Below are positions 1-64,000 of a DNA stretch of 64,000 nt, piece by piece (positions within the stretch are counted from its first letter, which is position 1; the number at the start of each line of letters is the position of its first letter). Both the position numbers and the translations under genes were made by a program. The stretch covers positions 124,001 to 188,000 of the forward strand of contig SEBU01000003.1 in the NCBI GenBank assembly GCA_004173475.1, written 5' to 3'. Source of the stretch: Gammaproteobacteria bacterium (GTDB taxonomy: Bacteria > Pseudomonadota > Gammaproteobacteria > Pseudomonadales > Cellvibrionaceae). The notes beneath the pieces were generated by a model. The model was given only the letters and a program-made list of their open reading frames with translations. It did no database searches and was not told the origin of the DNA.

Positions 1-455
1 CGACGCCTGTCCAACCCTAGCTCCAAGACGATCTCAATAAGTACATCATGATCGCTAATATCTTTTGCTTCAGAATGATAAGCGCGTAAAAGCGCCATTT
101 TGAGGTCGTACTGCTCTTCTAAACCCAATTCTAATTCAGCCCAATAAAGTAGACGATGCGCATCAAAACTATTCCAAATATGTTCACGTTTTCCGAACAT
201 GAATCCTACTTCATCACCACGTTCACGCAAATGCTGTTGAGTTCCTGCAATTCGTTCAGCGTCCATTCCATATTTTTCCGAGAGGTATTCAAACAGATTT
301 TTACCTTCTTTTGATAAATTAGTATTTAATTCGAAGGGTTGGAAGTGCAAGTCATAATGAAACTTGTTGCCCATGAGATCCAGCGCTTTTTTAAATGATG
401 CGAGGCCAAGCGCGCACCAAGGACAACTGATGTCTGAAATAAAATCGATTCGCAT
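1..455 (-). CDS. DsbA-family (FrnE-like) oxidoreductase, C-terminus cut off by window edge
   Basis: The reading frame opens at an ATG at 453-455 and runs off the left end of the window, leaving about 151 N-terminal residues. The protein begins MRIDFISDISCPWC, placing a CxxC redox motif (Cys11-Pro-Trp-Cys14) immediately after the first beta strand, as in the thioredoxin-fold DsbA/FrnE/2-hydroxychromene-2-carboxylate isomerase family. The following helical insertion (HLRERGDEVGF, NSFDAHRLL) fits FrnE-like cytoplasmic proteins. There is no signal peptide, so it is probably cytosolic rather than a periplasmic Dsb protein. It lies downstream of the amtB terminator and should have its own promoter between about 456 and 525. 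Substrate unknown. Confidence 0.85.
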   Translation of the reverse strand, partial: MRIDFISDISCPWCALGLASFKKALDLMGNKFHYDLHFQPFELNTNLSKEGKNLFEYLSEKYGMDAERIAGTQQHLRERGDEVGFMFGKREHIWNSFDAHRLLYWAELELGLEEQYDLKMALLRAYHSEAKDISDHDVLIEIVLELGLDRR

Positions 456-524
456 AATTGATACTCGCAATTCTTGAATGTGTTTTTATCCTACTCCATT
501 CATCCTGATACGCGAAGTACAAAC

Positions 525-556
525 ATAAAAAGGGCTGCAAAAGCAGCCCTTTCTTT
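525..556 (-). terminator. Rho-independent terminator of amtB, possibly bidirectional
   Basis: A perfect 8-bp stem (AGGGCTGC at 531-538, GCAGCCCT at 543-550) with an AAAA loop is flanked by T runs on both strands. It lies 18 bases beyond the amtB stop. Confidence 0.85.
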
Positions 557-573
557 ACGAATTATTACAACTC

Positions 574-1887
574 TTAAAGTTTATAACCATCCTCTTCGTG
601 CAGACTTAAATCCAGACCAAGGGATTCCTCATCTTTCGTCACACGCAAACCGCCGGTCAGCACACTCGTTAATTTCAATAACAGATAAGTCACAACAACG
701 GTGAATATTAGGGTTGAAACAATACCGATTAATTGAACCTGCAGCTGTTGGCCCATGGATTCAATTCCTGCAGCGAAACCCAAACCACTAAATGCACCCA
801 GCTGTGTTGATGCAAAAATACCGGCCATAAAAGTACCTATAATTCCGCCCACACCATGCACTGGAAATACGTCAAGCGAGTCATCAATTTTCCAAACGCG
901 TTTTACCAATTGCGTCATAAAGAAACATACAACACCTGCAACCAAACCTATAACAATTGCCCCACCCGGGCCAACATAACCTGAAGCAGGCGTGATAGTA
1001 CCAAGGCCGGCAACCATACCCGTTACAATACCCAATACACTTGGCTTTCTAAATTTCATCCACTCGATTGTCATCCACGCAAGCGCACCAGCCGCCGCGG
1101 ATAGATGTGTTACCAACATCGCCATAGCCGCATTTCCATTCGCTGCTAACGCGCTACCGGCATTAAAGCCAAACCAACCAACCCACAAAATACCGGCGCC
1201 TGTAACCACCATAGTCATATTATGAGGAGGCATAGCAACAGTAGGGAAACCGTTACGTTTACCAATTACAACCGCCGCAACGAGCGATCCAACACCCGCG
1301 GTAATGTGTACTACGGTACCGCCTGCGAAATCGAGCAAACCCATCTTGTACAGCCAACCCGAACTACTCCACACCCAGTGACATATAGGCACGTAGCAAA
1401 GTAGCAACCATAGGGCAGAGAAAATTAACATAGAGGAAAATTTTAAGCGCTCTGCATATGCACCCACGATCAACGCAGGAGTAATGGCAGCGAAAGTCAT
1501 TTGATACATTGCAAACAGCGTTTCAGGAATATCGCCCCAAAGATCATCTTTCTTGATAGATGCTAAAAACACTTTGCTGAAATCGCCGATGTATTCATTA
1601 CCTGGGCCAAACGCCAGGCTATAACCAATAATTACCCATAAGAGGGAAGCCACAGCAGCGATTGCAAAGCATTGCATCAATACGGATAACACATTTTTGA
1701 CTCGCACTAATCCCGCGTAAAACAATGACAACCCAGGCAAGGTCATAAATAACACCAAGGCGCTGGCGGTTAACATCCAGGCGGTATTGGCATTATTTAA
1801 TACAACGGTGGGAGTCTCAGCCAAAGCCAAGGGGCACAATAGACACGCGGCCAAGGCCGGAAATAAAAAACGAATGCTCTTCTTCAT
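574..1887 (-). CDS. amtB: Ammonium transporter AmtB
   Basis: Inner-membrane Amt/Rh/Mep channel that takes up ammonium, 437 aa. A cleavable signal peptide (MKKSIRFLFPALAACLLCPLALA) precedes eleven hydrophobic segments. The twin pore histidines are visible in GGTVVHITAGV and FPVHGVGG, and the family signature DFAGGTVVH is intact. A GTG two codons upstream is possible, but the ATG at 1887 has an AAGG SD seven bases before it and gives the normal signal peptide. Unlike the usual glnK-amtB arrangement, no PII gene is adjacent, so the PII partner must be elsewhere. I looked for a sigma-54 promoter upstream and did not find a convincing one. Confidence 0.97.
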   Translation of the reverse strand: MKKSIRFLFPALAACLLCPLALAETPTVVLNNANTAWMLTASALVLFMTLPGLSLFYAGLVRVKNVLSVLMQCFAIAAVASLLWVIIGYSLAFGPGNEYIGDFSKVFLASIKKDDLWGDIPETLFAMYQMTFAAITPALIVGAYAERLKFSSMLIFSALWLLLCYVPICHWVWSSSGWLYKMGLLDFAGGTVVHITAGVGSLVAAVVIGKRNGFPTVAMPPHNMTMVVTGAGILWVGWFGFNAGSALAANGNAAMAMLVTHLSAAAGALAWMTIEWMKFRKPSVLGIVTGMVAGLGTITPASGYVGPGGAIVIGLVAGVVCFFMTQLVKRVWKIDDSLDVFPVHGVGGIIGTFMAGIFASTQLGAFSGLGFAAGIESMGQQLQVQLIGIVSTLIFTVVVTYLLLKLTSVLTGGLRVTKDEESLGLDLSLHEEDGYKL

Positions 1888-2207
1888 GATCACACCTTAT
1901 GATTTTGTCCGCTTACATGAGCAGACTTTATAGAGTGATAAACTGCCCCAAATTGATTCACACGCCATCAACTCGAGCCGTATTTTTATAAATTTTGACT
2001 GGTTTTGCCGGTTGTTAAGTTTTAACACAACCCAAAAAAGGGCAATATTAAAAACTAATTGTCAGGCGAAATTGCGTTAGCACTAAATATGCCAGTAATT
2101 TTTATTTTTTTATTTCAAAGACTTACTATTATCACCTCAGTTCTTAAAGCAAATTTACGCACCAATTTTAAGCCCTTGATATTAATGAGGCACAAGTATG
2201 GAACATT
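1888..2207. other. Intergenic region upstream of amtB and downstream of tgpA
   Basis: About 320 bases that should contain the amtB promoter and the tgpA transcript end. No reading frame with an SD, no strong hairpin-plus-T terminator and no sigma-54 GG-N10-GC element was seen. Confidence 0.5.
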
Positions 2208-4235
2208 TTATATTGATGTCGAGACGGGTTTTACTTTTTTAGGGTTAAAGTTGGCCACCGCTACGTTTAGCTGAGCAATCATGCTGGCGTCTTCGCCATA
2301 CGCTAATCGCTCGTACATCTCAATTAAGGATGACAAGCTTGCAAAAAGTTCAGGCTTTAACGCCATCGTTCGCGCCATAAATTGCCTGGGTGTTTCGCCT
2401 GACTGAGGCTCAAATCCCACCAACTTTAGTTTTTTACAGAGACGTAAATAAATACGCGATGTTTCAGGAAGTTCTTGCTTGCGTGTACGCATTATTAGCA
2501 GGGCAAACAATAGGATTCCAAGCCCTCCCAATATTATTATCACTAAAATAATAGTGCGCGTAGCAGAGCTATCGCCCCACCATTTTTTTAATAGTGATGA
2601 TTGCGCATCTGAATCGAAATTTAGGACCCATTGAGTCCATTTTAAACTTACAGCGTCCCATTGCTCGCGCAGCTTCATGAGCATTTTTATTGACGACCCA
2701 AAAGGTCTCGCCAAAAATTGTCGATCAGTTTCTGATAATGATTGCTCGATACCTTGCCAAATACGCTGGGGAGCGACAACGGCGGTGGGGTCAAACATTA
2801 TCCAGCCTCGCCCTTCAAACCAAACTTCAGCCCACGCATGGGCATCACGCTGACGAACACTAAATGACCCATCTACCGAATTTTTATCGCCACCCTGGTA
2901 ACCAACGACGACGCGGGCTGGAATCCCAGCGGCACGCATAAAGAAAACAAAACTACTGGAAAAATGTTCACAAAATCCCTGGCGAGTGCCCCATAGAAAT
3001 TCATCAACTACATCCGCCCCCAACGGCGGTGGTTTAAGCGTATAGAAAAAACTTTGATGATAATAACCCAACACTTTTTCAACAAATTTCTCATTACTGC
3101 CCGCCTCTTCCAACCAGGCTTTAGCTCGCTCCCGCGTTTTAGGATTTCCATTTTTTGGTAGTAATCTGTTTCGTACAAGCTCTTCCGGTTTAATTTCATT
3201 AAATTGATAATCTAACGACGAAACAACATGATAATGTAAACGCTCATTTACCGGGCCGAACGATTGCAAACGCATATCACGTGCAAAGACTACGTGACTA
3301 GACCAACGATTAGGTGCTGCCAACGCATATAACCAGGGTTTGCCACTCTTCTCGGCGATAATGTCGTAGTCAACTTCCGAGCCGCGATAATCAATATGCG
3401 ATTTAAGTTTTTTATTGAATTGATTAAATTGATTTTCCATTTTTTGTTCACGACTCTGTGACCAGCGTCGACCGTCGAAATCGGAAAACACCAAACTGCG
3501 CCAATATAATTTTTCGCGGGCCGGTGAATCACCGTAAAACTTCACGCGAAATGCCAGTTCGTCCGACTTCATTAAATCAGTGAAATCACCGGGTGACATT
3601 GAGTCGCTCATACCGGTTTTAGCATGCTGGGGCGATGGCACGGCCCAAAAAGATCCCAGACGAGGCATAACCACGAACAAAACAAACATAAAAGGAATTG
3701 CTTGTAACACAATAAAAAATGAAGGACGCACGCCTCGCCATATTGAGCTAGGTACTTGCCGGGTGTGTAACTGCATTAAGGTAGCGCAAAGAAGCGTAAG
3801 ACAAAAAATTCCGTAAAACGCTGCGAGGAGATGGTTAAACTCAATGAATTGAGTAGCAATAAGAAAAAATGCAATAAAGATTAATAACACGAAGTCCGTG
3901 CGATTTTTAAGCTCCAGAAGCTTTAGCGTAAAACCCACGATTAACAAACTTACCATGGACTCATAGCGAAAGCCTGCCCCCATGCTCACATACAATCCAA
4001 TGCAGGAAAATAAAACCAATAGTGTTTTGTGCAGCTTCCCAGGATAATTCCACGCACCTTGAAAAATTTTCCAACGCCAAAATGCAACGGCGATCCACAT
4101 TACCGCTATCCACACCGGAACAGTCGCAAAGTGTGGTGCTAAAATAAAAACCTGGATCGTAAGCAGCCAAGCCAAACTTTGACGAGAAATTAATTGCACC
4201 GGTGCTTTAGACGTGGCGATTGTATTATTAAACAT
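2208..4235 (-). CDS. tgpA: TgpA-like membrane transglutaminase (DUF3488/transglutaminase-core)
   Basis: A 675-aa membrane protein of the bacterial TgpA family. About six N-terminal transmembrane segments occupy residues 20-195, followed by a periplasmic transglutaminase-core domain, one more transmembrane segment (VIIILGGLGILLFALLI) and a C-terminal DUF4129-like cytoplasmic tail. The papain-like triad is visible as Cys422 in QGFCEHF, His466 in DAHAWAEVW and Asp482 in MFDPTA. The ATG at 4235 is preferred over upstream alternatives because AGGAGG lies five bases before it. This start overlaps the stop of the DUF58 gene by eight bases, implying translational coupling. The MoxR-DUF58-TgpA order is a conserved gammaproteobacterial cassette; in Pseudomonas TgpA is essential, but its substrate is unsettled. 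Confidence 0.92.
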   Translation of the reverse strand: MFNNTIATSKAPVQLISRQSLAWLLTIQVFILAPHFATVPVWIAVMWIAVAFWRWKIFQGAWNYPGKLHKTLLVLFSCIGLYVSMGAGFRYESMVSLLIVGFTLKLLELKNRTDFVLLIFIAFFLIATQFIEFNHLLAAFYGIFCLTLLCATLMQLHTRQVPSSIWRGVRPSFFIVLQAIPFMFVLFVVMPRLGSFWAVPSPQHAKTGMSDSMSPGDFTDLMKSDELAFRVKFYGDSPAREKLYWRSLVFSDFDGRRWSQSREQKMENQFNQFNKKLKSHIDYRGSEVDYDIIAEKSGKPWLYALAAPNRWSSHVVFARDMRLQSFGPVNERLHYHVVSSLDYQFNEIKPEELVRNRLLPKNGNPKTRERAKAWLEEAGSNEKFVEKVLGYYHQSFFYTLKPPPLGADVVDEFLWGTRQGFCEHFSSSFVFFMRAAGIPARVVVGYQGGDKNSVDGSFSVRQRDAHAWAEVWFEGRGWIMFDPTAVVAPQRIWQGIEQSLSETDRQFLARPFGSSIKMLMKLREQWDAVSLKWTQWVLNFDSDAQSSLLKKWWGDSSATRTIILVIIILGGLGILLFALLIMRTRKQELPETSRIYLRLCKKLKLVGFEPQSGETPRQFMARTMALKPELFASLSSLIEMYERLAYGEDASMIAQLNVAVANFNPKKVKPVSTSI

Positions 4236-5193
4236 AATCATCCTCCTTCGCCCAACCAAACAGCGCCAACGCCGTTAGTGCGTCTAAACGATGTACATCT
4301 CCCACGCCAATATCAATCGTTACAGCAGGTAGCCGCAAACCAAATTCGATATTGTTATCAGCAAAATAATTAACCCAATAGGATAAATGTGACAGCGCTA
4401 ACTCGGTGTCACGCACATCCATGACATTCCAGTCGAGCCAATAATGTTCACTTTGATAGGCGCGATAATCTTTTAGATGCATGCCCGCGCCCCGCGCATA
4501 TTGTTTCCACGCAACTTGTGAAATCGGCGAGCCTGGTAGATAGGTTCGAAATCCTTGAAACTCATCACCTCGCTGAGCAGATAAATAAGTTCCATCTGTA
4601 CCCTCGCCTGCGCCTAGCGGTGGTTTATCACAAGCAACAGGACGAGGGAAAATCAATGCGCGATGATTTAATTCAATGTATGCCCATGCGCGAATCAAAC
4701 CGAACGGATAATAACTTTTCAAGACTATCCGAGGTAATTTCATCCAACCTCGACGCTTGGCAATAGCTTCCAAATGCACTTGTGATGCGTGTTCTGCTAC
4801 TAGATCAACACTAACCGGCTCAGCGTCGTCAATCGCCAACATAAGCCCGTTATGATTTGCGCTGTAAGCGGAATTTAAAATAATAGGAAATTGTGCTGCT
4901 TCACCTACCGCAGCATATTTAGTTGCATCAGGACTGAACGTTAGCCCCAGGAGATTTTTAAACGCGTGGATTACTGATACGAGCATTAAACTCGTCAAGA
5001 AAAATGAAAGGCCCAAGATTAAATTATTTTGGTAGTTCGTGCCCAAAAGCCAAATTAACAAAACAGTGAATAAAAATGCGAGGCCTTGTTTGCCTGGAAA
5101 GACGTAAATAGTGCGGTGCTGCAACACAACTTTGCTCGCGCGCGGCGAGCGCTTTGCAGCCCAGCGTTGAAAATAACTTTTGAATTTGGTCAA
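4228..5193 (-). CDS. DUF58 domain protein, partner of MoxR ATPase
   Basis: A 321-aa protein with two close transmembrane segments at residues 35-75 (LAFLFTVLLIWLLGTNY and LGLSFFLTSLMLVSVIH), then a soluble region with the DUF58 hallmark (DYRAYQSEHYWLDWNVM). DUF58 proteins are von Willebrand-A-like partners of MoxR AAA+ ATPases. The start is a TTG without a clear SD. I keep it because the residues right after it (FQRWAAKRSPRASKVVL) match the usual N-terminus of the family. It sits between moxR (72 bases upstream) and tgpA (eight-base overlap). The specific role in envelope maintenance is inferred from context. Confidence 0.85.
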   Translation of the reverse strand: MTKFKSYFQRWAAKRSPRASKVVLQHRTIYVFPGKQGLAFLFTVLLIWLLGTNYQNNLILGLSFFLTSLMLVSVIHAFKNLLGLTFSPDATKYAAVGEAAQFPIILNSAYSANHNGLMLAIDDAEPVSVDLVAEHASQVHLEAIAKRRGWMKLPRIVLKSYYPFGLIRAWAYIELNHRALIFPRPVACDKPPLGAGEGTDGTYLSAQRGDEFQGFRTYLPGSPISQVAWKQYARGAGMHLKDYRAYQSEHYWLDWNVMDVRDTELALSHLSYWVNYFADNNIEFGLRLPAVTIDIGVGDVHRLDALTALALFGWAKEDDYV

Positions 5194-5265
5194 GAGGAGT
5201 TCTCAGGCAAAAAGTCAGAATCTCTAACATTAACTCACACCATAGCGGTAACACACCTGATAAGT

Positions 5266-6189
5266 TTAGCTTTTTACCACCGGTACAGCAGACAAAATCT
5301 TTTTAATTAAATTTTCGTGTGTGGCCTGGTGCGTTGCGCCTTTCGCAATAATGCGATGCGCGACGACACATCCAAATAAATACTGGATATCTTCTGGCAC
5401 CACGTATGCGCGTTCATGAATAAATGCCCAGGTTTTAGCTGCGCGTATTAAAGCCATAGCGCCGCGTGGCGAAAGCCCCATCAATATATCGTCAGAGGTG
5501 CGCGTGAAATGGACCAATCGTTGTACGTAGTCCACCAAACTATCAGAAACTTTAACCGCATTAATTGCTCGTTTAATCTCCGGAATTTTATCGGGTGTCA
5601 AACAAATTCGTAGCTGGCCTAGTTGATCGCGAGGGTCACCGCCCTTAAACAATAATTTTTCAGTTTCGGCGTCAGGGTAGCCCAAACTTATGCGCATTAA
5701 AAAACGATCCAATTGCGATTCCGGCAAGGGATAGGTTCCCATTTGCGACATAGGGTTTTGTGTTGCAATCACAAAAAAAGGTTGAGGTAATTCGTGGGTT
5801 TTACCTTCGTTAGTCACCTGTCGCTCTTCCATAGCCTCTAGTAGCGCGCTCTGGGTTTTTGGTGTGGTGCGATTTATTTCATCGGCAAGTAAAACTTGCG
5901 TAAAAATCGCGCCCTTATGGAAGGTAAATTGTTGTTGCTGAGGATCAAAAATCGAAAGGCCTAAAATATCAGCGGGTAACATGTCGCTGGTGAATTGTAC
6001 GCGGTTGTAGCTAAGACCGAGAACTTGAGCCAAGGCGTGGGAAAGCGTAGTTTTGCCCATGCCTGGTAAATCTTCAATCAATAAATGACCGTCAGCAAGG
6101 AGGCAAGTTAGCGCAAGTTTTATTTTTTCTTCTTTACCAAAAAGAACACGACCAATTTCGTTGACCAATACTTCAACAAATTTTCTCAC
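5266..6189 (-). CDS. MoxR-family AAA+ ATPase
   Basis: A 307-aa AAA+ ATPase. Walker A is GMGKTT (residues 43-48), Walker B and the sensor region follow (LLADEINR; FVIATQNP), and the arginine finger region is ESQLDRFLMR. MoxR ATPases act as chaperones that activate vWA/DUF58 partners, which fits the two genes downstream. The GTG start at 6189 has AAGGAAG upstream at suitable distance. It is the first gene of the moxR-DUF58-tgpA operon. Confidence 0.93.
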   Translation of the reverse strand: MRKFVEVLVNEIGRVLFGKEEKIKLALTCLLADGHLLIEDLPGMGKTTLSHALAQVLGLSYNRVQFTSDMLPADILGLSIFDPQQQQFTFHKGAIFTQVLLADEINRTTPKTQSALLEAMEERQVTNEGKTHELPQPFFVIATQNPMSQMGTYPLPESQLDRFLMRISLGYPDAETEKLLFKGGDPRDQLGQLRICLTPDKIPEIKRAINAVKVSDSLVDYVQRLVHFTRTSDDILMGLSPRGAMALIRAAKTWAFIHERAYVVPEDIQYLFGCVVAHRIIAKGATHQATHENLIKKILSAVPVVKS

Positions 6190-6234
6190 AGACGCTTCCT
6201 TCTATTATCAAAAATGACGCGCGGCTTAAGAAGG

Positions 6235-6265
6235 GTCGTCATTTTCGCGCAGCACGGATGACGAC
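6235..6265. repeat. Imperfect palindromic repeat downstream of metZ
   Basis: Arms GTCGTCAT (6235-6242) and ATGACGAC (6258-6265) enclose a GC-rich centre. An additional AAAATGACG/CGTCATTTT pairing uses 6211-6219 and 6237-6245. The reverse complement resembles the element at 7531-7579 on the other side of metZ (shared TCG-CATCC, GCTG-GCG and AATGACGAC blocks), so this looks like a small dispersed palindromic repeat family. It may also serve as the metZ terminator. Confidence 0.5.
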
Positions 6266-6288
6266 TCTCCATAGAAGCTTAATCAAGA

Positions 6289-7482
6289 TTACAACGAATT
6301 CAACCCGCGCTCTAAATCCGAAATCAAATCTTTTACGGATTCCAAACCAACGGAGATACGAATTAAATTTTCGGTTATTCCTGCTTCAGCTTTTTGTTCA
6401 GGCGTTAAGCGACCGTGAGTTGTCGTTGCGGGATGAACGATAGTGGTTTTTGTATCGCCCAAATTCGCAGTGAGCGACATAATTTTGGTGGCATCAATAA
6501 CCTTCCACGCTGCTTCACGTTCGCCTTTTACGCGGAAGGATAAAACACCTCCAAACGCCGATTGTTGTTTAGCCGCGAGTTCGTGCCCAACGTGCGATGG
6601 TAAGCCCGCATAAAACACTTTTTCAACCTTAGGATGCGCATGGAGCCATTGTGCTAGCTCAAGTGCATTTCTTGAATGGGCCTCCATACGCAAGCGAAGC
6701 GTTTCTAAACCTTTTAGAAATACCCATGCGTTAAAGGGGCTCAAACTTGGGCCTGCACTGCGAATAAAGCCAAGCACCTCATCAACCAATACCTTCGGGC
6801 CTGCAACCACGCCACCAAGACAGCGGCCTTGGCCGTCAATATATTTTGTTGCGGAATGTACAATTAAATCTGCGCCCAATTCTAATGGACGCTGCAACGC
6901 GGGCGTGCAAAAACAATTGTCTACTACGAGTAAAGCCTTGCGAGCATGGGTAATTTTTGCAAGGCGTTGAATGTCTATAACATCGCACAAAGGATTTGAC
7001 GGTGTTTCTACAAAAACAAGCTTCGACGCAGGAGTAAAAGCAGCCTCCCATGCGGCGTAGTCTGTCGGCGCAACGAAAGTTGTTGTTACACCAAACTTTT
7101 GCAAAAATTTCGAAAAGAGAACGGTTGTTGTTCCAAACACGCTGCGCGAGCAGACAATATGATCACCTGATTTGAGAAGCGCGATGCAAGTGCTAAGAAT
7201 TGCAGCCATGCCTGACGAAGTGCCCACTGCTGATTCTGCGCCTTCGAGTGCGGCAATTCGCTCCTCAAATGCACGTACTGTGGGATTGGTATAACGAGAA
7301 TAAACATTGCCCGCTTGTGCACCGGAAAAACGATCCGCCGCTTCCTGAGCACTACCGAACACATAACTTGACGTTAAAAATAGTGCTTCGCTATGCTCGC
7401 CTTCATGACTTCGGACTTGACCTGCTCGTACGGCGAGCGTATCTAATTCGTATGCTAATAATTCGTGTTCGAAATTTTCCAT
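6289..7482 (-). CDS. metZ: O-succinylhomoserine sulfhydrylase
   Basis: PLP-dependent Cys/Met metabolism enzyme, 397 aa, expected to make homocysteine directly from O-succinylhomoserine and sulfide. The PLP lysine is in HSATKYIDGQGR, the substrate-binding region is NVYSRYTNPT, and the C-terminus has the family pattern LIRISVGLES. A TTG two codons upstream opens the longest frame, but the ATG at 7482 has AAGG eight bases before it. Its position next to purF and cvpA matches the metZ locus of Pseudomonas, which favours MetZ over MetB or MetC. Confidence 0.93.
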   Translation of the reverse strand: MENFEHELLAYELDTLAVRAGQVRSHEGEHSEALFLTSSYVFGSAQEAADRFSGAQAGNVYSRYTNPTVRAFEERIAALEGAESAVGTSSGMAAILSTCIALLKSGDHIVCSRSVFGTTTVLFSKFLQKFGVTTTFVAPTDYAAWEAAFTPASKLVFVETPSNPLCDVIDIQRLAKITHARKALLVVDNCFCTPALQRPLELGADLIVHSATKYIDGQGRCLGGVVAGPKVLVDEVLGFIRSAGPSLSPFNAWVFLKGLETLRLRMEAHSRNALELAQWLHAHPKVEKVFYAGLPSHVGHELAAKQQSAFGGVLSFRVKGEREAAWKVIDATKIMSLTANLGDTKTTIVHPATTTHGRLTPEQKAEAGITENLIRISVGLESVKDLISDLERGLNSL

Positions 7483-7530
7483 TTGCAAAACCTTTTACTG
7501 TTTGTAGTAAAGATATCCGACAATTGAAAA

Positions 7531-7579
7531 GGAGTCGCCATCCTCGCTGTGCGCTACGGCTTACGAGAATGACGACTCC
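7531..7579. repeat. Palindromic repeat between metZ and purF
   Basis: Arms GGAGTCGCCAT (7531-7541) and ATGACGACTCC (7569-7579) pair at 10 of 11 positions around a GC-rich centre. The element resembles the one at 6235-6265, so related repeats bracket metZ. Confidence 0.55.
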
Positions 7580-7630
7580 CTATTAAAATACCTGAGCAAT
7601 ATTTAGGAAAAAAATTCCGTAAACAATTAG

Positions 7631-9160
7631 TTAACCCATGGCCCCATTATGCAAGCCCATTGGCGATTCTGTTTTCCCTGATTTTTTACCGGTCTTACCC
7701 GCCTTAGCAGAATCACTTCGTGCCGCTGCTACTTTTTCCAAATATTCTTTAGTCACGTCGCCACCGATATATTCACCGGTAAACACAGCGCAATCAAACT
7801 CGGTAACTTTATGGTTACCTTCGGTCGATGCTGCGATTAAATCAGCAAGGTCTTGGTAGATTAACCAATCTGCACCAATTTCTTTGCACACTTCCTCATC
7901 GGTACGGCCATGTGCAATTAATTCTTTTGTCGTCGGCATATCTATGCCATACACGTTAGGATATTTCACCGCAGGTGCCGCGGAAGCAAAATAAACTTTA
8001 CGCGCGCCTGCATCACGAGCCATTTGAATAATTTGTTGGCAGGTTGTGCCGCGCACAATGGAGTCGTCTACCAATAAAACATTTTTTCCTTTAAATTCCA
8101 ACTCAATGGGATTCAATTTTTGGCGCACAGATTTTTTGCGTTGTTGTTGGCCAGGCATAATAAATGTGCGACCGATATAACGGTTTTTTACTAAACCCTC
8201 ACGAAATTTCACACCAAGACGCTGTGCAAGAGCTTGTCCTGCTACACGACTTGAATCCGGAATTGGAATAACTACGTCAATGTCGTGATCTGGTCTTTCA
8301 CGCAAAATTTTATCGGCAAGTTTTTCACCTTGACGCAAACGAGCCTTATAAACTGAAATGCCATCCATAATGGAATCAGGACGTGCGAAATAAACATGCT
8401 CAAAGATGCAAGGTGCCAAACGGGAATGCTTGGCGCATTGACGACGATATAACTGCCCTTCTTCAGTCACATAAATTGCTTCACCGGGTTCAACATCGTC
8501 AATCAAATGAAAGCCCAGCACATCAAGCGCAACACTTTCGGAAGCCACCATGTATTCGGTGCCATCTTCAGTTTCGCGTGTACCGTACACTAATGGGCGA
8601 ATACCATTGGGGTCACGAAACGCAATCAAGCCATAACCCGCGATCAAAGTAACTACTGAGTAGCCGCCGGTAATGCGATTATGCACCCCAGATACCGCTG
8701 CAAAAATATCGTCTGGCGTTGGCTTCAACTTACCTTGCAACTGCAACTCATGCGCGAACACATTGAGTAAAACTTCTGAATCGGAATCTGTATTGACGTG
8801 ACGCAAATCGGTCTTAAATAAATCTTCACTGAGCCTTTCAGTATTGGTTAGATTTCCGTTGTGCGCCAGTGCAATTCCGTAAGGTGAGTTCACGTAAAAA
8901 GGTTGTGCCATCGCAGGGCCAGAACTACCAGCCGTTGGATAACGAACATGGCCTATGCCCATATTGCCCACCAAGCGTTGCATGTGGCGAGTTCTAAATA
9001 CGTCTTGCACAAGACCGTTAGCTTTTTGTTGCGCCATACGACCTTCCTGGCAAGTCACTATACCGGCAGCATCCTGACCGCGGTGTTGGAGTATGGTTAG
9101 TGCATCATACAACTGAACATTGACATCGCGTTTACCGACAATACCTACAATGCCGCACAT
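7631..9160 (-). CDS. purF: Amidophosphoribosyltransferase
   Basis: First committed step of purine synthesis: PRPP plus glutamine to 5-phosphoribosylamine. 509 aa, full length. The N-terminus MCGIVGIVG exposes the Ntn-type glutaminase nucleophile Cys2 after Met removal. The phosphoribosyltransferase PRPP loop is [13 protein letters not shown]. The C-terminal tail ([15 protein letters not shown]) is Lys-rich and low in complexity, a common variable end. It is followed by metZ and preceded by cvpA, as in Pseudomonas and other gammaproteobacteria. Confidence 0.98.
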
Positions 9161-9224
9161 ACTTGCTCACCTTTTGTGTCATTGAATAAAGATCTATTTG
9201 ATAACATTAAAACTGCTGCCACTT

Positions 9225-9743
9225 TTAAACTGCAGTTTTTTCTTGCGTACTGAACCAACTCATCACCCAACGTGTTATGCCCGCTGTCGCATTTTGCACT
9301 GCCGCTTCGTAAGGTGAAAAATACGGAATTAAACTTGATTGCTGAAACCAGGGATCATTTTTAATTGGCACAAAACCAGGCACATAAATTAACAAGATAA
9401 TGATTATGAAGACACCGCGTACAAAACCAAACAGCATCCCTAGGAGACGATCAGTGCCTGACAAGCCAGTGGCTTTAATAATCAGGCCGATACAAAAATT
9501 TAACAGAGCACCTATCAACAACACACCTACAAATACCAATACAAATGCGGTGATTGCGCGTAGCGACGGGGTTGATATTGCGTCGGATAAAAGGAATTCA
9601 AGACGATTGCTAAAGACATTGGCTACAACCAAAGCCACAATCCAGATGACAAGCGATAGCGCTTCTTTAATAAACCCGCGTGCGAGGCTGATAACACTAG
9701 ATAGCGTCAAAACAATCACAATGGCCCAATCTGCCCAATTCAT
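9225..9743 (-). CDS. cvpA: CvpA family membrane protein
   Basis: A 172-aa inner-membrane protein with four hydrophobic segments, starting MNWADWAIVIVLTLSSVISL, the typical CvpA N-terminus. CvpA is linked to colicin V production and envelope stress in enterics; its molecular function is not fixed. It lies 64 bases upstream of purF in the conserved cvpA-purF pair. Confidence 0.95.
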   Translation of the reverse strand: MNWADWAIVIVLTLSSVISLARGFIKEALSLVIWIVALVVANVFSNRLEFLLSDAISTPSLRAITAFVLVFVGVLLIGALLNFCIGLIIKATGLSGTDRLLGMLFGFVRGVFIIIILLIYVPGFVPIKNDPWFQQSSLIPYFSPYEAAVQNATAGITRWVMSWFSTQEKTAV

Positions 9744-9890
9744 GCGTTGGATTTCCCCGCGGACTCTCGCCCGGGTGCTCTTAGTTGCCCGGATACAAGG
9801 AGGCGCATTTTAACAGAGCCGCCTCTTATCAAACAGCTCTTTACACAAATTGGTTCAGGAATTCCCTAGTGGATTTTTGCGACATAATTA

Positions 9891-10514
9891 TTAGGGTTGA
9901 AAACGTACGACCATGGATTTTATTTTCATACGCTTATCCATTTCTTCTTTTACAGCGAGCGCCTGATTTTTATCTAACTTGGGGCCGATATAGACGCGGC
10001 TAATTGTGTTTCCATTAGTGGTTGTAGTGCGCACATAAGCTTTTTGCCCATCAGCTTGCAGATCATCGCGTAATTTATTGGCAGCTTCTTTAGTAGCAAA
10101 ACTTCCTACTTGAACCACCCAGGCCTCGGGCAAGCCTTGGTTATTTAAGGGCATTGCAGGTACAGATGACGCTTGCGTTCCTGCCGCAGCTTTCGCCGAA
10201 GCTGACGAATTTTTTATCGCGGCTGAACTCGTAGCCGCCGAATTCGTCGTTGCAACATTTACATCAACCGGAGTTTGGCTCGGTTCAGTCTCCGCAGGCG
10301 CAAACATTGTCTCGGGTGAGGGAGCCGGCTCAATATCAGGCACCGGTTGAGGTGGCTTAAATTCTTCGGCAATCAATTTTGGCGGCGCAGGAATCTGCGA
10401 CTTGGTGTTAACTTGATAATCTTTTTTTTCTTTAAAAAAGCTTGGAAGCAACAACACGGCGACCGCAGCAAGCACTGCTGCACCAATCAACCGATGTTTT
10501 AATGTGTATCTCAC
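9891..10514 (-). CDS. SPOR-domain cell-division protein, DedD-like
   Basis: A 207-aa bitopic membrane protein. A short cytoplasmic N-terminus and one transmembrane helix (LIGAAVLAAVAVLLLPSFF) are followed by a Pro/Ala/Ser-rich periplasmic linker and a C-terminal SPOR domain from about residue 128 (AWVVQVGSFATKEAANKLRDD ... SRVYIGP). SPOR domains bind denuded septal peptidoglycan, so a septal role is expected. The GTG start overlaps the folC stop (GTGA), indicating translational coupling. Position between folC and cvpA matches dedD. Confidence 0.9.
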   Translation of the reverse strand: MRYTLKHRLIGAAVLAAVAVLLLPSFFKEKKDYQVNTKSQIPAPPKLIAEEFKPPQPVPDIEPAPSPETMFAPAETEPSQTPVDVNVATTNSAATSSAAIKNSSASAKAAAGTQASSVPAMPLNNQGLPEAWVVQVGSFATKEAANKLRDDLQADGQKAYVRTTTTNGNTISRVYIGPKLDKNQALAVKEEMDKRMKIKSMVVRFQP

Positions 10515-11800
10515 AAAATACCTCGTGAATCATGCGATTCGGCTTGTAAATAATCCAAAGCGGCAGCAACTGTAAAAAATGATCCGAATACCAAAATGCG
10601 GTCTTGCGATTGGGACTCGCTGGTGGCAGTTTCTATTAATAAGTTTATAGCACCGTAGCAAGAAACTTCCGCATCTAAAGACAACAAATCTTGTGTTAAT
10701 GCTGCAATCGTCGCGGCACGAGGAACGTTTTTTAAATCCAGTAACAACCATTGATCAACCAGTGGCGTGAGATTTGCCAAGCTTGCAACCCGATCTTTAT
10801 CACTCATCATGGCAACTATCGCAAATGTCCTTCCGGTTACAGGATCGGCTTTTAATCGCTTTGATAAATATTCTGTCGCTGCAGGGTTGTGGGCAACATC
10901 TAAAATAAACTCACGCCCTTTATAAACAACTTTCTGAAAACGCCCAGCCAAATGGATGTTTAATAATGTGGCTTCAATACGTTGAGCGCTTAACTCTATG
11001 TTGAAGAGCTGAAGTACTTGAATAGCTGCAGCCAGACTTGGTAGCGGAAGGTGCGGTGCCCGCATGCCCGGTAAACTCACTACCTTTTCTTGCGCGTTCT
11101 TTCCTTGCCATTCCCACACGCTAGCCTGTTGATGAAACGAAAAATCGCGACCAATAAAGTAGCTCTTGGTATTTAATGCTTCGGCAATATCCAAAATAGT
11201 TTGAGGAGGATGTGTATCAGCGCAAACAAACAGTTGTTGTTTGCGCAAAATACCTGCTTTCTCACGACCAATAACCTCGCGGTTATCGCCGAGCCACTCT
11301 TGGTGATCTATGGCAATTGATGTAATAACTGCAACATCGGCGTCAATAATATTAACAGCGTCAAGCCGGCCGCCAAGACCAACTTCAAGCACCATAAAAT
11401 CGACATTTTGCTGCTTAAAGATAACTAAGGCCGCCAAGGTGCCGTATTCAAAATATGTCAAACTAATTTCTGCAGCTGCAGAAAAAATTTCTTCAAACGC
11501 GGCACAAATTATTTCTTCTTCAACCGGTTTCCCGTTAATTTGAATTCGCTCAGCGTAGTGCAACAAATGAGGTGATGTGTAGGTACCTACTGAAAAATTT
11601 GCAGCTCGCAACAAACCCGCTGTAGCAGTAACGCATGAACCTTTACCGTTAGTACCCGCGACCGTAATGACCTTCGCTTTTGGGCTTAGCAAATCCAGAC
11701 GTGATGCAACGAGGCGAATGCGATCTAAACCTAAATCGATTTCTTTGGGATGGCTTTGTTCAAGCCATCCCAACCACGCGGACAGGGACGAAAATTTCAT
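10511..11800 (-). CDS. folC: Bifunctional dihydrofolate/folylpolyglutamate synthase
   Basis: 429-aa Mur-ligase-family enzyme that adds glutamate to dihydropteroate and to folates. The P-loop TGTNGKGSC, the LEVGLGGRLDAVN motif and the C-terminal ligase motif DVAHNPAA are present. The four-base overlap with the downstream SPOR gene and ten-base spacing to accD make an accD-folC-SPOR-cvpA-purF transcription unit likely. Confidence 0.97.
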   Translation of the reverse strand: MKFSSLSAWLGWLEQSHPKEIDLGLDRIRLVASRLDLLSPKAKVITVAGTNGKGSCVTATAGLLRAANFSVGTYTSPHLLHYAERIQINGKPVEEEIICAAFEEIFSAAAEISLTYFEYGTLAALVIFKQQNVDFMVLEVGLGGRLDAVNIIDADVAVITSIAIDHQEWLGDNREVIGREKAGILRKQQLFVCADTHPPQTILDIAEALNTKSYFIGRDFSFHQQASVWEWQGKNAQEKVVSLPGMRAPHLPLPSLAAAIQVLQLFNIELSAQRIEATLLNIHLAGRFQKVVYKGREFILDVAHNPAATEYLSKRLKADPVTGRTFAIVAMMSDKDRVASLANLTPLVDQWLLLDLKNVPRAATIAALTQDLLSLDAEVSCYGAINLLIETATSESQSQDRILVFGSFFTVAAALDYLQAESHDSRGIL

Positions 11801-11809
11801 GAATGGAAA

Positions 11810-12676
11810 TTAATTCAGCGTAGGACGGTTAGTAAATTTGGCGAGGAGAGAGGCAAGTTTATCGCGCATATCGCGACGATGAATAATCAAATCAATCGCG
11901 CCGTGGTCAAGCAAAAACTCTGCTCGCTGAAAACCTTTCGGCAATTTTTGACGGATCGTCTGTTCGATAATTCCGGGGCCAGCAAAACCTGCACGTGAAC
12001 CCGGCTCGGCGATATTGAGATCACCCAAAAGTGCGAGACTTGCAGAAACACCCCCATACACCGGGTCAGTCATTACCGAAATGTAAGGTGTGCCTTGCAT
12101 TTTTAACCGCTCAATAACGGCAGAAGTTTTCGCCATTTGCATTAACGAAATAAGCGCTTCTTGCATACGCGCTCCACCGGTTGCAGAAAAACACACCAGC
12201 GGAATATTTTCTTTCAGTGCGAGACTGGCCGCACGAGTAAATTTTTCACCGACCACGTAACCCATAGAGCCACCGTGGAATTTAAATTCGAAAGCAACCG
12301 CAACAATCGGCATACCTTTCAATTCACCGCGCATTGCTACTAAAGCATCTTTTTCGCCAGTTTCTTTTTGTGCTGCCGTTAAACGATCTTTATATTTTTT
12401 GATATCTTTAAATTTCAATCGATCAATAGGTACAACTTCGGTTGCCAGTTCCTGGCGATTTTGTGGATCGAGAAAAATATCCAAACGGGTTCGTGCGCCG
12501 ATACGCATGTGATGATCGCACTTGGGGCAAACATCCAAGGTTTTTTCTAATTCGGGTTTGTATAAAACAGCATCGCATTTAACACACTTTTCCCAGAGAC
12601 CTTCTGGAACTTTATTGGAGCGTTTTGCTTCTGAGCGAGCAGCGACACCTGGAATAATTTTTTCTAACCAACTCAT
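11810..12676 (-). CDS. accD: Acetyl-CoA carboxylase carboxyltransferase subunit beta
   Basis: 288 aa. An N-terminal four-cysteine zinc ribbon (Cys31, Cys34, Cys50, Cys53) precedes the crotonase-like carboxyltransferase domain, with GGARMQEG-type motif as GGARMQEAL and the acetyl-CoA-binding [11 protein letters not shown] segment. It pairs with AccA, not in this window, to make malonyl-CoA. Located between folC and trpA, the usual gammaproteobacterial site. Confidence 0.98.
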
Positions 12677-12724
12677 TGTGAAATCTCTCTTTAAAGTTTT
12701 AGCGATGAATCAAAGCAACTATTA

Positions 12725-13534
12725 CTAAACTTCATCAATAGCCGCGCGAATCCCACTAATAATTTCGCCGACCGCCTTAGCAATTTCAGACGCTGGTTTA
12801 CCTTCAAGTGAACCCATTTTTTCAACTAAAACACTACCGATCACAACACCGCTGGCCAAACGCGCGACTGCTTTTGCCGTGTCTGGATCTTTAATCCCGA
12901 AACCCACACAAACAGGTAGATCCGTAAGTTTTCCGAATGCGGCAAGTTTGGATTTAACATCATCAACGTCGAGGTGGCCTGCGCCTGTTACGCCTTTTAA
13001 AGATACGTAATATAAGAATCCACTCGCATGTTCAGCTATTTTTTGCGCGCGTTCGACGGTCGTGGTTGGCGCCAACAAGAAAATATTGTCCAAACCTACT
13101 GCATCAAGCGCACCTTTTAAAACCACAACTTCTTCCGGCGGGAGATCGACTGTTAATAAACCATCCACACCTGCTTCGGCAGCGGCTTTGGCAAATTTTT
13201 CGTAACCGAAACGCTCGATAGGATTGGCATACCCCATTAACACAACAGGGGTTGTGTTATTGGTTTGGCGAAATTGTTTTACCAATTCCAAACTGCTGGT
13301 GAGACTGGTGTGATGCAACAAAGCGCGTTCGTGACCTTTTTGAATCACAGGGCCTTCTGCCATAGGATCGGAAAAAGGAACACCTAACTCAATGATATCG
13401 ACACCCTTGGCAACCATCTCATGCATGGTGGGCAAGCTAACTTCCGGTTGTGGATCGCCATTAACAATATAGGCAACTAATAATTTTTTACCTGCGCTTT
13501 TCGCATCGGCGACGCGTGCTTGAATACGACTCAT
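12725..13534 (-). CDS. trpA: Tryptophan synthase alpha chain
   Basis: 269-aa TIM-barrel enzyme that cleaves indole-3-glycerol phosphate. The catalytic Glu49 equivalent is in DIIELGVPFSDP and the phosphate-binding GFGIKDP loop is intact. The residue aligning with catalytic Asp60 (normally DPxADGP) is Glu, in DPMAEGPVIQ. The gene is 17 bases after trpB, so the two are co-transcribed. Confidence 0.97.
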   Translation of the reverse strand: MSRIQARVADAKSAGKKLLVAYIVNGDPQPEVSLPTMHEMVAKGVDIIELGVPFSDPMAEGPVIQKGHERALLHHTSLTSSLELVKQFRQTNNTTPVVLMGYANPIERFGYEKFAKAAAEAGVDGLLTVDLPPEEVVVLKGALDAVGLDNIFLLAPTTTVERAQKIAEHASGFLYYVSLKGVTGAGHLDVDDVKSKLAAFGKLTDLPVCVGFGIKDPDTAKAVARLASGVVIGSVLVEKMGSLEGKPASEIAKAVGEIISGIRAAIDEV

Positions 13535-13551
13535 TGTCTTTCTATCCCGGC

Positions 13552-14778
13552 CTAAATAGTGATGCCATCAAGGGCAGCAACCGTGTGAATGTCTTTATCA
13601 CCACGCCCTGAAAGGTTGATGATAATAATCTGATCTTTGCTCATTGTAGGCGCGAGCTTTTCCACATAGGCAACTGCGTGGCTCGATTCAAGCGCAGGCA
13701 TAATACCTTCGGTAAGCGTTAACTTACGGAAAGCCGCTAAAGCTTCATCATCATTAATAGCGACGTAATTTACGCGCCCGATATCTTTTAACCATGAATG
13801 CTCAGGACCAACGCCCGGGTAATCCAAACCTGCGGAGACCGAATGTGTTTCGATAATTTGACCGTTCTCATCTTCCATCAAATAGGTGCGGTTGCCATGC
13901 AATACGCCGGGAATACCTACGCTTAAAGGTGCGGCGTGTTTACCGGTTTCAATGCCCAAACCACCCGCTTCTACGCCATACATTTTTACGGATGTATCTG
14001 TGAGGAAAGGATGAAATAAACCAATCGCATTTGAACCGCCACCTACACAGGCAACCAAGGCGTCTGGTAATTTACCTGTCTGCGTTAAACATTGCTGACG
14101 CGCCTCGCGGCCAATAATGGATTGGAAGTCGCGCACTAGTTGCGGATATGGATGTGGACCTGCGGCAGTACCTATGATGTAAAAAGTATCATCAACATTA
14201 GTAGCCCAATCGCGCATAGCCTCGTTCATGGCATCCTTTAGTGTGCGCGAACCGGAGGTTACTGGGAACACTTCGGCGCCCAGCAATTTCATGCGGTACA
14301 CATTCAATGCTTGACGCTTGATGTCATCAGCACCCATGTAAACACGACATTTCAAACCTAAACGTGCGGCAACTGTTGCTGATGCCACGCCGTGTTGCCC
14401 GGCACCGGTTTCAGCAATGACGCGTGATTTACCGGTAAACTTTGCAAGTAAAGCTTGGCCAATTGTGTTGTTAACTTTGTGCGCGCCGGTGTGATTTAAA
14501 TCTTCACGCTTAAGAAAAATTTGCGCGCCGCCCAATTCGCGAGACCATCGCTCCGCAAAATATAGAGGAGAAGGACGACCGACGTAATGCGCCATGTCTT
14601 TGTCGAATTCCGCTTGAAAAGACGGATCATCTTTCAGGCTATAATAAATTGACTCAAGCTCATCCAAAGCGTGAATAAGGGTTTCTGACACAAAACGCCC
14701 ACCGTAAGGACCGAAGTGACCTTCAGCGTTAGGGAACTTTTTATAGTCAATAGCGGAATACTGCTTGGTATCACTCAC
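13552..14778 (-). CDS. trpB: Tryptophan synthase beta chain
   Basis: 408-aa PLP enzyme condensing indole and serine. The PLP lysine is in [12 protein letters not shown] and the phosphate-binding glycine loop is [10 protein letters not shown]. The family N-terminus [15 protein letters not shown] is present. The start is a GTG at 14778 with AGGTG upstream; no ATG precedes the conserved region. Part of a trpF-trpB-trpA run, with trpE/G/D/C elsewhere. Confidence 0.98.
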
Positions 14779-14827
14779 TGCGTTATCACCTATTCAGTTT
14801 TCAATTATAATTTCGGTTAGCAATTGC

Positions 14828-15448
14828 TCAGGCATGTCTGGCATTGACAATGAATTGCGCAACTTTGCGCGGATCTTTTTGGCCGGGGCTGGATTCTACA
14901 CCACCACTAACATCAACCCCATAGACGTGAGTTGATTCAATTGCTGAAGCTATATTTTCGGGTGTAAGACCGCCAGCTAAAACAATCGGTCGCGCGGACT
15001 CATTAGGAACACGTCCCCAGTCGAAAGTTTCGCCAGTTCCGCCAGGAACTCCCGCACGATATGCATCTAACAAAATTGCTGATGCACTTAAATATTTATT
15101 TATTTCCTGAGCGACATCCAATTCCGGTTTCATTCGAATTGCTTTCATGTAGGGGCGCTGGAATTTCTCACAAAACTCGCGCGCCTCATTACCATGAAAT
15201 TGCAAAACATGAAGCGAAACATTTGCTAAAACGTCGCGAATGTAGCTTTCATCAGCATCAACAAAAAGCCCTACAACGGTGATGAACGGGCCGACAGATG
15301 CTGCGATCGCTCGAGCTTGTTCAATAGAAACTGCGCGTGGACTATGCCCATAAAAAACCAAACCTATAGCGTCAGCGCCCGCGTCTAATGCTGATTGAGC
15401 ATCGGCAATCGATGTTATTCCACAGATTTTTACACGAATTGCAGTCAC
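14828..15448 (-). CDS. trpF: Phosphoribosylanthranilate isomerase
   Basis: TIM-barrel isomerase of tryptophan synthesis. VKICGIT at the N-terminus carries the catalytic Cys, and VDVSGGVESSPG is the C-terminal phosphate loop with the catalytic Asp earlier (LLDAYRAGVPGGTG). The longest frame opens at a TTG (15490), but the GTG at 15448 gives MTAIRVKICG, the standard TrpF start, and has GGAG eleven bases upstream. That makes 206 aa, the usual family length. Confidence 0.95.
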   Translation of the reverse strand: MTAIRVKICGITSIADAQSALDAGADAIGLVFYGHSPRAVSIEQARAIAASVGPFITVVGLFVDADESYIRDVLANVSLHVLQFHGNEAREFCEKFQRPYMKAIRMKPELDVAQEINKYLSASAILLDAYRAGVPGGTGETFDWGRVPNESARPIVLAGGLTPENIASAIESTHVYGVDVSGGVESSPGQKDPRKVAQFIVNARHA

Positions 15449-15582
15449 TAGCTGATCAGCTCCAGCAAAAATAGATGTTAATGATTTCAAATTTAGGCGG
15501 CGATGGTATCAGACTTCTCTCGCAAATGCCGCAATTGACGATTACTAGCGCCAAACTCCCGACATCAGGAATTAGCAATCAC

Positions 15583-16485
15583 CTAACAAAGTTCAGCTGC
15601 AAAACCGCCAACTGGCTCTGGCAAAAATAAAGGGCCAGGTAAGCTTTTGGGAAGACTAAAATGCGCAGGAAAATCAACCGACACTAGATAAAGCCCATAG
15701 GGCTTAGCCGTTACCCCGGCAGCGCTACGATTCTTCGCCGCTAAAATGTCACCAACCCAATCCGGCGATTTATCACCCGATCCGACCGCCAGTAAAACAC
15801 CAACTATATTACGTACCATGTGATGAAGGAACGCGTTTGCCTGAACCTCTAATACGATCAAATCTCCACGGCGGACTAAATGTAAATAAAAAATTTCACG
15901 CACCGGACTCTTTGCCTGACATTGGGTCGCGCGGAAGGATGTAAAGTCATGTCGTCCAACTAGCCAGGCGGCCGCTTCACGCATTTTTTCCAAGTTTAAA
16001 GGTCGTGAAGACCAGGTAATCTGATCATGCAGAAGCGCAGGTGAGGTTTTAGCGTCAGATATCAGGTAACGATACGTGCGATTAAGCGCACTAAAACGGG
16101 CGTGAAACTGCGGAGGTACATCCACTGCCCACTTCACACCCACCATATTGGGTAAATGTGGACGCGTACCCATTACCCACGCCTTAAGTGGTCGCTTGGC
16201 GAGAGTATCGAAATGGACGACCTGATTTGTAGCATGAACACCGGCATCGGTGCGTCCAGCGCAGACCAACGTAATAGGTTCATCCGCTACTTTTGACAAC
16301 GCCTTTTCCAGCGCCTGCTGAACAGTTTTTACACCGTTAGGCTGAGTCTGGAAGCCACGGAAATCCGTTCCTTGATATTCAATAGCGAGCGCCACGCGCT
16401 GCATACCTTCAGGCCAGACGGTGTCGCCAAGTACCTCACCATTACGGGTATAAACTTTTGATGTAGGAGTAAAATTTTCGCTCAT
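15583..16485 (-). CDS. truA: tRNA pseudouridine(38-40) synthase
   Basis: Pseudouridylates the anticodon stem-loop of many tRNAs. The catalytic Asp is in CAGRTDAGVHA, and FLHHMVRNIVG is the second family motif. An upstream ATG at 16521 sits inside the hairpin that follows fimV, so the ATG at 16485 (MSENFTPTSKVY, with AGGG six bases upstream) is more credible, giving 301 aa. That is slightly longer than E. coli TruA because of N- and C-terminal extensions. The truA-fimV-asd order is conserved in Pseudomonas relatives. Confidence 0.95.
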   Translation of the reverse strand: MSENFTPTSKVYTRNGEVLGDTVWPEGMQRVALAIEYQGTDFRGFQTQPNGVKTVQQALEKALSKVADEPITLVCAGRTDAGVHATNQVVHFDTLAKRPLKAWVMGTRPHLPNMVGVKWAVDVPPQFHARFSALNRTYRYLISDAKTSPALLHDQITWSSRPLNLEKMREAAAWLVGRHDFTSFRATQCQAKSPVREIFYLHLVRRGDLIVLEVQANAFLHHMVRNIVGVLLAVGSGDKSPDWVGDILAAKNRSAAGVTAKPYGLYLVSVDFPAHFSLPKSLPGPLFLPEPVGGFAAELC

Positions 16486-16501
16486 AAAAACCCTGGAACC
16501 A

Positions 16502-16541
16502 GAAACAACAAAGCCTTGCATAGGTCATATGCAAGGCTTTG
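16502..16541 (-). terminator. Hairpin after fimV, terminator or attenuator before truA
   Basis: A 13-bp perfect stem (16509-16521 with 16529-16541, arm CAAAGCCTTGCAT on the minus strand) with a 7-base loop follows the fimV stop by 17 bases. The downstream T tract is interrupted (TTGTTTC), so termination may be partial. It lies only 16 bases before the truA start. Confidence 0.7.
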
Positions 16542-16557
16542 AGTGGTGCTGTGACTA

Positions 16558-19500
16558 TCAGGCGTCGATACGATTTAGCAAATCTGCTGCTTCTCGACGC
16601 TGTTGATCATTACCTTCATGCGCAACTTCCGCCAGAATATCACGAGCACCTTCACTATCACCCATGTCGATATAGGCGCGTGCCAAATCGAGCTTAGTGG
16701 CAGCTTCATCAGCATCGGCCATGAAATCCAGCTCCGCATCCAGATCGTCCTCAGACAAATCAGGATCATTAGCCAAGCTTTCAGCAGAGAAATCAGATAA
16801 GGCTTGCTCAAAAAGATCGTCCTCTGCAGCCTCCTCCGTCGCTGGCTCATCAAACTTGAACTCTTCTTCTGATACTGAGCCAACTTCCGCTGGCCCCTCA
16901 GCAGCATGAAGCTCATCCAATTCAGCAAACGTAAGATCATCTTCAATGATTGCCGACTCATCATCCATATTTTCATCCGACAACTCAACGTCGAGATCAT
17001 GTAAATGAGCCTGCTCTTCTGCTAAAGGAGCGTCAATATCGAAGTCGTCTTCAACACTGAGGTCGTCTTTGGCTGTGAGTTCGGTAATTTCAGTTTCCGA
17101 CTCTTCCCAATTAAATTCAGTATCATCTAGATCGGTTTCAACGGAGTCGTCAAGTTCAACCAAACCTTCATCTAACTCAGAATCTGTATCGACATTATCC
17201 AGAGATTCAAGCTCTTCAAACGTTAGATTCTCATCCAAATCCAATTCGTCATCGAGTGAATCGCCTGAAACTTTCGCGGGTTCGTCATCCAACTGATCCA
17301 GCTCAGCGTCATAGCTCTCCATTTCGCTATCGAGAGCAGCTAGATCCAGCTTGTTAACATCTACCTCAAAATCAAAGTCATCCGCGTCAGCATCGGGTTT
17401 AACGATGCCCGCTTGCTCTGAGTGAGGAGTCTCCAACTCGTTAAAGTCGAAGCTAAACTCTTCCTCGTCATCAGACTCGGCTTCAAGATTATCAGGTAAC
17501 TCATGCTCTTCAAGATCATCCAGAGCAAGCGATATTTCCGACAAATCCTCTGGAGTAGATGCTTTTTCTGCCGACTCATCCAGATCGAAATCCAAGAGGA
17601 ATTCGTCATTCGGCGCTGATGGTTTTTCACCGTTGGGCGCGTCATTAAAATCCATACCGTAATTAGTATCGCTAGATTTTAAGTCGCCATCATTTTCAAG
17701 TTCGAAATCAAAATTCAGATCGTGATCATCTAACTCAGCGGCAACTTCCTCGTGGGAAACCTCATCATCAAGATTAAAATCTTCACCGAAAGCGAGTGGT
17801 TCCTCAGCGATATCGTCGTGATTTTCCTGCACTTCCTGAGCGCCAGTAAATTCACCAGCACCTGGAATGTTAGCGCGCAACTCTTTTGCACGACTTAACG
17901 CGAAACCTGTCGCCAAAGGCAAAATCGCAGCGTAATGCTCATCAAACGAAAAAAGATTCCTAGTTTGGGAATAAACTTCCAGCAACTTCAAACGGATTTC
18001 TGTGGAAGATGGATCTTTGGCCAAGCCGTTAAGCAGCATTTCCTCTGCCTGATCATACTTGCCATAGGCAATATAAATATCCGCCTCACCGACCACATCA
18101 CCCGTTTCAGCAACTGCCGTTGTATCTTCGTCGAACAACGATAATTCTTCAGACGCAGTATCGGAGTGAACATCTTCTTCGTGGGTTTGATTAAAGTTGT
18201 CAAAATTAGGTTCTGATGCAAACAAATCATCCGTACTTTGATTGCGTTGAGCTTCCTCGGCTTCAGATTTGCGTCGACGTATAACGACAAATGCGATAGC
18301 AGCGAGCAAGGCTAAAGCAGCCAAGCCTACATACAGAATGTTATCAAGCAGTTGATCAACAATGGATTTTTCAGGCGCTGATTTCGGTGCAGTTTTAGCG
18401 GCAGGTTTCACTGCAGGCTTTTTGGCGGCAGCTGAAGACGCTAGCACGGCAGGCGCAACATCCGGAACCGGAGCAACTGAAGAGGCCGAGTCTGTTACAG
18501 CTGGTGGTGGGACAGCAACAGCTGGCTCGCTAGCTTTTGCTGTATCCGTAGGTGCAACGTTATCCGTGGGTTTTTCAGGCTCTTTAGCCGAATTTAATTG
18601 CAAGGCACGCAGCTTTTCGTTGCTTACATCAACCAAGCGTTGCATGGTTTTGACTTGATCTTCAAGATCGCGTACACGTGACGACAACTCGGTTTTTTCA
18701 GATTTGGCTTTTTCCAGCTCTTCAAGAGTTGCCGCCAATTCAGATTCAAGAGCCTTGCCAGAACCTTTATTTGCTCCACTACCTTGGCCACTTGCAGCTT
18801 TATCTTTTGAGGTTGGCGCTTCTAATTTAACGCGCCCAGCAGTAGCTTCGGATTTAGTTTGTTCGCTTGGGGTGCGACGCGAAGCATCAAGCTGCGCGCC
18901 CAAACCAGCATTACCGGTTTCTGACCATTCCGCAACTTGGCTATTAAACTGTCGAACGGCTTCAGACTGGCTAATACTGCTAATTTCGCTCGCGTCAGGT
19001 ACACGTAACACCTGACCTTTTTTAAGTAAATTAATATTCCCGCGAATAAATGCATCAGGATTTAAACGCTGCAATGCCAACATGGTTTGATGTACATTCG
19101 CACTCGAATCTGGGCGAACAGCGAGTGCAATATCCCACAACGTATCCTTACCACCTACAGGACCGTAGGTGCCGGCAGCAGCTTTAGACTTTTTTGCAGG
19201 CTGATCCTGCTCTGCAATAATGTCGGGCTTTTCTTCTGCTGAAGCTGCATCCACCGCAGCCTGCACTTCATCGGCAAGTGCTTTTGACGCGCGATCAGAT
19301 TTTTGAGAAGAGCTGGGGGCCGCTTGAACAACACTAGGAGGCTTGTCATCAAACGTCGGCAAATCCATTAGAAGCGTGTACTCACGCAATAAACGGCCGG
19401 ACGTCCATTTAGCTTCGATTAAAAAATTCAGGAAAGGCTCGCGAACCGGGTTGGTCGAGGTAATACGGACTACCGGACCGCCAGGATTATCTAATGCGAC

Positions 19501-19749
19501 TTCAAACTTGAGTTCATTGTAGAAATGAACAAAATCTAAACCATTCCTTTCAAAGTCATTTGCAGACCCAAGAGAAACAATAATTTGCTCAGGTGATAAG
19601 CCTTTAGTATCCAACAACTGGACTTCGGCGCTGAGCGGCTGATTGAGAGTCGATTTTAACCTAACCTCACCCAGCCCTAGTGCGCTGGCAAAATTCGACA
19701 GAGCAAGAGAAGCGAATCCACAGGCTAATACCAATTTACGAAGATGCAT
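16558..19749 (-). CDS. fimV: FimV-like LysM protein of the polar/type IV pilus hub
   Basis: A 1063-aa inner-membrane protein with FimV architecture. A signal peptide (residues 1-23) is followed by a conserved N-terminal domain beginning LGLGEVRLKSTLNQPL. A LysM peptidoglycan-binding motif spans about 195-250 (KDTLWDIALAVRP). A predicted coiled coil lies at 333-383, an Ala/Pro-rich stretch next, then one transmembrane helix at 470-491. The cytoplasmic part has TPR-like sequence (ADIYIAYGKYDQAEEML), a very acidic Asp/Glu tract from about 620 to 1010, and the C-terminal FimV domain (LDLARAYIDMGDSEGARDI). In Pseudomonas FimV organises pole proteins and type IV pilus function. Confidence 0.93.
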   Translation of the reverse strand: MHLRKLVLACGFASLALSNFASALGLGEVRLKSTLNQPLSAEVQLLDTKGLSPEQIIVSLGSANDFERNGLDFVHFYNELKFEVALDNPGGPVVRITSTNPVREPFLNFLIEAKWTSGRLLREYTLLMDLPTFDDKPPSVVQAAPSSSQKSDRASKALADEVQAAVDAASAEEKPDIIAEQDQPAKKSKAAAGTYGPVGGKDTLWDIALAVRPDSSANVHQTMLALQRLNPDAFIRGNINLLKKGQVLRVPDASEISSISQSEAVRQFNSQVAEWSETGNAGLGAQLDASRRTPSEQTKSEATAGRVKLEAPTSKDKAASGQGSGANKGSGKALESELAATLEELEKAKSEKTELSSRVRDLEDQVKTMQRLVDVSNEKLRALQLNSAKEPEKPTDNVAPTDTAKASEPAVAVPPPAVTDSASSVAPVPDVAPAVLASSAAAKKPAVKPAAKTAPKSAPEKSIVDQLLDNILYVGLAALALLAAIAFVVIRRRKSEAEEAQRNQSTDDLFASEPNFDNFNQTHEEDVHSDTASEELSLFDEDTTAVAETGDVVGEADIYIAYGKYDQAEEMLLNGLAKDPSSTEIRLKLLEVYSQTRNLFSFDEHYAAILPLATGFALSRAKELRANIPGAGEFTGAQEVQENHDDIAEEPLAFGEDFNLDDEVSHEEVAAELDDHDLNFDFELENDGDLKSSDTNYGMDFNDAPNGEKPSAPNDEFLLDFDLDESAEKASTPEDLSEISLALDDLEEHELPDNLEAESDDEEEFSFDFNELETPHSEQAGIVKPDADADDFDFEVDVNKLDLAALDSEMESYDAELDQLDDEPAKVSGDSLDDELDLDENLTFEELESLDNVDTDSELDEGLVELDDSVETDLDDTEFNWEESETEITELTAKDDLSVEDDFDIDAPLAEEQAHLHDLDVELSDENMDDESAIIEDDLTFAELDELHAAEGPAEVGSVSEEEFKFDEPATEEAAEDDLFEQALSDFSAESLANDPDLSEDDLDAELDFMADADEAATKLDLARAYIDMGDSEGARDILAEVAHEGNDQQRREAADLLNRIDA

Positions 19750-20039
19750 AGGGTGATCCTTTATTATCTCCCGAGTGAAGACCTAATTATGATTCTGGCA
19801 ACTAGCGGCAGAAAAGATGCATTAAGATCCAGACTGGATGTTGTACGCGGTAAAGCAAACCTCGAATAAATATTCACAATCTGTCGTAAGTATTCATTAT
19901 AAATAGCTTTTTATCAACACTTGAGCACAATTTGTAGCTCAGAGCAAAGTACTTTTTACACATTTTTTGGCGCCTTTGGGTAAAAAAGTACGATTTCAGC
20001 CTATCTATTAAGACGACAACAACAGAAACCTGCTGCGTA
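19750..20039. other. Intergenic region upstream of fimV
   Basis: AT-rich stretch between the asd terminator and fimV that should hold the fimV promoter. A 60-codon minus-strand frame crosses it but also crosses the asd terminator and has no SD, so I do not call it. Confidence 0.5.
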
Positions 20040-20077
20040 AAATAAAAAACCCCCAATAATCGCGAGATTACTGAGGG
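20040..20077 (-). terminator. Rho-independent terminator of asd
   Basis: On the minus strand a 12-bp stem (CCCTCAGTAATC with GATTATTGGGGG, including G-U pairs) with a TCGC loop is followed by TTTTTTATT. Confidence 0.85.
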
Positions 20078-20105
20078 TACTTAAAGCAATTCTTTAAGTG
20101 GACGA

Positions 20106-21215
20106 CTAAGCCTCTTTGAGTATGCGTAACATACGACGCAAAGGCTCAGCCGCTCCCCACAATAACTGATCGCCAACGGTAAATGCTGACAGATATTGTG
20201 GCCCCATATTCATTTTACGCAAACGCCCCACAGGGATTTCCAAAGTTCCGGTAACCGCAGTTGGCGTTAGATCGCGCATACTACTTTCGCGATCATTTGG
20301 TACAACCTTAGCCCATTGGTTGGCATTTGCAATTAACGCTTCGATATCTGCAACCGGAACATCTTTATTCAACTTGATTGTAAGCGCCTGCGAATGGCAG
20401 CGCATAGCACCAATACGCACGCACAAACCGTCAACCGGAATTGGATTTCCATCTCGACCGAGAATCTTGTTGGTTTCAGCCTGCCCTTTCCACTCTTCTT
20501 TGGACTGACCGTTCTCCCACTGCTTATCGATATAGGGCAACAAGCTTCCAGCCAAAGGATGGCCAAAATTGGCTTTGGGTAATTCATCACCTCGCATGGC
20601 TTCTGCAATGATGCGATCGATTTCGAGGATGGCGGATTTTGGATCTGCCAACTTATCAGCAACTGACGCGTGTAGACTTCCCATTTGCGAAATCAACTCG
20701 CGCATATTTTGCGCGCCAGCGCCAGACGCGGCCTGATAGGTCATGGATGAAACCCACTCCACCAAGCCAGCATGGAACAAACTGCCCAAACCCATCAGCA
20801 TTAAACTTACAGTGCAATTGCCACCAATGTAATTTTTCACGCCTTTGGCGATGCCGTCTTTGATTACGTCAAGATTGACCGGATCCAAAATAATAATTGC
20901 GTCTTTTTGCATACGAAGACTGGATGCCGCATCAATCCAATAACCATTCCAACCAGATGACCGCAATTTCGGAAAAATTTCGTTGGTGTAGTCACCGCCC
21001 TGGCAAGTGACAATCGCGTCGAGCTTTTTTAAATCATCAATTGAGTAAGCATCTTTCAATGCAGATAAACCGGCTGCAACAGCTGGAGCGGCGCCACCAA
21101 TATTTGAAGTGGTAAAAAATACAGGTTCAATATTTGCAAAATCGTTTTCCGCTTGCATACGCTCCATCAAAACGGAACCCACCATACCGCGCCAACCAAC
21201 AAAACCTACTTTCAT
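20106..21215 (-). CDS. asd: Aspartate-semialdehyde dehydrogenase
   Basis: NADP-dependent reduction of aspartyl phosphate, the branch point to lysine, methionine and threonine. The N-terminal NADP motif [13 protein letters not shown] and catalytic Cys in [10 protein letters not shown] place it in the gammaproteobacterial E. coli-type subfamily. The longest frame starts at an ATG seven codons upstream; the ATG at 21215 ([10 protein letters not shown]) matches the family and gives 369 aa. It supplies the thrC-hom genes found later in the window. Confidence 0.97.
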
Positions 21216-21261
21216 TTCATCTCTCTCTTTAATCATTCAATGATTTATTAAATCTGCACCT

Positions 21262-21357
21262 GGGAAGAATATCTTTAGCCACGACCATTTAAACAATTGA
21301 TATTAAAATGGACGAGATATTCGAAGCTATTAAATCAACAATTCAACTATTCTTCCC
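21262..21357. repeat. Widely spaced 10-base inverted repeat between asd and leuB
   Basis: GGGAAGAATA (21262-21271) and TATTCTTCCC (21348-21357) are exact inverted copies 76 bases apart. They could fold a leader or terminator RNA of the leuB-asd interval, or be chance. No T tract supports termination. Confidence 0.35.
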
Positions 21358-21368
21358 ACAAAATTGAA

Positions 21369-22445
21369 TTAAGCTAAGGCAGCAACTACCGCATCACCCA
21401 TCTCAGCCGTAGACACTTTTTTAGTGCCGTCGGTGTAGATATCAGCTGTACGGAAACCTTGGTCCAATACTTTGCCAACGGCAACTTCAATCGCGTCTGC
21501 TACATCGGGATGCCCAAGTGAATAACGCAACATCATTGAAACTGACAAAATTGTCGCGAGCGGATTGGCGATACCGAGGCCGGCGATATCCGGTGCCGAG
21601 CCGTGACAAGGTTCATACATACCGCGACCATCTTTATCCAGAGATGCAGACGGCAGCATTCCGATAGAGCCGGTTAACATGGCAGCCCCGTCGGACAAAA
21701 TATCACCAAACATGTTTCCAGTCACTAATACATCAAATTGTTTTGGTGCGCGAACTAATTGCATAGCCGCGTTATCGACATACATGTGTGACAGTTCTAC
21801 ATCTGGATATTCTTTATGAAGTGTATCCATAACTTCGCGCCACAACATAGTCGCTTCGAGTACATTCGCCTTATCAACGGAACATACTTTGCGATTACGC
21901 TTGCGAGCCATTTCAAATGCGGTACGACCTATGCGAATAATTTCACTCTCAGAATATTTATAGGTGTTGTAGCCTTCGCGCTCACCATTTTCCAACACAC
22001 GAATACCCCTTGGCTCGCCGAAGTAAATGCCTCCAGCTAATTCGCGCACGATTAAAATATCTAAGCCGGAAACAACTTCAGGCTTTAATGACGATGCATC
22101 GACTAGTTGAGGATATAAAAGAGCGGGACGTAAATTCGCATACAAGCCTAATTGAGAGCGAATTTTTAGCAAACCTTTTTCGGGACGAATTGATCGATCA
22201 AGCTTATCCCACTTCGGCCCACCGACAGCGCCCAGTAAAATAGCATCCGCGTTACGCGCGCGCTCCAAGGTTGAATCGGCAAGCGGAACTCCATGCACAT
22301 CAATTGCGCAACCGCCCATCAATTCATTTTCAAAACTTAAATCCAAATTAAATTTGGCATTTACCACGTCTAAAACTTTACGCGCCTCACGCACGATTTC
22401 TGGACCAATACCATCACCTTCCAGAATTAAAATATGTTTTCCCAC
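21369..22445 (-). CDS. leuB: 3-isopropylmalate dehydrogenase
   Basis: 358-aa NAD-dependent oxidative decarboxylase of leucine synthesis. [11 protein letters not shown] and the metal/NAD motif [14 protein letters not shown] plus [15 protein letters not shown] are present. The start is a GTG at 22445 preceded by GAGGAAATATT. It is separated from leuD by a plus-strand insertion (the pagL-like gene), whereas many relatives have leuCDB contiguous. Confidence 0.97.
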
Positions 22446-22553
22446 AATATTTCCTCAAATAAATTAAAAATAAAAATTTTAGTAATTAATGACAATTCTC
22501 ATTTGATGCACATCATCGCTTGATTGATACTAAAAACATATTTAGGAGAAATC

Positions 22554-23084
22554 ATGCATCTGATATCGATCACTGTAATTCTAATTCTGACTTTCTTTTC
22601 TAAAACGGCCTTCGCAATTGATCGATTTGATTTTGCAGTCGGGAGCGTTAGCCGCCCTAGTCTGGATGCTCCTTTAATCAACAGCTTTCGTGCCGGCTTC
22701 TCATGGGATACCGATTATCTACAGTCACAAGGTGATGATTATTTCCGGACACTACGTATCGAAACTAGTGTTGGATTAAACCGCACTCATGAAAAAGACA
22801 TTAAAGATATTGGTGTTTCGCCGATCTTGCATTACAAACTCAAGCGATCTAACTGGCCGGATTTCATTGAGATAGGTGTAGGCATAACACATATTTCTGA
22901 AACACATTGGAAGCCTTACAACGATATGGGCTCACATTTACAATTCGCTGATCGCATTAGCGCTGGATATTATGTTGGCACGACCGAAATCAGTTTCAAT
23001 CTTTATCACATCTCTAACGGTGGTTTAAGCCGTCCTAATCCAGGTGCGGACATGCTGCTAATGAGAATGAGTTTTAAACTTTAG
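22554..23084 (+). CDS. pagL: PagL-like lipid A 3-O-deacylase (acyloxyacyl hydrolase)
   Basis: A 176-aa predicted outer-membrane beta-barrel. The signal peptide is MHLISITVILILTFFSKTAFA. The PagL catalytic His and Ser are visible in LYHISNGGLS near the C-terminus. The third catalytic residue of known PagL (Glu140, twelve residues after the Ser) aligns with Asp in RPNPGAD. The protein ends in an aromatic-type barrel strand (MRMSFKL). The ATG at 22554 has AGGAG five bases upstream and is preferred to a TTG ten codons earlier. The stop abuts the leuD stop on the other strand, and it is the only plus-strand gene in a 19-kb minus-strand run. PagL removes the 3-position acyl chain of lipid A. Confidence 0.85.
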   Translation: MHLISITVILILTFFSKTAFAIDRFDFAVGSVSRPSLDAPLINSFRAGFSWDTDYLQSQGDDYFRTLRIETSVGLNRTHEKDIKDIGVSPILHYKLKRSNWPDFIEIGVGITHISETHWKPYNDMGSHLQFADRISAGYYVGTTEISFNLYHISNGGLSRPNPGADMLLMRMSFKL

Positions 23085-23732
23085 TTATTTCACAACGTCA
23101 AATAACCAAGGCGCTTCCACGCGTTGTTTCGCTTCATAGGCGCGAATCGCGTCGCCATGCTCAAGCGTTAAGCCAATATCGTCAAAACCATTCAGCAAAC
23201 AATGTTTACGAAAATTATCTACTTCGAACGAATATGAATCCCCCGTTGGAGTTTTAACGAGCTGCGTAGGCAAATCAATAGTTAATTGATAACCTTCAGT
23301 TGCGTACATTTCTTTAAATAATGCATCAACAATATCGTCTTTCAAAATAATGGGTAACAGACCATTTTTAAAACAATTATTGTAAAAAATGTCTGCAAAA
23401 CTCGGCGCGATTACACAGCGAAAGCCGTAATCATCCAATGCCCAGGGGGCATGTTCACGACTCGAACCACAACCAAAATTTTCACGCGCCAACAAAATGG
23501 TTGCGCCTTGATAGCGTGGAAAATTTAGTGGGAACTCAGTATTAACTGGACGACCTTCGCAACTTTGGTCAGGCTTACCCTCATCCAGATAACGCAATTC
23601 ATCAAACAAATTTTTTCCAAATCCGGTTCGTTTAATGGATTTCAAAAATTGTTTTGGAATGATCATGTCAGTATCGACGTTGGCACGATCCATAGGAGCA
23701 GCAATGCCCTGCAAAACAGTAAAACTTTTCAT
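23085..23732 (-). CDS. leuD: 3-isopropylmalate dehydratase small subunit
   Basis: 215-aa partner of LeuC in isomerising 2- to 3-isopropylmalate. The signature [15 protein letters not shown] is intact. It is followed tail-to-tail by the pagL-like gene with no spare bases and preceded by leuC with an 89-base gap that contains a repeat-like sequence. Confidence 0.97.
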
Positions 23733-23755
23733 CTTATAGCCTCATTAAACTTCAA

Positions 23756-23820
23756 TCATTCCGAGCGCGAAGCAGTCGAAGGACACTCCACATATCGACA
23801 AGCTCAGTGTGAACAGGAGG
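23756..23820. repeat. Repeat-like intergenic sequence between leuC and leuD
   Basis: The gap reads, on the minus strand, CACTGAGCTTGTCGATATG ... CCTTCGACTGCTTCGCGCTC, resembling dispersed intergenic repeats common in gammaproteobacteria. Only one copy is in this window, so family membership is inferred from recall. Confidence 0.35.
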
Positions 23821-23821
23821 G

Positions 23822-25255
23822 TTAATTAAAATTTCTTACGTCAACAAAGTGACCTGCAATTGCAGCGGCAGCAGCCATTGCGGGGCTCACCAAATGAGTT
23901 CTACCACCGTACCCTTGACGACCCTCAAAGTTACGATTGGATGTTGATGCGCAGTGCTCACCGTTACCTAACTTATCTGCGTTCATCGCCAAACACATTG
24001 AACAACCCGGTTCACGCCACTCCAAACCAGCATCGATAAAAATATGGTGCAAACCTTCAGCTTCAGCTTGTGCTTTTACCGCGCCGGAACCTGGAACCAC
24101 AATTGCTTCCTTTACCGATGCAGCTTTACTACGTCCTTTAACGACTTCAGCCGCAGCGCGAATATCCTCAATACGTGAATTGGTGCAGGAGCCGATAAAT
24201 ACGCGATCAACATAAATAGACGTGATCGGTTGATTCGCCTGCAAACCCATGTACTGCAAGGCGCGGATCATTCCTTCGCGTTTTACTGGATCGATTTCAT
24301 GAGCGGGATCTGGCACCTTATCCTCAATCGAAACCACCATTTCTGGTGAGGTTCCCCAACTGACCTGGGGCTTGATATCAGCACCATTGATTTCAATCAC
24401 CGAATCAAAATGGGCACCTTCGTCACTCACGTAGTTGCGCCAATTTGCGACCGCCGCTTGCCACATATCACCTTTAGGCGCGTAGGTTCTGCCTTTCACG
24501 TAATCGATAGTAGTTTGATCTACAGCAACCATACCTGCGCGAGCGCCAGCCTCGATAGCCATATTGCAAACGGTCATACGTCCTTCCATGCTCATATCAC
24601 GAAAGACCTTGCCGCCAAACTCCATTGCGTAACCCGTTCCGCCGGCCGTACCGATTTTAGCGATGATTGCCAAAACTACATCTTTCGGCGTAACGCCTAA
24701 ACCAAGCTCACCCTCAACCTTGATTAGCATGTTCTTCATTTTTTTAGCGACCAAACACTGGGTCGCCATTACGTGCTCAACTTCACTGGTACCAATCCCA
24801 TGAGCCAATGCCCCTAGCGCCCCGTTAGTCGCGGTGTGAGAATCGCCACAAACAACGGTCATCCCCGGCAAACACGCGCCTGTTTCAGGGCCAACCACAT
24901 GCACAATACCTTGGCGGTGGTCATTGATTTTATATTCGACGATACCGAATTCATCGCAGTTATCATCCAGAGTTTGCACCTGAATCAAGGAAACTGGATC
25001 TTCAATTCCTGCAACACCATGAGCGCGCTCTTTTTGAGTGGTAGGTACATTGTGATCGGGAGTCGCCAGAATGGAATCGACTCGCCATGGCTTACGGCCA
25101 GCCAGGCGCAAACCGTCGAAAGCCTGCGGTGACGTCACTTCATGAATGATGTGACGATCGATATAAATCAATGCCGAACCATCGTCACTTTCCCGAACCA
25201 AATGGGCATCCCAAAGCTTGTCGTACAAGGTTTTATTAATGACAGGGGCGTTCAT
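23822..25255 (-). CDS. leuC: 3-isopropylmalate dehydratase large subunit
   Basis: 477-aa aconitase-family subunit with a 4Fe-4S cluster. Cluster cysteines are in [10 protein letters not shown] and GCSMCLAMN. The longest frame carries 20 extra residues, but the ATG at 25255 ([18 protein letters not shown]) matches the family start. It is divergent from a LysR-type gene across about 200 bases that contain an inverted repeat, so regulation by that protein is plausible. Confidence 0.97.
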
Positions 25256-25332
25256 GAAAGCGTATCCTCGCAGTGCGCTGTAAAAGTAAAGCCAGTTTAT
25301 TCTTGCGAACCACATAAAACAAATTTATCTTT

Positions 25333-25366
25333 TTTATATATTGCATTCCAAACAAGAATATATAAA
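25333..25366. promoter_or_regulatory. Candidate operator between leuC and the LysR gene
   Basis: A perfect 10-base inverted repeat, TTTATATATT (25333-25342) and AATATATAAA (25357-25366), with a 14-base spacer, lies in the divergent promoter region. It is the only clear dyad there, a reasonable LysR-type binding site, though AT richness raises the chance of coincidence. Confidence 0.45.
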
Positions 25367-25462
25367 AGTAGTGTTTGATAATAATTCGCTCATCTTCCGT
25401 TCAGCTTTGAGGATGTAGCCTTGGAACTGCTCAACCCAAGGGTTGCGCTTTTGGCGGAGTAA

Positions 25463-26350
25463 ATGGATACACAGCACCTTCAAGCATTTGTCGCAATTGC
25501 AGAAAGCGGATCGTTTTCCGCAGCAGGTGAACGGTTGCATCTAACGCAGCCGGCTATTAGCAAACGCATTGCACTTTTGGAGGAGCATTTAAAAGCGAAG
25601 CTTTTTGACCGTGTCGGTCGGCAAGTTTCGCTCACGCAAGCCGGAAGCTTGCTGCTAAAAAAGGCTACAAAAATTTTGGACGAGGTGTCTTCCGCACAGA
25701 GGGAAATTGCAGATTTGCAGGGCGACATCACAGGAAAACTAAGCATAGCGACGAGTCATCATCTAGGCTTACATTACCTGCCGCCTTATTTGCGGGAATT
25801 TTCACAGAAATACCCAGACGTAAAACTCGATTTACATTTTTTGGATTCAGAACATGCGTACCACGAAATACTCATCGGCCGATTCGATATCGCCATCATT
25901 ACGCTTGCGCTCGAACAAGACGCGCGAATCAGTACCAGCCAGCTCTGGCAAGACGAGCTCAAATTCGTCGCGGCGCCCTCCCATGCACTTGCAGCGCTGG
26001 AGAATCTTTGCCTGGCCGATTTAAGCCCTCATCAAGCGATAATGCCGGATATCAGTACTTATACAACTCGCTTAATCAAAGAATTGTTTGACCGTGAAAA
26101 CCAGTCACTCGATATCACCATGGTTACCAATCACCTTGACACCATTAAGATGATGCTGAGTATCGGTCTTGGTTGGGGTGTTTTACCAAGCAGCATTATC
26201 GATGCTCAACTTAAGGTTCTCGACGTTAGTCATCCGCCGCTCATACGCTTGCTCGGCTGCATCAATCATAAAGAACGTAGCCTGACCAACGCTGCAAGGG
26301 CGTTTCTTGAGCAACTTAAGGCGCCATTGCGCAAAAATGTCGCCCTATAA
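25463..26350 (+). CDS. LysR-family transcriptional regulator
   Basis: 295 aa. The N-terminal winged helix-turn-helix is MDTQHLQAFVAIAESGSF ... LTQPAISKRI (residues 1-60) and the rest is the periplasmic-binding-protein-like effector domain. Divergent placement from leuC suggests control of leuCD(B) and perhaps of itself; the effector is unknown. A similarly placed LysR gene beside leuC occurs in Pseudomonas. Confidence 0.93.
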   Translation: MDTQHLQAFVAIAESGSFSAAGERLHLTQPAISKRIALLEEHLKAKLFDRVGRQVSLTQAGSLLLKKATKILDEVSSAQREIADLQGDITGKLSIATSHHLGLHYLPPYLREFSQKYPDVKLDLHFLDSEHAYHEILIGRFDIAIITLALEQDARISTSQLWQDELKFVAAPSHALAALENLCLADLSPHQAIMPDISTYTTRLIKELFDRENQSLDITMVTNHLDTIKMMLSIGLGWGVLPSSIIDAQLKVLDVSHPPLIRLLGCINHKERSLTNAARAFLEQLKAPLRKNVAL

Positions 26351-26457
26351 ATCACAATTTCCTTATAAAACAATCACTAAAGTACTTTTTACAGCTAAAC
26401 TTAGCTACCGCTGTCCGCAACTGATAGCAAACTATTAGACAACAAAGGAAAACTCAC

Positions 26458-27207
26458 ATGAAAAAACTCACACTACTCGCTGCCATTGCAGCAGCTACAG
26501 CAGCATCCTTTGCTAATGCCGACACAGTTTTGGGCGTATACGCCGGTTATGGATCCTGGGACTCTAGCTACGATGGTAAAGCCGGCGATCCGAGCATTAC
26601 TTTGAAAGATTTGGGGGTTAAGGATCACAAAAATAAATTCTTTTACGTTGCCTTAGAACACCCTATTCCATTGGTACCGAACATTCGTTTGTCACATACC
26701 GATATATCAACTAAGCAAACAGCTGATATCAGCAGAACTTTCACCATTGATGACGTGACTTACACTCAAGGTGACACAGTTAACTCCGAATTCGATCTGA
26801 CTCATACCGACGCTACCCTCTATTACGAAATCCTGGACAACTGGGTCAATTTGGATGTCGGTTTAACAGTTCGTCAATTCGATGGCTTTGTATACGCAGC
26901 ATCTACAACCAGTCCATTAATTAAAACCAAAGAAAAAGTAGATGAAGCTTTGCCAATGCTGTACGGAAAAGCGCAATTTGACTTACCACTTACAGGATTG
27001 TCTGTAGGTGTTGAAGGTAATTACGTGAGTTACTCTGGAGATAAGGTTACAGACTACTCCGCCAAAGTTAGTTATTTGTTTGACTCAGTGTTGGATGTAG
27101 GTCTTGAAGCTGGCTATCGTAAATTGTCACTCACAGTAGATGAAGACGATCTGCAAGCAAAAGTTGATATCAAAGGTCCATACGCTGCGGTAATTGCTCA
27201 CTTTTAA
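26458..27207 (+). CDS. Outer-membrane beta-barrel protein, TIGR04219 family
   Basis: 249 aa with a clear signal peptide (MKKLTLLAAIAAATAASFANA). Alternating hydrophobic strands follow, including GVYAGYGSWDSS, NLDVGLTVRQFDGFVYA and DVGLEAGYRKLSL, ending in Phe (AVIAHF) as required for Bam-dependent assembly. The family is found in marine and soil gammaproteobacteria without a fixed function. A strong SD (AAAGGAAAA) precedes the ATG, and a terminator follows, so it is monocistronic. Confidence 0.85.
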   Translation: MKKLTLLAAIAAATAASFANADTVLGVYAGYGSWDSSYDGKAGDPSITLKDLGVKDHKNKFFYVALEHPIPLVPNIRLSHTDISTKQTADISRTFTIDDVTYTQGDTVNSEFDLTHTDATLYYEILDNWVNLDVGLTVRQFDGFVYAASTTSPLIKTKEKVDEALPMLYGKAQFDLPLTGLSVGVEGNYVSYSGDKVTDYSAKVSYLFDSVLDVGLEAGYRKLSLTVDEDDLQAKVDIKGPYAAVIAHF

Positions 27208-27225
27208 TTTGCAATTAACGTCGCA

Positions 27226-27267
27226 AAAAGCTCCGCTCAGGCAACTGACCGGAGCTTTTGTTTTTTT
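27226..27267 (+). terminator. Rho-independent terminator of the outer-membrane barrel gene
   Basis: AAAAGCTCCG (27226-27235) pairs with CGGAGCTTTT (27250-27259) around a 14-base loop, followed by GTTTTTTT. Confidence 0.9.
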
Positions 27268-27315
27268 AGCCCCTAGCTGCGTTATACTGCGCGCCTTCCT
27301 ATTTGTTTAAATCAG

Positions 27316-28635
27316 ATGCCAATGACGCCAATAGATCTACTCATTAATGCTCGCTGGATCATTCCGATAGTGCCTGAAAATCGCATCTTAAAAGACTGCG
27401 CTATCGCTATTCACCAAGGAAAAATTCTCGCCATCCTACCGCAAGAAGAAGCTGGCAAACGTTACGCGCCAACCAGCGTCGAACACCTTACTGATCACAT
27501 CATTATGCCGGGCCTTATAAATGCTCATGGTCACGCTGCCATGAGTTTGTTACGCGGTTTTGCCGATGATCAACCTTTAAAAAGCTGGTTGGAAAGTTGC
27601 GTTTGGCCTATCGAAAAACAATGGGTTGACGAACAATTTGTGCGCGATGGAACTGAACTCGCTATCGCAGAAATGATTAAAAGTGGCACCACCTGTTTTG
27701 GCGATATGTACTTCTTTCCTGAGCAGACTGCGCAAGCGGCACTTGAGGCACAAATTCGTTGCCAAATTTATTTCACGATTTTTGATTTTCCATCTGCGTG
27801 GGGTTCAGGACCTGAGGATTATTTTGCAAAAGGGTTAAGTTTGCATGACACCTTCCGCGAAAATGATTTAATTAATATAGGTTTTGGCCCTCACGCACCT
27901 TACACAGTTGGCGATGAAACCCTAAAAAAAGTTGCAGTGCTCGCACAAGAAATGGATACACCCATTCATATTCATTTGCATGAAACTGCGCAAGAAATTG
28001 AAGAATCAATTCAAAAATACGGCGTCCGCCCAACGCAACGTTTAATGGCTTTGGGATTACTCTCGCCGCTCACGCAGTGTGCACACATGACACAAGTTGA
28101 CGACGTGGATATCGCCATTCTGCAGCAAAGCGGGGCGCATGTTGTTCACTGCCCTGAATCTAACTTAAAACTAGCAAGTGGTTTTTGTCCTGTGGATCGT
28201 TTACTGAAAGCCGGCATAAATGTCGCACTAGGCACTGATGGTGCGGCGAGCAATAACGATTTGGATTTGTTCAGCGAACTTAAAACAGCTGCATTATTAG
28301 CCAAGGGAATAAGCGGAAATGCGGCCACCCTGGATGCTCATGCTGCATTACGCCTTACAACAATAAACGGGGCGAAGGCGTTGGGAATAGATTCCTGCGT
28401 TGGTAGTTTGGAAGAAGGCAAACATGCTGACATTATCGCCATTAATCTTGGCGATTTAGATTCGCAACCTATTTACAACCCCGCATCACAACTTGTTTAT
28501 ACCAATGTTGGACATCGCGTGTCCCATGCTTGGGTCAAAGGTAAATGTTTGATGCGAAATCGCGAACTACTGACGCTCAATGAACGAGAGCTGAGAAGTA
28601 AAGTTCGCTCCTGGCAAGAAAAAATTCAGAATTGA
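27316..28635 (+). CDS. mtaD: 5-methylthioadenosine/S-adenosylhomocysteine deaminase (TRZ/ATZ family)
   Basis: 439-aa amidohydrolase. Metal ligands are in [23 protein letters not shown] and the Asp of [12 protein letters not shown]. It deaminates methylthioadenosine and/or S-adenosylhomocysteine in Pseudomonas homologues. A TATACT -10-like hexamer lies about 35 bases upstream of the ATG. It heads a mtaD-ubiG-mupP-yciK run in the same order as in Pseudomonas aeruginosa. Confidence 0.9.
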
Positions 28636-28645
28636 GATAAATATT

Positions 28646-29347
28646 ATGGCAAACGTCGACACAGCCGAAATTGCAAAATTCGAAGCGCTAGCAAGCCGCT
28701 GGTGGGATAAAAATAGCGAATTCAAACCGCTTCATGACATCAATCCGCTGCGGGCAAATTACATCGATCAACGCTCACCGGTAGCGCAACAACAAGTTAT
28801 TGACGTAGGTTGCGGCGGTGGAATTCTCGCTGAGTCGCTCGCACAGCGCGGAGCAGTGGTGACCGGTATTGATATGGGTGAAGCCCCGCTGAACGTAGCT
28901 CGTTTACACGCATTGGAAGTTGGTGTAACCATGAATTACGAACAAATTACTGCTGAAGAAAAAGCGCAGCAGTGTGCAGGAGAGTTTGACGTAGTGACCT
29001 GCATGGAAATGCTGGAGCATGTTCCAGATCCATCCTCCGTTGTGAAAGCATGTGCTGTTTTAGTAAAACCTAATGGCGATGTTTATTTTTCCACAATCAA
29101 TCGCAACCCAAAAGCCTACGCTTTTGCGATTCTGGGCGCCGAGTATATTTTGAAAATGCTGCCTAAAGGCACGCACGATTACCATAAATTTATTCGTCCA
29201 TCAGAGTTAGCACAATGGATGCGAGCGGCTGGCTTGGAATTACAAAATATAAGCGGCATGACTTACAACCCTATCACCAAACATTACAAATTAGATGAAG
29301 ACGATGTGAGCGTAAATTATTTGTTGCACGCAAAGAAAATCGTTTGA
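28646..29347 (+). CDS. ubiG: Ubiquinone biosynthesis O-methyltransferase
   Basis: 233-aa class I SAM methyltransferase performing both O-methylations of ubiquinone synthesis. The N-terminus ([19 protein letters not shown]) is diagnostic of UbiG, and the SAM loop is [13 protein letters not shown]. Ten bases downstream of mtaD. Confidence 0.97.
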
Positions 29348-29416
29348 TGTTCAATTAACGGTTACTCATGTAGAGATGGCTGCCCTTTTTAATTACTAAA
29401 AGCTCCAACTTAACTT

Positions 29417-30088
29417 ATGCAAAATCAAAAAAAAATTCGTGCCGTAATGCTTGATCTCGATGGCACCCTACTCGATACAGCACCCGACTTCGTTGCAGTG
29501 GTCAATAAATTATTGCTCGAAAATGAACGCGACGAACTACCTCATGACACTATTCGCGCCTGCGTATCGAATGGCTCAAAAGCTTTAATTACACTGGCAT
29601 TTGCTATTGAAGAGTCGCATGAAAAATTCGTATCGCTTCGCACAAGATTACTTGAACTTTACACGCAACACATCGCGGTATTCACGAAGCCGTTTCCTGG
29701 CATTCAGGAATTATTAGATAATTTAGCCAGCCGCAATATTCCTTGGGGAATAGCAACCAATAAACCTGCCGCTTACACAGTTCCATTAATGGAACAATTA
29801 GCTATGCAGCCGGCTCCGGCCATCGTGATCTGCCCAGACCATGTGCAAGACAGTAAGCCACACCCCGAGTCATTATTTTTGGCCGCCACGGAATTGAAAT
29901 GCACAGCCGAAGAAATTATTTATATCGGCGATCACAAACGTGATATTGAGTGCGGCAAGCGCGCCGGAAGCATTACTATAGCAGCAGCTTATGGCTATAT
30001 TGGTGATGAGAATATTGATAACTGGCAAGCCGATTACACAGTGGAACATGCTCAGGAAATCTGGCCAATTGTTGAAAAGTATTTGTAA
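29417..30088 (+). CDS. mupP: HAD phosphatase, MupP/Gph type
   Basis: 223-aa HAD-superfamily phosphatase: motif I DLDGTLLDTAPDF, motif IV GDHKRDIECGKRAG. Sequence alone does not separate phosphoglycolate phosphatase from MupP (N-acetylmuramate 6-phosphate phosphatase of cell-wall recycling). The position between ubiG and yciK is that of mupP in Pseudomonas, so I favour MupP by synteny. Confidence 0.8.
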   Translation: MQNQKKIRAVMLDLDGTLLDTAPDFVAVVNKLLLENERDELPHDTIRACVSNGSKALITLAFAIEESHEKFVSLRTRLLELYTQHIAVFTKPFPGIQELLDNLASRNIPWGIATNKPAAYTVPLMEQLAMQPAPAIVICPDHVQDSKPHPESLFLAATELKCTAEEIIYIGDHKRDIECGKRAGSITIAAAYGYIGDENIDNWQADYTVEHAQEIWPIVEKYL

Positions 30089-30188
30089 TCTTCTCTCATC
30101 TTAAATTCAAAGAAACATCTATCCGTTAAAATACACTGTAATAAAATTGATCTTTGAATCTTAACTTTAACGACGTGAAATATTTACT

Positions 30189-30950
30189 ATGTACATCCCA
30201 CAAGACTTTGCTTCATCTGAAAATTGTCTAAACGATAAAATTATTCTAATTACAGGCGCAGGCGATGGTATTGGTCGCGTTGCCGCAAAGACATTTGCCG
30301 CCCATGGCGCAACCGTTATTTTAGTAGGCCGTACTTTACAAAAACTGGAAATGGTGTACGACGAAATTGAAGCTGCCGGACATCCACAAGCTGCTATTTA
30401 CCCGGTAGATTTTCAAGTCGCAAATGAACAATCATTTATTGATATGTGCAATGCGATTAGCGACGAATTCGATCATCTCGATGGCATCCTTCACAATGCA
30501 GCTGACTTGGGGCAACGCACACCTATCACCAATTATTCACCGGATGTGTGGATGAGGCTGATGCAAGTAAATGTAAATGCACCGTTCTTATTAACGCAAT
30601 CGGTGATGCCGTTACTAGAGCGATCAAAAAATGCTTCCATTTTGTTCACAGGCTCTAGCGTAGGTTACCAAGGCCGAGCCTATTGGGGTGCCTATGCTGC
30701 ATCCAAAGCCGCTGCCGAAAATTTAATGCAAACACTCGCAGATGAGTTGGAAGAAACCACATGTATTCGCGTCAATAGCATCAACCCAGGTGCAACACGA
30801 ACCAAAATGCGAGCAGGTGCATATCCAGCAGAAGATCCGAGCACAATTAAAACACCAGAAGATTTAATGCGTGATTACTTATATTTAATGAGCGACGAAT
30901 CCATAGGCATTTCGGGTCAACAATTTGAAGCGTCGAAAAATTCGTTTTAG
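30189..30950 (+). CDS. yciK: YciK-family short-chain oxidoreductase
   Basis: 253-aa SDR. The NAD(P) loop is TGAGDGIGR, the NAA-equivalent motif is HNAADLG, and the catalytic Ser and Tyr-x3-Lys are in TGSSVGYQGR and YAASKAA. YciK substrates are not established. Last gene of the mtaD cluster. Confidence 0.92.
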   Translation: MYIPQDFASSENCLNDKIILITGAGDGIGRVAAKTFAAHGATVILVGRTLQKLEMVYDEIEAAGHPQAAIYPVDFQVANEQSFIDMCNAISDEFDHLDGILHNAADLGQRTPITNYSPDVWMRLMQVNVNAPFLLTQSVMPLLERSKNASILFTGSSVGYQGRAYWGAYAASKAAAENLMQTLADELEETTCIRVNSINPGATRTKMRAGAYPAEDPSTIKTPEDLMRDYLYLMSDESIGISGQQFEASKNSF

Positions 30951-31001
30951 AAATAAATGTGTGTGCGATCATGGTTAAACGTTAGCGCACTATGCCGGCC
31001 A

Positions 31002-32219
31002 TCAAAAATTATTCATCGCATAACCTACTACTAAAATTTGCGGTAGCGTAATCAATGGCAAAAAGAGCGCAATCTTCCAGGATTTAGTCACATCTTTTAG
31101 TACCATAACCTCGGTGTAATCCGTAGATACTCCAGCCATCATAAAAGTAAACGCGTTGCCAGGGGCGGCAGCGCGGTTCATTAAGTCTGCTGCTATAGGT
31201 GTTGACCCCTCGGAGCAGACCTCAATGACGGTTGCGGCAATTAACGTAAGTAGAATTCCAATTAAACTTGGACCGAACCACTGCTGAAAAAACTCTACGC
31301 TAACAAAGGTTCTGATTAACGCTGCAAGCACAACGCCGAATAATAACCAGCGTAAAACCATACGCGAACCACTTGCGCCCTCACGAACAATATTTTTAAC
31401 AAGATCAAAAGACCAGACGATCCCTGACCATTGCCTACGTGCCTCGGGCCAGAATTGAAAATTATTATTTAATTCAAAAGCATTAGGATTCGCCGGTAAA
31501 ATTTTGTTATCTACACAACGATCAAATATCCAACCGCTGATGACCGCAATTACCATCGACACTATTATAAAAAGCATGGTCCATTTGAAGCCGATCAGGG
31601 AAAACATGATGAGGGTCAGCGAAAAGGAGTTCCATGGACTGGCGATTAAAAATGCCATCACCTGCCCTAGGCTTGCGCCTTTTTGATAAAGCTTTGTTCC
31701 AACCATCAATATGCCGTGACTACACAGGTCCAATAAAACGCCAGCGGCAGTAGCGCGCAAGATGCCATTGAGGCTGCCGCCTTTGCCCAACACAGATAAG
31801 ACTAAATTCTGAGGGACATTCGCTAGCAAACCTACAAAGACCAATCCAAGTAATACGCCCCACCACATACTGTTAAGCATTTCAAAAATACTGTGCGCAA
31901 AATGCTGCATAAAATCTGGCAATGAGCCGGGAGCAACTAGATGGAACCCGTAAAATACTGTGCATATGGAGAATGAAACCCAAAGCAAATAATCCATACC
32001 TCCAGCGTGCGTATGATCGGTATCGCAGCAGCTCGATTGATGCGCGTGCTCATGGCTGGCATCTACTGGCGTTGAAGGCAAAGGCGTACAGCAGGACGCC
32101 ATCTCATGAGACTGAACCTTTTCCGCAACATTGTGGTCATCTGATTTGCCTGAGTTGCGACAAGATTTTACTTGATCACGTTTAGGTGTTTCAGGTTTGT
32201 CGGTACAACAATCGCTCAT
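31002..32219 (-). CDS. Metal efflux permease (SO_0444-like, Cu/Zn)
   Basis: A 405-aa polytopic membrane permease (PF03773-type permease fold) with about eight hydrophobic segments and paired conserved stretches such as ASPWNSFSLTLIMF and EGSTPIAADLMNRA. The N-terminal cytoplasmic tail is rich in Cys and His (SDCCTDK, MASCCTP, SSCCDTDHTHAGG), suited to metal binding. The longest frame starts at a TTG inside the MerR gene; the ATG at 32219, five bases beyond the merR stop, is preferred. Co-transcription with a CueR-like regulator supports copper or zinc export; the metal is inferred. Confidence 0.85.
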   Translation of the reverse strand: MSDCCTDKPETPKRDQVKSCRNSGKSDDHNVAEKVQSHEMASCCTPLPSTPVDASHEHAHQSSCCDTDHTHAGGMDYLLWVSFSICTVFYGFHLVAPGSLPDFMQHFAHSIFEMLNSMWWGVLLGLVFVGLLANVPQNLVLSVLGKGGSLNGILRATAAGVLLDLCSHGILMVGTKLYQKGASLGQVMAFLIASPWNSFSLTLIMFSLIGFKWTMLFIIVSMVIAVISGWIFDRCVDNKILPANPNAFELNNNFQFWPEARRQWSGIVWSFDLVKNIVREGASGSRMVLRWLLFGVVLAALIRTFVSVEFFQQWFGPSLIGILLTLIAATVIEVCSEGSTPIAADLMNRAAAPGNAFTFMMAGVSTDYTEVMVLKDVTKSWKIALFLPLITLPQILVVGYAMNNF

Positions 32220-32224
32220 AATAT

Positions 32225-32647
32225 TTACTCGACTAGAGTGAAAGGCATGATGGCTGGAGCGGGCTGGGCTAGCGTCTCTATGATCGAGCAATTCGATGAG
32301 TCGTCACCCGCACAACTGTCAGCCATGTCGATTAATACTGATCTCAGCGCTTGTAATTCATGCAGCTGCTTTTCGACTTGTTCAACTTTTTCCAGCACCA
32401 ATGCTTTAACTTGCGAACAGCGACGATTATCGTCACGGTACAAGTCCAGCAATTCTCTGCAAACGTTAAGACTAAAACCCACTGCGCGAGCGCGTTGCAA
32501 AAATCTCAGGTGCTCCACATCGCTCGCAGAATAATCACGGTAATCATTTCCCTCCGTTCGGGCAGGACGTACCAATCCAATTTCTTCGTAGTACCGCAGG
32601 GTTTTTACCGGCAACCCGCTTTTGACTGAAGCTTGGCCAATATTCAT
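32225..32647 (-). CDS. MerR-family metal-responsive regulator, CueR-like
   Basis: 140 aa. The MerR helix-turn-helix is at the start (MNIGQASVKSGLPVKTLRYY), followed by a dimerisation helix and a C-terminal metal loop, CAGDDSSNC. Two cysteines seven residues apart closely match the copper(I) loop of CueR (CPGDDSADC), so Cu(I)/Ag(I)/Au(I) sensing is likely. It is the first gene of an operon with the efflux permease and has a MerR-type promoter upstream with TGGAGG as SD. Confidence 0.9.
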   Translation of the reverse strand: MNIGQASVKSGLPVKTLRYYEEIGLVRPARTEGNDYRDYSASDVEHLRFLQRARAVGFSLNVCRELLDLYRDDNRRCSQVKALVLEKVEQVEKQLHELQALRSVLIDMADSCAGDDSSNCSIIETLAQPAPAIMPFTLVE

Positions 32648-32685
32648 ATCAAGTCCTCCACAACATTCCTCATTCGTTATGAATC

Positions 32686-32716
32686 ATCTTAAACCTGTCA
32701 GTTACTGGATAGTCAA
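32686..32716 (-). promoter_or_regulatory. MerR-type promoter with 19-bp spacer
   Basis: On the minus strand TTGACT (32716-32711) and TAAGAT (32691-32686) are separated by 19 bases that contain an imperfect dyad (TATCCAG ... CTGACAGGT). The over-long spacer is the hallmark of promoters activated by DNA distortion through MerR proteins. It sits 38 bases upstream of the merR start, implying autoregulation of the merR-permease operon. Confidence 0.75.
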
Positions 32717-32932
32717 CAAACTTTTACTCACATCAATGCGAATTTAAATGCATTTTTTATCTTAAGCTGCTTAAAATAATCCTTTTGACGACAAAAAGTT
32801 GCTATTATAGTTCGATTTAACGACATTAATTTTTTAAAAAATCATTTAAAAACAATTGGTTAAAAAGACTTCTTGACAAACTTATTTAATGAACCAAAAT
32901 AAATGAACAAATAACAGTCGGAAGAGTGAAAT

Positions 32933-33160
32933 ATGGAATATCTCGATATAAGCCACGCTGAGTGGCCTAAAATGTGGGACGAATTGGCGAGCTATAAAAT
33001 GAATTCTGGCGACCACTTGTGTATTAATGCGGGCCAGTGTTGGGAGTACATGAGTTCAACGCTTGACCATCATCACTTCCGTCACGCCTGTCATCCACTT
33101 ACTCACCGGGTCGAATATGTCTATATTGAAAGGGCACGGGCAGCAGTCGGCTGGGCGTAG
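32933..33160 (+). CDS. Small hypothetical protein, 75 aa
   Basis: Unrecognised soluble protein rich in His, Trp and Tyr (EWPKMWDEL, LDHHHFRHACHP). Support for it being real: TTGACA at 32873-32878 with a -10-like AAAATA seventeen bases later, then GGAAGAG six to twelve bases before the ATG. No terminator was seen. It stands alone between the metal-efflux operon and the gtrA block. It has no signal peptide or membrane segment. Three Cys and a His cluster might bind metal, but that is speculation. Confidence 0.55.
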   Translation: MEYLDISHAEWPKMWDELASYKMNSGDHLCINAGQCWEYMSSTLDHHHFRHACHPLTHRVEYVYIERARAAVGWA

Positions 33161-33599
33161 CTGGATGAATAGCGTTTTAAATTTTGAAATGTGAGGATAA
33201 TTAGGGTTCCTTAGCTTCCGCCAAATTTTTGTTACAAATAATTTACAGTCCGATATCCATTAATAAGCTGATGAGTGCCTAGGCCTAGCGCAACCGCGAA
33301 ATTTGTTATCGCTCACCCTCGTCTCATCGTGATCCATCGCGAGATAAACCAGCCTATTTTGACAACCATGTTTATTCTCTTGCCACCTTATAAATTTGAA
33401 TTTCCAGCATATGTTGATTTATGCGCAATGACGACTAGCCCGCTTTTTTTAAAATTTTATACAAAAGTCACATACCACAATTAAGCTATTGCGAACACAT
33501 AATCCCTACTACTTTTAGACGAAAAGTATGCTAATGTGCTGCGCTTTTGCGGTAGCGCATTGGCCAGTATTGGCTACATAGCAATTCAGTAGAATAACA
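33161..33599. other. Intergenic region upstream of the gtrA block
   Basis: About 440 bases. A 69-codon frame at 33275 starts with GTG, lacks an SD and is not credible. Near gtrA a stem AATGTGCTGC (33533-33542) with GTAGCGCATT (33552-33561) can form with G-U pairs in the probable leader. Only one GATC was noticed, so an OxyR/Dam phase-variation switch like that of some gtr operons is not apparent. Confidence 0.5.
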
Positions 33600-33995
33600 A
33601 TGAAACGTTTCGCTTTGTTCATAGGTATCGGCGGTATTTCAACACTTATTCAGTTTTTATTACTGATTCTTTTTGTTGAATTTAATCTATTGCCAGAAGT
33701 GGTTGCCTCCGCTGCCGGTTACGTGCTCGCGTCTTTTTTTAGTTACTGGGCGAATTATCATTTTACGTTCGCAAGTAAGCAGAGCCACTGGAAGGCGTAT
33801 CCCAAGTTTGCGTTGACCGTTGGCTTGGGAATGAGTGTCAACACTGTAGTGTTTGCAGGTCTTTTCTTTATATTTGGTCAGCTGTGGCAACCACCTTGGA
33901 TAGAGCCCTACCTTGCAGCACAAGTACTCGCTACTGGTTTTACGCTCGTAGTCAATTTTTTGATGCACAAATTTTGGATTTACAAAGAACACTAA
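33600..33995 (+). CDS. GtrA family membrane protein (putative lipid-linked sugar flippase)
   Basis: 131 aa with four hydrophobic segments, the GtrA fold (KRFALFIGIGGISTLIQFLL at the start, FSYWANYHFTF in the middle, NFLMHKFWIYK at the end). GtrA proteins are proposed to flip undecaprenyl-phosphate-glucose across the inner membrane. It opens a four-gene cassette with a GtrB-like transferase and two GT-C-type membrane proteins. Confidence 0.92.
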   Translation: MKRFALFIGIGGISTLIQFLLLILFVEFNLLPEVVASAAGYVLASFFSYWANYHFTFASKQSHWKAYPKFALTVGLGMSVNTVVFAGLFFIFGQLWQPPWIEPYLAAQVLATGFTLVVNFLMHKFWIYKEH

Positions 33996-34037
33996 AAATA
34001 ATTATCAAATTGCAGTAAATAACAATAGCAACGCAAG

Positions 34038-35321
34038 ATGTTAATCATAAAAGAGATAAGATCAATGAATTACCCTGTGCTCTACGACCCCAACGTACAT
34101 AATCGCGATAAATTTAACCTCCCTTTAGTTTTGCTAATTGTTTTTGTTGCAGCAGTTTTCACTTACATAATATTCTGTATTAAGGGCGGCCTTTATTCGG
34201 ACGAAGGATTCCACGCGCCTCAGATTTGGGTTTACTACTCGGGTGGAACAAAATTTGCCGAGACGATTACTGTACCTCCCACCTACCATTACATTATGGG
34301 ATTTATCGTTCGCCAAATAGGCTACTACAATGATAATTTGCTTAAGCTGATAAGCTTGCTTATTTCATTGCTAACCATACCAGCCTTCTACAAATTAATT
34401 AGCAAGTATCATCCTCAAGATGCAGGTATACGTACTCTGCAACTTTTCTTTTTGCCAATAATGTTCATTTATTATTTTTTAATTTATACCGACATTTGGG
34501 CATTATTATTAATAACGTTAAATTTATATTTCGCCATCAGTAAACGTTACGCTTTATCAGCACTGATCGGCTTGGCTGCTGTTTGTTTACGGCAGGACTC
34601 AGTTATTTGGATAAGCCTGTCATTTTTATGGATTTGTTTTGAAAAGAACAATCCGCACGATCCCTTCCGCGTAAAAGAAGTAATAAAAAATGGCCTGTTA
34701 AAAGGCTGGCTTTATATTCTCGTTTTTATCGCCTTCCTGGCATTTGTAATTTACAACGGCGGTGTTGCAATAGGCGATAAGGATCAACACAACTCCGGAT
34801 CAATGAACTACGGCAACCTTTATATTTTTCTAATTCTTGCATGGTTTTTGTTTTTGCCGCTCAATATTAAGTTGCTACCTGAAATATTAAAATTTTTACG
34901 TAGTCGCTGGAGCGGATTCGCACTGGTTGCCTTTTTTCTGCTTTACATGGGGAGCTTTAAAAACCCTCATGGTTACAACAACACTATGTTTGATTATTTT
35001 CTTCACAATGGTATGGCCCATTTTCTAACGAGCAACATATTGTTGAAGAGCCTTAGCTGTATTCTCGCGGTTTGGATGATACTCACCTTAGTTCTTATGA
35101 AGCTGCCGGATCAACGCTTTAAGTGGGCTCTGTTAATAATTCCATTAGCTGTTGTGAGTCACCCAATGATTGAGCCAAGATATTATTTCCCTGCGTATCT
35201 CGCTATTCATCTGATCCGTCCTGCACTGCCTTCGTCCGTTGAAACAGGAACGCTTGTTTTCTACATCCTCGTTGCAGCCTATGTTGTGTATGGCTCTGTA
35301 TCTGGTCATTTCTTCCTCTAA
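34038..35321 (+). CDS. ALG10/DIE2-like membrane glucosyltransferase, copy 1
   Basis: 427 aa with about ten hydrophobic segments. It carries motifs I associate with eukaryotic ALG10, the Dol-P-Glc alpha-1,2-glucosyltransferase. They are YSDEGFHAPQIW with TVPPTYHY in the first large loop, LIYTDIWAL, RQDSVIWI, the GDKDQHNSG loop and a C-terminal EPRYYFPAYL. Asp-Glu just after the first membrane segment is the expected GT-C catalytic position. A second ATG at 34065 (MNYPVLYD) is an alternative start. The paralogue at 36285 shares every motif. Likely role: glucosyl transfer from a polyprenyl-phosphate donor outside the cytoplasmic membrane; acceptor unknown. Confidence 0.75.
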   Translation: MLIIKEIRSMNYPVLYDPNVHNRDKFNLPLVLLIVFVAAVFTYIIFCIKGGLYSDEGFHAPQIWVYYSGGTKFAETITVPPTYHYIMGFIVRQIGYYNDNLLKLISLLISLLTIPAFYKLISKYHPQDAGIRTLQLFFLPIMFIYYFLIYTDIWALLLITLNLYFAISKRYALSALIGLAAVCLRQDSVIWISLSFLWICFEKNNPHDPFRVKEVIKNGLLKGWLYILVFIAFLAFVIYNGGVAIGDKDQHNSGSMNYGNLYIFLILAWFLFLPLNIKLLPEILKFLRSRWSGFALVAFFLLYMGSFKNPHGYNNTMFDYFLHNGMAHFLTSNILLKSLSCILAVWMILTLVLMKLPDQRFKWALLIIPLAVVSHPMIEPRYYFPAYLAIHLIRPALPSSVETGTLVFYILVAAYVVYGSVSGHFFL

Positions 35322-35342
35322 TTAATATTGGCAAATGAGATC

Positions 35343-36281
35343 ATGAAACAATTACTTTCACTTATCGTACCCATGTACAACGAAGAAGAAGGCATAGCAA
35401 ACTTTTTCTCTGTCATGGAAAACGTATTGGCAAGTGTCGATATGGATTATGAAATTATCTGTGTTGATGATGGATCAAAAGATAATACGCTTGCCTTGCT
35501 AAAACAGAAAAATATTGAAAATAATCGCATTAAAGTCATAGCGTTCTCAAGAAACTTCGGTAAAGAAGCGGCAATGACTGCAGCTATTGATTACTGCTCC
35601 GGTGATGCAATCATTCCGATAGATGCGGACCTTCAAGATCCACCAGAAATTATCGGCGAGATGATTAATCAATGGCGCGCTGGCTTTGATGTAGTCTACG
35701 GAAAGCGTGTTTCGCGTGATGGCGACACAATGATGAAACGTAACACCGCAGGTTGGTTTTACCGACTTTTCAATCGCGTCAGTGATGTAAAAATTCCGGA
35801 GAATGTTGGTGACTATCGCCTTATGGATAAGAAAGTTGTTATAGCAATACGCCAGCTTCCTGAGAAAGACCGATTCATGAAAGGCTTGTTTTGCTGGCCA
35901 GGTTTTAGAAGCACCACGGTTGAATTTGTGCGACAAAATCGTGAGCAAGGAACTACCAAATTTAACTATTGGAAATTATGGAACTTTGCGTTATCTGGCA
36001 TAACTTCATTCAGCACCATTCCAATTCGAATGGGTGTATATCTTGGCTTGAGTGTCTCTGCACTTGCATTTATTTACGGCCTAATCACCATACTTAAAGC
36101 ACTTTTTGGTGGGCCAGACGTACCTGGTTACGCGTCCTTAATGACGATCATGTTATTTGTGGGGGGTATACAGCTATTTTTTATGGGTCTGATGGGAGAG
36201 TACATCGGAAGGATTTACAAAGAAGTTAAAAATCGCCCAATTTATTATGTTGCCGAAGAGCTCGGCTTTACGAAGAAATAA
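35343..36281 (+). CDS. GtrB-type glycosyltransferase family 2 (undecaprenyl-phosphate sugar transferase)
   Basis: 312 aa. The N-terminal GT-A domain has SLIVPMYNEEEG, CVDDGSKDNT and DADLQDPPE, the metal and nucleotide motifs. The RKRVSRDGD-type acceptor loop appears as YGKRVSRDGDT. Two C-terminal transmembrane helices (MGVYLGLSVSALAFIYGL, MTIMLFVGGIQLFFMGLMGEY) give the GtrB/DPM1-like architecture. It should load glucose (or another hexose) from a nucleotide sugar onto undecaprenyl phosphate. The ATG at 35343 is chosen over a TTG five codons earlier. It sits between two ALG10-like genes, three bases from the second. Confidence 0.9.
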   Translation: MKQLLSLIVPMYNEEEGIANFFSVMENVLASVDMDYEIICVDDGSKDNTLALLKQKNIENNRIKVIAFSRNFGKEAAMTAAIDYCSGDAIIPIDADLQDPPEIIGEMINQWRAGFDVVYGKRVSRDGDTMMKRNTAGWFYRLFNRVSDVKIPENVGDYRLMDKKVVIAIRQLPEKDRFMKGLFCWPGFRSTTVEFVRQNREQGTTKFNYWKLWNFALSGITSFSTIPIRMGVYLGLSVSALAFIYGLITILKALFGGPDVPGYASLMTIMLFVGGIQLFFMGLMGEYIGRIYKEVKNRPIYYVAEELGFTKK

Positions 36282-36284
36282 ACA

Positions 36285-37532
36285 GTGAACGACTACGCCA
36301 ATCAATCGACAAAATCTGTACTTCCACAAACGGTAGTGCTCGCATTAATTGTGTTTATTACAGCAATTTTTGGATATTTTATCATTAGCTTGAATACGAC
36401 TTTACATGCCGATGAAGGTTTTCACGCGGGACAAATATGGCTGTTTTATAGTGGTGAAGACAGGTTAGCAGGCAACATTACTGTACCGCCAACATACCAT
36501 TATATTATTGGGAAGATTGTAAAATTCACTGGCGGCTACCACGACAATCTCCTCAGATTTATTAGTTTATGTATAGGGCTGTTAAGCGTTTCGGTAATTT
36601 ACCTCGCCGCCAAATTCTATAATGGTGAAAGAGCGTGGGAAAAAACTTTGCTTGTTTATTTCACCCCTTTAATTTTCCCTTATTTTTTCGTGCTCTACAC
36701 CGATATTTGGTCACTCGGCGCTATAGCCTTGTCTTTGCTATTAGCACTGAAAAGACGATTTTATTTTGCAGGGCTAGCTGGTGGATTAGCCGTACTTATC
36801 CGTCAAGATAATGTGGCGTGGATAGGTTTAATTTATTTATATGTTTGTTTTGAACTTATTAACAAAATAGACAAGACAAACTTGCTTCGCTTTGTCCACA
36901 ACGCATTTACAAAAGGCGCAGTTTTTAACCTTGTATTTCTGGGATTTCTTGCGTTTGTTTATATAAATGGGGGCGTAGCTATTGGGGATAGCGAGGCCCA
37001 CAAAATATCATCGTTCAACTTGTCGAATTTGCACGTGTTTTTAATGTGTTGCTGGTTCCTTTTCCTACCCTTTCACATACAACAGATTCCAGTCATTCTT
37101 CCGCTGTTACGTAGACCTGTCACAATTATCTGCCTATTTATCGGATTTGTTGTGTATGTGGGCACGCTAAAGAATATCCATTCCTACAATCAAATCATGT
37201 ACGATTATTTTATTCACAACGCATTAATACATTTTTTGACTGATTTTCCATTAATAAAAATATTCTCCTTCTTTCTTGTAGCTTGGACCTTGCTAAGTCT
37301 AATTAAAATGCCGCTACCTGATCGCCGTTGGGGCTTTTTAATCCCCGTTGCAATTTTGGCAGCTATAACTCATCCGCTAATAGAGCCCAGATACTACATG
37401 CCAGCATTTTTCCTCATTCATATTTTGCGCCCAAGGCTCTCAACAGAAGTCGAGTTTTTTAACATATTTCTATACATACTCGCTTCAGCGTATATTTTAT
37501 ATGGCACTACACAAGAACTGATTTTTCTATAA
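36285..37532 (+). CDS. ALG10/DIE2-like membrane glucosyltransferase, copy 2
   Basis: 415-aa paralogue of the protein at 34038: HADEGFHAGQIW, TVPPTYHYIIG, VLYTDIWSL, IRQDNVAWIG, GDSEAHKIS and EPRYYMPAF all align, as does the late segment KNIHSYNQ. The start is GTG at 36285, three bases after the GtrB stop, so co-translation is likely. Retention of the candidate catalytic Asp-Glu in both copies suggests both are active, possibly adding successive residues or acting on different acceptors. It ends convergent with the ybbP-like gene, 20 bases apart, with no obvious terminator. Confidence 0.75.
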   Translation: MNDYANQSTKSVLPQTVVLALIVFITAIFGYFIISLNTTLHADEGFHAGQIWLFYSGEDRLAGNITVPPTYHYIIGKIVKFTGGYHDNLLRFISLCIGLLSVSVIYLAAKFYNGERAWEKTLLVYFTPLIFPYFFVLYTDIWSLGAIALSLLLALKRRFYFAGLAGGLAVLIRQDNVAWIGLIYLYVCFELINKIDKTNLLRFVHNAFTKGAVFNLVFLGFLAFVYINGGVAIGDSEAHKISSFNLSNLHVFLMCCWFLFLPFHIQQIPVILPLLRRPVTIICLFIGFVVYVGTLKNIHSYNQIMYDYFIHNALIHFLTDFPLIKIFSFFLVAWTLLSLIKMPLPDRRWGFLIPVAILAAITHPLIEPRYYMPAFFLIHILRPRLSTEVEFFNIFLYILASAYILYGTTQELIFL

Positions 37533-37552
37533 ATAGAGTTGAAGATCCGAAA

Positions 37553-40042
37553 TTAGGTTGCATCTCGTAGCACAACCATTGGTGGAGTGCTTACGACTGG
37601 CCTGCAACATATTACACCCAGCGCACCTATAAAAATTGCGCTGCCAACAGGAGCTATAAACCAGTAAATAAGATGCGCCTTTATCGGATTATTAAAAACA
37701 AATTTTTGCATACTAAACAAAAGCGCTTCCGCACCGAATATAGCAATTAGTCCCGCCAGGATTCCCAACACTACAAATTCAACTAACACGCTGCCTAAAA
37801 TTAATTTCTGTGGGCTACCTAAGGCTCTTAGTAACCCAGCCTCTTGTTTTCTGCTATCAATACTACTCATAACAGCCGCAAACAAAACCATCGCCCCTGC
37901 TGCCAGAGTGAGAAGTAATACGAGGCCGACACCGTCACTTACCTGATTAACTATCGAACGTATTTGCTCGATGATCCGATCCAATTCCATGACCGTTATA
38001 GTGGGATATTTATGCAACAATTGATTAATAAATATTTTCTGATCCGGTGCCAGGAAGATACTGGTCATAAATGTGGGTGAAAACTCTTTTAGAGACTGCG
38101 GCTCGAAAATAAAAAAGAAGTTTGGGCGCATGGATTTCCAATTTAATGTTCTGATGCTCGCTACCTCTGCCTCAAGCTCCAACCCCCCTAATGAAAATAG
38201 CAACTTATCGCCAAGAGCAAGGTTCAAACTTTTTGCTACAGCTTCTTCTACAGATACTCCCGGAAGGGAGGATTTAGTCCATTTATCCCACCACTCGCCC
38301 TTAATAATTTTATTGTCATCAGCGAGCGTTTCAGATTCCGTTAAATTAACTTCGCGTTGCAGCGCGTTGGCATTTTTTGCCATTTCATCGTCGGGAACCT
38401 TTCCATTAATTTGCATTAAACGTCCACGAATCATGGGGTACAAAGGCGCGCTAGTAATTTTTTCTGCCGCAAGTACAGCCGAAACGTCGTTCACATCAGA
38501 AGGAGAAATATTTATCAAAAAATGATTTGGTGAATTCACAGGTATCTGAGCACGCCAATCATCTATGAGCGATGTGCGCAAAATTGTTAATGTCAGAAGC
38601 AGCATAATGGCTACGGAAAACACCATGATCTGCACTAGGCTTTGGCTTTTACGCCGTTGCAGATTTGCAAACGCTAAACGACCAAAACCACCCAAGCCTT
38701 GGGAAAGCTTTTTGCTTATTGCAAGTAACAGCCAGGAAAATGCAAACGAAATTATCACTATAATAATTAGTGCCGCGCTGACGCTAGCCGTTAATCTCAG
38801 GTTTTGGCTGAAAAGCGCAACAAGAAAAATAACTGCAACAAATGCCAATGCAGCTTGAATCCACACTTGCAAACCGCTAATTGCTAATTCTTTGCGCAGA
38901 ATTTTCAAAGGAGGAATGGCTGGTAGAAACCAAAGCGCAGGTAAAGCAAAAAAGGTAATGCAGATTAGCCCACTGACAAAGCTAAAAAGGTAAGGCGAAA
39001 GATGAGCAGAATTTAAAACGAAATGGTAATTTTTTTCCAGATTTAAGGCTACGAATGTTTGTATGCCATATCCAATAAGCAACCCAAAAACTGAAGCGAT
39101 AACGCCTAGCACAAATAATTGCGTGAAGTATAAACGTCGGATTTTTGAAGCACTCACACCGAGGCTTTTCATAAGCGCAACTTGATTGGTATGGCGGTCT
39201 GAAAATTGACGCGCCGCAATGGCAATCGCAACACCTGCTAAAAGCACCGCAATCACTGCAGCAAAAAGTAAAAAGTTTTTACCTGACTCAAGCGTTTTGG
39301 ATAAGCGATCCTGGCTGCTATTAATATCCTGAAGTTTTTCATGTTTGGTTAATTGAGGTTTAAGCCATGCGAGAAAATTTTCCAGATCGTCGCCTTTGTC
39401 GCTTGCTAAAAGCCACGAGTAATCAACCCTACTTCCCGCTTTAATTACTTGAGTTGCAGGCACATCGTCTATATTCATCAAAATACGCGGGGATATTGAT
39501 GAAAAAGGATTTCGACTTTCTGGCTCACGAATTAAAACTTGGGTAACTATTAACTCCAATTCGCCAATGGAAAGCTTCTCACCCAACTGAACTTTTAATT
39601 GCGCCAACAATCTGGAATCCAGCCAAATCTCACCGCGAGCGGGAGCATATTCAGCACGTTTAATGTCGACTGGATTTACCGCAAAAGAAACCTGACTAAT
39701 ATCTAACTGTCCGCGCAATGGGTAGTGCCTTTCGACAGCCTTAATTGCTGCAAGGTGCATTTCCTCGCCTGCGAAAACCATAGATGCAAATTCAATAGTT
39801 CTTGCCTGTTGGAGTCCTGCAGCGTCTGCTTGGTCAATCCATTCCTGACTGATAGATTTACTACTTTCCACAACAATATCAGCGCCCAACAAAGCGTTAC
39901 TTTGCCTCATCAATGTGGAGCCCAATCTATCGGTAAAAATGGATATAGCACTAAGAACAGCCACCGCAAGCACTATTGAAATGCTTAAAAGTTTCAGCTC
40001 ACCACTACGCCAGTTTCGAATAAGTAAATTTAACGCGAGCAT
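37553..40042 (-). CDS. ybbP: FtsX-like ABC transporter permease, YbbP family
   Basis: 829 aa with ten hydrophobic segments in the MacB/FtsX duplicated arrangement: one N-terminal segment with a large periplasmic domain, then clusters around residues 250-480 and 700-820. The longest frame has 17 extra residues, but the ATG at 40042 has AAGGAG six bases upstream and yields the family start MLALNLLIRNWRSGEL. It is paired with the ATPase gene 16 bases upstream. YbbAP acts on hydrophobic substrates next to TesA in E. coli. Confidence 0.92.
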   Translation of the reverse strand: MLALNLLIRNWRSGELKLLSISIVLAVAVLSAISIFTDRLGSTLMRQSNALLGADIVVESSKSISQEWIDQADAAGLQQARTIEFASMVFAGEEMHLAAIKAVERHYPLRGQLDISQVSFAVNPVDIKRAEYAPARGEIWLDSRLLAQLKVQLGEKLSIGELELIVTQVLIREPESRNPFSSISPRILMNIDDVPATQVIKAGSRVDYSWLLASDKGDDLENFLAWLKPQLTKHEKLQDINSSQDRLSKTLESGKNFLLFAAVIAVLLAGVAIAIAARQFSDRHTNQVALMKSLGVSASKIRRLYFTQLFVLGVIASVFGLLIGYGIQTFVALNLEKNYHFVLNSAHLSPYLFSFVSGLICITFFALPALWFLPAIPPLKILRKELAISGLQVWIQAALAFVAVIFLVALFSQNLRLTASVSAALIIIVIISFAFSWLLLAISKKLSQGLGGFGRLAFANLQRRKSQSLVQIMVFSVAIMLLLTLTILRTSLIDDWRAQIPVNSPNHFLINISPSDVNDVSAVLAAEKITSAPLYPMIRGRLMQINGKVPDDEMAKNANALQREVNLTESETLADDNKIIKGEWWDKWTKSSLPGVSVEEAVAKSLNLALGDKLLFSLGGLELEAEVASIRTLNWKSMRPNFFFIFEPQSLKEFSPTFMTSIFLAPDQKIFINQLLHKYPTITVMELDRIIEQIRSIVNQVSDGVGLVLLLTLAAGAMVLFAAVMSSIDSRKQEAGLLRALGSPQKLILGSVLVEFVVLGILAGLIAIFGAEALLFSMQKFVFNNPIKAHLIYWFIAPVGSAIFIGALGVICCRPVVSTPPMVVLRDAT

Positions 40043-40058
40043 ATTTTTCTCCTTATAT

Positions 40059-40736
40059 TTATTGAGAAACAATAGCGCCGGCTGACAATTCAATATGCTT
40101 GTGGCATAGAGACGCCAAACGCTGCTCGTGAGTGATTAATATTAAAGTGGTGCCTTGCGTTCGATTCAATTCAAATAATAAATCAATAATTTTTGCGCCC
40201 GTTGCGCTATCTAAATTTCCTGTGGGCTCATCAGCAAATAAAATATTAGGTTGACTCGCAAATGCTCTCGCTATAGCGACGCGCTGCTGTTCGCCGCCCG
40301 ATAGCTGTTGTGGGTAATGATTTAATCGTTTTTCCAAACCGACATGCTGCAAAAAGTTTATTGCCGAATTTCTTGCTTGTTTGTTGCCCCTAAGTTCCAG
40401 GGGCAACATCACATTTTCCAGCGCAGTTAGGCCCGGTAGTAATTGGAATGATTGAAAAATGAATCCGACATTTTCGGCTCGAACCCGTGCCCTCCCCTCT
40501 TCGTCCATTGCGGTAAGGCAATGCCCGCTCAAATATACGTCTCCGGTTGAGGGAACATCTAATCCTGCCAAAATTCCCAAAAGAGTGGACTTCCCAGATC
40601 CTGAAGCACCTGTAATAGCAACAGATTCACCTGAGGTCACCGTTAACGACATGGGTTGTAATATTTCCAACTCACCTTCTTGCGTAACGACCTTTTTGGT
40701 AATTGCACGAACATCAAGCACAAACGCGGATGACAT
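40059..40736 (-). CDS. ybbA: ABC transporter ATP-binding protein, YbbA family
   Basis: 225 aa. Walker A GASGSGKST, signature LSGGEQQRVAIARAF, Walker B ILFADEPTGNLD, H-loop ITHEQ. LolD/MacB/YbbA subfamily. Divergent from tesA with a 168-base shared control region, the arrangement found in E. coli. Confidence 0.95.
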   Translation of the reverse strand: MSSAFVLDVRAITKKVVTQEGELEILQPMSLTVTSGESVAITGASGSGKSTLLGILAGLDVPSTGDVYLSGHCLTAMDEEGRARVRAENVGFIFQSFQLLPGLTALENVMLPLELRGNKQARNSAINFLQHVGLEKRLNHYPQQLSGGEQQRVAIARAFASQPNILFADEPTGNLDSATGAKIIDLLFELNRTQGTTLILITHEQRLASLCHKHIELSAGAIVSQ

Positions 40737-40904
40737 AATTTATTCTCTCGGGTTGTAATTGCTAAAAACAAGCACAATATCCGTGCTAATAAAACATTGT
40801 TAATTTTTGTCAAAAGTCGGAATTTATGGACATGCCGTAAAGTCGGAAGCAGAATCTAGTATTCCGTGTCCATTCAAGATGCCATAACTAAGTGAAACCA
40901 TATC

Positions 40905-41525
40905 ATGACATTTGTAAGAATTTTATTGTTTATATTGTTACCTCTTGCATCTCAACTTAGCATCGCCAAGCAAGCTACCATATTAGTGATGGGAGATAGT
41001 TTGAGCGCTGGCTATGGCATTCAGTTAGAACAAAGTTGGGTAACATTATTACAGCAGGATTTGGCAAAAACCACGCAGGCAAAAGTAATTAACGCGAGTG
41101 TAAGTGGTGAAACCAGCAGTGGAGGATTAACGCGCCTGCCGGCATTATTGAAAAAACATGGACCTGATATTGTGATAATAGAATTGGGCGGAAATGATGG
41201 GCTACGCGGACAACCTATCAATATAATGCAAAATAATCTTCAGTCTATGATTACCGCAAGTCAAACAGCAGGTGCAGAGGTTATTTTGGCTGGTATGCAA
41301 ATTCCACCGAATTACGGCCCACGTTACACAAAACAATTTCAAGAGACCTATACCAAACTTGCAGAAAAAAATAGTATTTCGCTTGTACCTTTTTTATTAG
41401 AAGACGTCGCAGCACATGGTAATTTGATTCAGCGCGACGGCATTCACCCAACAGCCGAGGCCCAACCTCTCATATTAAAAAATGTGCTACCTGTACTAAT
41501 GCCTTTGCTAACAAATGTTAAATAA
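40905..41525 (+). CDS. tesA: Periplasmic arylesterase/thioesterase I/lysophospholipase L1
   Basis: 206-aa SGNH hydrolase with a signal peptide (MTFVRILLFILLPLASQLSIA). Block I MGDSLSAGYGI carries the nucleophile Ser, block III GGNDGLRG the oxyanion Asn, and block V DGIHPTAEAQ the Asp and His. All catalytic residues are present. Confidence 0.96.
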   Translation: MTFVRILLFILLPLASQLSIAKQATILVMGDSLSAGYGIQLEQSWVTLLQQDLAKTTQAKVINASVSGETSSGGLTRLPALLKKHGPDIVIIELGGNDGLRGQPINIMQNNLQSMITASQTAGAEVILAGMQIPPNYGPRYTKQFQETYTKLAEKNSISLVPFLLEDVAAHGNLIQRDGIHPTAEAQPLILKNVLPVLMPLLTNVK

Positions 41526-41529
41526 TTTT

Positions 41530-43263
41530 TTATTCTACTATCTCAATATAATCCACCAAAAGCTGTACATTTTTATTGCCACGAAATTCATTAATATCTA
41601 ACCGGTACGCCACTTTAACTTTTTTAATCGGCGCTCCACTCCAGATGCTAGGGTCAACATTAAAGGCTATAGCATCAATTAATTGCTGCCCTTTAGCCTC
41701 TACACTCAGAGTCATTTTCAAATGTTTATTGTTCAATATTTTTTGTTGGATAATAAAAAATTCGCCATCAAAAACAGGTTCTGGAAAATGCTGCCCCCAC
41801 GGACCTGATTCACGTAATTGTTCCGCAAAAATTAAATTGAAATCATTCGATACCAATTCACCGTCACTTAATAATATTGCTGACAAATCATCTTCTTTTA
41901 ATTGCCGCCGAACCTCTTCATCGAAGGCTTTAGCAAACGCGGAAAAATTATCTCGCGTTAAACTCATGCCAGCCGCCATTGCATGGCCACCAAATTTTTG
42001 TAGCAAGTTCGGATGACGCGAAGCAACCGCATCCAATGCATCGCGAATATGAAAACCCTGAATCGATCGAGCAGATCCTTTTATTTCACCGTTACCCACG
42101 TCCGCAAATACAATAGTAGGACGGTGATATTTATCTTTTATACGCGAGGCTAGAATCCCGATAACACCTTGATGCCAGGTTTCATCCAATAGACATATGC
42201 CCCACGGCAGAGAATTAGCCTCAGCGTTCAATACTTTTTGCAACATAGCCAAGGCTTCCTGTTGCATACCACTTTCTATTGCTTTTCTATCGCGATTCAA
42301 ATCGTCCATTTGCATCGCCATTTCACGCGCTAAACTTTCACTATCACTTATCAGGCATTGAATGCCTAAAGACATATCGTCCAAACGCCCTGCTGCATTC
42401 AAACGCGGCCCAATAGCGAAACCAAAATCACTGGCTATTATTTTGTGCGCAGATTTACCAGAAACTTCCAAAAGCGCATTAATTCCTGGACGCGCGACGC
42501 CAGCGCGAATTCGTTGCAAACCTTGCGAGACTAATATGCGATTGTTGTGATCAAGGGGTACTACGTCCGCAACCGTTCCAAGCGCAACAAGATCTAAAAA
42601 ACTCGCCATGTTGGGCTCAGTAATCCCACTTTCCGCGAACCAACCCAGTTGACGCAACTCTGCTCGCAATGCATTCATCACATAAAAAATTACACCAACA
42701 CCCGCCAAATTTTTGCTTGGAAATTCACAGCCAGGCTGGTTGGGATTCACGATCGCATCTGCATCAGGAATTTCATTACCCGGCAGATGGTGATCAGTGA
42801 TAATTACTGCAATACCTAAATCACGTGCAACACGCACACCTTCAATGCTCGAAATTCCGTTGTCTACCGTGATGATGACATCAGGTTGTTGTGCAGCGGC
42901 TACCACAACAATTTCCGGTGTTAAACCGTAACCATATTCAAAGCGATTCGGCACTAAAAAATCGACGCTATGTAAACCCATTGCGCGCAAGGCTAAAACC
43001 GCCAGCGCACTACTCGTGGCGCCGTCCGCATCGAAATCTCCCACGATAATTATTTTTGCTTGCGCAACTACCGCATCAGCCAAAATACTTACAGCTTCTT
43101 GCAGACCTTTAAAATTGGGCTTTAGTAGTTGCGCGAGCTGATATTGCAATTCTTGCGGATGTTGAATACCACGCGAGGTGTAGATGCGTTGCAATAGCGG
43201 ATGTAGATTCGACTCGAATTTCGGAAAGCTCTCTACCTGGCGACGACGGATAATTTTTTGCAT
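41530..43263 (-). CDS. recJ: Single-stranded-DNA-specific exonuclease RecJ
   Basis: 577-aa DHH-family 5'-3' exonuclease. The DHH-type motifs are VGDFDADGATSSA and ITDHHLPG, and FGGHAMAAGMSL is the DHHA1 motif, followed by the OB-fold. Length matches the family. Convergent with tesA, stops five bases apart. An accessory pair separates it from thrC. Confidence 0.97.
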   Translation of the reverse strand: MQKIIRRRQVESFPKFESNLHPLLQRIYTSRGIQHPQELQYQLAQLLKPNFKGLQEAVSILADAVVAQAKIIIVGDFDADGATSSALAVLALRAMGLHSVDFLVPNRFEYGYGLTPEIVVVAAAQQPDVIITVDNGISSIEGVRVARDLGIAVIITDHHLPGNEIPDADAIVNPNQPGCEFPSKNLAGVGVIFYVMNALRAELRQLGWFAESGITEPNMASFLDLVALGTVADVVPLDHNNRILVSQGLQRIRAGVARPGINALLEVSGKSAHKIIASDFGFAIGPRLNAAGRLDDMSLGIQCLISDSESLAREMAMQMDDLNRDRKAIESGMQQEALAMLQKVLNAEANSLPWGICLLDETWHQGVIGILASRIKDKYHRPTIVFADVGNGEIKGSARSIQGFHIRDALDAVASRHPNLLQKFGGHAMAAGMSLTRDNFSAFAKAFDEEVRRQLKEDDLSAILLSDGELVSNDFNLIFAEQLRESGPWGQHFPEPVFDGEFFIIQQKILNNKHLKMTLSVEAKGQQLIDAIAFNVDPSIWSGAPIKKVKVAYRLDINEFRGNKNVQLLVDYIEIVE

Positions 43264-43420
43264 ATTGCCTTAACATGAAATTGTTTATTTCAAAATAAAA
43301 AATGATTTTTGTTTCATATGATGACCACATCAAAGTCGTGAGTTGCTTTCAGGGCAACAGCCCATTATAGTTAAAACTCGCTAAAGTAAGCGAAGTTTAA
43401 ATTTACAATAAGGATTGTTT

Positions 43421-44332
43421 ATGATGGAAGTAAAAATTGTTGCATCTGTTGGCGAGAATGCCAAGAACAAAAACGGTGATGTACAAGCTATCCAAAAAGC
43501 GCTAAATCACCTAATGCTATACAATATTTTGGTACCACTAGCCCCCTTAGCAGAAGACGGTATTGCGGGCCGAAATACCAAGCTGGCGATACGACAGTTT
43601 CAACGTGTGGCAGTCGGAATGGCAGCCCCGGATGGTCGTGTAGACCCGAATGGGAAGACCATTCAAAAATTAAATGCTGTTATAAGCACTGCAAAAAAAC
43701 TACCCGAAGCTAGTAAGAATCCATCCCACTCCTGGCTACCTGTCAGCGGAATTGAGAAGCTTTTAGCTGACGTTTATCAACAATTTAATCGAATTCAATA
43801 TGGCATTCTTGCTGGCGAATCAGCCCATAAAGCTCAAATAGCGAGTGCTGCTCCACATCCTAACAACGATTTTGGGGCTCTATCAAAAAGTGAATTTGTT
43901 CGGCAAGTGTTTGAAGAGGCTAAAAAGGAGGAGTCTATATCTAAGGTGCCTGCTGCGGTAACTACAGCCCAAGCTATTCTTGAAACCGGATTTGGGAAAT
44001 CTGTTCCCACTGATCTTTATACAAAAAAATACAGTTATAACTTATTTGGCATTAAAGGTGTTGGTTCGGCAGGATCAGTCTCTGTTTACACTCACGAAGT
44101 TAGTAATGGCAAACGCATTAAAATTATTGATAAGTTTCAAGCGTACCATAGTTTTTCGGAGTCAATCAGTGGAAGAACCGCTTTTTTAACCAGCAATCGT
44201 AGATACAAAAAACTTTTTGAAACTACCGATCCAGTAGAATGGGCACAGGGCCTTCAAAAAGCTAGGTACGCAACTGATCCCAATTATTCAAAGTTATTAA
44301 TATCAATTATGAAATCTTGGAAGCTTATATGA
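43421..44332 (+). CDS. Peptidoglycan-binding/GH73 glucosaminidase protein, possible antibacterial effector
   Basis: 303 aa without signal peptide. Residues 18-85 form a peptidoglycan-binding domain (GDVQAIQKALN ... EDGIAGRNTKLAIRQFQ). Residues 155-300 form a FlgJ-like GH73 glucosaminidase domain: ILETGFGKS with catalytic Glu188, SYNLFGIKG, and ARYATDPNYSKLL near the end. The ATG at 43421 has AAGGA six bases upstream. Its stop overlaps the start of a lipoprotein gene (ATGA). A leaderless wall hydrolase coupled to an exported small protein fits a type VI-type effector with immunity protein. A prophage lysin or autolysin are alternatives; no secretion or phage genes are nearby. Confidence 0.8.
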   Translation: MMEVKIVASVGENAKNKNGDVQAIQKALNHLMLYNILVPLAPLAEDGIAGRNTKLAIRQFQRVAVGMAAPDGRVDPNGKTIQKLNAVISTAKKLPEASKNPSHSWLPVSGIEKLLADVYQQFNRIQYGILAGESAHKAQIASAAPHPNNDFGALSKSEFVRQVFEEAKKEESISKVPAAVTTAQAILETGFGKSVPTDLYTKKYSYNLFGIKGVGSAGSVSVYTHEVSNGKRIKIIDKFQAYHSFSESISGRTAFLTSNRRYKKLFETTDPVEWAQGLQKARYATDPNYSKLLISIMKSWKLI

Positions 44333-44949
44333 TCATTCGTCTTATTATAGTTTTGATGTTCAGTCTCTGCATTCAAAGCTGTGGCGCTGAAACGCAAAAT
44401 ATGGCTCGTGAAAAAAGTAGCGCCGCCAATTCAAATGAATTGGCGGTAGAAAGTACTATTACTAATTTTTCAACAGCACTTACTAAAAGGGATTTAGGTC
44501 TACTACTAACAATCGCAGATCAGAAAGATATTTATCTTGTGAGACTCTTCACTTCGGGAAATCTGGGTGGGCGTGGTTCACCATTAAGCCAAGCTAAAAG
44601 TATTAACTCTATAAATAAAGAACTAGCATTTGACATCAAGAATCAAACGCCTTTTGAATTGCCGGAGCTTTTTGCCAATCTCCCGATCAAGTCCGCTAAG
44701 GCTTTGCCACGAAGGACTTTAGCAGCTGAGTCTGACACCGCACATTTCGACCAATGGGGCCCTATATTGAAAAAAAGTTTAAGTGGCGCACCTGAAGTGG
44801 TTAATGGTGATTCGATAGCCCTAAACTCGTCAAAATATTTTGTATATGCTGAAGCTCAAATCATTGACGATATTTTGGTCGGCGGGTTTGCTGTTTTTGA
44901 AAGGCGGGATGATAAATTGAAGCTCGTAGCGCTAATAGATCTTTTATAA
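44329..44949 (+). CDS. Putative lipoprotein, candidate immunity protein of the upstream hydrolase
   Basis: 206 aa. The N-terminus MIIRLIIVLMFSLCIQSC is a lipoprotein signal with the lipobox ending IQSC (Cys18), and the next residues (GAE) do not include Asp at +2, so outer-membrane sorting is expected. No known domain recognised in the rest. The longest frame starts at a TTG four codons earlier; the ATG at 44329 overlaps the upstream TGA and has GGAAG in front. Position, coupling and periplasmic location suggest it neutralises the glucosaminidase. Confidence 0.7.
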   Translation: MIIRLIIVLMFSLCIQSCGAETQNMAREKSSAANSNELAVESTITNFSTALTKRDLGLLLTIADQKDIYLVRLFTSGNLGGRGSPLSQAKSINSINKELAFDIKNQTPFELPELFANLPIKSAKALPRRTLAAESDTAHFDQWGPILKKSLSGAPEVVNGDSIALNSSKYFVYAEAQIIDDILVGGFAVFERRDDKLKLVALIDLL

Positions 44950-44967
44950 ATAACATAACGTTAAAAT

Positions 44968-45003
44968 AAAAAGCCGCATTAGCTCTCACTAATGCGGCTT
45001 TTT
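44968..45003. terminator. Bidirectional terminator between the hydrolase pair and thrC
   Basis: A 15-bp perfect stem (AAAAAGCCGCATTAG and its complement) around a 6-base loop, with T runs on both strands, serves the convergent accessory pair and thrC. Confidence 0.92.
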
Positions 45004-45015
45004 ATCTTCTGAATT

Positions 45016-46413
45016 TTATTTTCGAACATTCTTCGCGATAAATTCCTGAACTTTTTTTAGCTCCTGCGGTAAAACGGTATAACGTTCTTCGCGCTCAAAC
45101 AGATCGGTCATGTGATGCGGCAATTTTGGATATTCTGCTTGACCTGCTTTGCGCACCGCTTCCGGGAATTTCGCGGGATGAGCGGTTGCGAGACAGATCA
45201 TTGGAATATCCTGACGGCGGCGGGTCTTACGCGCAGCTTCAACACCAATTGCAGTATGTGGATCCAATAAATATTCTGTATGCTCGAATACATCGCGAAT
45301 TAAATCTACGGTTACGTCATCATCTACACCATAACTGGTGAATAATTCGCGTGCCCGTGAAAGAGCAGATTCTTTCAATACCATGCTGCCGGACTTGAAA
45401 TCATCCATTAATTGGCGAATTGCCGAGCCATCGCGATCATACAAATCAAAAAGCATACGCTCAAAATTACTGGATACCATGATGTCCATGCTGGGCGATA
45501 AGGTGTGTTGCAATTGGTTTTTGCTGTGATCATTACTGCTAATGCAACGATGCAGAATGTCGTTGCTGTTTGTAGCTATGACTAATTGATCAATTGGTAG
45601 GCCCATTTTTTTTGCGAGATAACCAGCAAAAATATCACCAAAATTTCCGGTGGGCACCGAATAGGCCACTGGTCGATGCGGTGCGCCAACTGCAAGTGCG
45701 GAATAAAAATAGTAAACAATTTGCGCCATAATGCGCGCCCAGTTGATAGAGTTAACTGCTACCAACTGACGACCCTCTGGCAAGAAGGATTGATCACCAA
45801 AACTTGCTTTCACCATATTTTGGCAATCGTCGAAATTACCTTCGAGCGCTATATTGAATACGTTAGGTGCCAGCACTGTTGTCATTTGGCGACGTTGAAC
45901 ATTCGATACACGATTATTCGGATGCATAATGAAAATATCGATATTGTCGCAACGACGACAACCTTCGATCGCCGCCGACCCCGTATCACCTGAGGTCGCT
46001 CCCATCACCACCACTTTTTGATTACGTTTTTTCAATAGGTGATCGAGCAGGTGCCCTAAAAATTGCAATGCAAAATCTTTGAACGCAAGCGTTGGACCTT
46101 GAAACAATTCAAGAATAAATTCGTTGTGTGCAGTTTGCACTAGTGGCGCAATAGCATCGTGGCGAAAAGTAGCATATGCAGCTGCGATAATTTTTTTAAA
46201 GTCTTCATCGCTAACGGCACCCGCAATGAATGGCTTCATGACATTAAAGGCTAATTCTTGATAGGACAAACCAGCCCAGGAAGCAATTTCCTCTTTTGAG
46301 AATGTTGGTAAAGTTTCCGGGACATATAAGCCACCATCTGGAGCCAAGCCAGTTAAAACTACTTCTTCAAAAGAAAGTGCTGGCGCTTGGCCGCGAGTAC
46401 TAATGTATTTCAC
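45016..46413 (-). CDS. thrC: Threonine synthase
   Basis: 465-aa PLP enzyme making threonine from O-phosphohomoserine. The PLP lysine is in TLAFKDFALQ and the N-terminus MKYISTRGQAPALSFEEV is typical. GTG start with AAGG nine bases upstream. Downstream partner of hom; no thrB is present here, as in Pseudomonas where it lies elsewhere. Confidence 0.97.
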   Translation of the reverse strand: MKYISTRGQAPALSFEEVVLTGLAPDGGLYVPETLPTFSKEEIASWAGLSYQELAFNVMKPFIAGAVSDEDFKKIIAAAYATFRHDAIAPLVQTAHNEFILELFQGPTLAFKDFALQFLGHLLDHLLKKRNQKVVVMGATSGDTGSAAIEGCRRCDNIDIFIMHPNNRVSNVQRRQMTTVLAPNVFNIALEGNFDDCQNMVKASFGDQSFLPEGRQLVAVNSINWARIMAQIVYYFYSALAVGAPHRPVAYSVPTGNFGDIFAGYLAKKMGLPIDQLVIATNSNDILHRCISSNDHSKNQLQHTLSPSMDIMVSSNFERMLFDLYDRDGSAIRQLMDDFKSGSMVLKESALSRARELFTSYGVDDDVTVDLIRDVFEHTEYLLDPHTAIGVEAARKTRRRQDIPMICLATAHPAKFPEAVRKAGQAEYPKLPHHMTDLFEREERYTVLPQELKKVQEFIAKNVRK

Positions 46414-46481
46414 GTTAATTAACCTTTTAAATTTCTTTTTCCGTTCATCTTGAACGGCTGTTTAATCTTTATATTGATTGC

Positions 46482-47822
46482 TTACTTCAATGATTCAACA
46501 CGAATACGAATTACAGGCGCCGAAATAGAATCAAGTGATTCGATTTTGGCGATGGCCGCAATCATTTTCTTTTCTTGCACGCGATTAGTTAGCAGGATCA
46601 ACGGAACAGTTGATTCGCCTTCTTTCGCTTCTTTTTGAATCATGGCTTCAATGCTGATACCGGAATCACTAAGAATGGTAGCCACCTTTGATAAAACGCC
46701 TGGCTTATCCAATGCGGACATACGCAAATAGTAAGCGGTTTCGATTTCATCAATCGCCAAATGTTTTTGTTCGGTGACGAATTCATCCTGGAAGCCAAGA
46801 TAAGGAACACGATGCGCAGGGTCAGCTAATAACGTTCGTGCCACATCAACAATATCACCAACAACCGATGAACCTGTTGGTTCCGCACCAGCACCAGCAC
46901 CGTAATAAAGTGTTGGACCAACTGCATCGCCTTTTACCAAAACCGCATTCATTACACCATCTACATTAGCGATCAAACGTTTTTCAGGAATAAGTGTTGG
47001 ATTCACGCGCAGTTCAATGCCACCAGCTGAACGACGGGCAATACCGAGATGCTTGATGCGGTAACCCAGCTCTTCAGCGTAATTAACATCTTGTGTTGAA
47101 ATTTTGGTGATGCCTTCAGTGAATACTTTTTTCACATCTAGCGGAATTCCGAAAGCAAGAGACGCGAGTATGACGAGCTTGTGTGCTGCATCTATACCTT
47201 CTACGTCAAAGGTTGGATCAGCCTCGGCGTAACCCAACTCTTGAGCTTCTTTAAGAACATCTTCAAACGTACGCCCTTTATCACGCATTTCAGTAAGGAT
47301 AAAGTTTGTTGTACCGTTAATAATTCCCGCTAACCATTCAATTTTATTGGCCGCCAAACCTTCGCGCATGGATTTGATGATAGGTATACCGCCGGCCACA
47401 GCCGCTTCAAATGCAACGGTTACGCCTTTGGCTTTAGCCGCAGCGAAAATTTCGTCACCATGATGGGCAATAAGTGCTTTGTTAGCAGTTACAATATGTT
47501 TGCCATTTGCAATCGCAGTTAACACAAGGTCTTTAGCAACCGTAGTTCCACCAATGAGCTCAACGAGCACATCGACTCTAGGATTATTTGCTACATCAAA
47601 AATATCGCGAGTTACTTCGTACGCGGAAATATCTACTTTAGGGTTATCACGGCGTGCGCCAATTTGAATTATGGAAACGTTACAGCCTGAACGTGCATCA
47701 ATCAGATTCTTGTTGCGAGTCAATATGTTTACAGTGCCGCTGGCAACGGTTCCAAGACCGCAGATTCCCACGTTTACAGTGCGAGCAGAAGTGACTGGAT
47801 TCAAGTAGATTCCCCTAAGCAT
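46482..47822 (-). CDS. hom: Homoserine dehydrogenase
   Basis: 446-aa monofunctional enzyme. NAD-binding GICGLGTVASG is at the N-terminus, the catalytic region is NGTTNFILTEM, and a C-terminal ACT domain (YYLRMSALDKPGVLSKVA) points to threonine feedback control. The ATG at 47822 lacks a good SD. A TTG at 47804 has AGGGGA six bases upstream and would start MNPVTSARTVNVGI, so it is a serious alternative. Confidence 0.96.
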   Translation of the reverse strand: MLRGIYLNPVTSARTVNVGICGLGTVASGTVNILTRNKNLIDARSGCNVSIIQIGARRDNPKVDISAYEVTRDIFDVANNPRVDVLVELIGGTTVAKDLVLTAIANGKHIVTANKALIAHHGDEIFAAAKAKGVTVAFEAAVAGGIPIIKSMREGLAANKIEWLAGIINGTTNFILTEMRDKGRTFEDVLKEAQELGYAEADPTFDVEGIDAAHKLVILASLAFGIPLDVKKVFTEGITKISTQDVNYAEELGYRIKHLGIARRSAGGIELRVNPTLIPEKRLIANVDGVMNAVLVKGDAVGPTLYYGAGAGAEPTGSSVVGDIVDVARTLLADPAHRVPYLGFQDEFVTEQKHLAIDEIETAYYLRMSALDKPGVLSKVATILSDSGISIEAMIQKEAKEGESTVPLILLTNRVQEKKMIAAIAKIESLDSISAPVIRIRVESLK

Positions 47823-47954
47823 GAAAGCTGGTTAAAGACGGATGAAAGGCAGGTTGATACCTGTTTTCAAAAAGATGGCCACCATACTCAGGGAATTCAG
47901 GGCTGTCAATGTGCCAGCCCCGGGGAAAGGATAACTTAGAATGAAAATCAAAAA

Positions 47955-48713
47955 TTATAAAATGCCGAGCTCTTTAGCAAGCTGATCAGGCGGTAAATAA
48001 CCCAATTTAATTTCGCCATTCGGCATCCAAAGTGCTGGCGTTGCATTAACACCAACCTGCGCACCCAAAGCAAACTCTTTAGCGATAGGATTATCACATT
48101 TCAGCGCAGGTACTGATTGATCTTCTTTAAGCAGCGTTAATGCTTTTTGTTTGTCTTTTGAACACCAGGCCGTTTCTAACTTGGATGCTGACTCACTCGG
48201 AATACCAGCGCGAGGGAACGCCAAGTAACGAATTTCAATTCCCAAATTGTTGTACCCAGCCATTTCGCTATTCAGCTTACGGCAGTAACCGCAATCAACA
48301 TCGGTAAACACGTAAACCACAGCCTTGGTTTTGCCGGCTGGCTTGAAAATAATGGAATCTTTTGGATTAAGTGTTGCAAGTGCTTTTTTACGCTCAGCCG
48401 CCATTGCAGGGTCTTCCCATTTGGAAACACCCTTATTTTCTATATTAAAAATGTCACCCTGAATAAACTTGCTGCCATCTGCGGTTACCAAAATATCGTT
48501 ACCGCCAATTTTCACCAAATACAATCCATCAATAGGAGATGGACGCACAGAAGTTATCTTATATTGTGGAATGGCTTGCTCTAATTTTGCGGTGATGGTC
48601 GCCTCGGGAGACTGAGGTTTAGCAGCTAGTGCAGGAGCGTCTGCAGCAAAAGATGCACTAACACAGCAAACAGCAAACGCACCGACCAAGGTCGAAAGGT
48701 ATTTTTTTATCAT
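47955..48713 (-). CDS. dsbC: Thiol:disulfide interchange protein DsbC
   Basis: 252-aa periplasmic disulfide isomerase. Signal peptide to about residue 24 (ASFA), N-terminal dimerisation domain, then the thioredoxin domain with DVDCGYCRK, the CGYC active site of DsbC. A second Cys pair (AWCSKDK, LKCDNP) matches the structural disulfide. Located between hom and xerD as in Pseudomonas. Confidence 0.96.
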   Translation of the reverse strand: MIKKYLSTLVGAFAVCCVSASFAADAPALAAKPQSPEATITAKLEQAIPQYKITSVRPSPIDGLYLVKIGGNDILVTADGSKFIQGDIFNIENKGVSKWEDPAMAAERKKALATLNPKDSIIFKPAGKTKAVVYVFTDVDCGYCRKLNSEMAGYNNLGIEIRYLAFPRAGIPSESASKLETAWCSKDKQKALTLLKEDQSVPALKCDNPIAKEFALGAQVGVNATPALWMPNGEIKLGYLPPDQLAKELGIL

Positions 48714-48757
48714 AATAAAACTCCGAAGCTATTCATTTAACTACAAAAGTGAACCAT

Positions 48758-49669
48758 TCAACCACGTGGATGATGAGCAGCATGCTGTGCTTTCATCCGC
48801 GTACGTGCGATATGGGTATAAATCTGGGTTGTCGATAAATCACTATGCCCTAACAGCAATTGTACCACTCTTAAATCGGCTCCGTGATTTAGTAGATGAG
48901 TTGCAAAAGCGTGCCTTAGTGTATGCGGAGATAAAGGCTTTTGAATACCCGCAACCTGCGCCCAATGCTTAATACGATGCCAAAATGTCTGGCGTGTCAT
49001 CAGCTGAGCGCGCGTACTTGGGAATACTACTTCATTGGGCATATTATTCAGCAAAAAAGGTCTCGCTTCACGAAAATATTTTTCCAGCCAGCTCGAAGCT
49101 TCCTCTCCCATGGGAATTAACCGCTCTTTGCTGCCTTTACCCATCACACGAATAACATTTTGCCGTAAATTAATTTGCGGCATGGTGAGCGACACCAATT
49201 CAGTTACGCGCAAACCACAAGCGTAGAGAACTTCCAGCATTGTGCGATCTCGTAAACCAATAGGATCTTCAATATCCGGTGCTGCGAGCAGACTTTCGAC
49301 ATCTAATTCCGTCAAAGATTTCGGCAGAGACCTAGGTAATTTTGGACTTTCTATCAGCGCCAGAGGGTTTTCATCCAGCACACCCTCTCGCAACTGATGC
49401 CGATAAAATCCTCTCACACACGAAAGAAAACGAGCAGTTGAGCGGCTGTTTAATTTATTTTCAAGGCGTACCGCTAAATAGCGTTGGATTGTCGCCGCAT
49501 CAGCCGTTAACAAACTCTCGCTTTGCTGCTGAAGCCATTGCGCGAACAATGTTAAATCAGTGCGATAAGAATCGAGCGAGTTTTTGCTCAAACCTTTTTC
49601 CATCCAGATTGCATCCAGATACAAGGCGATAATAGATTCTTCCTGTAATGAAATTTCATTGGATTCCAT
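48758..49669 (-). CDS. xerD: Site-specific tyrosine recombinase XerD
   Basis: 303 aa with SAM-like N-terminal core-binding domain and tyrosine-recombinase catalytic domain. Catalytic residues are in GLRVTELVSL (Arg), SPHTLRHAFATH (His-x2-Arg), LLGHSDLSTTQIYTH (His and Tyr). With XerC it resolves chromosome dimers at dif. The context with dsbC and hom identifies XerD rather than XerC or a mobile-element integrase. A GTG six codons upstream is possible; I prefer the ATG at 49669. Confidence 0.95.
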   Translation of the reverse strand: MESNEISLQEESIIALYLDAIWMEKGLSKNSLDSYRTDLTLFAQWLQQQSESLLTADAATIQRYLAVRLENKLNSRSTARFLSCVRGFYRHQLREGVLDENPLALIESPKLPRSLPKSLTELDVESLLAAPDIEDPIGLRDRTMLEVLYACGLRVTELVSLTMPQINLRQNVIRVMGKGSKERLIPMGEEASSWLEKYFREARPFLLNNMPNEVVFPSTRAQLMTRQTFWHRIKHWAQVAGIQKPLSPHTLRHAFATHLLNHGADLRVVQLLLGHSDLSTTQIYTHIARTRMKAQHAAHHPRG

Positions 49670-49711
49670 AAGTGTTGCAGCATCCACGATTGTTATGAAA
49701 AGTCACTCTAG

Positions 49712-49752
49712 CAGAAAACAAAAAGCCAGAGCAGTTTCCCGCCCTGGCTTTT
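49712..49752 (-). terminator. Terminator of the rpsP-rimM-trmD-rplS operon
   Basis: Minus-strand stem AAAAGCCAGGGC with GCTCTGGCTTTT (one G-U pair) around an 8-base loop, followed by TTGTTTT, 36 bases after rplS. Confidence 0.85.
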
Positions 49753-49787
49753 CCGGTAGCAGCCGACTAAAAAATGCGAGTCGACTA

Positions 49788-50138
49788 TTAAACCAATTTT
49801 TCTTTAATACGAGCAGCCTTACCAGTAAGGTCGCGCAGATAGTAAAGCTTAGCTTGACGTACATCACCACGACGTTTCAAGGTAATGCTCTCGATTTGGC
49901 GCGAGTGAGTTTGGAATGTACGCTCAACACCTACACCGTGAGAGATTTTACGAACAGTGAACGCAGAGTTCAAACCACGACTGCGGATTGCAATTACAAC
50001 GCCTTCAAAAGCCTGTGAACGCACGCGGTCACCTTCTTTTACTTGCACTTGAACTACAACGGTATCGCCTGGCGAAAATTCAGGAACATTGGTTTTCAAT
50101 TGTTCGGCTTCGAGAGCCTGAATAATCTTGTTAGTCAT
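49788..50138 (-). CDS. rplS: 50S ribosomal protein L19
   Basis: 116 aa, beginning [21 protein letters not shown] and containing [15 protein letters not shown], both characteristic of L19. Last gene of the rpsP operon. Confidence 0.98.
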
Positions 50139-50170
50139 TGATATTCTCCTAAGAGTCTATAGCTTCACAG

Positions 50171-50965
50171 CTAGAGTGTGTCGTTATCAAGGTCCCGACG
50201 AAAATCCGTCAACAGCTTCTGCTGTTCCTCGGTTAAGTTTATTGCTTGCAATAAATCTGGCCTTTTAAGCCATGTTCGCCCTAGCGCTTGTTTCAAGCGC
50301 CAGCGCCGAATCAGTTCATGGTTCCCAGACATTAAAACCTCTGGAACCCTCCTGCCTTCAAATTCTTCCGGCCGAGTATAGTGTGGGCAATCTAACAAGC
50401 CCGCCGTAAAAGAATCTTGTTCTGCCGACAGTGCGTGCCCTAAAGCCCCCGGAATTAACCGCGTTACCGCATCTATCAACACCATCGCCGGCAACTCACC
50501 ACCGCTTAAGACATAATCACCGATGGACCATTCTTCATCGATAACTGTATCCAGCAAGCGTTCATCTATGCCCTCGTAGCGCCCCGCGATCAAAACCATA
50601 TTGTTGTAACCCGAAAGCTGCACAACACCCGCTTGATCCAGCGTTCTACCCTGTGGCGACAGGTAAATCACTTTAGCTTCACTACCCGCCCAGACTTTGG
50701 CTTCTGCAATAGCATCACGCAATGGCTGCACCATCATCACCATTCCAGGACCGCCACCAAAGGGACGATCATCAACCGTGGAGTGACGATCATGCGCAAA
50801 ATCGCGCGGAGTGATTGTTTTCAGCTCCACCAAACCTTGCTTGAGTGCGCGGCTGGTAATACCAAAGTTGGCGATAGCGCCAAACATATCGGGGAAGATT
50901 GAGATGACCGCAATTTTTAACGGTAAATCACGTTGTGGTTGATCCTTATCTAATTGATCTTCCAC
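50171..50965 (-). CDS. trmD: tRNA (guanine-N1)-methyltransferase
   Basis: 264-aa SPOUT methyltransferase forming m1G37. The trefoil-knot SAM site is [13 protein letters not shown], preceded by [13 protein letters not shown] start at 50965 with GAGGGG five bases upstream; the N-terminus carries about 15 residues more than usual before [13 protein letters not shown]. Confidence 0.97.
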
Positions 50966-51012
50966 TACATCCCCTCAATGATTTATTCCGGCCAAAACTT
51001 TAAAACTAAGTT

Positions 51013-51549
51013 TTAAAATTCAGGATCCCAATCAACCAGTATCTCACCTGCAGACAAATCTACTGAAAGTACAAACTGACCTGGAACATAGGGCACTAAA
51101 CGCTCTTTTTGGTCAATGGATTCAGCATCGCCTACAACCACCAACACATCGTTAGCACCTGTTTCAAATAGTTTTGACACAAATCCCAAACGCTGACGAG
51201 CACCGGAGAATTGTGTGTAAACCGCTAAGCCTTCGAGCTGGCTCCAGTAATATTCGCCGTCATCCAACTCAGGAATTTGATCCCGATCGATGGCTATATC
51301 AACTGCAGTGAACGTCAACGCCAAATCGCGATCATCCACTCCGACAATATGTGCAATGAAGGAATCGCCGTGAGGTTTAGCTTCATCAATTTCTACCTTT
51401 TTGACTCCATGAGCAGTTTTCAACCACCAGGGATGATATTCAAAAAGGTTTTCCTGCGGCTCAGTATAAGAATGGACTTTCACCCATCCTTTAATACCAA
51501 AGACTGCAGTTATACGCCCAACGTTGACCAAATTTGAGTTAGCAGACAT
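51013..51549 (-). CDS. rimM: 16S rRNA processing protein RimM
   Basis: 178 aa. The N-terminal RimM fold (VGRITAVFGIKGWVKVHSYT) and the PRC-barrel with EYYWSQLEGL and the C-terminal GEILVDWDPEF are present. Acts in 30S head maturation; between rpsP and trmD as usual. Confidence 0.97.
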   Translation of the reverse strand: MSANSNLVNVGRITAVFGIKGWVKVHSYTEPQENLFEYHPWWLKTAHGVKKVEIDEAKPHGDSFIAHIVGVDDRDLALTFTAVDIAIDRDQIPELDDGEYYWSQLEGLAVYTQFSGARQRLGFVSKLFETGANDVLVVVGDAESIDQKERLVPYVPGQFVLSVDLSAGEILVDWDPEF

Positions 51550-51564
51550 CAGGCATTAATTCAC

Positions 51565-51813
51565 TTATGCAGCTTTTTGGCTTTCTTTAACTAAGGTTGC
51601 AACGCGATCGCTTAATTGCGCGCCTTGACCAACCCAGTGAGCCAAACGATCAGCGTCAATACGCAGTTTTTCTTCTTGACCACGAGCTACAGGATTGAAA
51701 AAACCAATACGCTCTAGAAAACGGCCATTACGTGCGCTACGGCTGTTAGTTACGGTCAAATGATAAAACGGGCGAGCTTTAGAACCGCCACGTGACAGAC
51801 GAATAGTTACCAT
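51565..51813 (-). CDS. rpsP: 30S ribosomal protein S16
   Basis: 82 aa, [19 protein letters not shown]. The longest frame adds 39 residues with no family support; the ATG at 51813 is the normal start. First gene of the rpsP-rimM-trmD-rplS operon. Confidence 0.98.
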
Positions 51814-52089
51814 TGAGGTCTTCTTCCTGTGTTTGTTATGGAGAACAATATGCGCTCTCAGTGAACTTTCTTTAAATACATTAATGCAAAAACGTGACTC
51901 GCACAATAAGGTATGCGAAAGGCGCGGCATTCTAAGGGAAACTTATGGATTTGTATAGACTTGTTCAGCTGTTAAACCACTAGATGTAGTTAATTCTGTC
52001 TATTTGAAAATATTCGGAAGATTGAACTCGTCGTTACCAAATACAGGCCGCGGGCCGCCACCGATTGACAATTTATTAACACTTACATC
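51814..52089. other. Intergenic region upstream of rpsP
   Basis: Holds the probable rpsP promoter (51929-51957) and a leader of roughly 110 bases. No credible gene. The remaining half toward the metalloprotease terminator shows nothing I can name. Confidence 0.5.
51929..51957 (-). promoter_or_regulatory. Probable sigma-70 promoter of the rpsP operon
   Basis: Minus strand TATACA (51957-51952), 17-base spacer, TAGAAT (51934-51929), followed by a GC-rich discriminator (GCCGCGCC) typical of growth-rate-controlled ribosomal promoters. Confidence 0.55.
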
Positions 52090-52125
52090 AAAAAATAAAA
52101 CCCGACGTGACAAAACCGCCGGGTT
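52090..52125 (-). terminator. Terminator of the metalloprotease gene
   Basis: Minus strand AACCCGGCG pairs with CGTCGGGTT (one G-U pair) around a 9-base loop, then TTATTTTTT, about 20 bases after the stop. Confidence 0.85.
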
Positions 52126-52145
52126 ATATTCGCTATAACGAAGCC

Positions 52146-53423
52146 CTAGCGACAGATGCTTCCCCCTACTACCGGAACCTCAAGCTGCTCACCGCGGCCT
52201 TTGTAACCCCAAAGAGTGACAGAAGCGGTTTGCCCAGGGTTGATCACTGAGCTATTGGTTGCGGTGTAGGGATTTCGTCCAGTTACCCGAGCACCACTTG
52301 CATAAGCCAGCCAAACTGACCGCTGATATCCCCAAGAGACAGCCCAACCGTTGATTGGTTGATTACTGATATTGGTAATCCGCACGTCCGCAGAAAAACT
52401 GGTATTACCTTGATTAAGAATACGGTATTCACATTGCGCCAATTCGGAAGCGATGCTACTCCTTTGACTGCTACTTTGAGACGAACGGCTACTGCTTAGC
52501 AACGACCTGGAACTACTGCTGACCGTTAATGAACTACTAGAAATACGAGAGCTACTCAACGATGAACGGCCGCTACTGACAGCCAGCGAGCTACTGCGAG
52601 GTGTACTGCTAATTACGCTTGAAGACCTACTGGAGCTAATATTGCTCGCTGAAGATTGCGATACTGCTGAACGGAACGCAGCGAGTTCGTTTTTCACATT
52701 GTTAATAGCAAGCGCTGCGTACGCTTGATCCGATTGACCAACCGGAACACCACACGGCACACCCAAACAACTGATGTTAGGGTTTGAGAAACGCGCGATT
52801 CTACCATTGGAGCGGTTCGTATATAACCAAGCGTAGGTCATAACGGTTCCGAACAACCCATCCACCCCGTGCCCTAAACCATAAGCATAACGACTACCTG
52901 TGGTATCTCCTTGCCTACGAGAGTGCGCCAGTCCCATATTGTGACCCAGCTCGTGTGCCATGGTTAGTGGACCACAATCAGGCCCAACCACTCCCCAAGC
53001 CCATTCACGGTTAACCGTAAAATAAGCAATGCCGCAGCTACCGGTTTTATGGAGCTGGGTAACAAAGTCTGCGCCGTATTTTGTTCGCAAACTGATTGCT
53101 GCGGAGTCCTGACGAAGATTATCGAGCACTCCCTCCATATCCGATCCATCTTCTTCATGGGCTACCACACCTACCAAACGCAATTTCAGGTCTATTTGAC
53201 TATCGACGTAAACGTTGTTGATTTGCGTCACCCAGTTTTGCATAGCAGTTTCAACCTGCTGATTGAAATAGCTTGATGTGTGACTATCGTAAAGAACGAG
53301 CAAATCCACCTCAGCAGCGTGAACGGTTGGTGCGCAAATACCGAGGGTGGCTACCGCTATTAGAGAGCGGATATTTTGCTTAACTCGATTATTAAACTGT
53401 TGGAGTAACTGCATTTGAAACAT
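52146..53423 (-). CDS. Secreted M12-type zinc metalloprotease with Ser-rich linker and CBM2
   Basis: 425 aa. A signal peptide ends near residue 36 (VHAAE). The reprolysin-like catalytic domain follows directly (VDLLVLYDSHTSSYF), with zinc motif HELGHNMGLAH at about 157-167 and a downstream Met-turn (TVMTYAW). A long poly-serine linker spans about 255-325. The C-terminus is a carbohydrate-binding module family 2, bounded by Cys residues and containing INGWAVSW and VINPGQTASV. The aromatic surface is partly altered, so cellulose affinity is uncertain. The propeptide usual in secreted metalloproteases is missing between signal and catalytic domain. The ATG at 53423 is preferred over a GTG five codons earlier. 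Confidence 0.88.
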   Translation of the reverse strand: MFQMQLLQQFNNRVKQNIRSLIAVATLGICAPTVHAAEVDLLVLYDSHTSSYFNQQVETAMQNWVTQINNVYVDSQIDLKLRLVGVVAHEEDGSDMEGVLDNLRQDSAAISLRTKYGADFVTQLHKTGSCGIAYFTVNREWAWGVVGPDCGPLTMAHELGHNMGLAHSRRQGDTTGSRYAYGLGHGVDGLFGTVMTYAWLYTNRSNGRIARFSNPNISCLGVPCGVPVGQSDQAYAALAINNVKNELAAFRSAVSQSSASNISSSRSSSVISSTPRSSSLAVSSGRSSLSSSRISSSSLTVSSSSRSLLSSSRSSQSSSQRSSIASELAQCEYRILNQGNTSFSADVRITNISNQPINGWAVSWGYQRSVWLAYASGARVTGRNPYTATNSSVINPGQTASVTLWGYKGRGEQLEVPVVGGSICR

Positions 53424-53468
53424 AGCTATTTCTCTCACTGTGAATAACTCGTTATGGTTTTAAAAAAA

Positions 53469-54323
53469 CTAACTTCCAGGTGGTGGCACCATGTCAGTTT
53501 TGCGCCCTTCTTGTTTAAACAATGTGTCGCTGGAGGCAATCCACCCCTGACCATCGTTAGCTTGCAGCACGTAATGACCTTTAGGTGTGTCTATTCCGGC
53601 GAGACTTAGCCCCGGTGTTTGTGTGAGCGTCACTCGCATGACTTCGTCGGTGTTGGTGAGGCGGCCGTGCAAAATAAATCCACCGTTAGGCAAAGGTTCG
53701 CGACTGTCCACCTTCATTTTCAAATTGGCTCCAAGTTGCTCGATGGGTAATTCAAGGGAGTCACCTGGCAACATCACCAAAAGCCGCTCAGGTTTTAATT
53801 CAATGAATTTACGTCCATCACTACGCTGCTCTGGAGTTAAAGGTAACTCCTGAGTCGACTCGGTTGTTGCTTGCCAGGCATTGGGCTCGGCAAGAAGATC
53901 TACTACTTCTTCAGGCTTAAATGATTGCTGGGGATACAAAGTTTCGAGCGCTGTGATTCGGGCATCCAAAGTAGGATAACGGCTGTTATTAACCACCTGA
54001 CCATACCTTTTACGAGCTACGTCTAGTTCTTTTTGAGCAGGTTCGGCAGTGGTGCCAATATTAGAATTTACGTGTTGCTTTGAGACCGAACTGTGATTTT
54101 TGTTTGATGCAACAGTTTGCTTGCCAGACAAAGACGATGTCACAAGTGCACCGCTTCTATTGGTCGTCGAATCTTCAGCAGTTTTTTTGGAGGATAAATC
54201 CGCAACGCGGGAAGCGTCAGAACTTAACTCTTCGTCATGCTGTTGCTGCCAGTAAGAATAAAGACTGTATGAGGGCAGCCCGATGACAGCAACAACGACC
54301 CAAGGTTTGAGATATTTATTCAT
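53469..54323 (-). CDS. Exported/anchored protein, possible trans-acting propeptide of the downstream protease
   Basis: 284 aa, no family recognised with confidence. One N-terminal hydrophobic segment (YLKPWVVVAVIGLPSYSLYSYW) is followed by a Ser/Lys/Thr-rich disordered part to about residue 100 and a structured C-terminal half. That half contains ERLLVMLPGDSLELPI, GGFILHGRLTNTDEVM and KGHYVLQANDGQGWIAS, which resemble, to my eye, the beta-rich N-terminal propeptides of reprolysin/M72 proteases. It lies 46 bases upstream of a protease that lacks such a propeptide and shares its operon, so an inhibitor or folding-chaperone role is proposed. Confidence 0.7.
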   Translation of the reverse strand: MNKYLKPWVVVAVIGLPSYSLYSYWQQQHDEELSSDASRVADLSSKKTAEDSTTNRSGALVTSSLSGKQTVASNKNHSSVSKQHVNSNIGTTAEPAQKELDVARKRYGQVVNNSRYPTLDARITALETLYPQQSFKPEEVVDLLAEPNAWQATTESTQELPLTPEQRSDGRKFIELKPERLLVMLPGDSLELPIEQLGANLKMKVDSREPLPNGGFILHGRLTNTDEVMRVTLTQTPGLSLAGIDTPKGHYVLQANDGQGWIASSDTLFKQEGRKTDMVPPPGS

Positions 54324-55048
54324 AATTACACTACCTCTATCAACTCATACGACGCGTAATAATTAAAACTTAAATAACCGGTAAATTGCGGCGGCGTCAC
54401 CAAAATCATCAAAAATAAAAAAAGTAGTAGCAGCTAGTGCTAGCCGGCCCGAAAGGCGTACCTATTGTTTCTGAACGAATACTGAATTATGCGGAAATAC
54501 GAAAATGAAAAACGAACGCTTTTCACATTTGTTTACATTCCGTAAACATAAATGGTAGTTAGTCACAAAAAAACGTGAAAATTATAAATTTTTTGCTTGG
54601 TGTTTTACAAAATTTGCCGCTTAGATCACAAAAAAAATCGGCGCACGCATCATTCCCTCCAAAACTAACGCACATATTTACCGTTTTTCTTTTGCGTATG
54701 TGGCGCCGTTTGCATTTTTTGACATTTAAACGAAACATTATTTTTTAGGAGAGTTTCCTTTAACACGCAGCTGGAAAATGAGAGGTATTTACATATCAGC
54801 TCGTCATAAAAATTAGAAAGCTGTTTTAACACGATCGCTTCGCTGACGTTAAAAAAAGGAATTTAATACGGAGAGACAAGTGAAATTTTGCAATTGTCAG
54901 AGACAGATTTTTATTTCGCACAATGTAATTAACAGATGAAAATTGAGAAAGCAAATACAACCTTTAAAAGCGGCCATATCGGACAGAATCGATAATTGCT
55001 ATTAGCTTGTTATGTTAAGTATTTTGTAGCTTTATTTTGCTGACGATA
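54324..55048. other. Long AT-rich gene-free region upstream of the protease operon
   Basis: About 720 bases with no frame longer than 60 codons that has an SD. It should carry the promoter and control sites of the 53469-54323 gene. A loosely symmetrical pair GGCGCACGCAT/ATGTGGCGCC lies around 54640-54710. No tRNA, phage or IS remnant was recognised. Confidence 0.5.
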
Positions 55049-55100
55049 AAAATAATAGATGCTGAACTTCCCGTTTAAATTTTACAGCATCTATTATTTT
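55044..55100. terminator. Long hairpin downstream of fabY, probable terminator
   Basis: Perfect 16-base arms AAAATAATAGATGCTG (55049-55064) and its inverse (55085-55100) around a 20-base loop, with T-rich tracts on the minus-strand exit (TTTTTATCG). It lies 40 bases beyond the fabY stop. Confidence 0.7.
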
Positions 55101-55139
55101 CAATATAATTTTATTTATAACCGACAAGGTACCTTTGAA

Positions 55140-57047
55140 TTATTTATTGAACATATCCAAAAACCTATTCTTAATGTCCAAATCAATCGGATGCGTGAAA
55201 CCTGGTAGGGTGACTTTGGACTCGCTAATTTTTATTTGGCTTTCATCAATCAGATTTTTACCGAAGTGATAAATCGTATCGAAATTTCCTTTCAGTGCCT
55301 GTTGGTCATAATCATTCGCTTTTGATGTGGCGGAAGCGCTACGATTTTTGTATGCCTTAACAGAATCTTCACCATAGCGTCGAGTTAGCATGGATTCAAC
55401 CACATGTGGAGCTAACAAATTGGCCGTCGCATTGTTGCCACCAAAACCCTTGGAGTTTAGGAACGCAATATCAATAGGCGAATTTTTTCGATCCATATCG
55501 GTATTAGAAATTTTAAGGCGATCTGCAAATACATCATCAGCAACTTTGTCGATAGTTTTAATTCCCGGAATTAACCCGTATTTAAAAATACCCAACGACG
55601 AAATTAATTGTTCGCCACTTGCGGCCGATAATGAGTGGCCGACGTATGCTTTTACTGCAGACACTGGCCAATTGGTAATCCCAAAGGTTTGTGCAACTTG
55701 ATCAAAAATTTGTGATTCCGTCACTCGGTTCTGCGGTGTACTTGAACCGTGCGCTTGAATCATTGACCGCTCACGTACAGCTTCATCGCCAAGTAATGCA
55801 CGTGCAGCAGCGACTGCTTTCGCCATAGTGATATAGTTGCCTGGACCAGGTGCGGAGATAGATTTTTTAAAACCGTCTGCATTGATAAAAACATCGCTCA
55901 CAGCGCCGTGAATATTCGCACCTAATTCCATCACTAACGCATCATCCATCAGCACTATGTATTGGCTGGCTTCCGCCATGGTAAAACCTGCATTTTCGCC
56001 GAAAGGACGGCTAGTGCGACGTGGATCAGCCTGTTCGGAGTTATCCAACTTTTTCAACTTATCTTCACTGGCCAGTGCACCCATAGTGGCGTAACCGTCG
56101 ATAATTTCCGGCAGGATGGGCGCCTCCGCATTACCCACAACCGCAACGCGACACTTACCGCTGACGATATCTTCTACAGCAGCCCGAAGGTTATAAAGGA
56201 AGGAGGCGCAAGCGCCGACAATTGCTCCCGTATGGCCAACGCTTCCAAGAATGTAAGCGTTAACAAAATCCGCAGGCATAGTGTTCAAACCCAACGGGCA
56301 CTGTTTCGTACTTACGCGCCCGCCTTTCAAACGCGCTTGTAATAAACCGCCGAAACCATTCTCATCCATTTGACTCATCACATTACTGGCATAAACACCG
56401 ATTTGGTCGGGCTGGACGGCATCCATAATGGTTTGCCATTCAATACCAATGGATTGCACCGCATCAGAGGCGCCTATAACGGCAAGCTGCAATGCACGGG
56501 GGTGATAATGAGAGTTGTAGAGTGAGCCTGGATCAAAACCGCGCGGCAATTGGCCAGCAGATTTAACGGGTAATTCACGATAGCTATCAAATTTAACTTC
56601 TAGACCACCCGGTGCATGTACACGTACGCGGTCTTCATCAAGATCTTTCAATTGCCAGGTCGAAGGTACGGGTTCTGGAAGATCGCGGCGACGTATATCA
56701 AATACCAAAGGCTCGTTGCTCGCCCCAAGCACCGCATTCTTCTGCCAATGGGCGGCATCGACATCGAAAAAAGTTTTCTCTATACGACGAATTAAAGTTC
56801 CGTCCAATACTGCAGCACCGTACCGCGCTTCAATTTGCTCAAGCGTTAAAGCATTTCCATTTTCATCTTGGTAATTATCTCCCTCATATTTCACCAATCC
56901 CATCATGACCGCCAATCCGGCCAAGGTTTCCTGACGATCGCGAGCAGGTAAACTTTCGATAACCATTCGACGATAGGCATGATGGCCGGAGCTGCGACCA
57001 GCCGCACTAAAACCGCCAAAACCAACAATAATAGGAAGATGGGACAT
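55140..57047 (-). CDS. fabY: Beta-ketoacyl-ACP synthase FabY (fatty-acid initiation)
   Basis: 635-aa condensing enzyme resembling P. aeruginosa FabY: MSHLPIIVGFGGFSAAGRSS and ETLAGLAVMMGLV at the N-terminus. Catalytic Cys280 is in VGACASFLYN, with histidines in IQAHGSSTPQN and KAYVGHSLSAA. FabY condenses acetyl-CoA with malonyl-ACP, substituting for FabH. The ATG at 57047 gives the family length; the longer frame adds ten unsupported residues. Divergent from an AraC-type gene. Confidence 0.9.
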   Translation of the reverse strand: MSHLPIIVGFGGFSAAGRSSGHHAYRRMVIESLPARDRQETLAGLAVMMGLVKYEGDNYQDENGNALTLEQIEARYGAAVLDGTLIRRIEKTFFDVDAAHWQKNAVLGASNEPLVFDIRRRDLPEPVPSTWQLKDLDEDRVRVHAPGGLEVKFDSYRELPVKSAGQLPRGFDPGSLYNSHYHPRALQLAVIGASDAVQSIGIEWQTIMDAVQPDQIGVYASNVMSQMDENGFGGLLQARLKGGRVSTKQCPLGLNTMPADFVNAYILGSVGHTGAIVGACASFLYNLRAAVEDIVSGKCRVAVVGNAEAPILPEIIDGYATMGALASEDKLKKLDNSEQADPRRTSRPFGENAGFTMAEASQYIVLMDDALVMELGANIHGAVSDVFINADGFKKSISAPGPGNYITMAKAVAAARALLGDEAVRERSMIQAHGSSTPQNRVTESQIFDQVAQTFGITNWPVSAVKAYVGHSLSAASGEQLISSLGIFKYGLIPGIKTIDKVADDVFADRLKISNTDMDRKNSPIDIAFLNSKGFGGNNATANLLAPHVVESMLTRRYGEDSVKAYKNRSASATSKANDYDQQALKGNFDTIYHFGKNLIDESQIKISESKVTLPGFTHPIDLDIKNRFLDMFNK

Positions 57048-57162
57048 GCAAACAACCTCAGTAATATCAATACTCACAGTCTATTAATACCAAAACACAA
57101 AGTCATGGTTGTTTTAGCCATATTAAATGGTATTTTAGCCAAAACGATTAAGATTAATTCAT

Positions 57163-58173
57163 ATGCAAGTTACCAAAGTTACCTTTATTCTCCTGGACAA
57201 CATGTTGGCAACGAGCGCCACCCTACCCTCCGAAATGCTGCTAGCCGCCCAAAGCGCTGCCGCGAAGCGTGGCAAAGCCAATAGTGGGGCGCCGAACCCT
57301 CCGCCAATTCAGATACGCACAGCTAGCCTCGATGGGGACCCTGTATTAACACGCTCTGGATTACGCTGGCAGCCGGACGGCGCGCTTTCGGACTTTACCG
57401 GCAATCAAATAATTTATATTCCGGGCTTGTGGCGTAATCCCAGACCCCTCGTTAGCAAAAGCGAAGCTGTATTGGAGTGGCTAAAGGGGGAGCATCAAAA
57501 CGGTGCGCTCATCAGCGCAGTTGGCACCGGATGTTGTTTTTTAGCGGAGGCTGGGCTTCTAAATGGCAAGGCTGCCACAACCCATTGGCACTACTTTGAC
57601 CAATTCCAAAAGGACTATCCATTGGTGCATCTCAAACGCCAATATTTCATTACTCAAGCTGGAAATATTTACTGCGCTGCAAGCGTAAACTCGCTCGCAG
57701 ATTTAACAGTGCATTTTATTCAACGTTTATTTGGAAAAGAAATTGCCAGCCACGTAGAAAGACATTTTTCGCACGAAATTCGTCGCGCCTACGAGGTAAC
57801 AGGATTTTTTGAGCAAGAACATAATCGGCATCCCGATGAGGACGTCACACAAATTCAAATATGGCTACAAGATAATTATTATCGAGATATTAACATCAAT
57901 CAGTTGGCGGAAAAATTCGGGATGAGTACTCGCACTCTCAATCGTCGATTTAAAGCAGCTTTAGGAGTTTCGCCACTTAATTTCTTACAAGAAGCAAGAA
58001 TCAATATTGCCAAGGATTTATTAAAAACCAGCAACTTGTCCATTAACGAAATTGTTTATAAAGTGGGTTATCAGGATGCTGCTTTTTTTTCGAAATTATT
58101 TAAAAAATATCTAGCCACAACACCTGTTTCCTATAGGGAGACCGTTCGGGCAAAATTATTTAGTACAAAATAA
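57163..58173 (+). CDS. GlxA-type AraC regulator with DJ-1/PfpI domain
   Basis: 336 aa. Residues 1-190 form a class I glutamine amidotransferase-like domain with the nucleophile-elbow Cys in GTGCCFLAEAG. Residues 230-330 are the AraC double helix-turn-helix (ININQLAEKFGMSTRTLNRRF ... INEIVYKVGYQDAAFFSKLF). Divergent from fabY across 115 bases, so control of fabY or autoregulation is plausible; the ligand is unknown. Confidence 0.92.
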   Translation: MQVTKVTFILLDNMLATSATLPSEMLLAAQSAAAKRGKANSGAPNPPPIQIRTASLDGDPVLTRSGLRWQPDGALSDFTGNQIIYIPGLWRNPRPLVSKSEAVLEWLKGEHQNGALISAVGTGCCFLAEAGLLNGKAATTHWHYFDQFQKDYPLVHLKRQYFITQAGNIYCAASVNSLADLTVHFIQRLFGKEIASHVERHFSHEIRRAYEVTGFFEQEHNRHPDEDVTQIQIWLQDNYYRDININQLAEKFGMSTRTLNRRFKAALGVSPLNFLQEARINIAKDLLKTSNLSINEIVYKVGYQDAAFFSKLFKKYLATTPVSYRETVRAKLFSTK

Positions 58174-58204
58174 AAACCTCGTGCAATTATTTGCACGAGG
58201 TTTT
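58173..58204. terminator. Bidirectional terminator between the AraC gene and ibpA
   Basis: Perfect 14-bp stem AAAACCTCGTGCAA with TTGCACGAGGTTTT around a TTAT loop; T runs exit on both strands between convergent genes. Confidence 0.92.
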
Positions 58205-58221
58205 GAAAAGCTACATTAACA

Positions 58222-58701
58222 TTACGCAGCTGCTACATTCACACTAGTTTCTGCAGCAACTAACTTCTCTTGCTGAGCCGCCACGCCAATAGGGATATTA
58301 CGAGGCTTCATGGCTTCCGGAACAATACGCTGCAAATCTATATGTAGTAGGCCGTTTTCATAATTAGCGGACTGTACCTGAACATGATCGGCTAATTGGA
58401 AACGACGTTCAAAACTACGCGCCGCTATACCTTGATGCAAGTAGGTCCGTTTTTGTTCTTCTGCAGTCTTGTTGGCAGACACGGTTAAATTGTTTTGATT
58501 CACTTCAATATTAACTTCAGAACGGTCAAACCCTGCCACTGCCATAGTGATACGGTATTTGTCTTCACCCGTTAATTCAATATTGTAAGGCGGATAACTT
58601 GGCTGAGATTGTTCAGCGCGGTTCAAATTATCAAGAATGTTTGCCATACGATCAAAACCAATGGCGGAACGATATAATGGAGAAAAATCAAAGCTACGCA
58701 T
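58222..58701 (-). CDS. ibpA: Small heat-shock protein, IbpA/Hsp20 family
   Basis: 159 aa with an alpha-crystallin domain (YNIELTGEDKYRITMAVAGF to LHIDLQRIVPE) and the C-terminal I-x-I motif IPIGV. The N-terminus MRSFDFSPLYRSAIGFDRM is that of enterobacterial IbpA. It binds unfolding proteins for later DnaK/ClpB rescue. A sigma-32 promoter and a probable ROSE element lie upstream. Confidence 0.95.
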   Translation of the reverse strand: MRSFDFSPLYRSAIGFDRMANILDNLNRAEQSQPSYPPYNIELTGEDKYRITMAVAGFDRSEVNIEVNQNNLTVSANKTAEEQKRTYLHQGIAARSFERRFQLADHVQVQSANYENGLLHIDLQRIVPEAMKPRNIPIGVAAQQEKLVAAETSVNVAAA

Positions 58702-58790
58702 AAAAATATCCTCAAAAGAGCAATATGTAATTTGACCTATCGAATGATCAAGTCATTAAATTTTTTGTAACCCTCTAACGAGCGATTACA
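58702..58790 (-). promoter_or_regulatory. Probable ROSE-type RNA thermometer in the ibpA leader
   Basis: The predicted leader ends in TTGCTC (58723-58718), a 4-base loop and GAGGAT (58713-58708), seven bases before the ATG. The U-U/C-G-C-U segment pairing with the AGGA SD is the signature of ROSE thermometers of ibpA genes. The upstream leader contains further self-complementary stretches. Confidence 0.65.
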
Positions 58791-58797
58791 AAAATAA

Positions 58798-58825
58798 ATA
58801 TGTAGCCGATAAATTTAGTTTCAAG
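58798..58825 (-). promoter_or_regulatory. Sigma-32 (RpoH) promoter of ibpA
   Basis: Minus strand CTTGAAA (58825-58819), 13-base spacer, CTACATAT (58805-58798) against the consensus CTTGAAA-N11-16-CCCCATNT. Predicted start of transcription near 58790 gives a leader of about 90 bases. Confidence 0.75.
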
Positions 58826-59174
58826 TGAAACGATAAAAATTATTTGAATTTTCTTAAAAAAAAAGAGCCAAGGTAGGGTGAGATGTATAAGGGATAGGAT
58901 GATGCAAAATGCAAATAAGCGCAGGACAAAATTTGACCAAATGCACAGAAATATTCGCCCAAGCACCATCAAAAGGCGAAAAAGCCGTTTATTCCTTAAA
59001 ATAATTAATAAGGCTTATTGAGATTAAAATGTTATTAAGATTAACTTTTTTTGCCTTGATATTTATTTTCAAAGCGTCAATATTGAAATTGAGGGTTCGG
59101 AACTTTTTATGATCTCCCATGACTTTAGGAGATAGCTCTACCGCCCTCTAACATAAACGTTAAGGAGTTTTATA
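58826..59174. other. Divergent control region between ibpA and hpf
   Basis: AT-rich. Contains a short hairpin ATCTCC/GGAGAT (59112-59117, 59128-59133) about 40 bases before the hpf start. A 65-codon minus-strand frame here is hydrophobic low-complexity shadow and is not called. Confidence 0.5.
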
Positions 59175-59489
59175 ATGAAACCTGCTGTCGACGTTCTCTA
59201 TCGTGATCTAGAAGCCTCCCCCGCTTTAAACGAAATCATTTCGAAAAAACTTGAAAAATTAAACCGCTACTCCGACCAGATCATTCACAGTCGCGTCGTG
59301 CTAGATACCCCTCACAATCACAAGCATAAAGGCAAGCAATTCCGCGCCTCCATTGAAATTGATATTAAAGGTCACCCTATAGCTGTGGCTCAAGACAACG
59401 AGTCTATACACGTTGCTGTTCGCGATGCATTTATCACTGCTGAGCGCAAGGTTAAACAAATTGCTGCGCGTCAACGAACTCTACAGTAA
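59175..59489 (+). CDS. hpf: Ribosome hibernation promoting factor (S30AE family)
   Basis: 104-aa short HPF: beta-alpha fold with SPALNEIISKKLEKLNRYSD and the basic C-terminal helix AERKVKQIAARQRTL. Binds the 30S decoding site and promotes dormant 100S dimers. AAGGAG precedes the ATG. It is not next to rpoN as in enterics but next to a heat-shock gene. Confidence 0.93.
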   Translation: MKPAVDVLYRDLEASPALNEIISKKLEKLNRYSDQIIHSRVVLDTPHNHKHKGKQFRASIEIDIKGHPIAVAQDNESIHVAVRDAFITAERKVKQIAARQRTLQ

Positions 59490-59521
59490 CGTCATCTTTC
59501 GGATAGCTAAAATTTGGTAAA

Positions 59522-59556
59522 AAAAATCCGGAAGTTTTTAAGCTTCCGGATTTTTT
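59522..59556. terminator. Terminator between hpf and the sapC-like gene
   Basis: AAAAATCCGGAAG (59522-59534) pairs with CTTCCGGATTTTT (59543-59555) around an 8-base loop, with T-rich flanks on both strands. Confidence 0.92.
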
Positions 59557-59576
59557 ATTTTTAACGTTCAGTAAAT

Positions 59577-60323
59577 TTATTTATTATTTTCAAGCTTTGC
59601 AGATATAGCGTCAATTAAACGGTTGAAGTTAGACAATGATTGAATATGCGCATAAATCAGCTCTAAACCGTCCTTCTTAAATAAATCCAACGCCTCAGCA
59701 TCACTGATAGTTTTCAGTTTCTCACGCTTAACTACAAAAAATCCGCCGACGTTAATATTTTCGTTTTCTTTTGATTTAAACGAAATATTGGCAGACATAG
59801 GCTCTAGTAAATCAAGCTCGTGTAATTTTTTCGTAAATGTACGGGTCAAATCCGCTCGATGTTGATAATCTTTTAAGAACTCAATAACGTCTTTCAAAAA
59901 ATCGGTATGAGAACCGTCGTCTTGAAACAGACGATTTCCCTTGCCTCCATCTTTACTAAAAAACTGACAGTCCTCATCAATACATACTGTCATTACGTCT
60001 GAAGCTTTATCACCACCCAGCACAAAAGGATAACGACGAATAAATGCAGGAACGTAACGAGTAGAAAGTATTCTTTTATCATTGAGTAACAAGTTTTGGT
60101 TATCTTTCAAACCCATCACCGCCAAAGGCATGTACTCACCTTCTACCGCAGTGGCTGAAAAAATTACGGGATATTCAATGGCAGCGAATGGAATTTCAGT
60201 CGCCAATAAAGGGGACGAATTCATATGACTGATGAACTCGTGGTTCTCAACACTCAGAGACCATTTAGCATGTTTGTTAGATAAAGGTTGAATGTTGTTG
60301 TACATAATTAATTGCTTTGACAC
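59577..60323 (-). CDS. SapC family protein
   Basis: 248 aa, PF07277 (SapC) type: MSKQLIMYNNIQPLSNKHAKW at the start, then the core FIRRYPFVLG and a C-terminal helical part. The longest frame adds 19 residues, but the GTG at 60323 has AGGGG eight bases upstream and gives the family N-terminus. The name comes from a Campylobacter S-layer gene; in Xanthomonas- and Cellvibrio-type bacteria homologues accompany TonB-dependent receptor and halogenase-like genes, none of which is nearby. Function unknown. Confidence 0.82.
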   Translation of the reverse strand: MSKQLIMYNNIQPLSNKHAKWSLSVENHEFISHMNSSPLLATEIPFAAIEYPVIFSATAVEGEYMPLAVMGLKDNQNLLLNDKRILSTRYVPAFIRRYPFVLGGDKASDVMTVCIDEDCQFFSKDGGKGNRLFQDDGSHTDFLKDVIEFLKDYQHRADLTRTFTKKLHELDLLEPMSANISFKSKENENINVGGFFVVKREKLKTISDAEALDLFKKDGLELIYAHIQSLSNFNRLIDAISAKLENNK

Positions 60324-60785
60324 TTGAATACCCCTCTTATTGTTAAGCACTGATGCGCCCTTAAAAAAATAGATTTGCATGGTAGCACTTTAGGCTCTGG
60401 GTGCCACTAGCCTGGACGGAAATCCTTGGATTAAGAATGGATAGCTGCTGTAGATTTATATAAAGCACTAGGTGGCGGTTGGAATGGTCAATAGACCGAT
60501 ACTCGTGGGAGCCTCGCTTACCCGTGTATATTCTGATCAGCTAAACAGCGGGTTTGTATGTCGTATAACTGATAAAATTTTCTAGACCAGTCATTTCTAT
60601 GACAACCTTAGTAGAACAAAAAGCGCACGTTATCTTTCAAACTCCAGGTAATTGGAATATGCGAGCTAATTAACTTTGGTGGGAATATTTTCAGCGCGAT
60701 AAATCTCCAAGCGCAAAAAAACTAAAGGATACTTTTCAATTGAATTTGTTACTAGCAAATCGAATAAAATTCAAATTTCGGTTAC
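60324..60785. other. Intergenic region upstream of the sapC-like gene
   Basis: About 460 bases up to the tRNA-Pro terminator. No credible frame, hairpin with T tract or RNA gene recognised. A small RNA cannot be excluded by eye. Confidence 0.45.
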
Positions 60786-60815
60786 AAAAAAAGCCAGCTT
60801 TTCAGCTGGCTTTTT
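60786..60815 (-). terminator. Terminator of tRNA-Pro
   Basis: Minus strand AAAAGCCAGCT, GAAA loop, AGCTGGCTTTT followed by TTT, 24 bases after the tRNA 3' end. Confidence 0.9.
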
Positions 60816-60838
60816 ATCGTTGGCTATCAATGTAAATA

Positions 60839-60915
60839 TGGTCGGAACGGCGGGATTTGAACCCACGACCCCTACACCCCCAGTATAGTGCGCTACCTGG
60901 CTGCGCTACGCTCCG
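60839..60915 (-). tRNA. tRNA-Pro(GGG)
   Basis: 77 bases including encoded CCA. Acceptor CGGAGCG/CGTTCCG (one G-U), D-stem GCGC/GCGC, anticodon stem CTATA/TGTAG with loop CTGGGGG (anticodon GGG), T-arm GTGGG-TTCAAAT-CCCGC. Located downstream of the ihfA-merR genes as in Pseudomonas. Confidence 0.97.
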
Positions 60916-61038
60916 AAAATAAAACTTTTCATGCTCCGCATGATTGATACTGTGGTTTAACCAGCATCGTAAGGGACGGGCATAATACCTTAATTCATTG
61001 GGATTGCAACACGATGATCGGATTAAACTCTTGGTAAA

Positions 61039-61398
61039 TCAACGCGATTTTAAAACGTTTAAAACCTGTTCTAATTCACCAATCATTTGCGTAACTAATT
61101 GTGAAAATTGATTGTTATCCGAGTGCGAAGATTCGCTGCTCATTTGCAACCGCGCTCCACCTATGGTGAAACCTTGATCATAAAGTAGCGAACGGATTTG
61201 CCGAATAGTCATAACATCCTGGCGCTGATAATAGCGACGATTGCCACGACGTTTAACAGGTTTTAATTGTGGAAACTCCTGTTCCCAATAACGCAACACA
61301 TGCGGTTTTACCGCACAAAGTTCGCTGACTTCACCGATGGTAAAATAGCGTTTCCCGGGTATTACCGGGAGTTCGTCGTTATGACTGGGTTCCAGCAT
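61039..61398 (-). CDS. MerR-family regulator next to ihfA
   Basis: 119 aa. MerR winged helix ([20 protein letters not shown]) and [12 protein letters not shown], with a short C-terminal coil and no metal-binding cysteines. It overlaps the ihfA 3' end by 20 bases. This MerR gene follows ihfA in most gammaproteobacteria; its target is unknown. Confidence 0.92.
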
Positions 61399-61687
61399 AA
61401 GCTTCTACTCGAGCCTTAAGTTTTTGACCGGGACGAAAGGTAACGACGCGACGAGCGCTGATAGGAATTTCTTCACCAGTTTTCGGGTTGCGGCCCGGAC
61501 GCTGACTTTTATCGCGCAATTCGAAATTACCGAATCCAGATAATTTTACCTGTTCATTATTTTCAAGTGCGTGACGAATCTCCTCAAAAAAGAGTTCGAC
61601 CAGCTCCTTGGCTTCACGTTTATTTAAACCGAGATCTTCATACAGCTTTTCAGCCAAATCAGCTTTGGTTAAAGCACCATCCGACAT
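61379..61687 (-). CDS. ihfA: Integration host factor subunit alpha
   Basis: 102 aa, HU/IHF fold. [21 protein letters not shown] at the start, the DNA-intercalating arm [18 protein letters not shown] with the conserved Pro. Co-transcribed with pheT (33 bases upstream). Confidence 0.98.
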
Positions 61688-61719
61688 AGTTATTTTTCCT
61701 ATTAAGAGCTGTCATAGGG

Positions 61720-64000
61720 CTATCTAAGGGTGGCAGCGAAATTGACCTCCAGAGATTTAATGACCGAATCAATGGAAGCATTAACTTCATCCTCGGTAAG
61801 AGTGCGTGAAGGATGCTGAAAGGTCAACCCCAAAGCGACACTTTTTCTTTGTGGATCAATACCTTTGCCCATATATACGTCAAATACCTTTAAGTCCATT
61901 AGGTGCTCGCCAGCGGCCGTAGATACCGCATCCGTCAAAGTTTTAGCTGCCACTTTACGGTCGATAAGAATAGCCAAATCACGGCGCACCTCAGGGAAAC
62001 GTGAGAGGTTTGAAAATGCCGGTACGCGCGCCTGGGTCACGGCTGACAGCCTAATCTCAAATACAAAGACATTTTTCGGAATATCGAGAGCTTGCTGCAA
62101 GTTTGGATGCAACGCCCCGACGTGCCCTTGTACCTCGCCATTAAAATAAATCGCAGCCGTTTGGCCAGGATGCATAGCGGGATGTTCACCCACTACAAAG
62201 CTATAATCCTTTGCGTTTCCAGTGACTGCCAATACGGATTCAAGATCGCCTTTGATATCGAAAAAGTCCACCGCTTCCGCGACATTGGACCAAACTTCGG
62301 GCAAGCGATTGCCATATACCAAACCCGCCAACATAGCTTCTTGCTGCAGTTCTTTAACACCGCCAGCTGGGCTAGGCACAAATCGTAGACCGGTTTCAAA
62401 CAAACGTACTCGCTCTTGCTGACGATTGAGGTTATTACGTAAAACTGTTACCAACCCAGGCAGTAAGCTGGTGCGCATCGCCGCCAAATCGGCACTAATG
62501 GGATTACGCAGTACTACTGGTTCGAGCGCCGGATCGAATAGCGCCGATAATTTGGGCTCGATAAAGCTGAAGGTAATCGCTTCTTGATAACCTCGAGCAA
62601 CTAGCTGACGACGCACTGCAGAAATGCCAAGTACGGCTTCGGGGCGCTCATCAATGTGAATCGGAGTGGCTAACGCGCGAGTCGGTAGCCGGTTGTAGCC
62701 GTAAACTCGGGCTAACTCCTCCAGAAGATCTGCCTCAATCGAGATATCAAAGCGATAGCTCGGGACATTGAAAGTCCAACCTTCAGCATTTTGTGAAACT
62801 AAACTCAAGCCGAGGCGAGTCAGAATATCCACCACTTCACTATCTGCCATATCCAAGCTTAAGCCGCTAACAATGCGTGCTTTACGCAAAGTCACTTGAC
62901 GCTCTTTCGGTAGATGTTCGTTGGTTACATGAATTAATGGGCCCGCTTCGCCACCAACAACTTCAAGTAACAGCGATGTGGCACGCTCCATAGCCTCAAC
63001 TTGCAAGTTGTAATCAACACCGCGCTCGAAACGGTGCGATGAATCAGTATGCAAACCATATGAACGTGCACGACCCGCAACCGCCAACGGATTAAAGAAA
63101 GCGCTTTCGAGGAATAAATCGCGAGTCTCCGTAGTTACCGAACTTGGCTTACCGCCAAATACACCTGCGATAGCCAAAGGTCCCTGCTGATCGGCAATCA
63201 CCATGGTATCCGCATTTAATTTTACTTCTTGGCCATCCAACAAAACTAATTGCTCATTTTGCTTCGCAAGACGCACATCAATGCCGCCCGATAATTTCGC
63301 CAAGTCGAAGGCATGCATGGGTTGACCTAATTCAATCAATACATAATTGGTGATATCCACAACCGCATCAATACTGCGTAAGCCTGCGCGAACAAGCTTA
63401 TCTTGCAGCCACATAGGACTTGGCTTAGCGATGTCAATATTACGAATTACGCGTCCTACATAACGGCTGCAAGCAGCGCCAGCTGAAAGCTTAACGGGGA
63501 AAGTATCCGTAATAGTTGCTGCAATAGGATTGATAGCTGGCGACTGAACCGGAGCACGAAACAAAACCCCAACCTCACGGGCGATACCTTTAACACTTAG
63601 GCAATCACTGCGGTTTGGAGTTAAATCCACTTCGATAAGCTTGTCATTGAGATTTAGGTATTTACGGATATCAGCGCCCACAGGTGCATCGGCAGCCAGT
63701 TCCCACAAGCCGGTATCGTCATCGCCCGCGTTCAATTCGGTTTGGCCACAAAGCATGCCGAAGGATTCTACACCGCGAAGCTTCGCTTTCTTGATGTGGA
63801 AATCGCCTGGCAGTTCCGCACCAATAGTGGCGAATGGAATTTTAATACCCACGCGTGCGTTTGCTGCACCGCAAACAACTTGCGTTGGGCCGTCAGGCAA
63901 ACCCGCAACTGACGTTACACGTAATTTGTCGGCGTCGGGATGTTGTTCACATCCGACAATCTCACCAACGATAACTCCCGTAAAATCACCTGCGACCGAC
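61720..64000 (-). CDS. pheT: Phenylalanyl-tRNA synthetase beta subunit, 5' end beyond the window
   Basis: 760 codons are visible; the frame continues to the right edge, where it encodes GDFTGVIVGEIVGCEQHPDADKL of the EMAP-like tRNA-binding domain (the first 30-40 residues are outside). Then come the B3/B4 editing domain, B5, the catalytic-like core and the C-terminal ferredoxin-fold anticodon-binding domain (FPEVRRDLAILIDR). An internal TTG at 63900 is not the start. Confidence 0.97.
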   Translation of the reverse strand, partial: SVAGDFTGVIVGEIVGCEQHPDADKLRVTSVAGLPDGPTQVVCGAANARVGIKIPFATIGAELPGDFHIKKAKLRGVESFGMLCGQTELNAGDDDTGLWELAADAPVGADIRKYLNLNDKLIEVDLTPNRSDCLSVKGIAREVGVLFRAPVQSPAINPIAATITDTFPVKLSAGAACSRYVGRVIRNIDIAKPSPMWLQDKLVRAGLRSIDAVVDITNYVLIELGQPMHAFDLAKLSGGIDVRLAKQNEQLVLLDGQEVKLNADTMVIADQQGPLAIAGVFGGKPSSVTTETRDLFLESAFFNPLAVAGRARSYGLHTDSSHRFERGVDYNLQVEAMERATSLLLEVVGGEAGPLIHVTNEHLPKERQVTLRKARIVSGLSLDMADSEVVDILTRLGLSLVSQNAEGWTFNVPSYRFDISIEADLLEELARVYGYNRLPTRALATPIHIDERPEAVLGISAVRRQLVARGYQEAITFSFIEPKLSALFDPALEPVVLRNPISADLAAMRTSLLPGLVTVLRNNLNRQQERVRLFETGLRFVPSPAGGVKELQQEAMLAGLVYGNRLPEVWSNVAEAVDFFDIKGDLESVLAVTGNAKDYSFVVGEHPAMHPGQTAAIYFNGEVQGHVGALHPNLQQALDIPKNVFVFEIRLSAVTQARVPAFSNLSRFPEVRRDLAILIDRKVAAKTLTDAVSTAAGEHLMDLKVFDVYMGKGIDPQRKSVALGLTFQHPSRTLTEDEVNASIDSVIKSLEVNFAATLR

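Follow-up and report, generated by a model that had tools for sequence, protein, structure and literature searches.

A gtrA/gtrB cassette in a gammaproteobacterium with two ALG10-family proteins as putative third components

ALG10 adds the last glucose of the eukaryotic N-glycan precursor. What, then, might two relatives of this enzyme be doing in a bacterium, in genes interleaved with gtrA and gtrB? The window analysed here, a stretch of 64,000 nucleotides, contains the four-gene plus-strand cassette described in an earlier note, and Pfam bears out the identity of all four genes. The first gene, gtrA (33600..33995), encodes a small membrane protein, presumed to be an UndP-glucose flippase (PF04138, E = 2e-19; phrog_2224, GtrA-like, 4.5e-06). 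It is followed, with spacings of 42, 6 and 3 bp, by an ALG10-family GT-C glycosyltransferase gene (copy 1, 34038..35321), by gtrB (35328..36281), coding for a putative polyisoprenyl-phosphate glucosyltransferase (PF00535, 4.8e-32; phrog_841, 3.7e-117), and by a second ALG10-family gene (copy 2, 36285..37532). The gtrB start codon is TTG, with an in-frame ATG five codons downstream. An Rfam scan of 32000-38000 gave no match; in NCBIfam, GtrA and both ALG10 proteins have no match, and those of the GT2 are all below their cut-offs. With a probability of roughly 75%, we read the cassette as a Gtr-type three-component periplasmic glucosylation system, the acceptor-specific part of which is a PF04922 GT-C enzyme present in two divergent copies.

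The ALG10 assignment is borne out by the profile search. Copies 1 and 2 score 119 bits (4e-34) and 103.4 bits (2.2e-29) against PF04922 (DIE2_ALG10), for which the Pfam cut-off is 27 bits, and cover the profile nearly end to end (positions 5-389 and 6-389 of 391). The earlier note had named a clear placement among ArnT or PMT enzymes, with no ALG10 similarity, as the outcome that would speak against it. That the two proteins belong to such a family and have been misread as ALG10 is a reading that we consider largely refuted. The GT-C fold seen in the predicted model of copy 1 is common to all these enzymes, PMT and OST are its top structural matches, and a distant relative (L023) has a PMT_2 match under that family's cut-off. 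However, PF04922 is the sole Pfam family above its cut-off for either copy, and even with E values up to 1 admitted, neither Pfam nor NCBIfam lists a PMT, PMT_2 or ArnT model for the two proteins. Relatives in Pseudomonadota, a Nitrospirales MAG and a Gottesmanbacteria MAG pass the PF04922 cut-off as well, and the three that were compared with all of Pfam have no second family above cut-off. A chain described as ALG10 is absent among the structural matches listed for copy 1, which gives no sign of a different fold. When copy 1 and a five-sequence profile were searched by sequence against solved structures, nothing meaningful came back.

The likeness to eukaryotic ALG10 (CAZy GT59, a Dol-P-Glc-dependent enzyme of N-glycan precursor synthesis) consists in the common Pfam family, as seen via the Pfam profile, and in the GT-C fold predicted for copy 1. 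It extends to an acidic pair in the presumed first external loop and to the polyprenyl-phosphate-glucose donor that would be expected. By contrast, the proteins described here are bacterial and linked to gtrA and gtrB, and a Glc2Man9 acceptor is not expected. The earlier description of the proteins as having 10 segments needs correcting, since the model of copy 1 shows 14 helices of at least 13 residues, a count of helices and not of membrane segments; for eukaryotic ALG10, 13 membrane segments have been proposed (PMC6801728). The first long helix of the model spans residues 28-47, and shortly past it lies D55-E56, invariant in 12 bacterial sequences. We regard Asp55-Glu56 as the candidate acidic motif of the first external loop and as candidate catalytic residues of copy 1.

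The two copies are 45-46% identical, and each of the six motifs previously quoted as common to both occurs once per protein. In our tree, copy 2 falls outside the group formed by copy 1 and the genes of genomes G717-G719. Fragments of up to 330 residues (including a broken Salinibius gene and a contig-end copy from G786) and the duplicates L025 and L029 were left out; a 243-residue fragment (L131) and two pieces from G788 (354 and 336 residues, whose frames look broken) were kept, and five long branches make the distant placements unsure. On this tree, the copies are old paralogues, and they may differ in acceptor or linkage.

The GT2 enzyme matches Synechocystis GtrB sll0501 (5ekp) with E = 9.5e-115 over residues 10-313, a near full-length homologue that differs from the window protein in that the latter is encoded within an ALG10 cassette. 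As sll0501 has been proven to make UndP-Glc (PMC4728340), the window gene probably encodes a GtrB-type UndP-Glc synthase. It is improbable, in our view, that the enzyme makes another polyprenyl-phosphate sugar, which the ALG10-like proteins would then transfer. Homology alone cannot reveal GT2 specificity, and three-component systems for galactose and pentofuranose exist (PMC11127046). Against this, the match to the L-Ara4FN enzyme is far weaker (7.3e-44) than that to the glucose-specific GtrB, and ALG10 itself uses Dol-P-Glc (PMC6801728). The pentofuranose systems (GT136; PMC11127046) share the logic of donor synthase, flippase and GT-C enzyme, but differ in donor enzyme, sugar and GT-C family. 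Besides the GtrA of the cassette, no second PF04138 match turned up in the genome.

The linkage of ALG10 to gtrA and gtrB recurs within the taxonomic family. Of its 15 further genomes that carry PF04922, 11 have both genes near ALG10, in differing orders. The remaining four have a GtrB of 66-69% identity elsewhere in the genome, and in three of these gtrB sits beside gtrA, near the same permease as in the window, with ALG10 elsewhere. ALG10 lies apart from gtrA and gtrB in G717-G719; in G718 and G719, gtrA and gtrB are found beyond a MerR-like gene, not between that gene and the permease. At locus L132, gtrB is present. Outside the family, gtrA is beside ALG10 in none of the eight PF04922 genomes within the stretches examined, and a DPM1-like GT2 adjoins ALG10 in three of them. 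A close GtrB is found elsewhere only in G257 (51%) and G792 (47%); matches are weaker in G790 (36%) and in G051, G789 and G1128 (at most 40%, partly short), and G791 and G793 have none at 1e-10. These whole-genome searches covered the taxonomic family and the genus completely and samples of the larger groups.

Within the genus, the cassette occupies a variable site. On its conserved right edge lies a gene for a large permease-like protein (37553..40093, minus strand; an ABC-type permease in appearance, by eye), which has a match in all 21 genomes of the genus. The left edge is marked by a small plus-strand ORF of 75 residues (32933..33160), which matches none of the Pfam families up to E = 1, is 59-87% identical at 14 of the 17 loci searched and stands outside the proposed mechanism. 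Besides the present one, the genus set holds 20 genomes, and we compared the right flank for 14 of them, leaving out G002, G005, G007, G010, G019 and G020. At 12 of these 14 loci, gtrA is present together with another GT2, only 35-37% identical to that of the window, and with other large, partly GT-C-like proteins; ALG10 is present at none, and the absence of a 66-69%-type GtrB from ALG10-free genomes likewise refers to these 14 loci. Proteins of six loci were run against Pfam and the remainder judged by size and place: PMT_2 is above cut-off in L102 and L103 and below it in L105, NPCBM occurs in L099, L102, L107 and L111, and two large proteins have no Pfam match. Because the gtrA-GT2 loci carry other large proteins and never ALG10, the third component linked to gtrA and the GT2 varies between strains and is swapped at a conserved site. 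This supports the proposal that ALG10 takes the variable GtrC role; in the same-genus genomes, that role would fall to the other large proteins of membrane type, several of which carry PMT_2 or NPCBM domains.

The arrangement resembles the GtrA/GtrB/GtrC systems of Shigella, Salmonella and phages in its flippase, UndP-Glc synthase and variable GT-C third component, and Salmonella gtr operons, too, recur at fixed loci (PMC3688519). Unlike in those systems, the third component is of the PF04922/ALG10 type and is present twice. Moreover, the GT2 differs between same-genus genomes, in contrast to Salmonella, where there is little variation in GtrA and GtrB. Between merR and gtrA there is one GATC (33331), with no sign of the four-GATC Dam/OxyR switch described in PMC3688519.

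The block had also been called AT-rich, which holds for the overall composition of the ALG10 genes: with GC contents of 0.389 and 0.382, copies 1 and 2 are third-lowest and second-lowest among the 54 window ORFs (mean 0.444). At third codon positions, by contrast, nothing stands out (GC3 of 0.421 and 0.382; window mean 0.395, SD 0.040), and the meaning implied by the term falls away. The AT-richness is confined to the first two codon positions, as is expected of hydrophobic proteins, and a foreign island inferred from low GC is rejected on account of the ordinary GC3. The same value weighs against a recently acquired phage-type serotype-conversion island, a very improbable origin despite the presence of PF04922 in only 1 of 21 genus genomes and the PHROG relatives of GtrA and GtrB. 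Neither ALG10 copy has a PHROG match, none of the 51 stretches of viral contigs that fit a pattern codes for an ALG10 relative, and gtrA with a GT2 occupies the site at 12 of the 14 same-genus loci compared.

How would such a system work, and on what? By family membership, GtrB would make UndP-glucose on the cytoplasmic face and GtrA would flip it across the membrane. Each ALG10-like enzyme would then transfer glucose in the periplasm onto a lipid-linked or finished surface glycan; donor use by these enzymes, acceptor, linkage and topology are parts that we infer. The presence of two old paralogues may mean that there are two acceptor sites or linkages, or that glucose is added twice in succession. 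As acceptor, an O-antigen or other polysaccharide intermediate from the genome's own clusters would be the likeliest. The genome has two Wzy_C/O-antigen-ligase-type proteins, one of them encoded near Glycos_transf_4 and Polysacc_synt_2 proteins. A less probable but serious alternative is that the same donor route serves an acceptor of another kind, either a protein that is secreted or exposed on the surface or some glycan that is not O-antigen: PMT, a GT-C relative sharing the fold, acts on proteins, PMT_2 and NPCBM proteins stand at the same site in relatives, and the second Wzy_C gene is surrounded by exopolysaccharide-like genes. On the other hand, ALG10 and the classical Gtr enzymes use lipid-linked glycans (PMC6801728, PMC11127046), and an O-antigen-ligase-type gene lies close to a Glycos_transf_4 gene in this genome.

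A 2016 survey of the evolution of N-glycosylation says of Alg10 and the other lumenal transferases that they 'appear to be unique to eukaryotes', and describes their distant prokaryotic relatives as mostly PMT- or DUF2029-type (PMC4973528). We found no description of a bacterial ALG10 in the open-access literature searched. A bolder reading, which we hold tentatively and below even odds, is that bacteria have a diverse clade of ALG10-family glucosyltransferases, from which the eukaryotic enzyme arose or to which it is sister. With GtrA and GtrB, this clade would form an interchangeable module for glucosylating surface glycans, and the two copies in the window would add two different glucoses. 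The variable site also hints at other little-known membrane families (DUF2298, NPCBM-bearing) as possible third components. The family of the attaching enzymes is known mainly from animal, plant and fungal protein glycosylation; a group of ALG10 proteins in bacteria, linked to genes for UndP-Glc, is relevant to how the terminal glucose of N-glycans originated and would provide a genetically tractable route to the donor and acceptor logic of ALG10.

The cassette comprises four consecutive plus-strand genes, arranged as the earlier note had claimed: gtrA (33600-33995; PF04138, 2e-19), DIE2/ALG10 copy 1 (34038-35321; PF04922, 119 bits), gtrB, a GT2 gene (35328-36281; PF00535), and DIE2/ALG10 copy 2 (36285-37532; PF04922, 103.4 bits), all assigned by Pfam. 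Against a Pfam cut-off of 27 bits, these scores bear out the proposed ALG10 likeness of both paralogues. In the whole-genome profile search, copy 1 aligns to positions 5-389 and copy 2 to positions 6-389 of 391, and all 6 motifs named in that note occur in each copy. The low GC of the cassette does not count as evidence of transfer. Since the intergenic gaps are just 42, 6, and 3 bp, a single transcript is suggested.

Judging by homology to the tested Synechocystis enzyme (sll0501), GtrB would load glucose onto undecaprenyl phosphate. GtrA, by family membership, would flip the resulting undecaprenyl-phosphate-glucose, and the ALG10-like enzymes probably transfer the glucose in the periplasm, as their fold, family, and linkage indicate. 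O-antigen is our leading guess for the acceptor. The window genome encodes 2 Wzy_C proteins, one on contig C58 (73.8-74.2 kb, approximately 83 kb from the cassette) with Glycos_transf_4 and Polysacc_synt_2 proteins nearby, and the second within an apparent exopolysaccharide cluster.

In the ALG10-family tree (32 rows), copy 1 clusters with the lone ALG10 proteins of 3 Cellvibrionaceae genomes, G717-G719 (support 97/94), and copy 2 falls outside this group. By this gene tree, the copies would have diverged before copy 1 split from the G717-G719 proteins. The 2 copies may have been acquired separately; whether paralogous or separately acquired, neither is a recent duplicate of the other. We infer that they act on different sites or linkages.

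PF04922 matches above cut-off are rare in the genomes sampled. Counting query genomes, they occur in 16/144 genomes of the family, 5/293 of the order sample, 2/369 of the class sample, and 1/398 of the phylum sample, as well as in 1/148 genomes sampled around a Nitrospirales MAG and 2/286 around a Gottesmanbacteria MAG. The same profile searches found none in 14 control genomes, and within the window's genus the window genome is the single positive among 21. A scan of genome contigs located 7 ALG10-family loci, in Gottesmanbacteria, Nitrospirales, Salinibius, Wenzhouxiangella, two gammaproteobacterial MAGs, and a Pseudomonadales MAG. As assembled, the Salinibius halmophilus gene (L022 8880-10142) contains an in-frame stop that breaks it. 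Genomes G241 and G319 have a second, distant ALG10-family gene adjoining a large membrane protein (L019 9236-10483, L021 9007-10254), which at L019 is PTPS_related by Pfam. ALG10 was earlier regarded as eukaryote-only, as a passage of PMC4973528 has it. Because the Pfam model readily detects these bacterial proteins, the sequences as such may already be present in public databases.

Within the family, PF04922 occurs in 15 further genomes, and in 11 of them (G710, G734, G788, and eight of genus g39) the fetched stretch holds gtrA and gtrB along with ALG10. The order is ALG10 - DUF2298 - gtrB - gtrA in 9 of these 11 (g39 and G710; DUF2298 by Pfam at L018 and L062, by sequence clustering at the others), with GtrB 64-69% identical to the window's; at L050, the DUF2298 gene is split across two frames. 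Because DUF2298 proteins adjoin gtrB and gtrA (L018, L062, and L135 by Pfam; L020, L050, and L052-L056 by clustering), they suggest another third component. G734 has PMT_2 - gtrA - gtrB - ALG10 (GtrB 50% identical); G788, where frames appear broken, has a protein with a sub-cut-off PMT_2 match, gtrA, a GtrB piece, and 2 ALG10 copies further along. ALG10 stands alone in G717-G719, which carry gtrA and a 65-66% identical GtrB a few kilobases from the same large permease-like protein as the window's (37553-40093, minus strand). In G718 and G719, this gtrB-then-gtrA pair lies beyond the small ORF (32933-33160, plus strand, in the window) and a MerR-like gene, and therefore shares the window's neighbourhood, not its slot. 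G786 has its ALG10 at the end of a contig, and a GtrB of 69% identity lies on a short contig.

Linkage is weaker outside the family than within it. In the stretches examined, none of 8 PF04922 genomes has gtrA beside ALG10, and a DPM1-like GT2 adjoins ALG10 in 3 (G793, G1128, and G790); at L024 (G789), the sole GT2 match is partial and approximately 7.5 kb away. Away from ALG10, GtrB is 51% identical in G257 (with gtrA and two DUF2298-like proteins), 47% in G792, and 36% in G790. GtrB matches reach at most 40% identity in G051, G789, and G1128, and G791 and G793 have none at 1e-10. ALG10 is present as closely spaced copies in three genomes, four in G792 and two each in G793 and G788. One gammaproteobacterial MAG has four ALG10-family genes within one 8-kb stretch (L028 1327-9125).

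The permease, right edge of the variable site, is matched in 21/21 genus genomes, and loci were fetched there for 14 of the 20 others. At 12 of these 14, gtrA (43-65% identity) stands with a GT2 that shares 35-37% identity with the window's, both genes being absent from L108 and L109; at 11 of the 12, as in the window, the pair lies between small ORF and permease. The small ORF (75 aa, no Pfam family) recurs at 59-87% identity at 14 of 17 loci searched. Proteins of approximately 500-800 aa accompany the pair; among those run against Pfam, PMT_2 matches pass the cut-off in L102 and L103, that in L105 falls short, PMT is slightly under cut-off in L107, and two proteins gave no match. Large proteins at L099, L102, L107, and L111 bear an NPCBM/NEW2 domain (Pfam). 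A MATE gene usually comes next (L099 by Pfam, others by similar starts), with none at the corresponding place in the window. ALG10 occurs at 0/14 fetched loci. Given these other large proteins, the distant GT2, and the lack of ALG10, this one species departs from its relatives at the same site in GT2 type as well as in transferase. In Salmonella, according to PMC3688519, the GtrC families are the most variable and GtrA and GtrB vary little; at the window's site the GT2 type also differs, and the swap is therefore wider.
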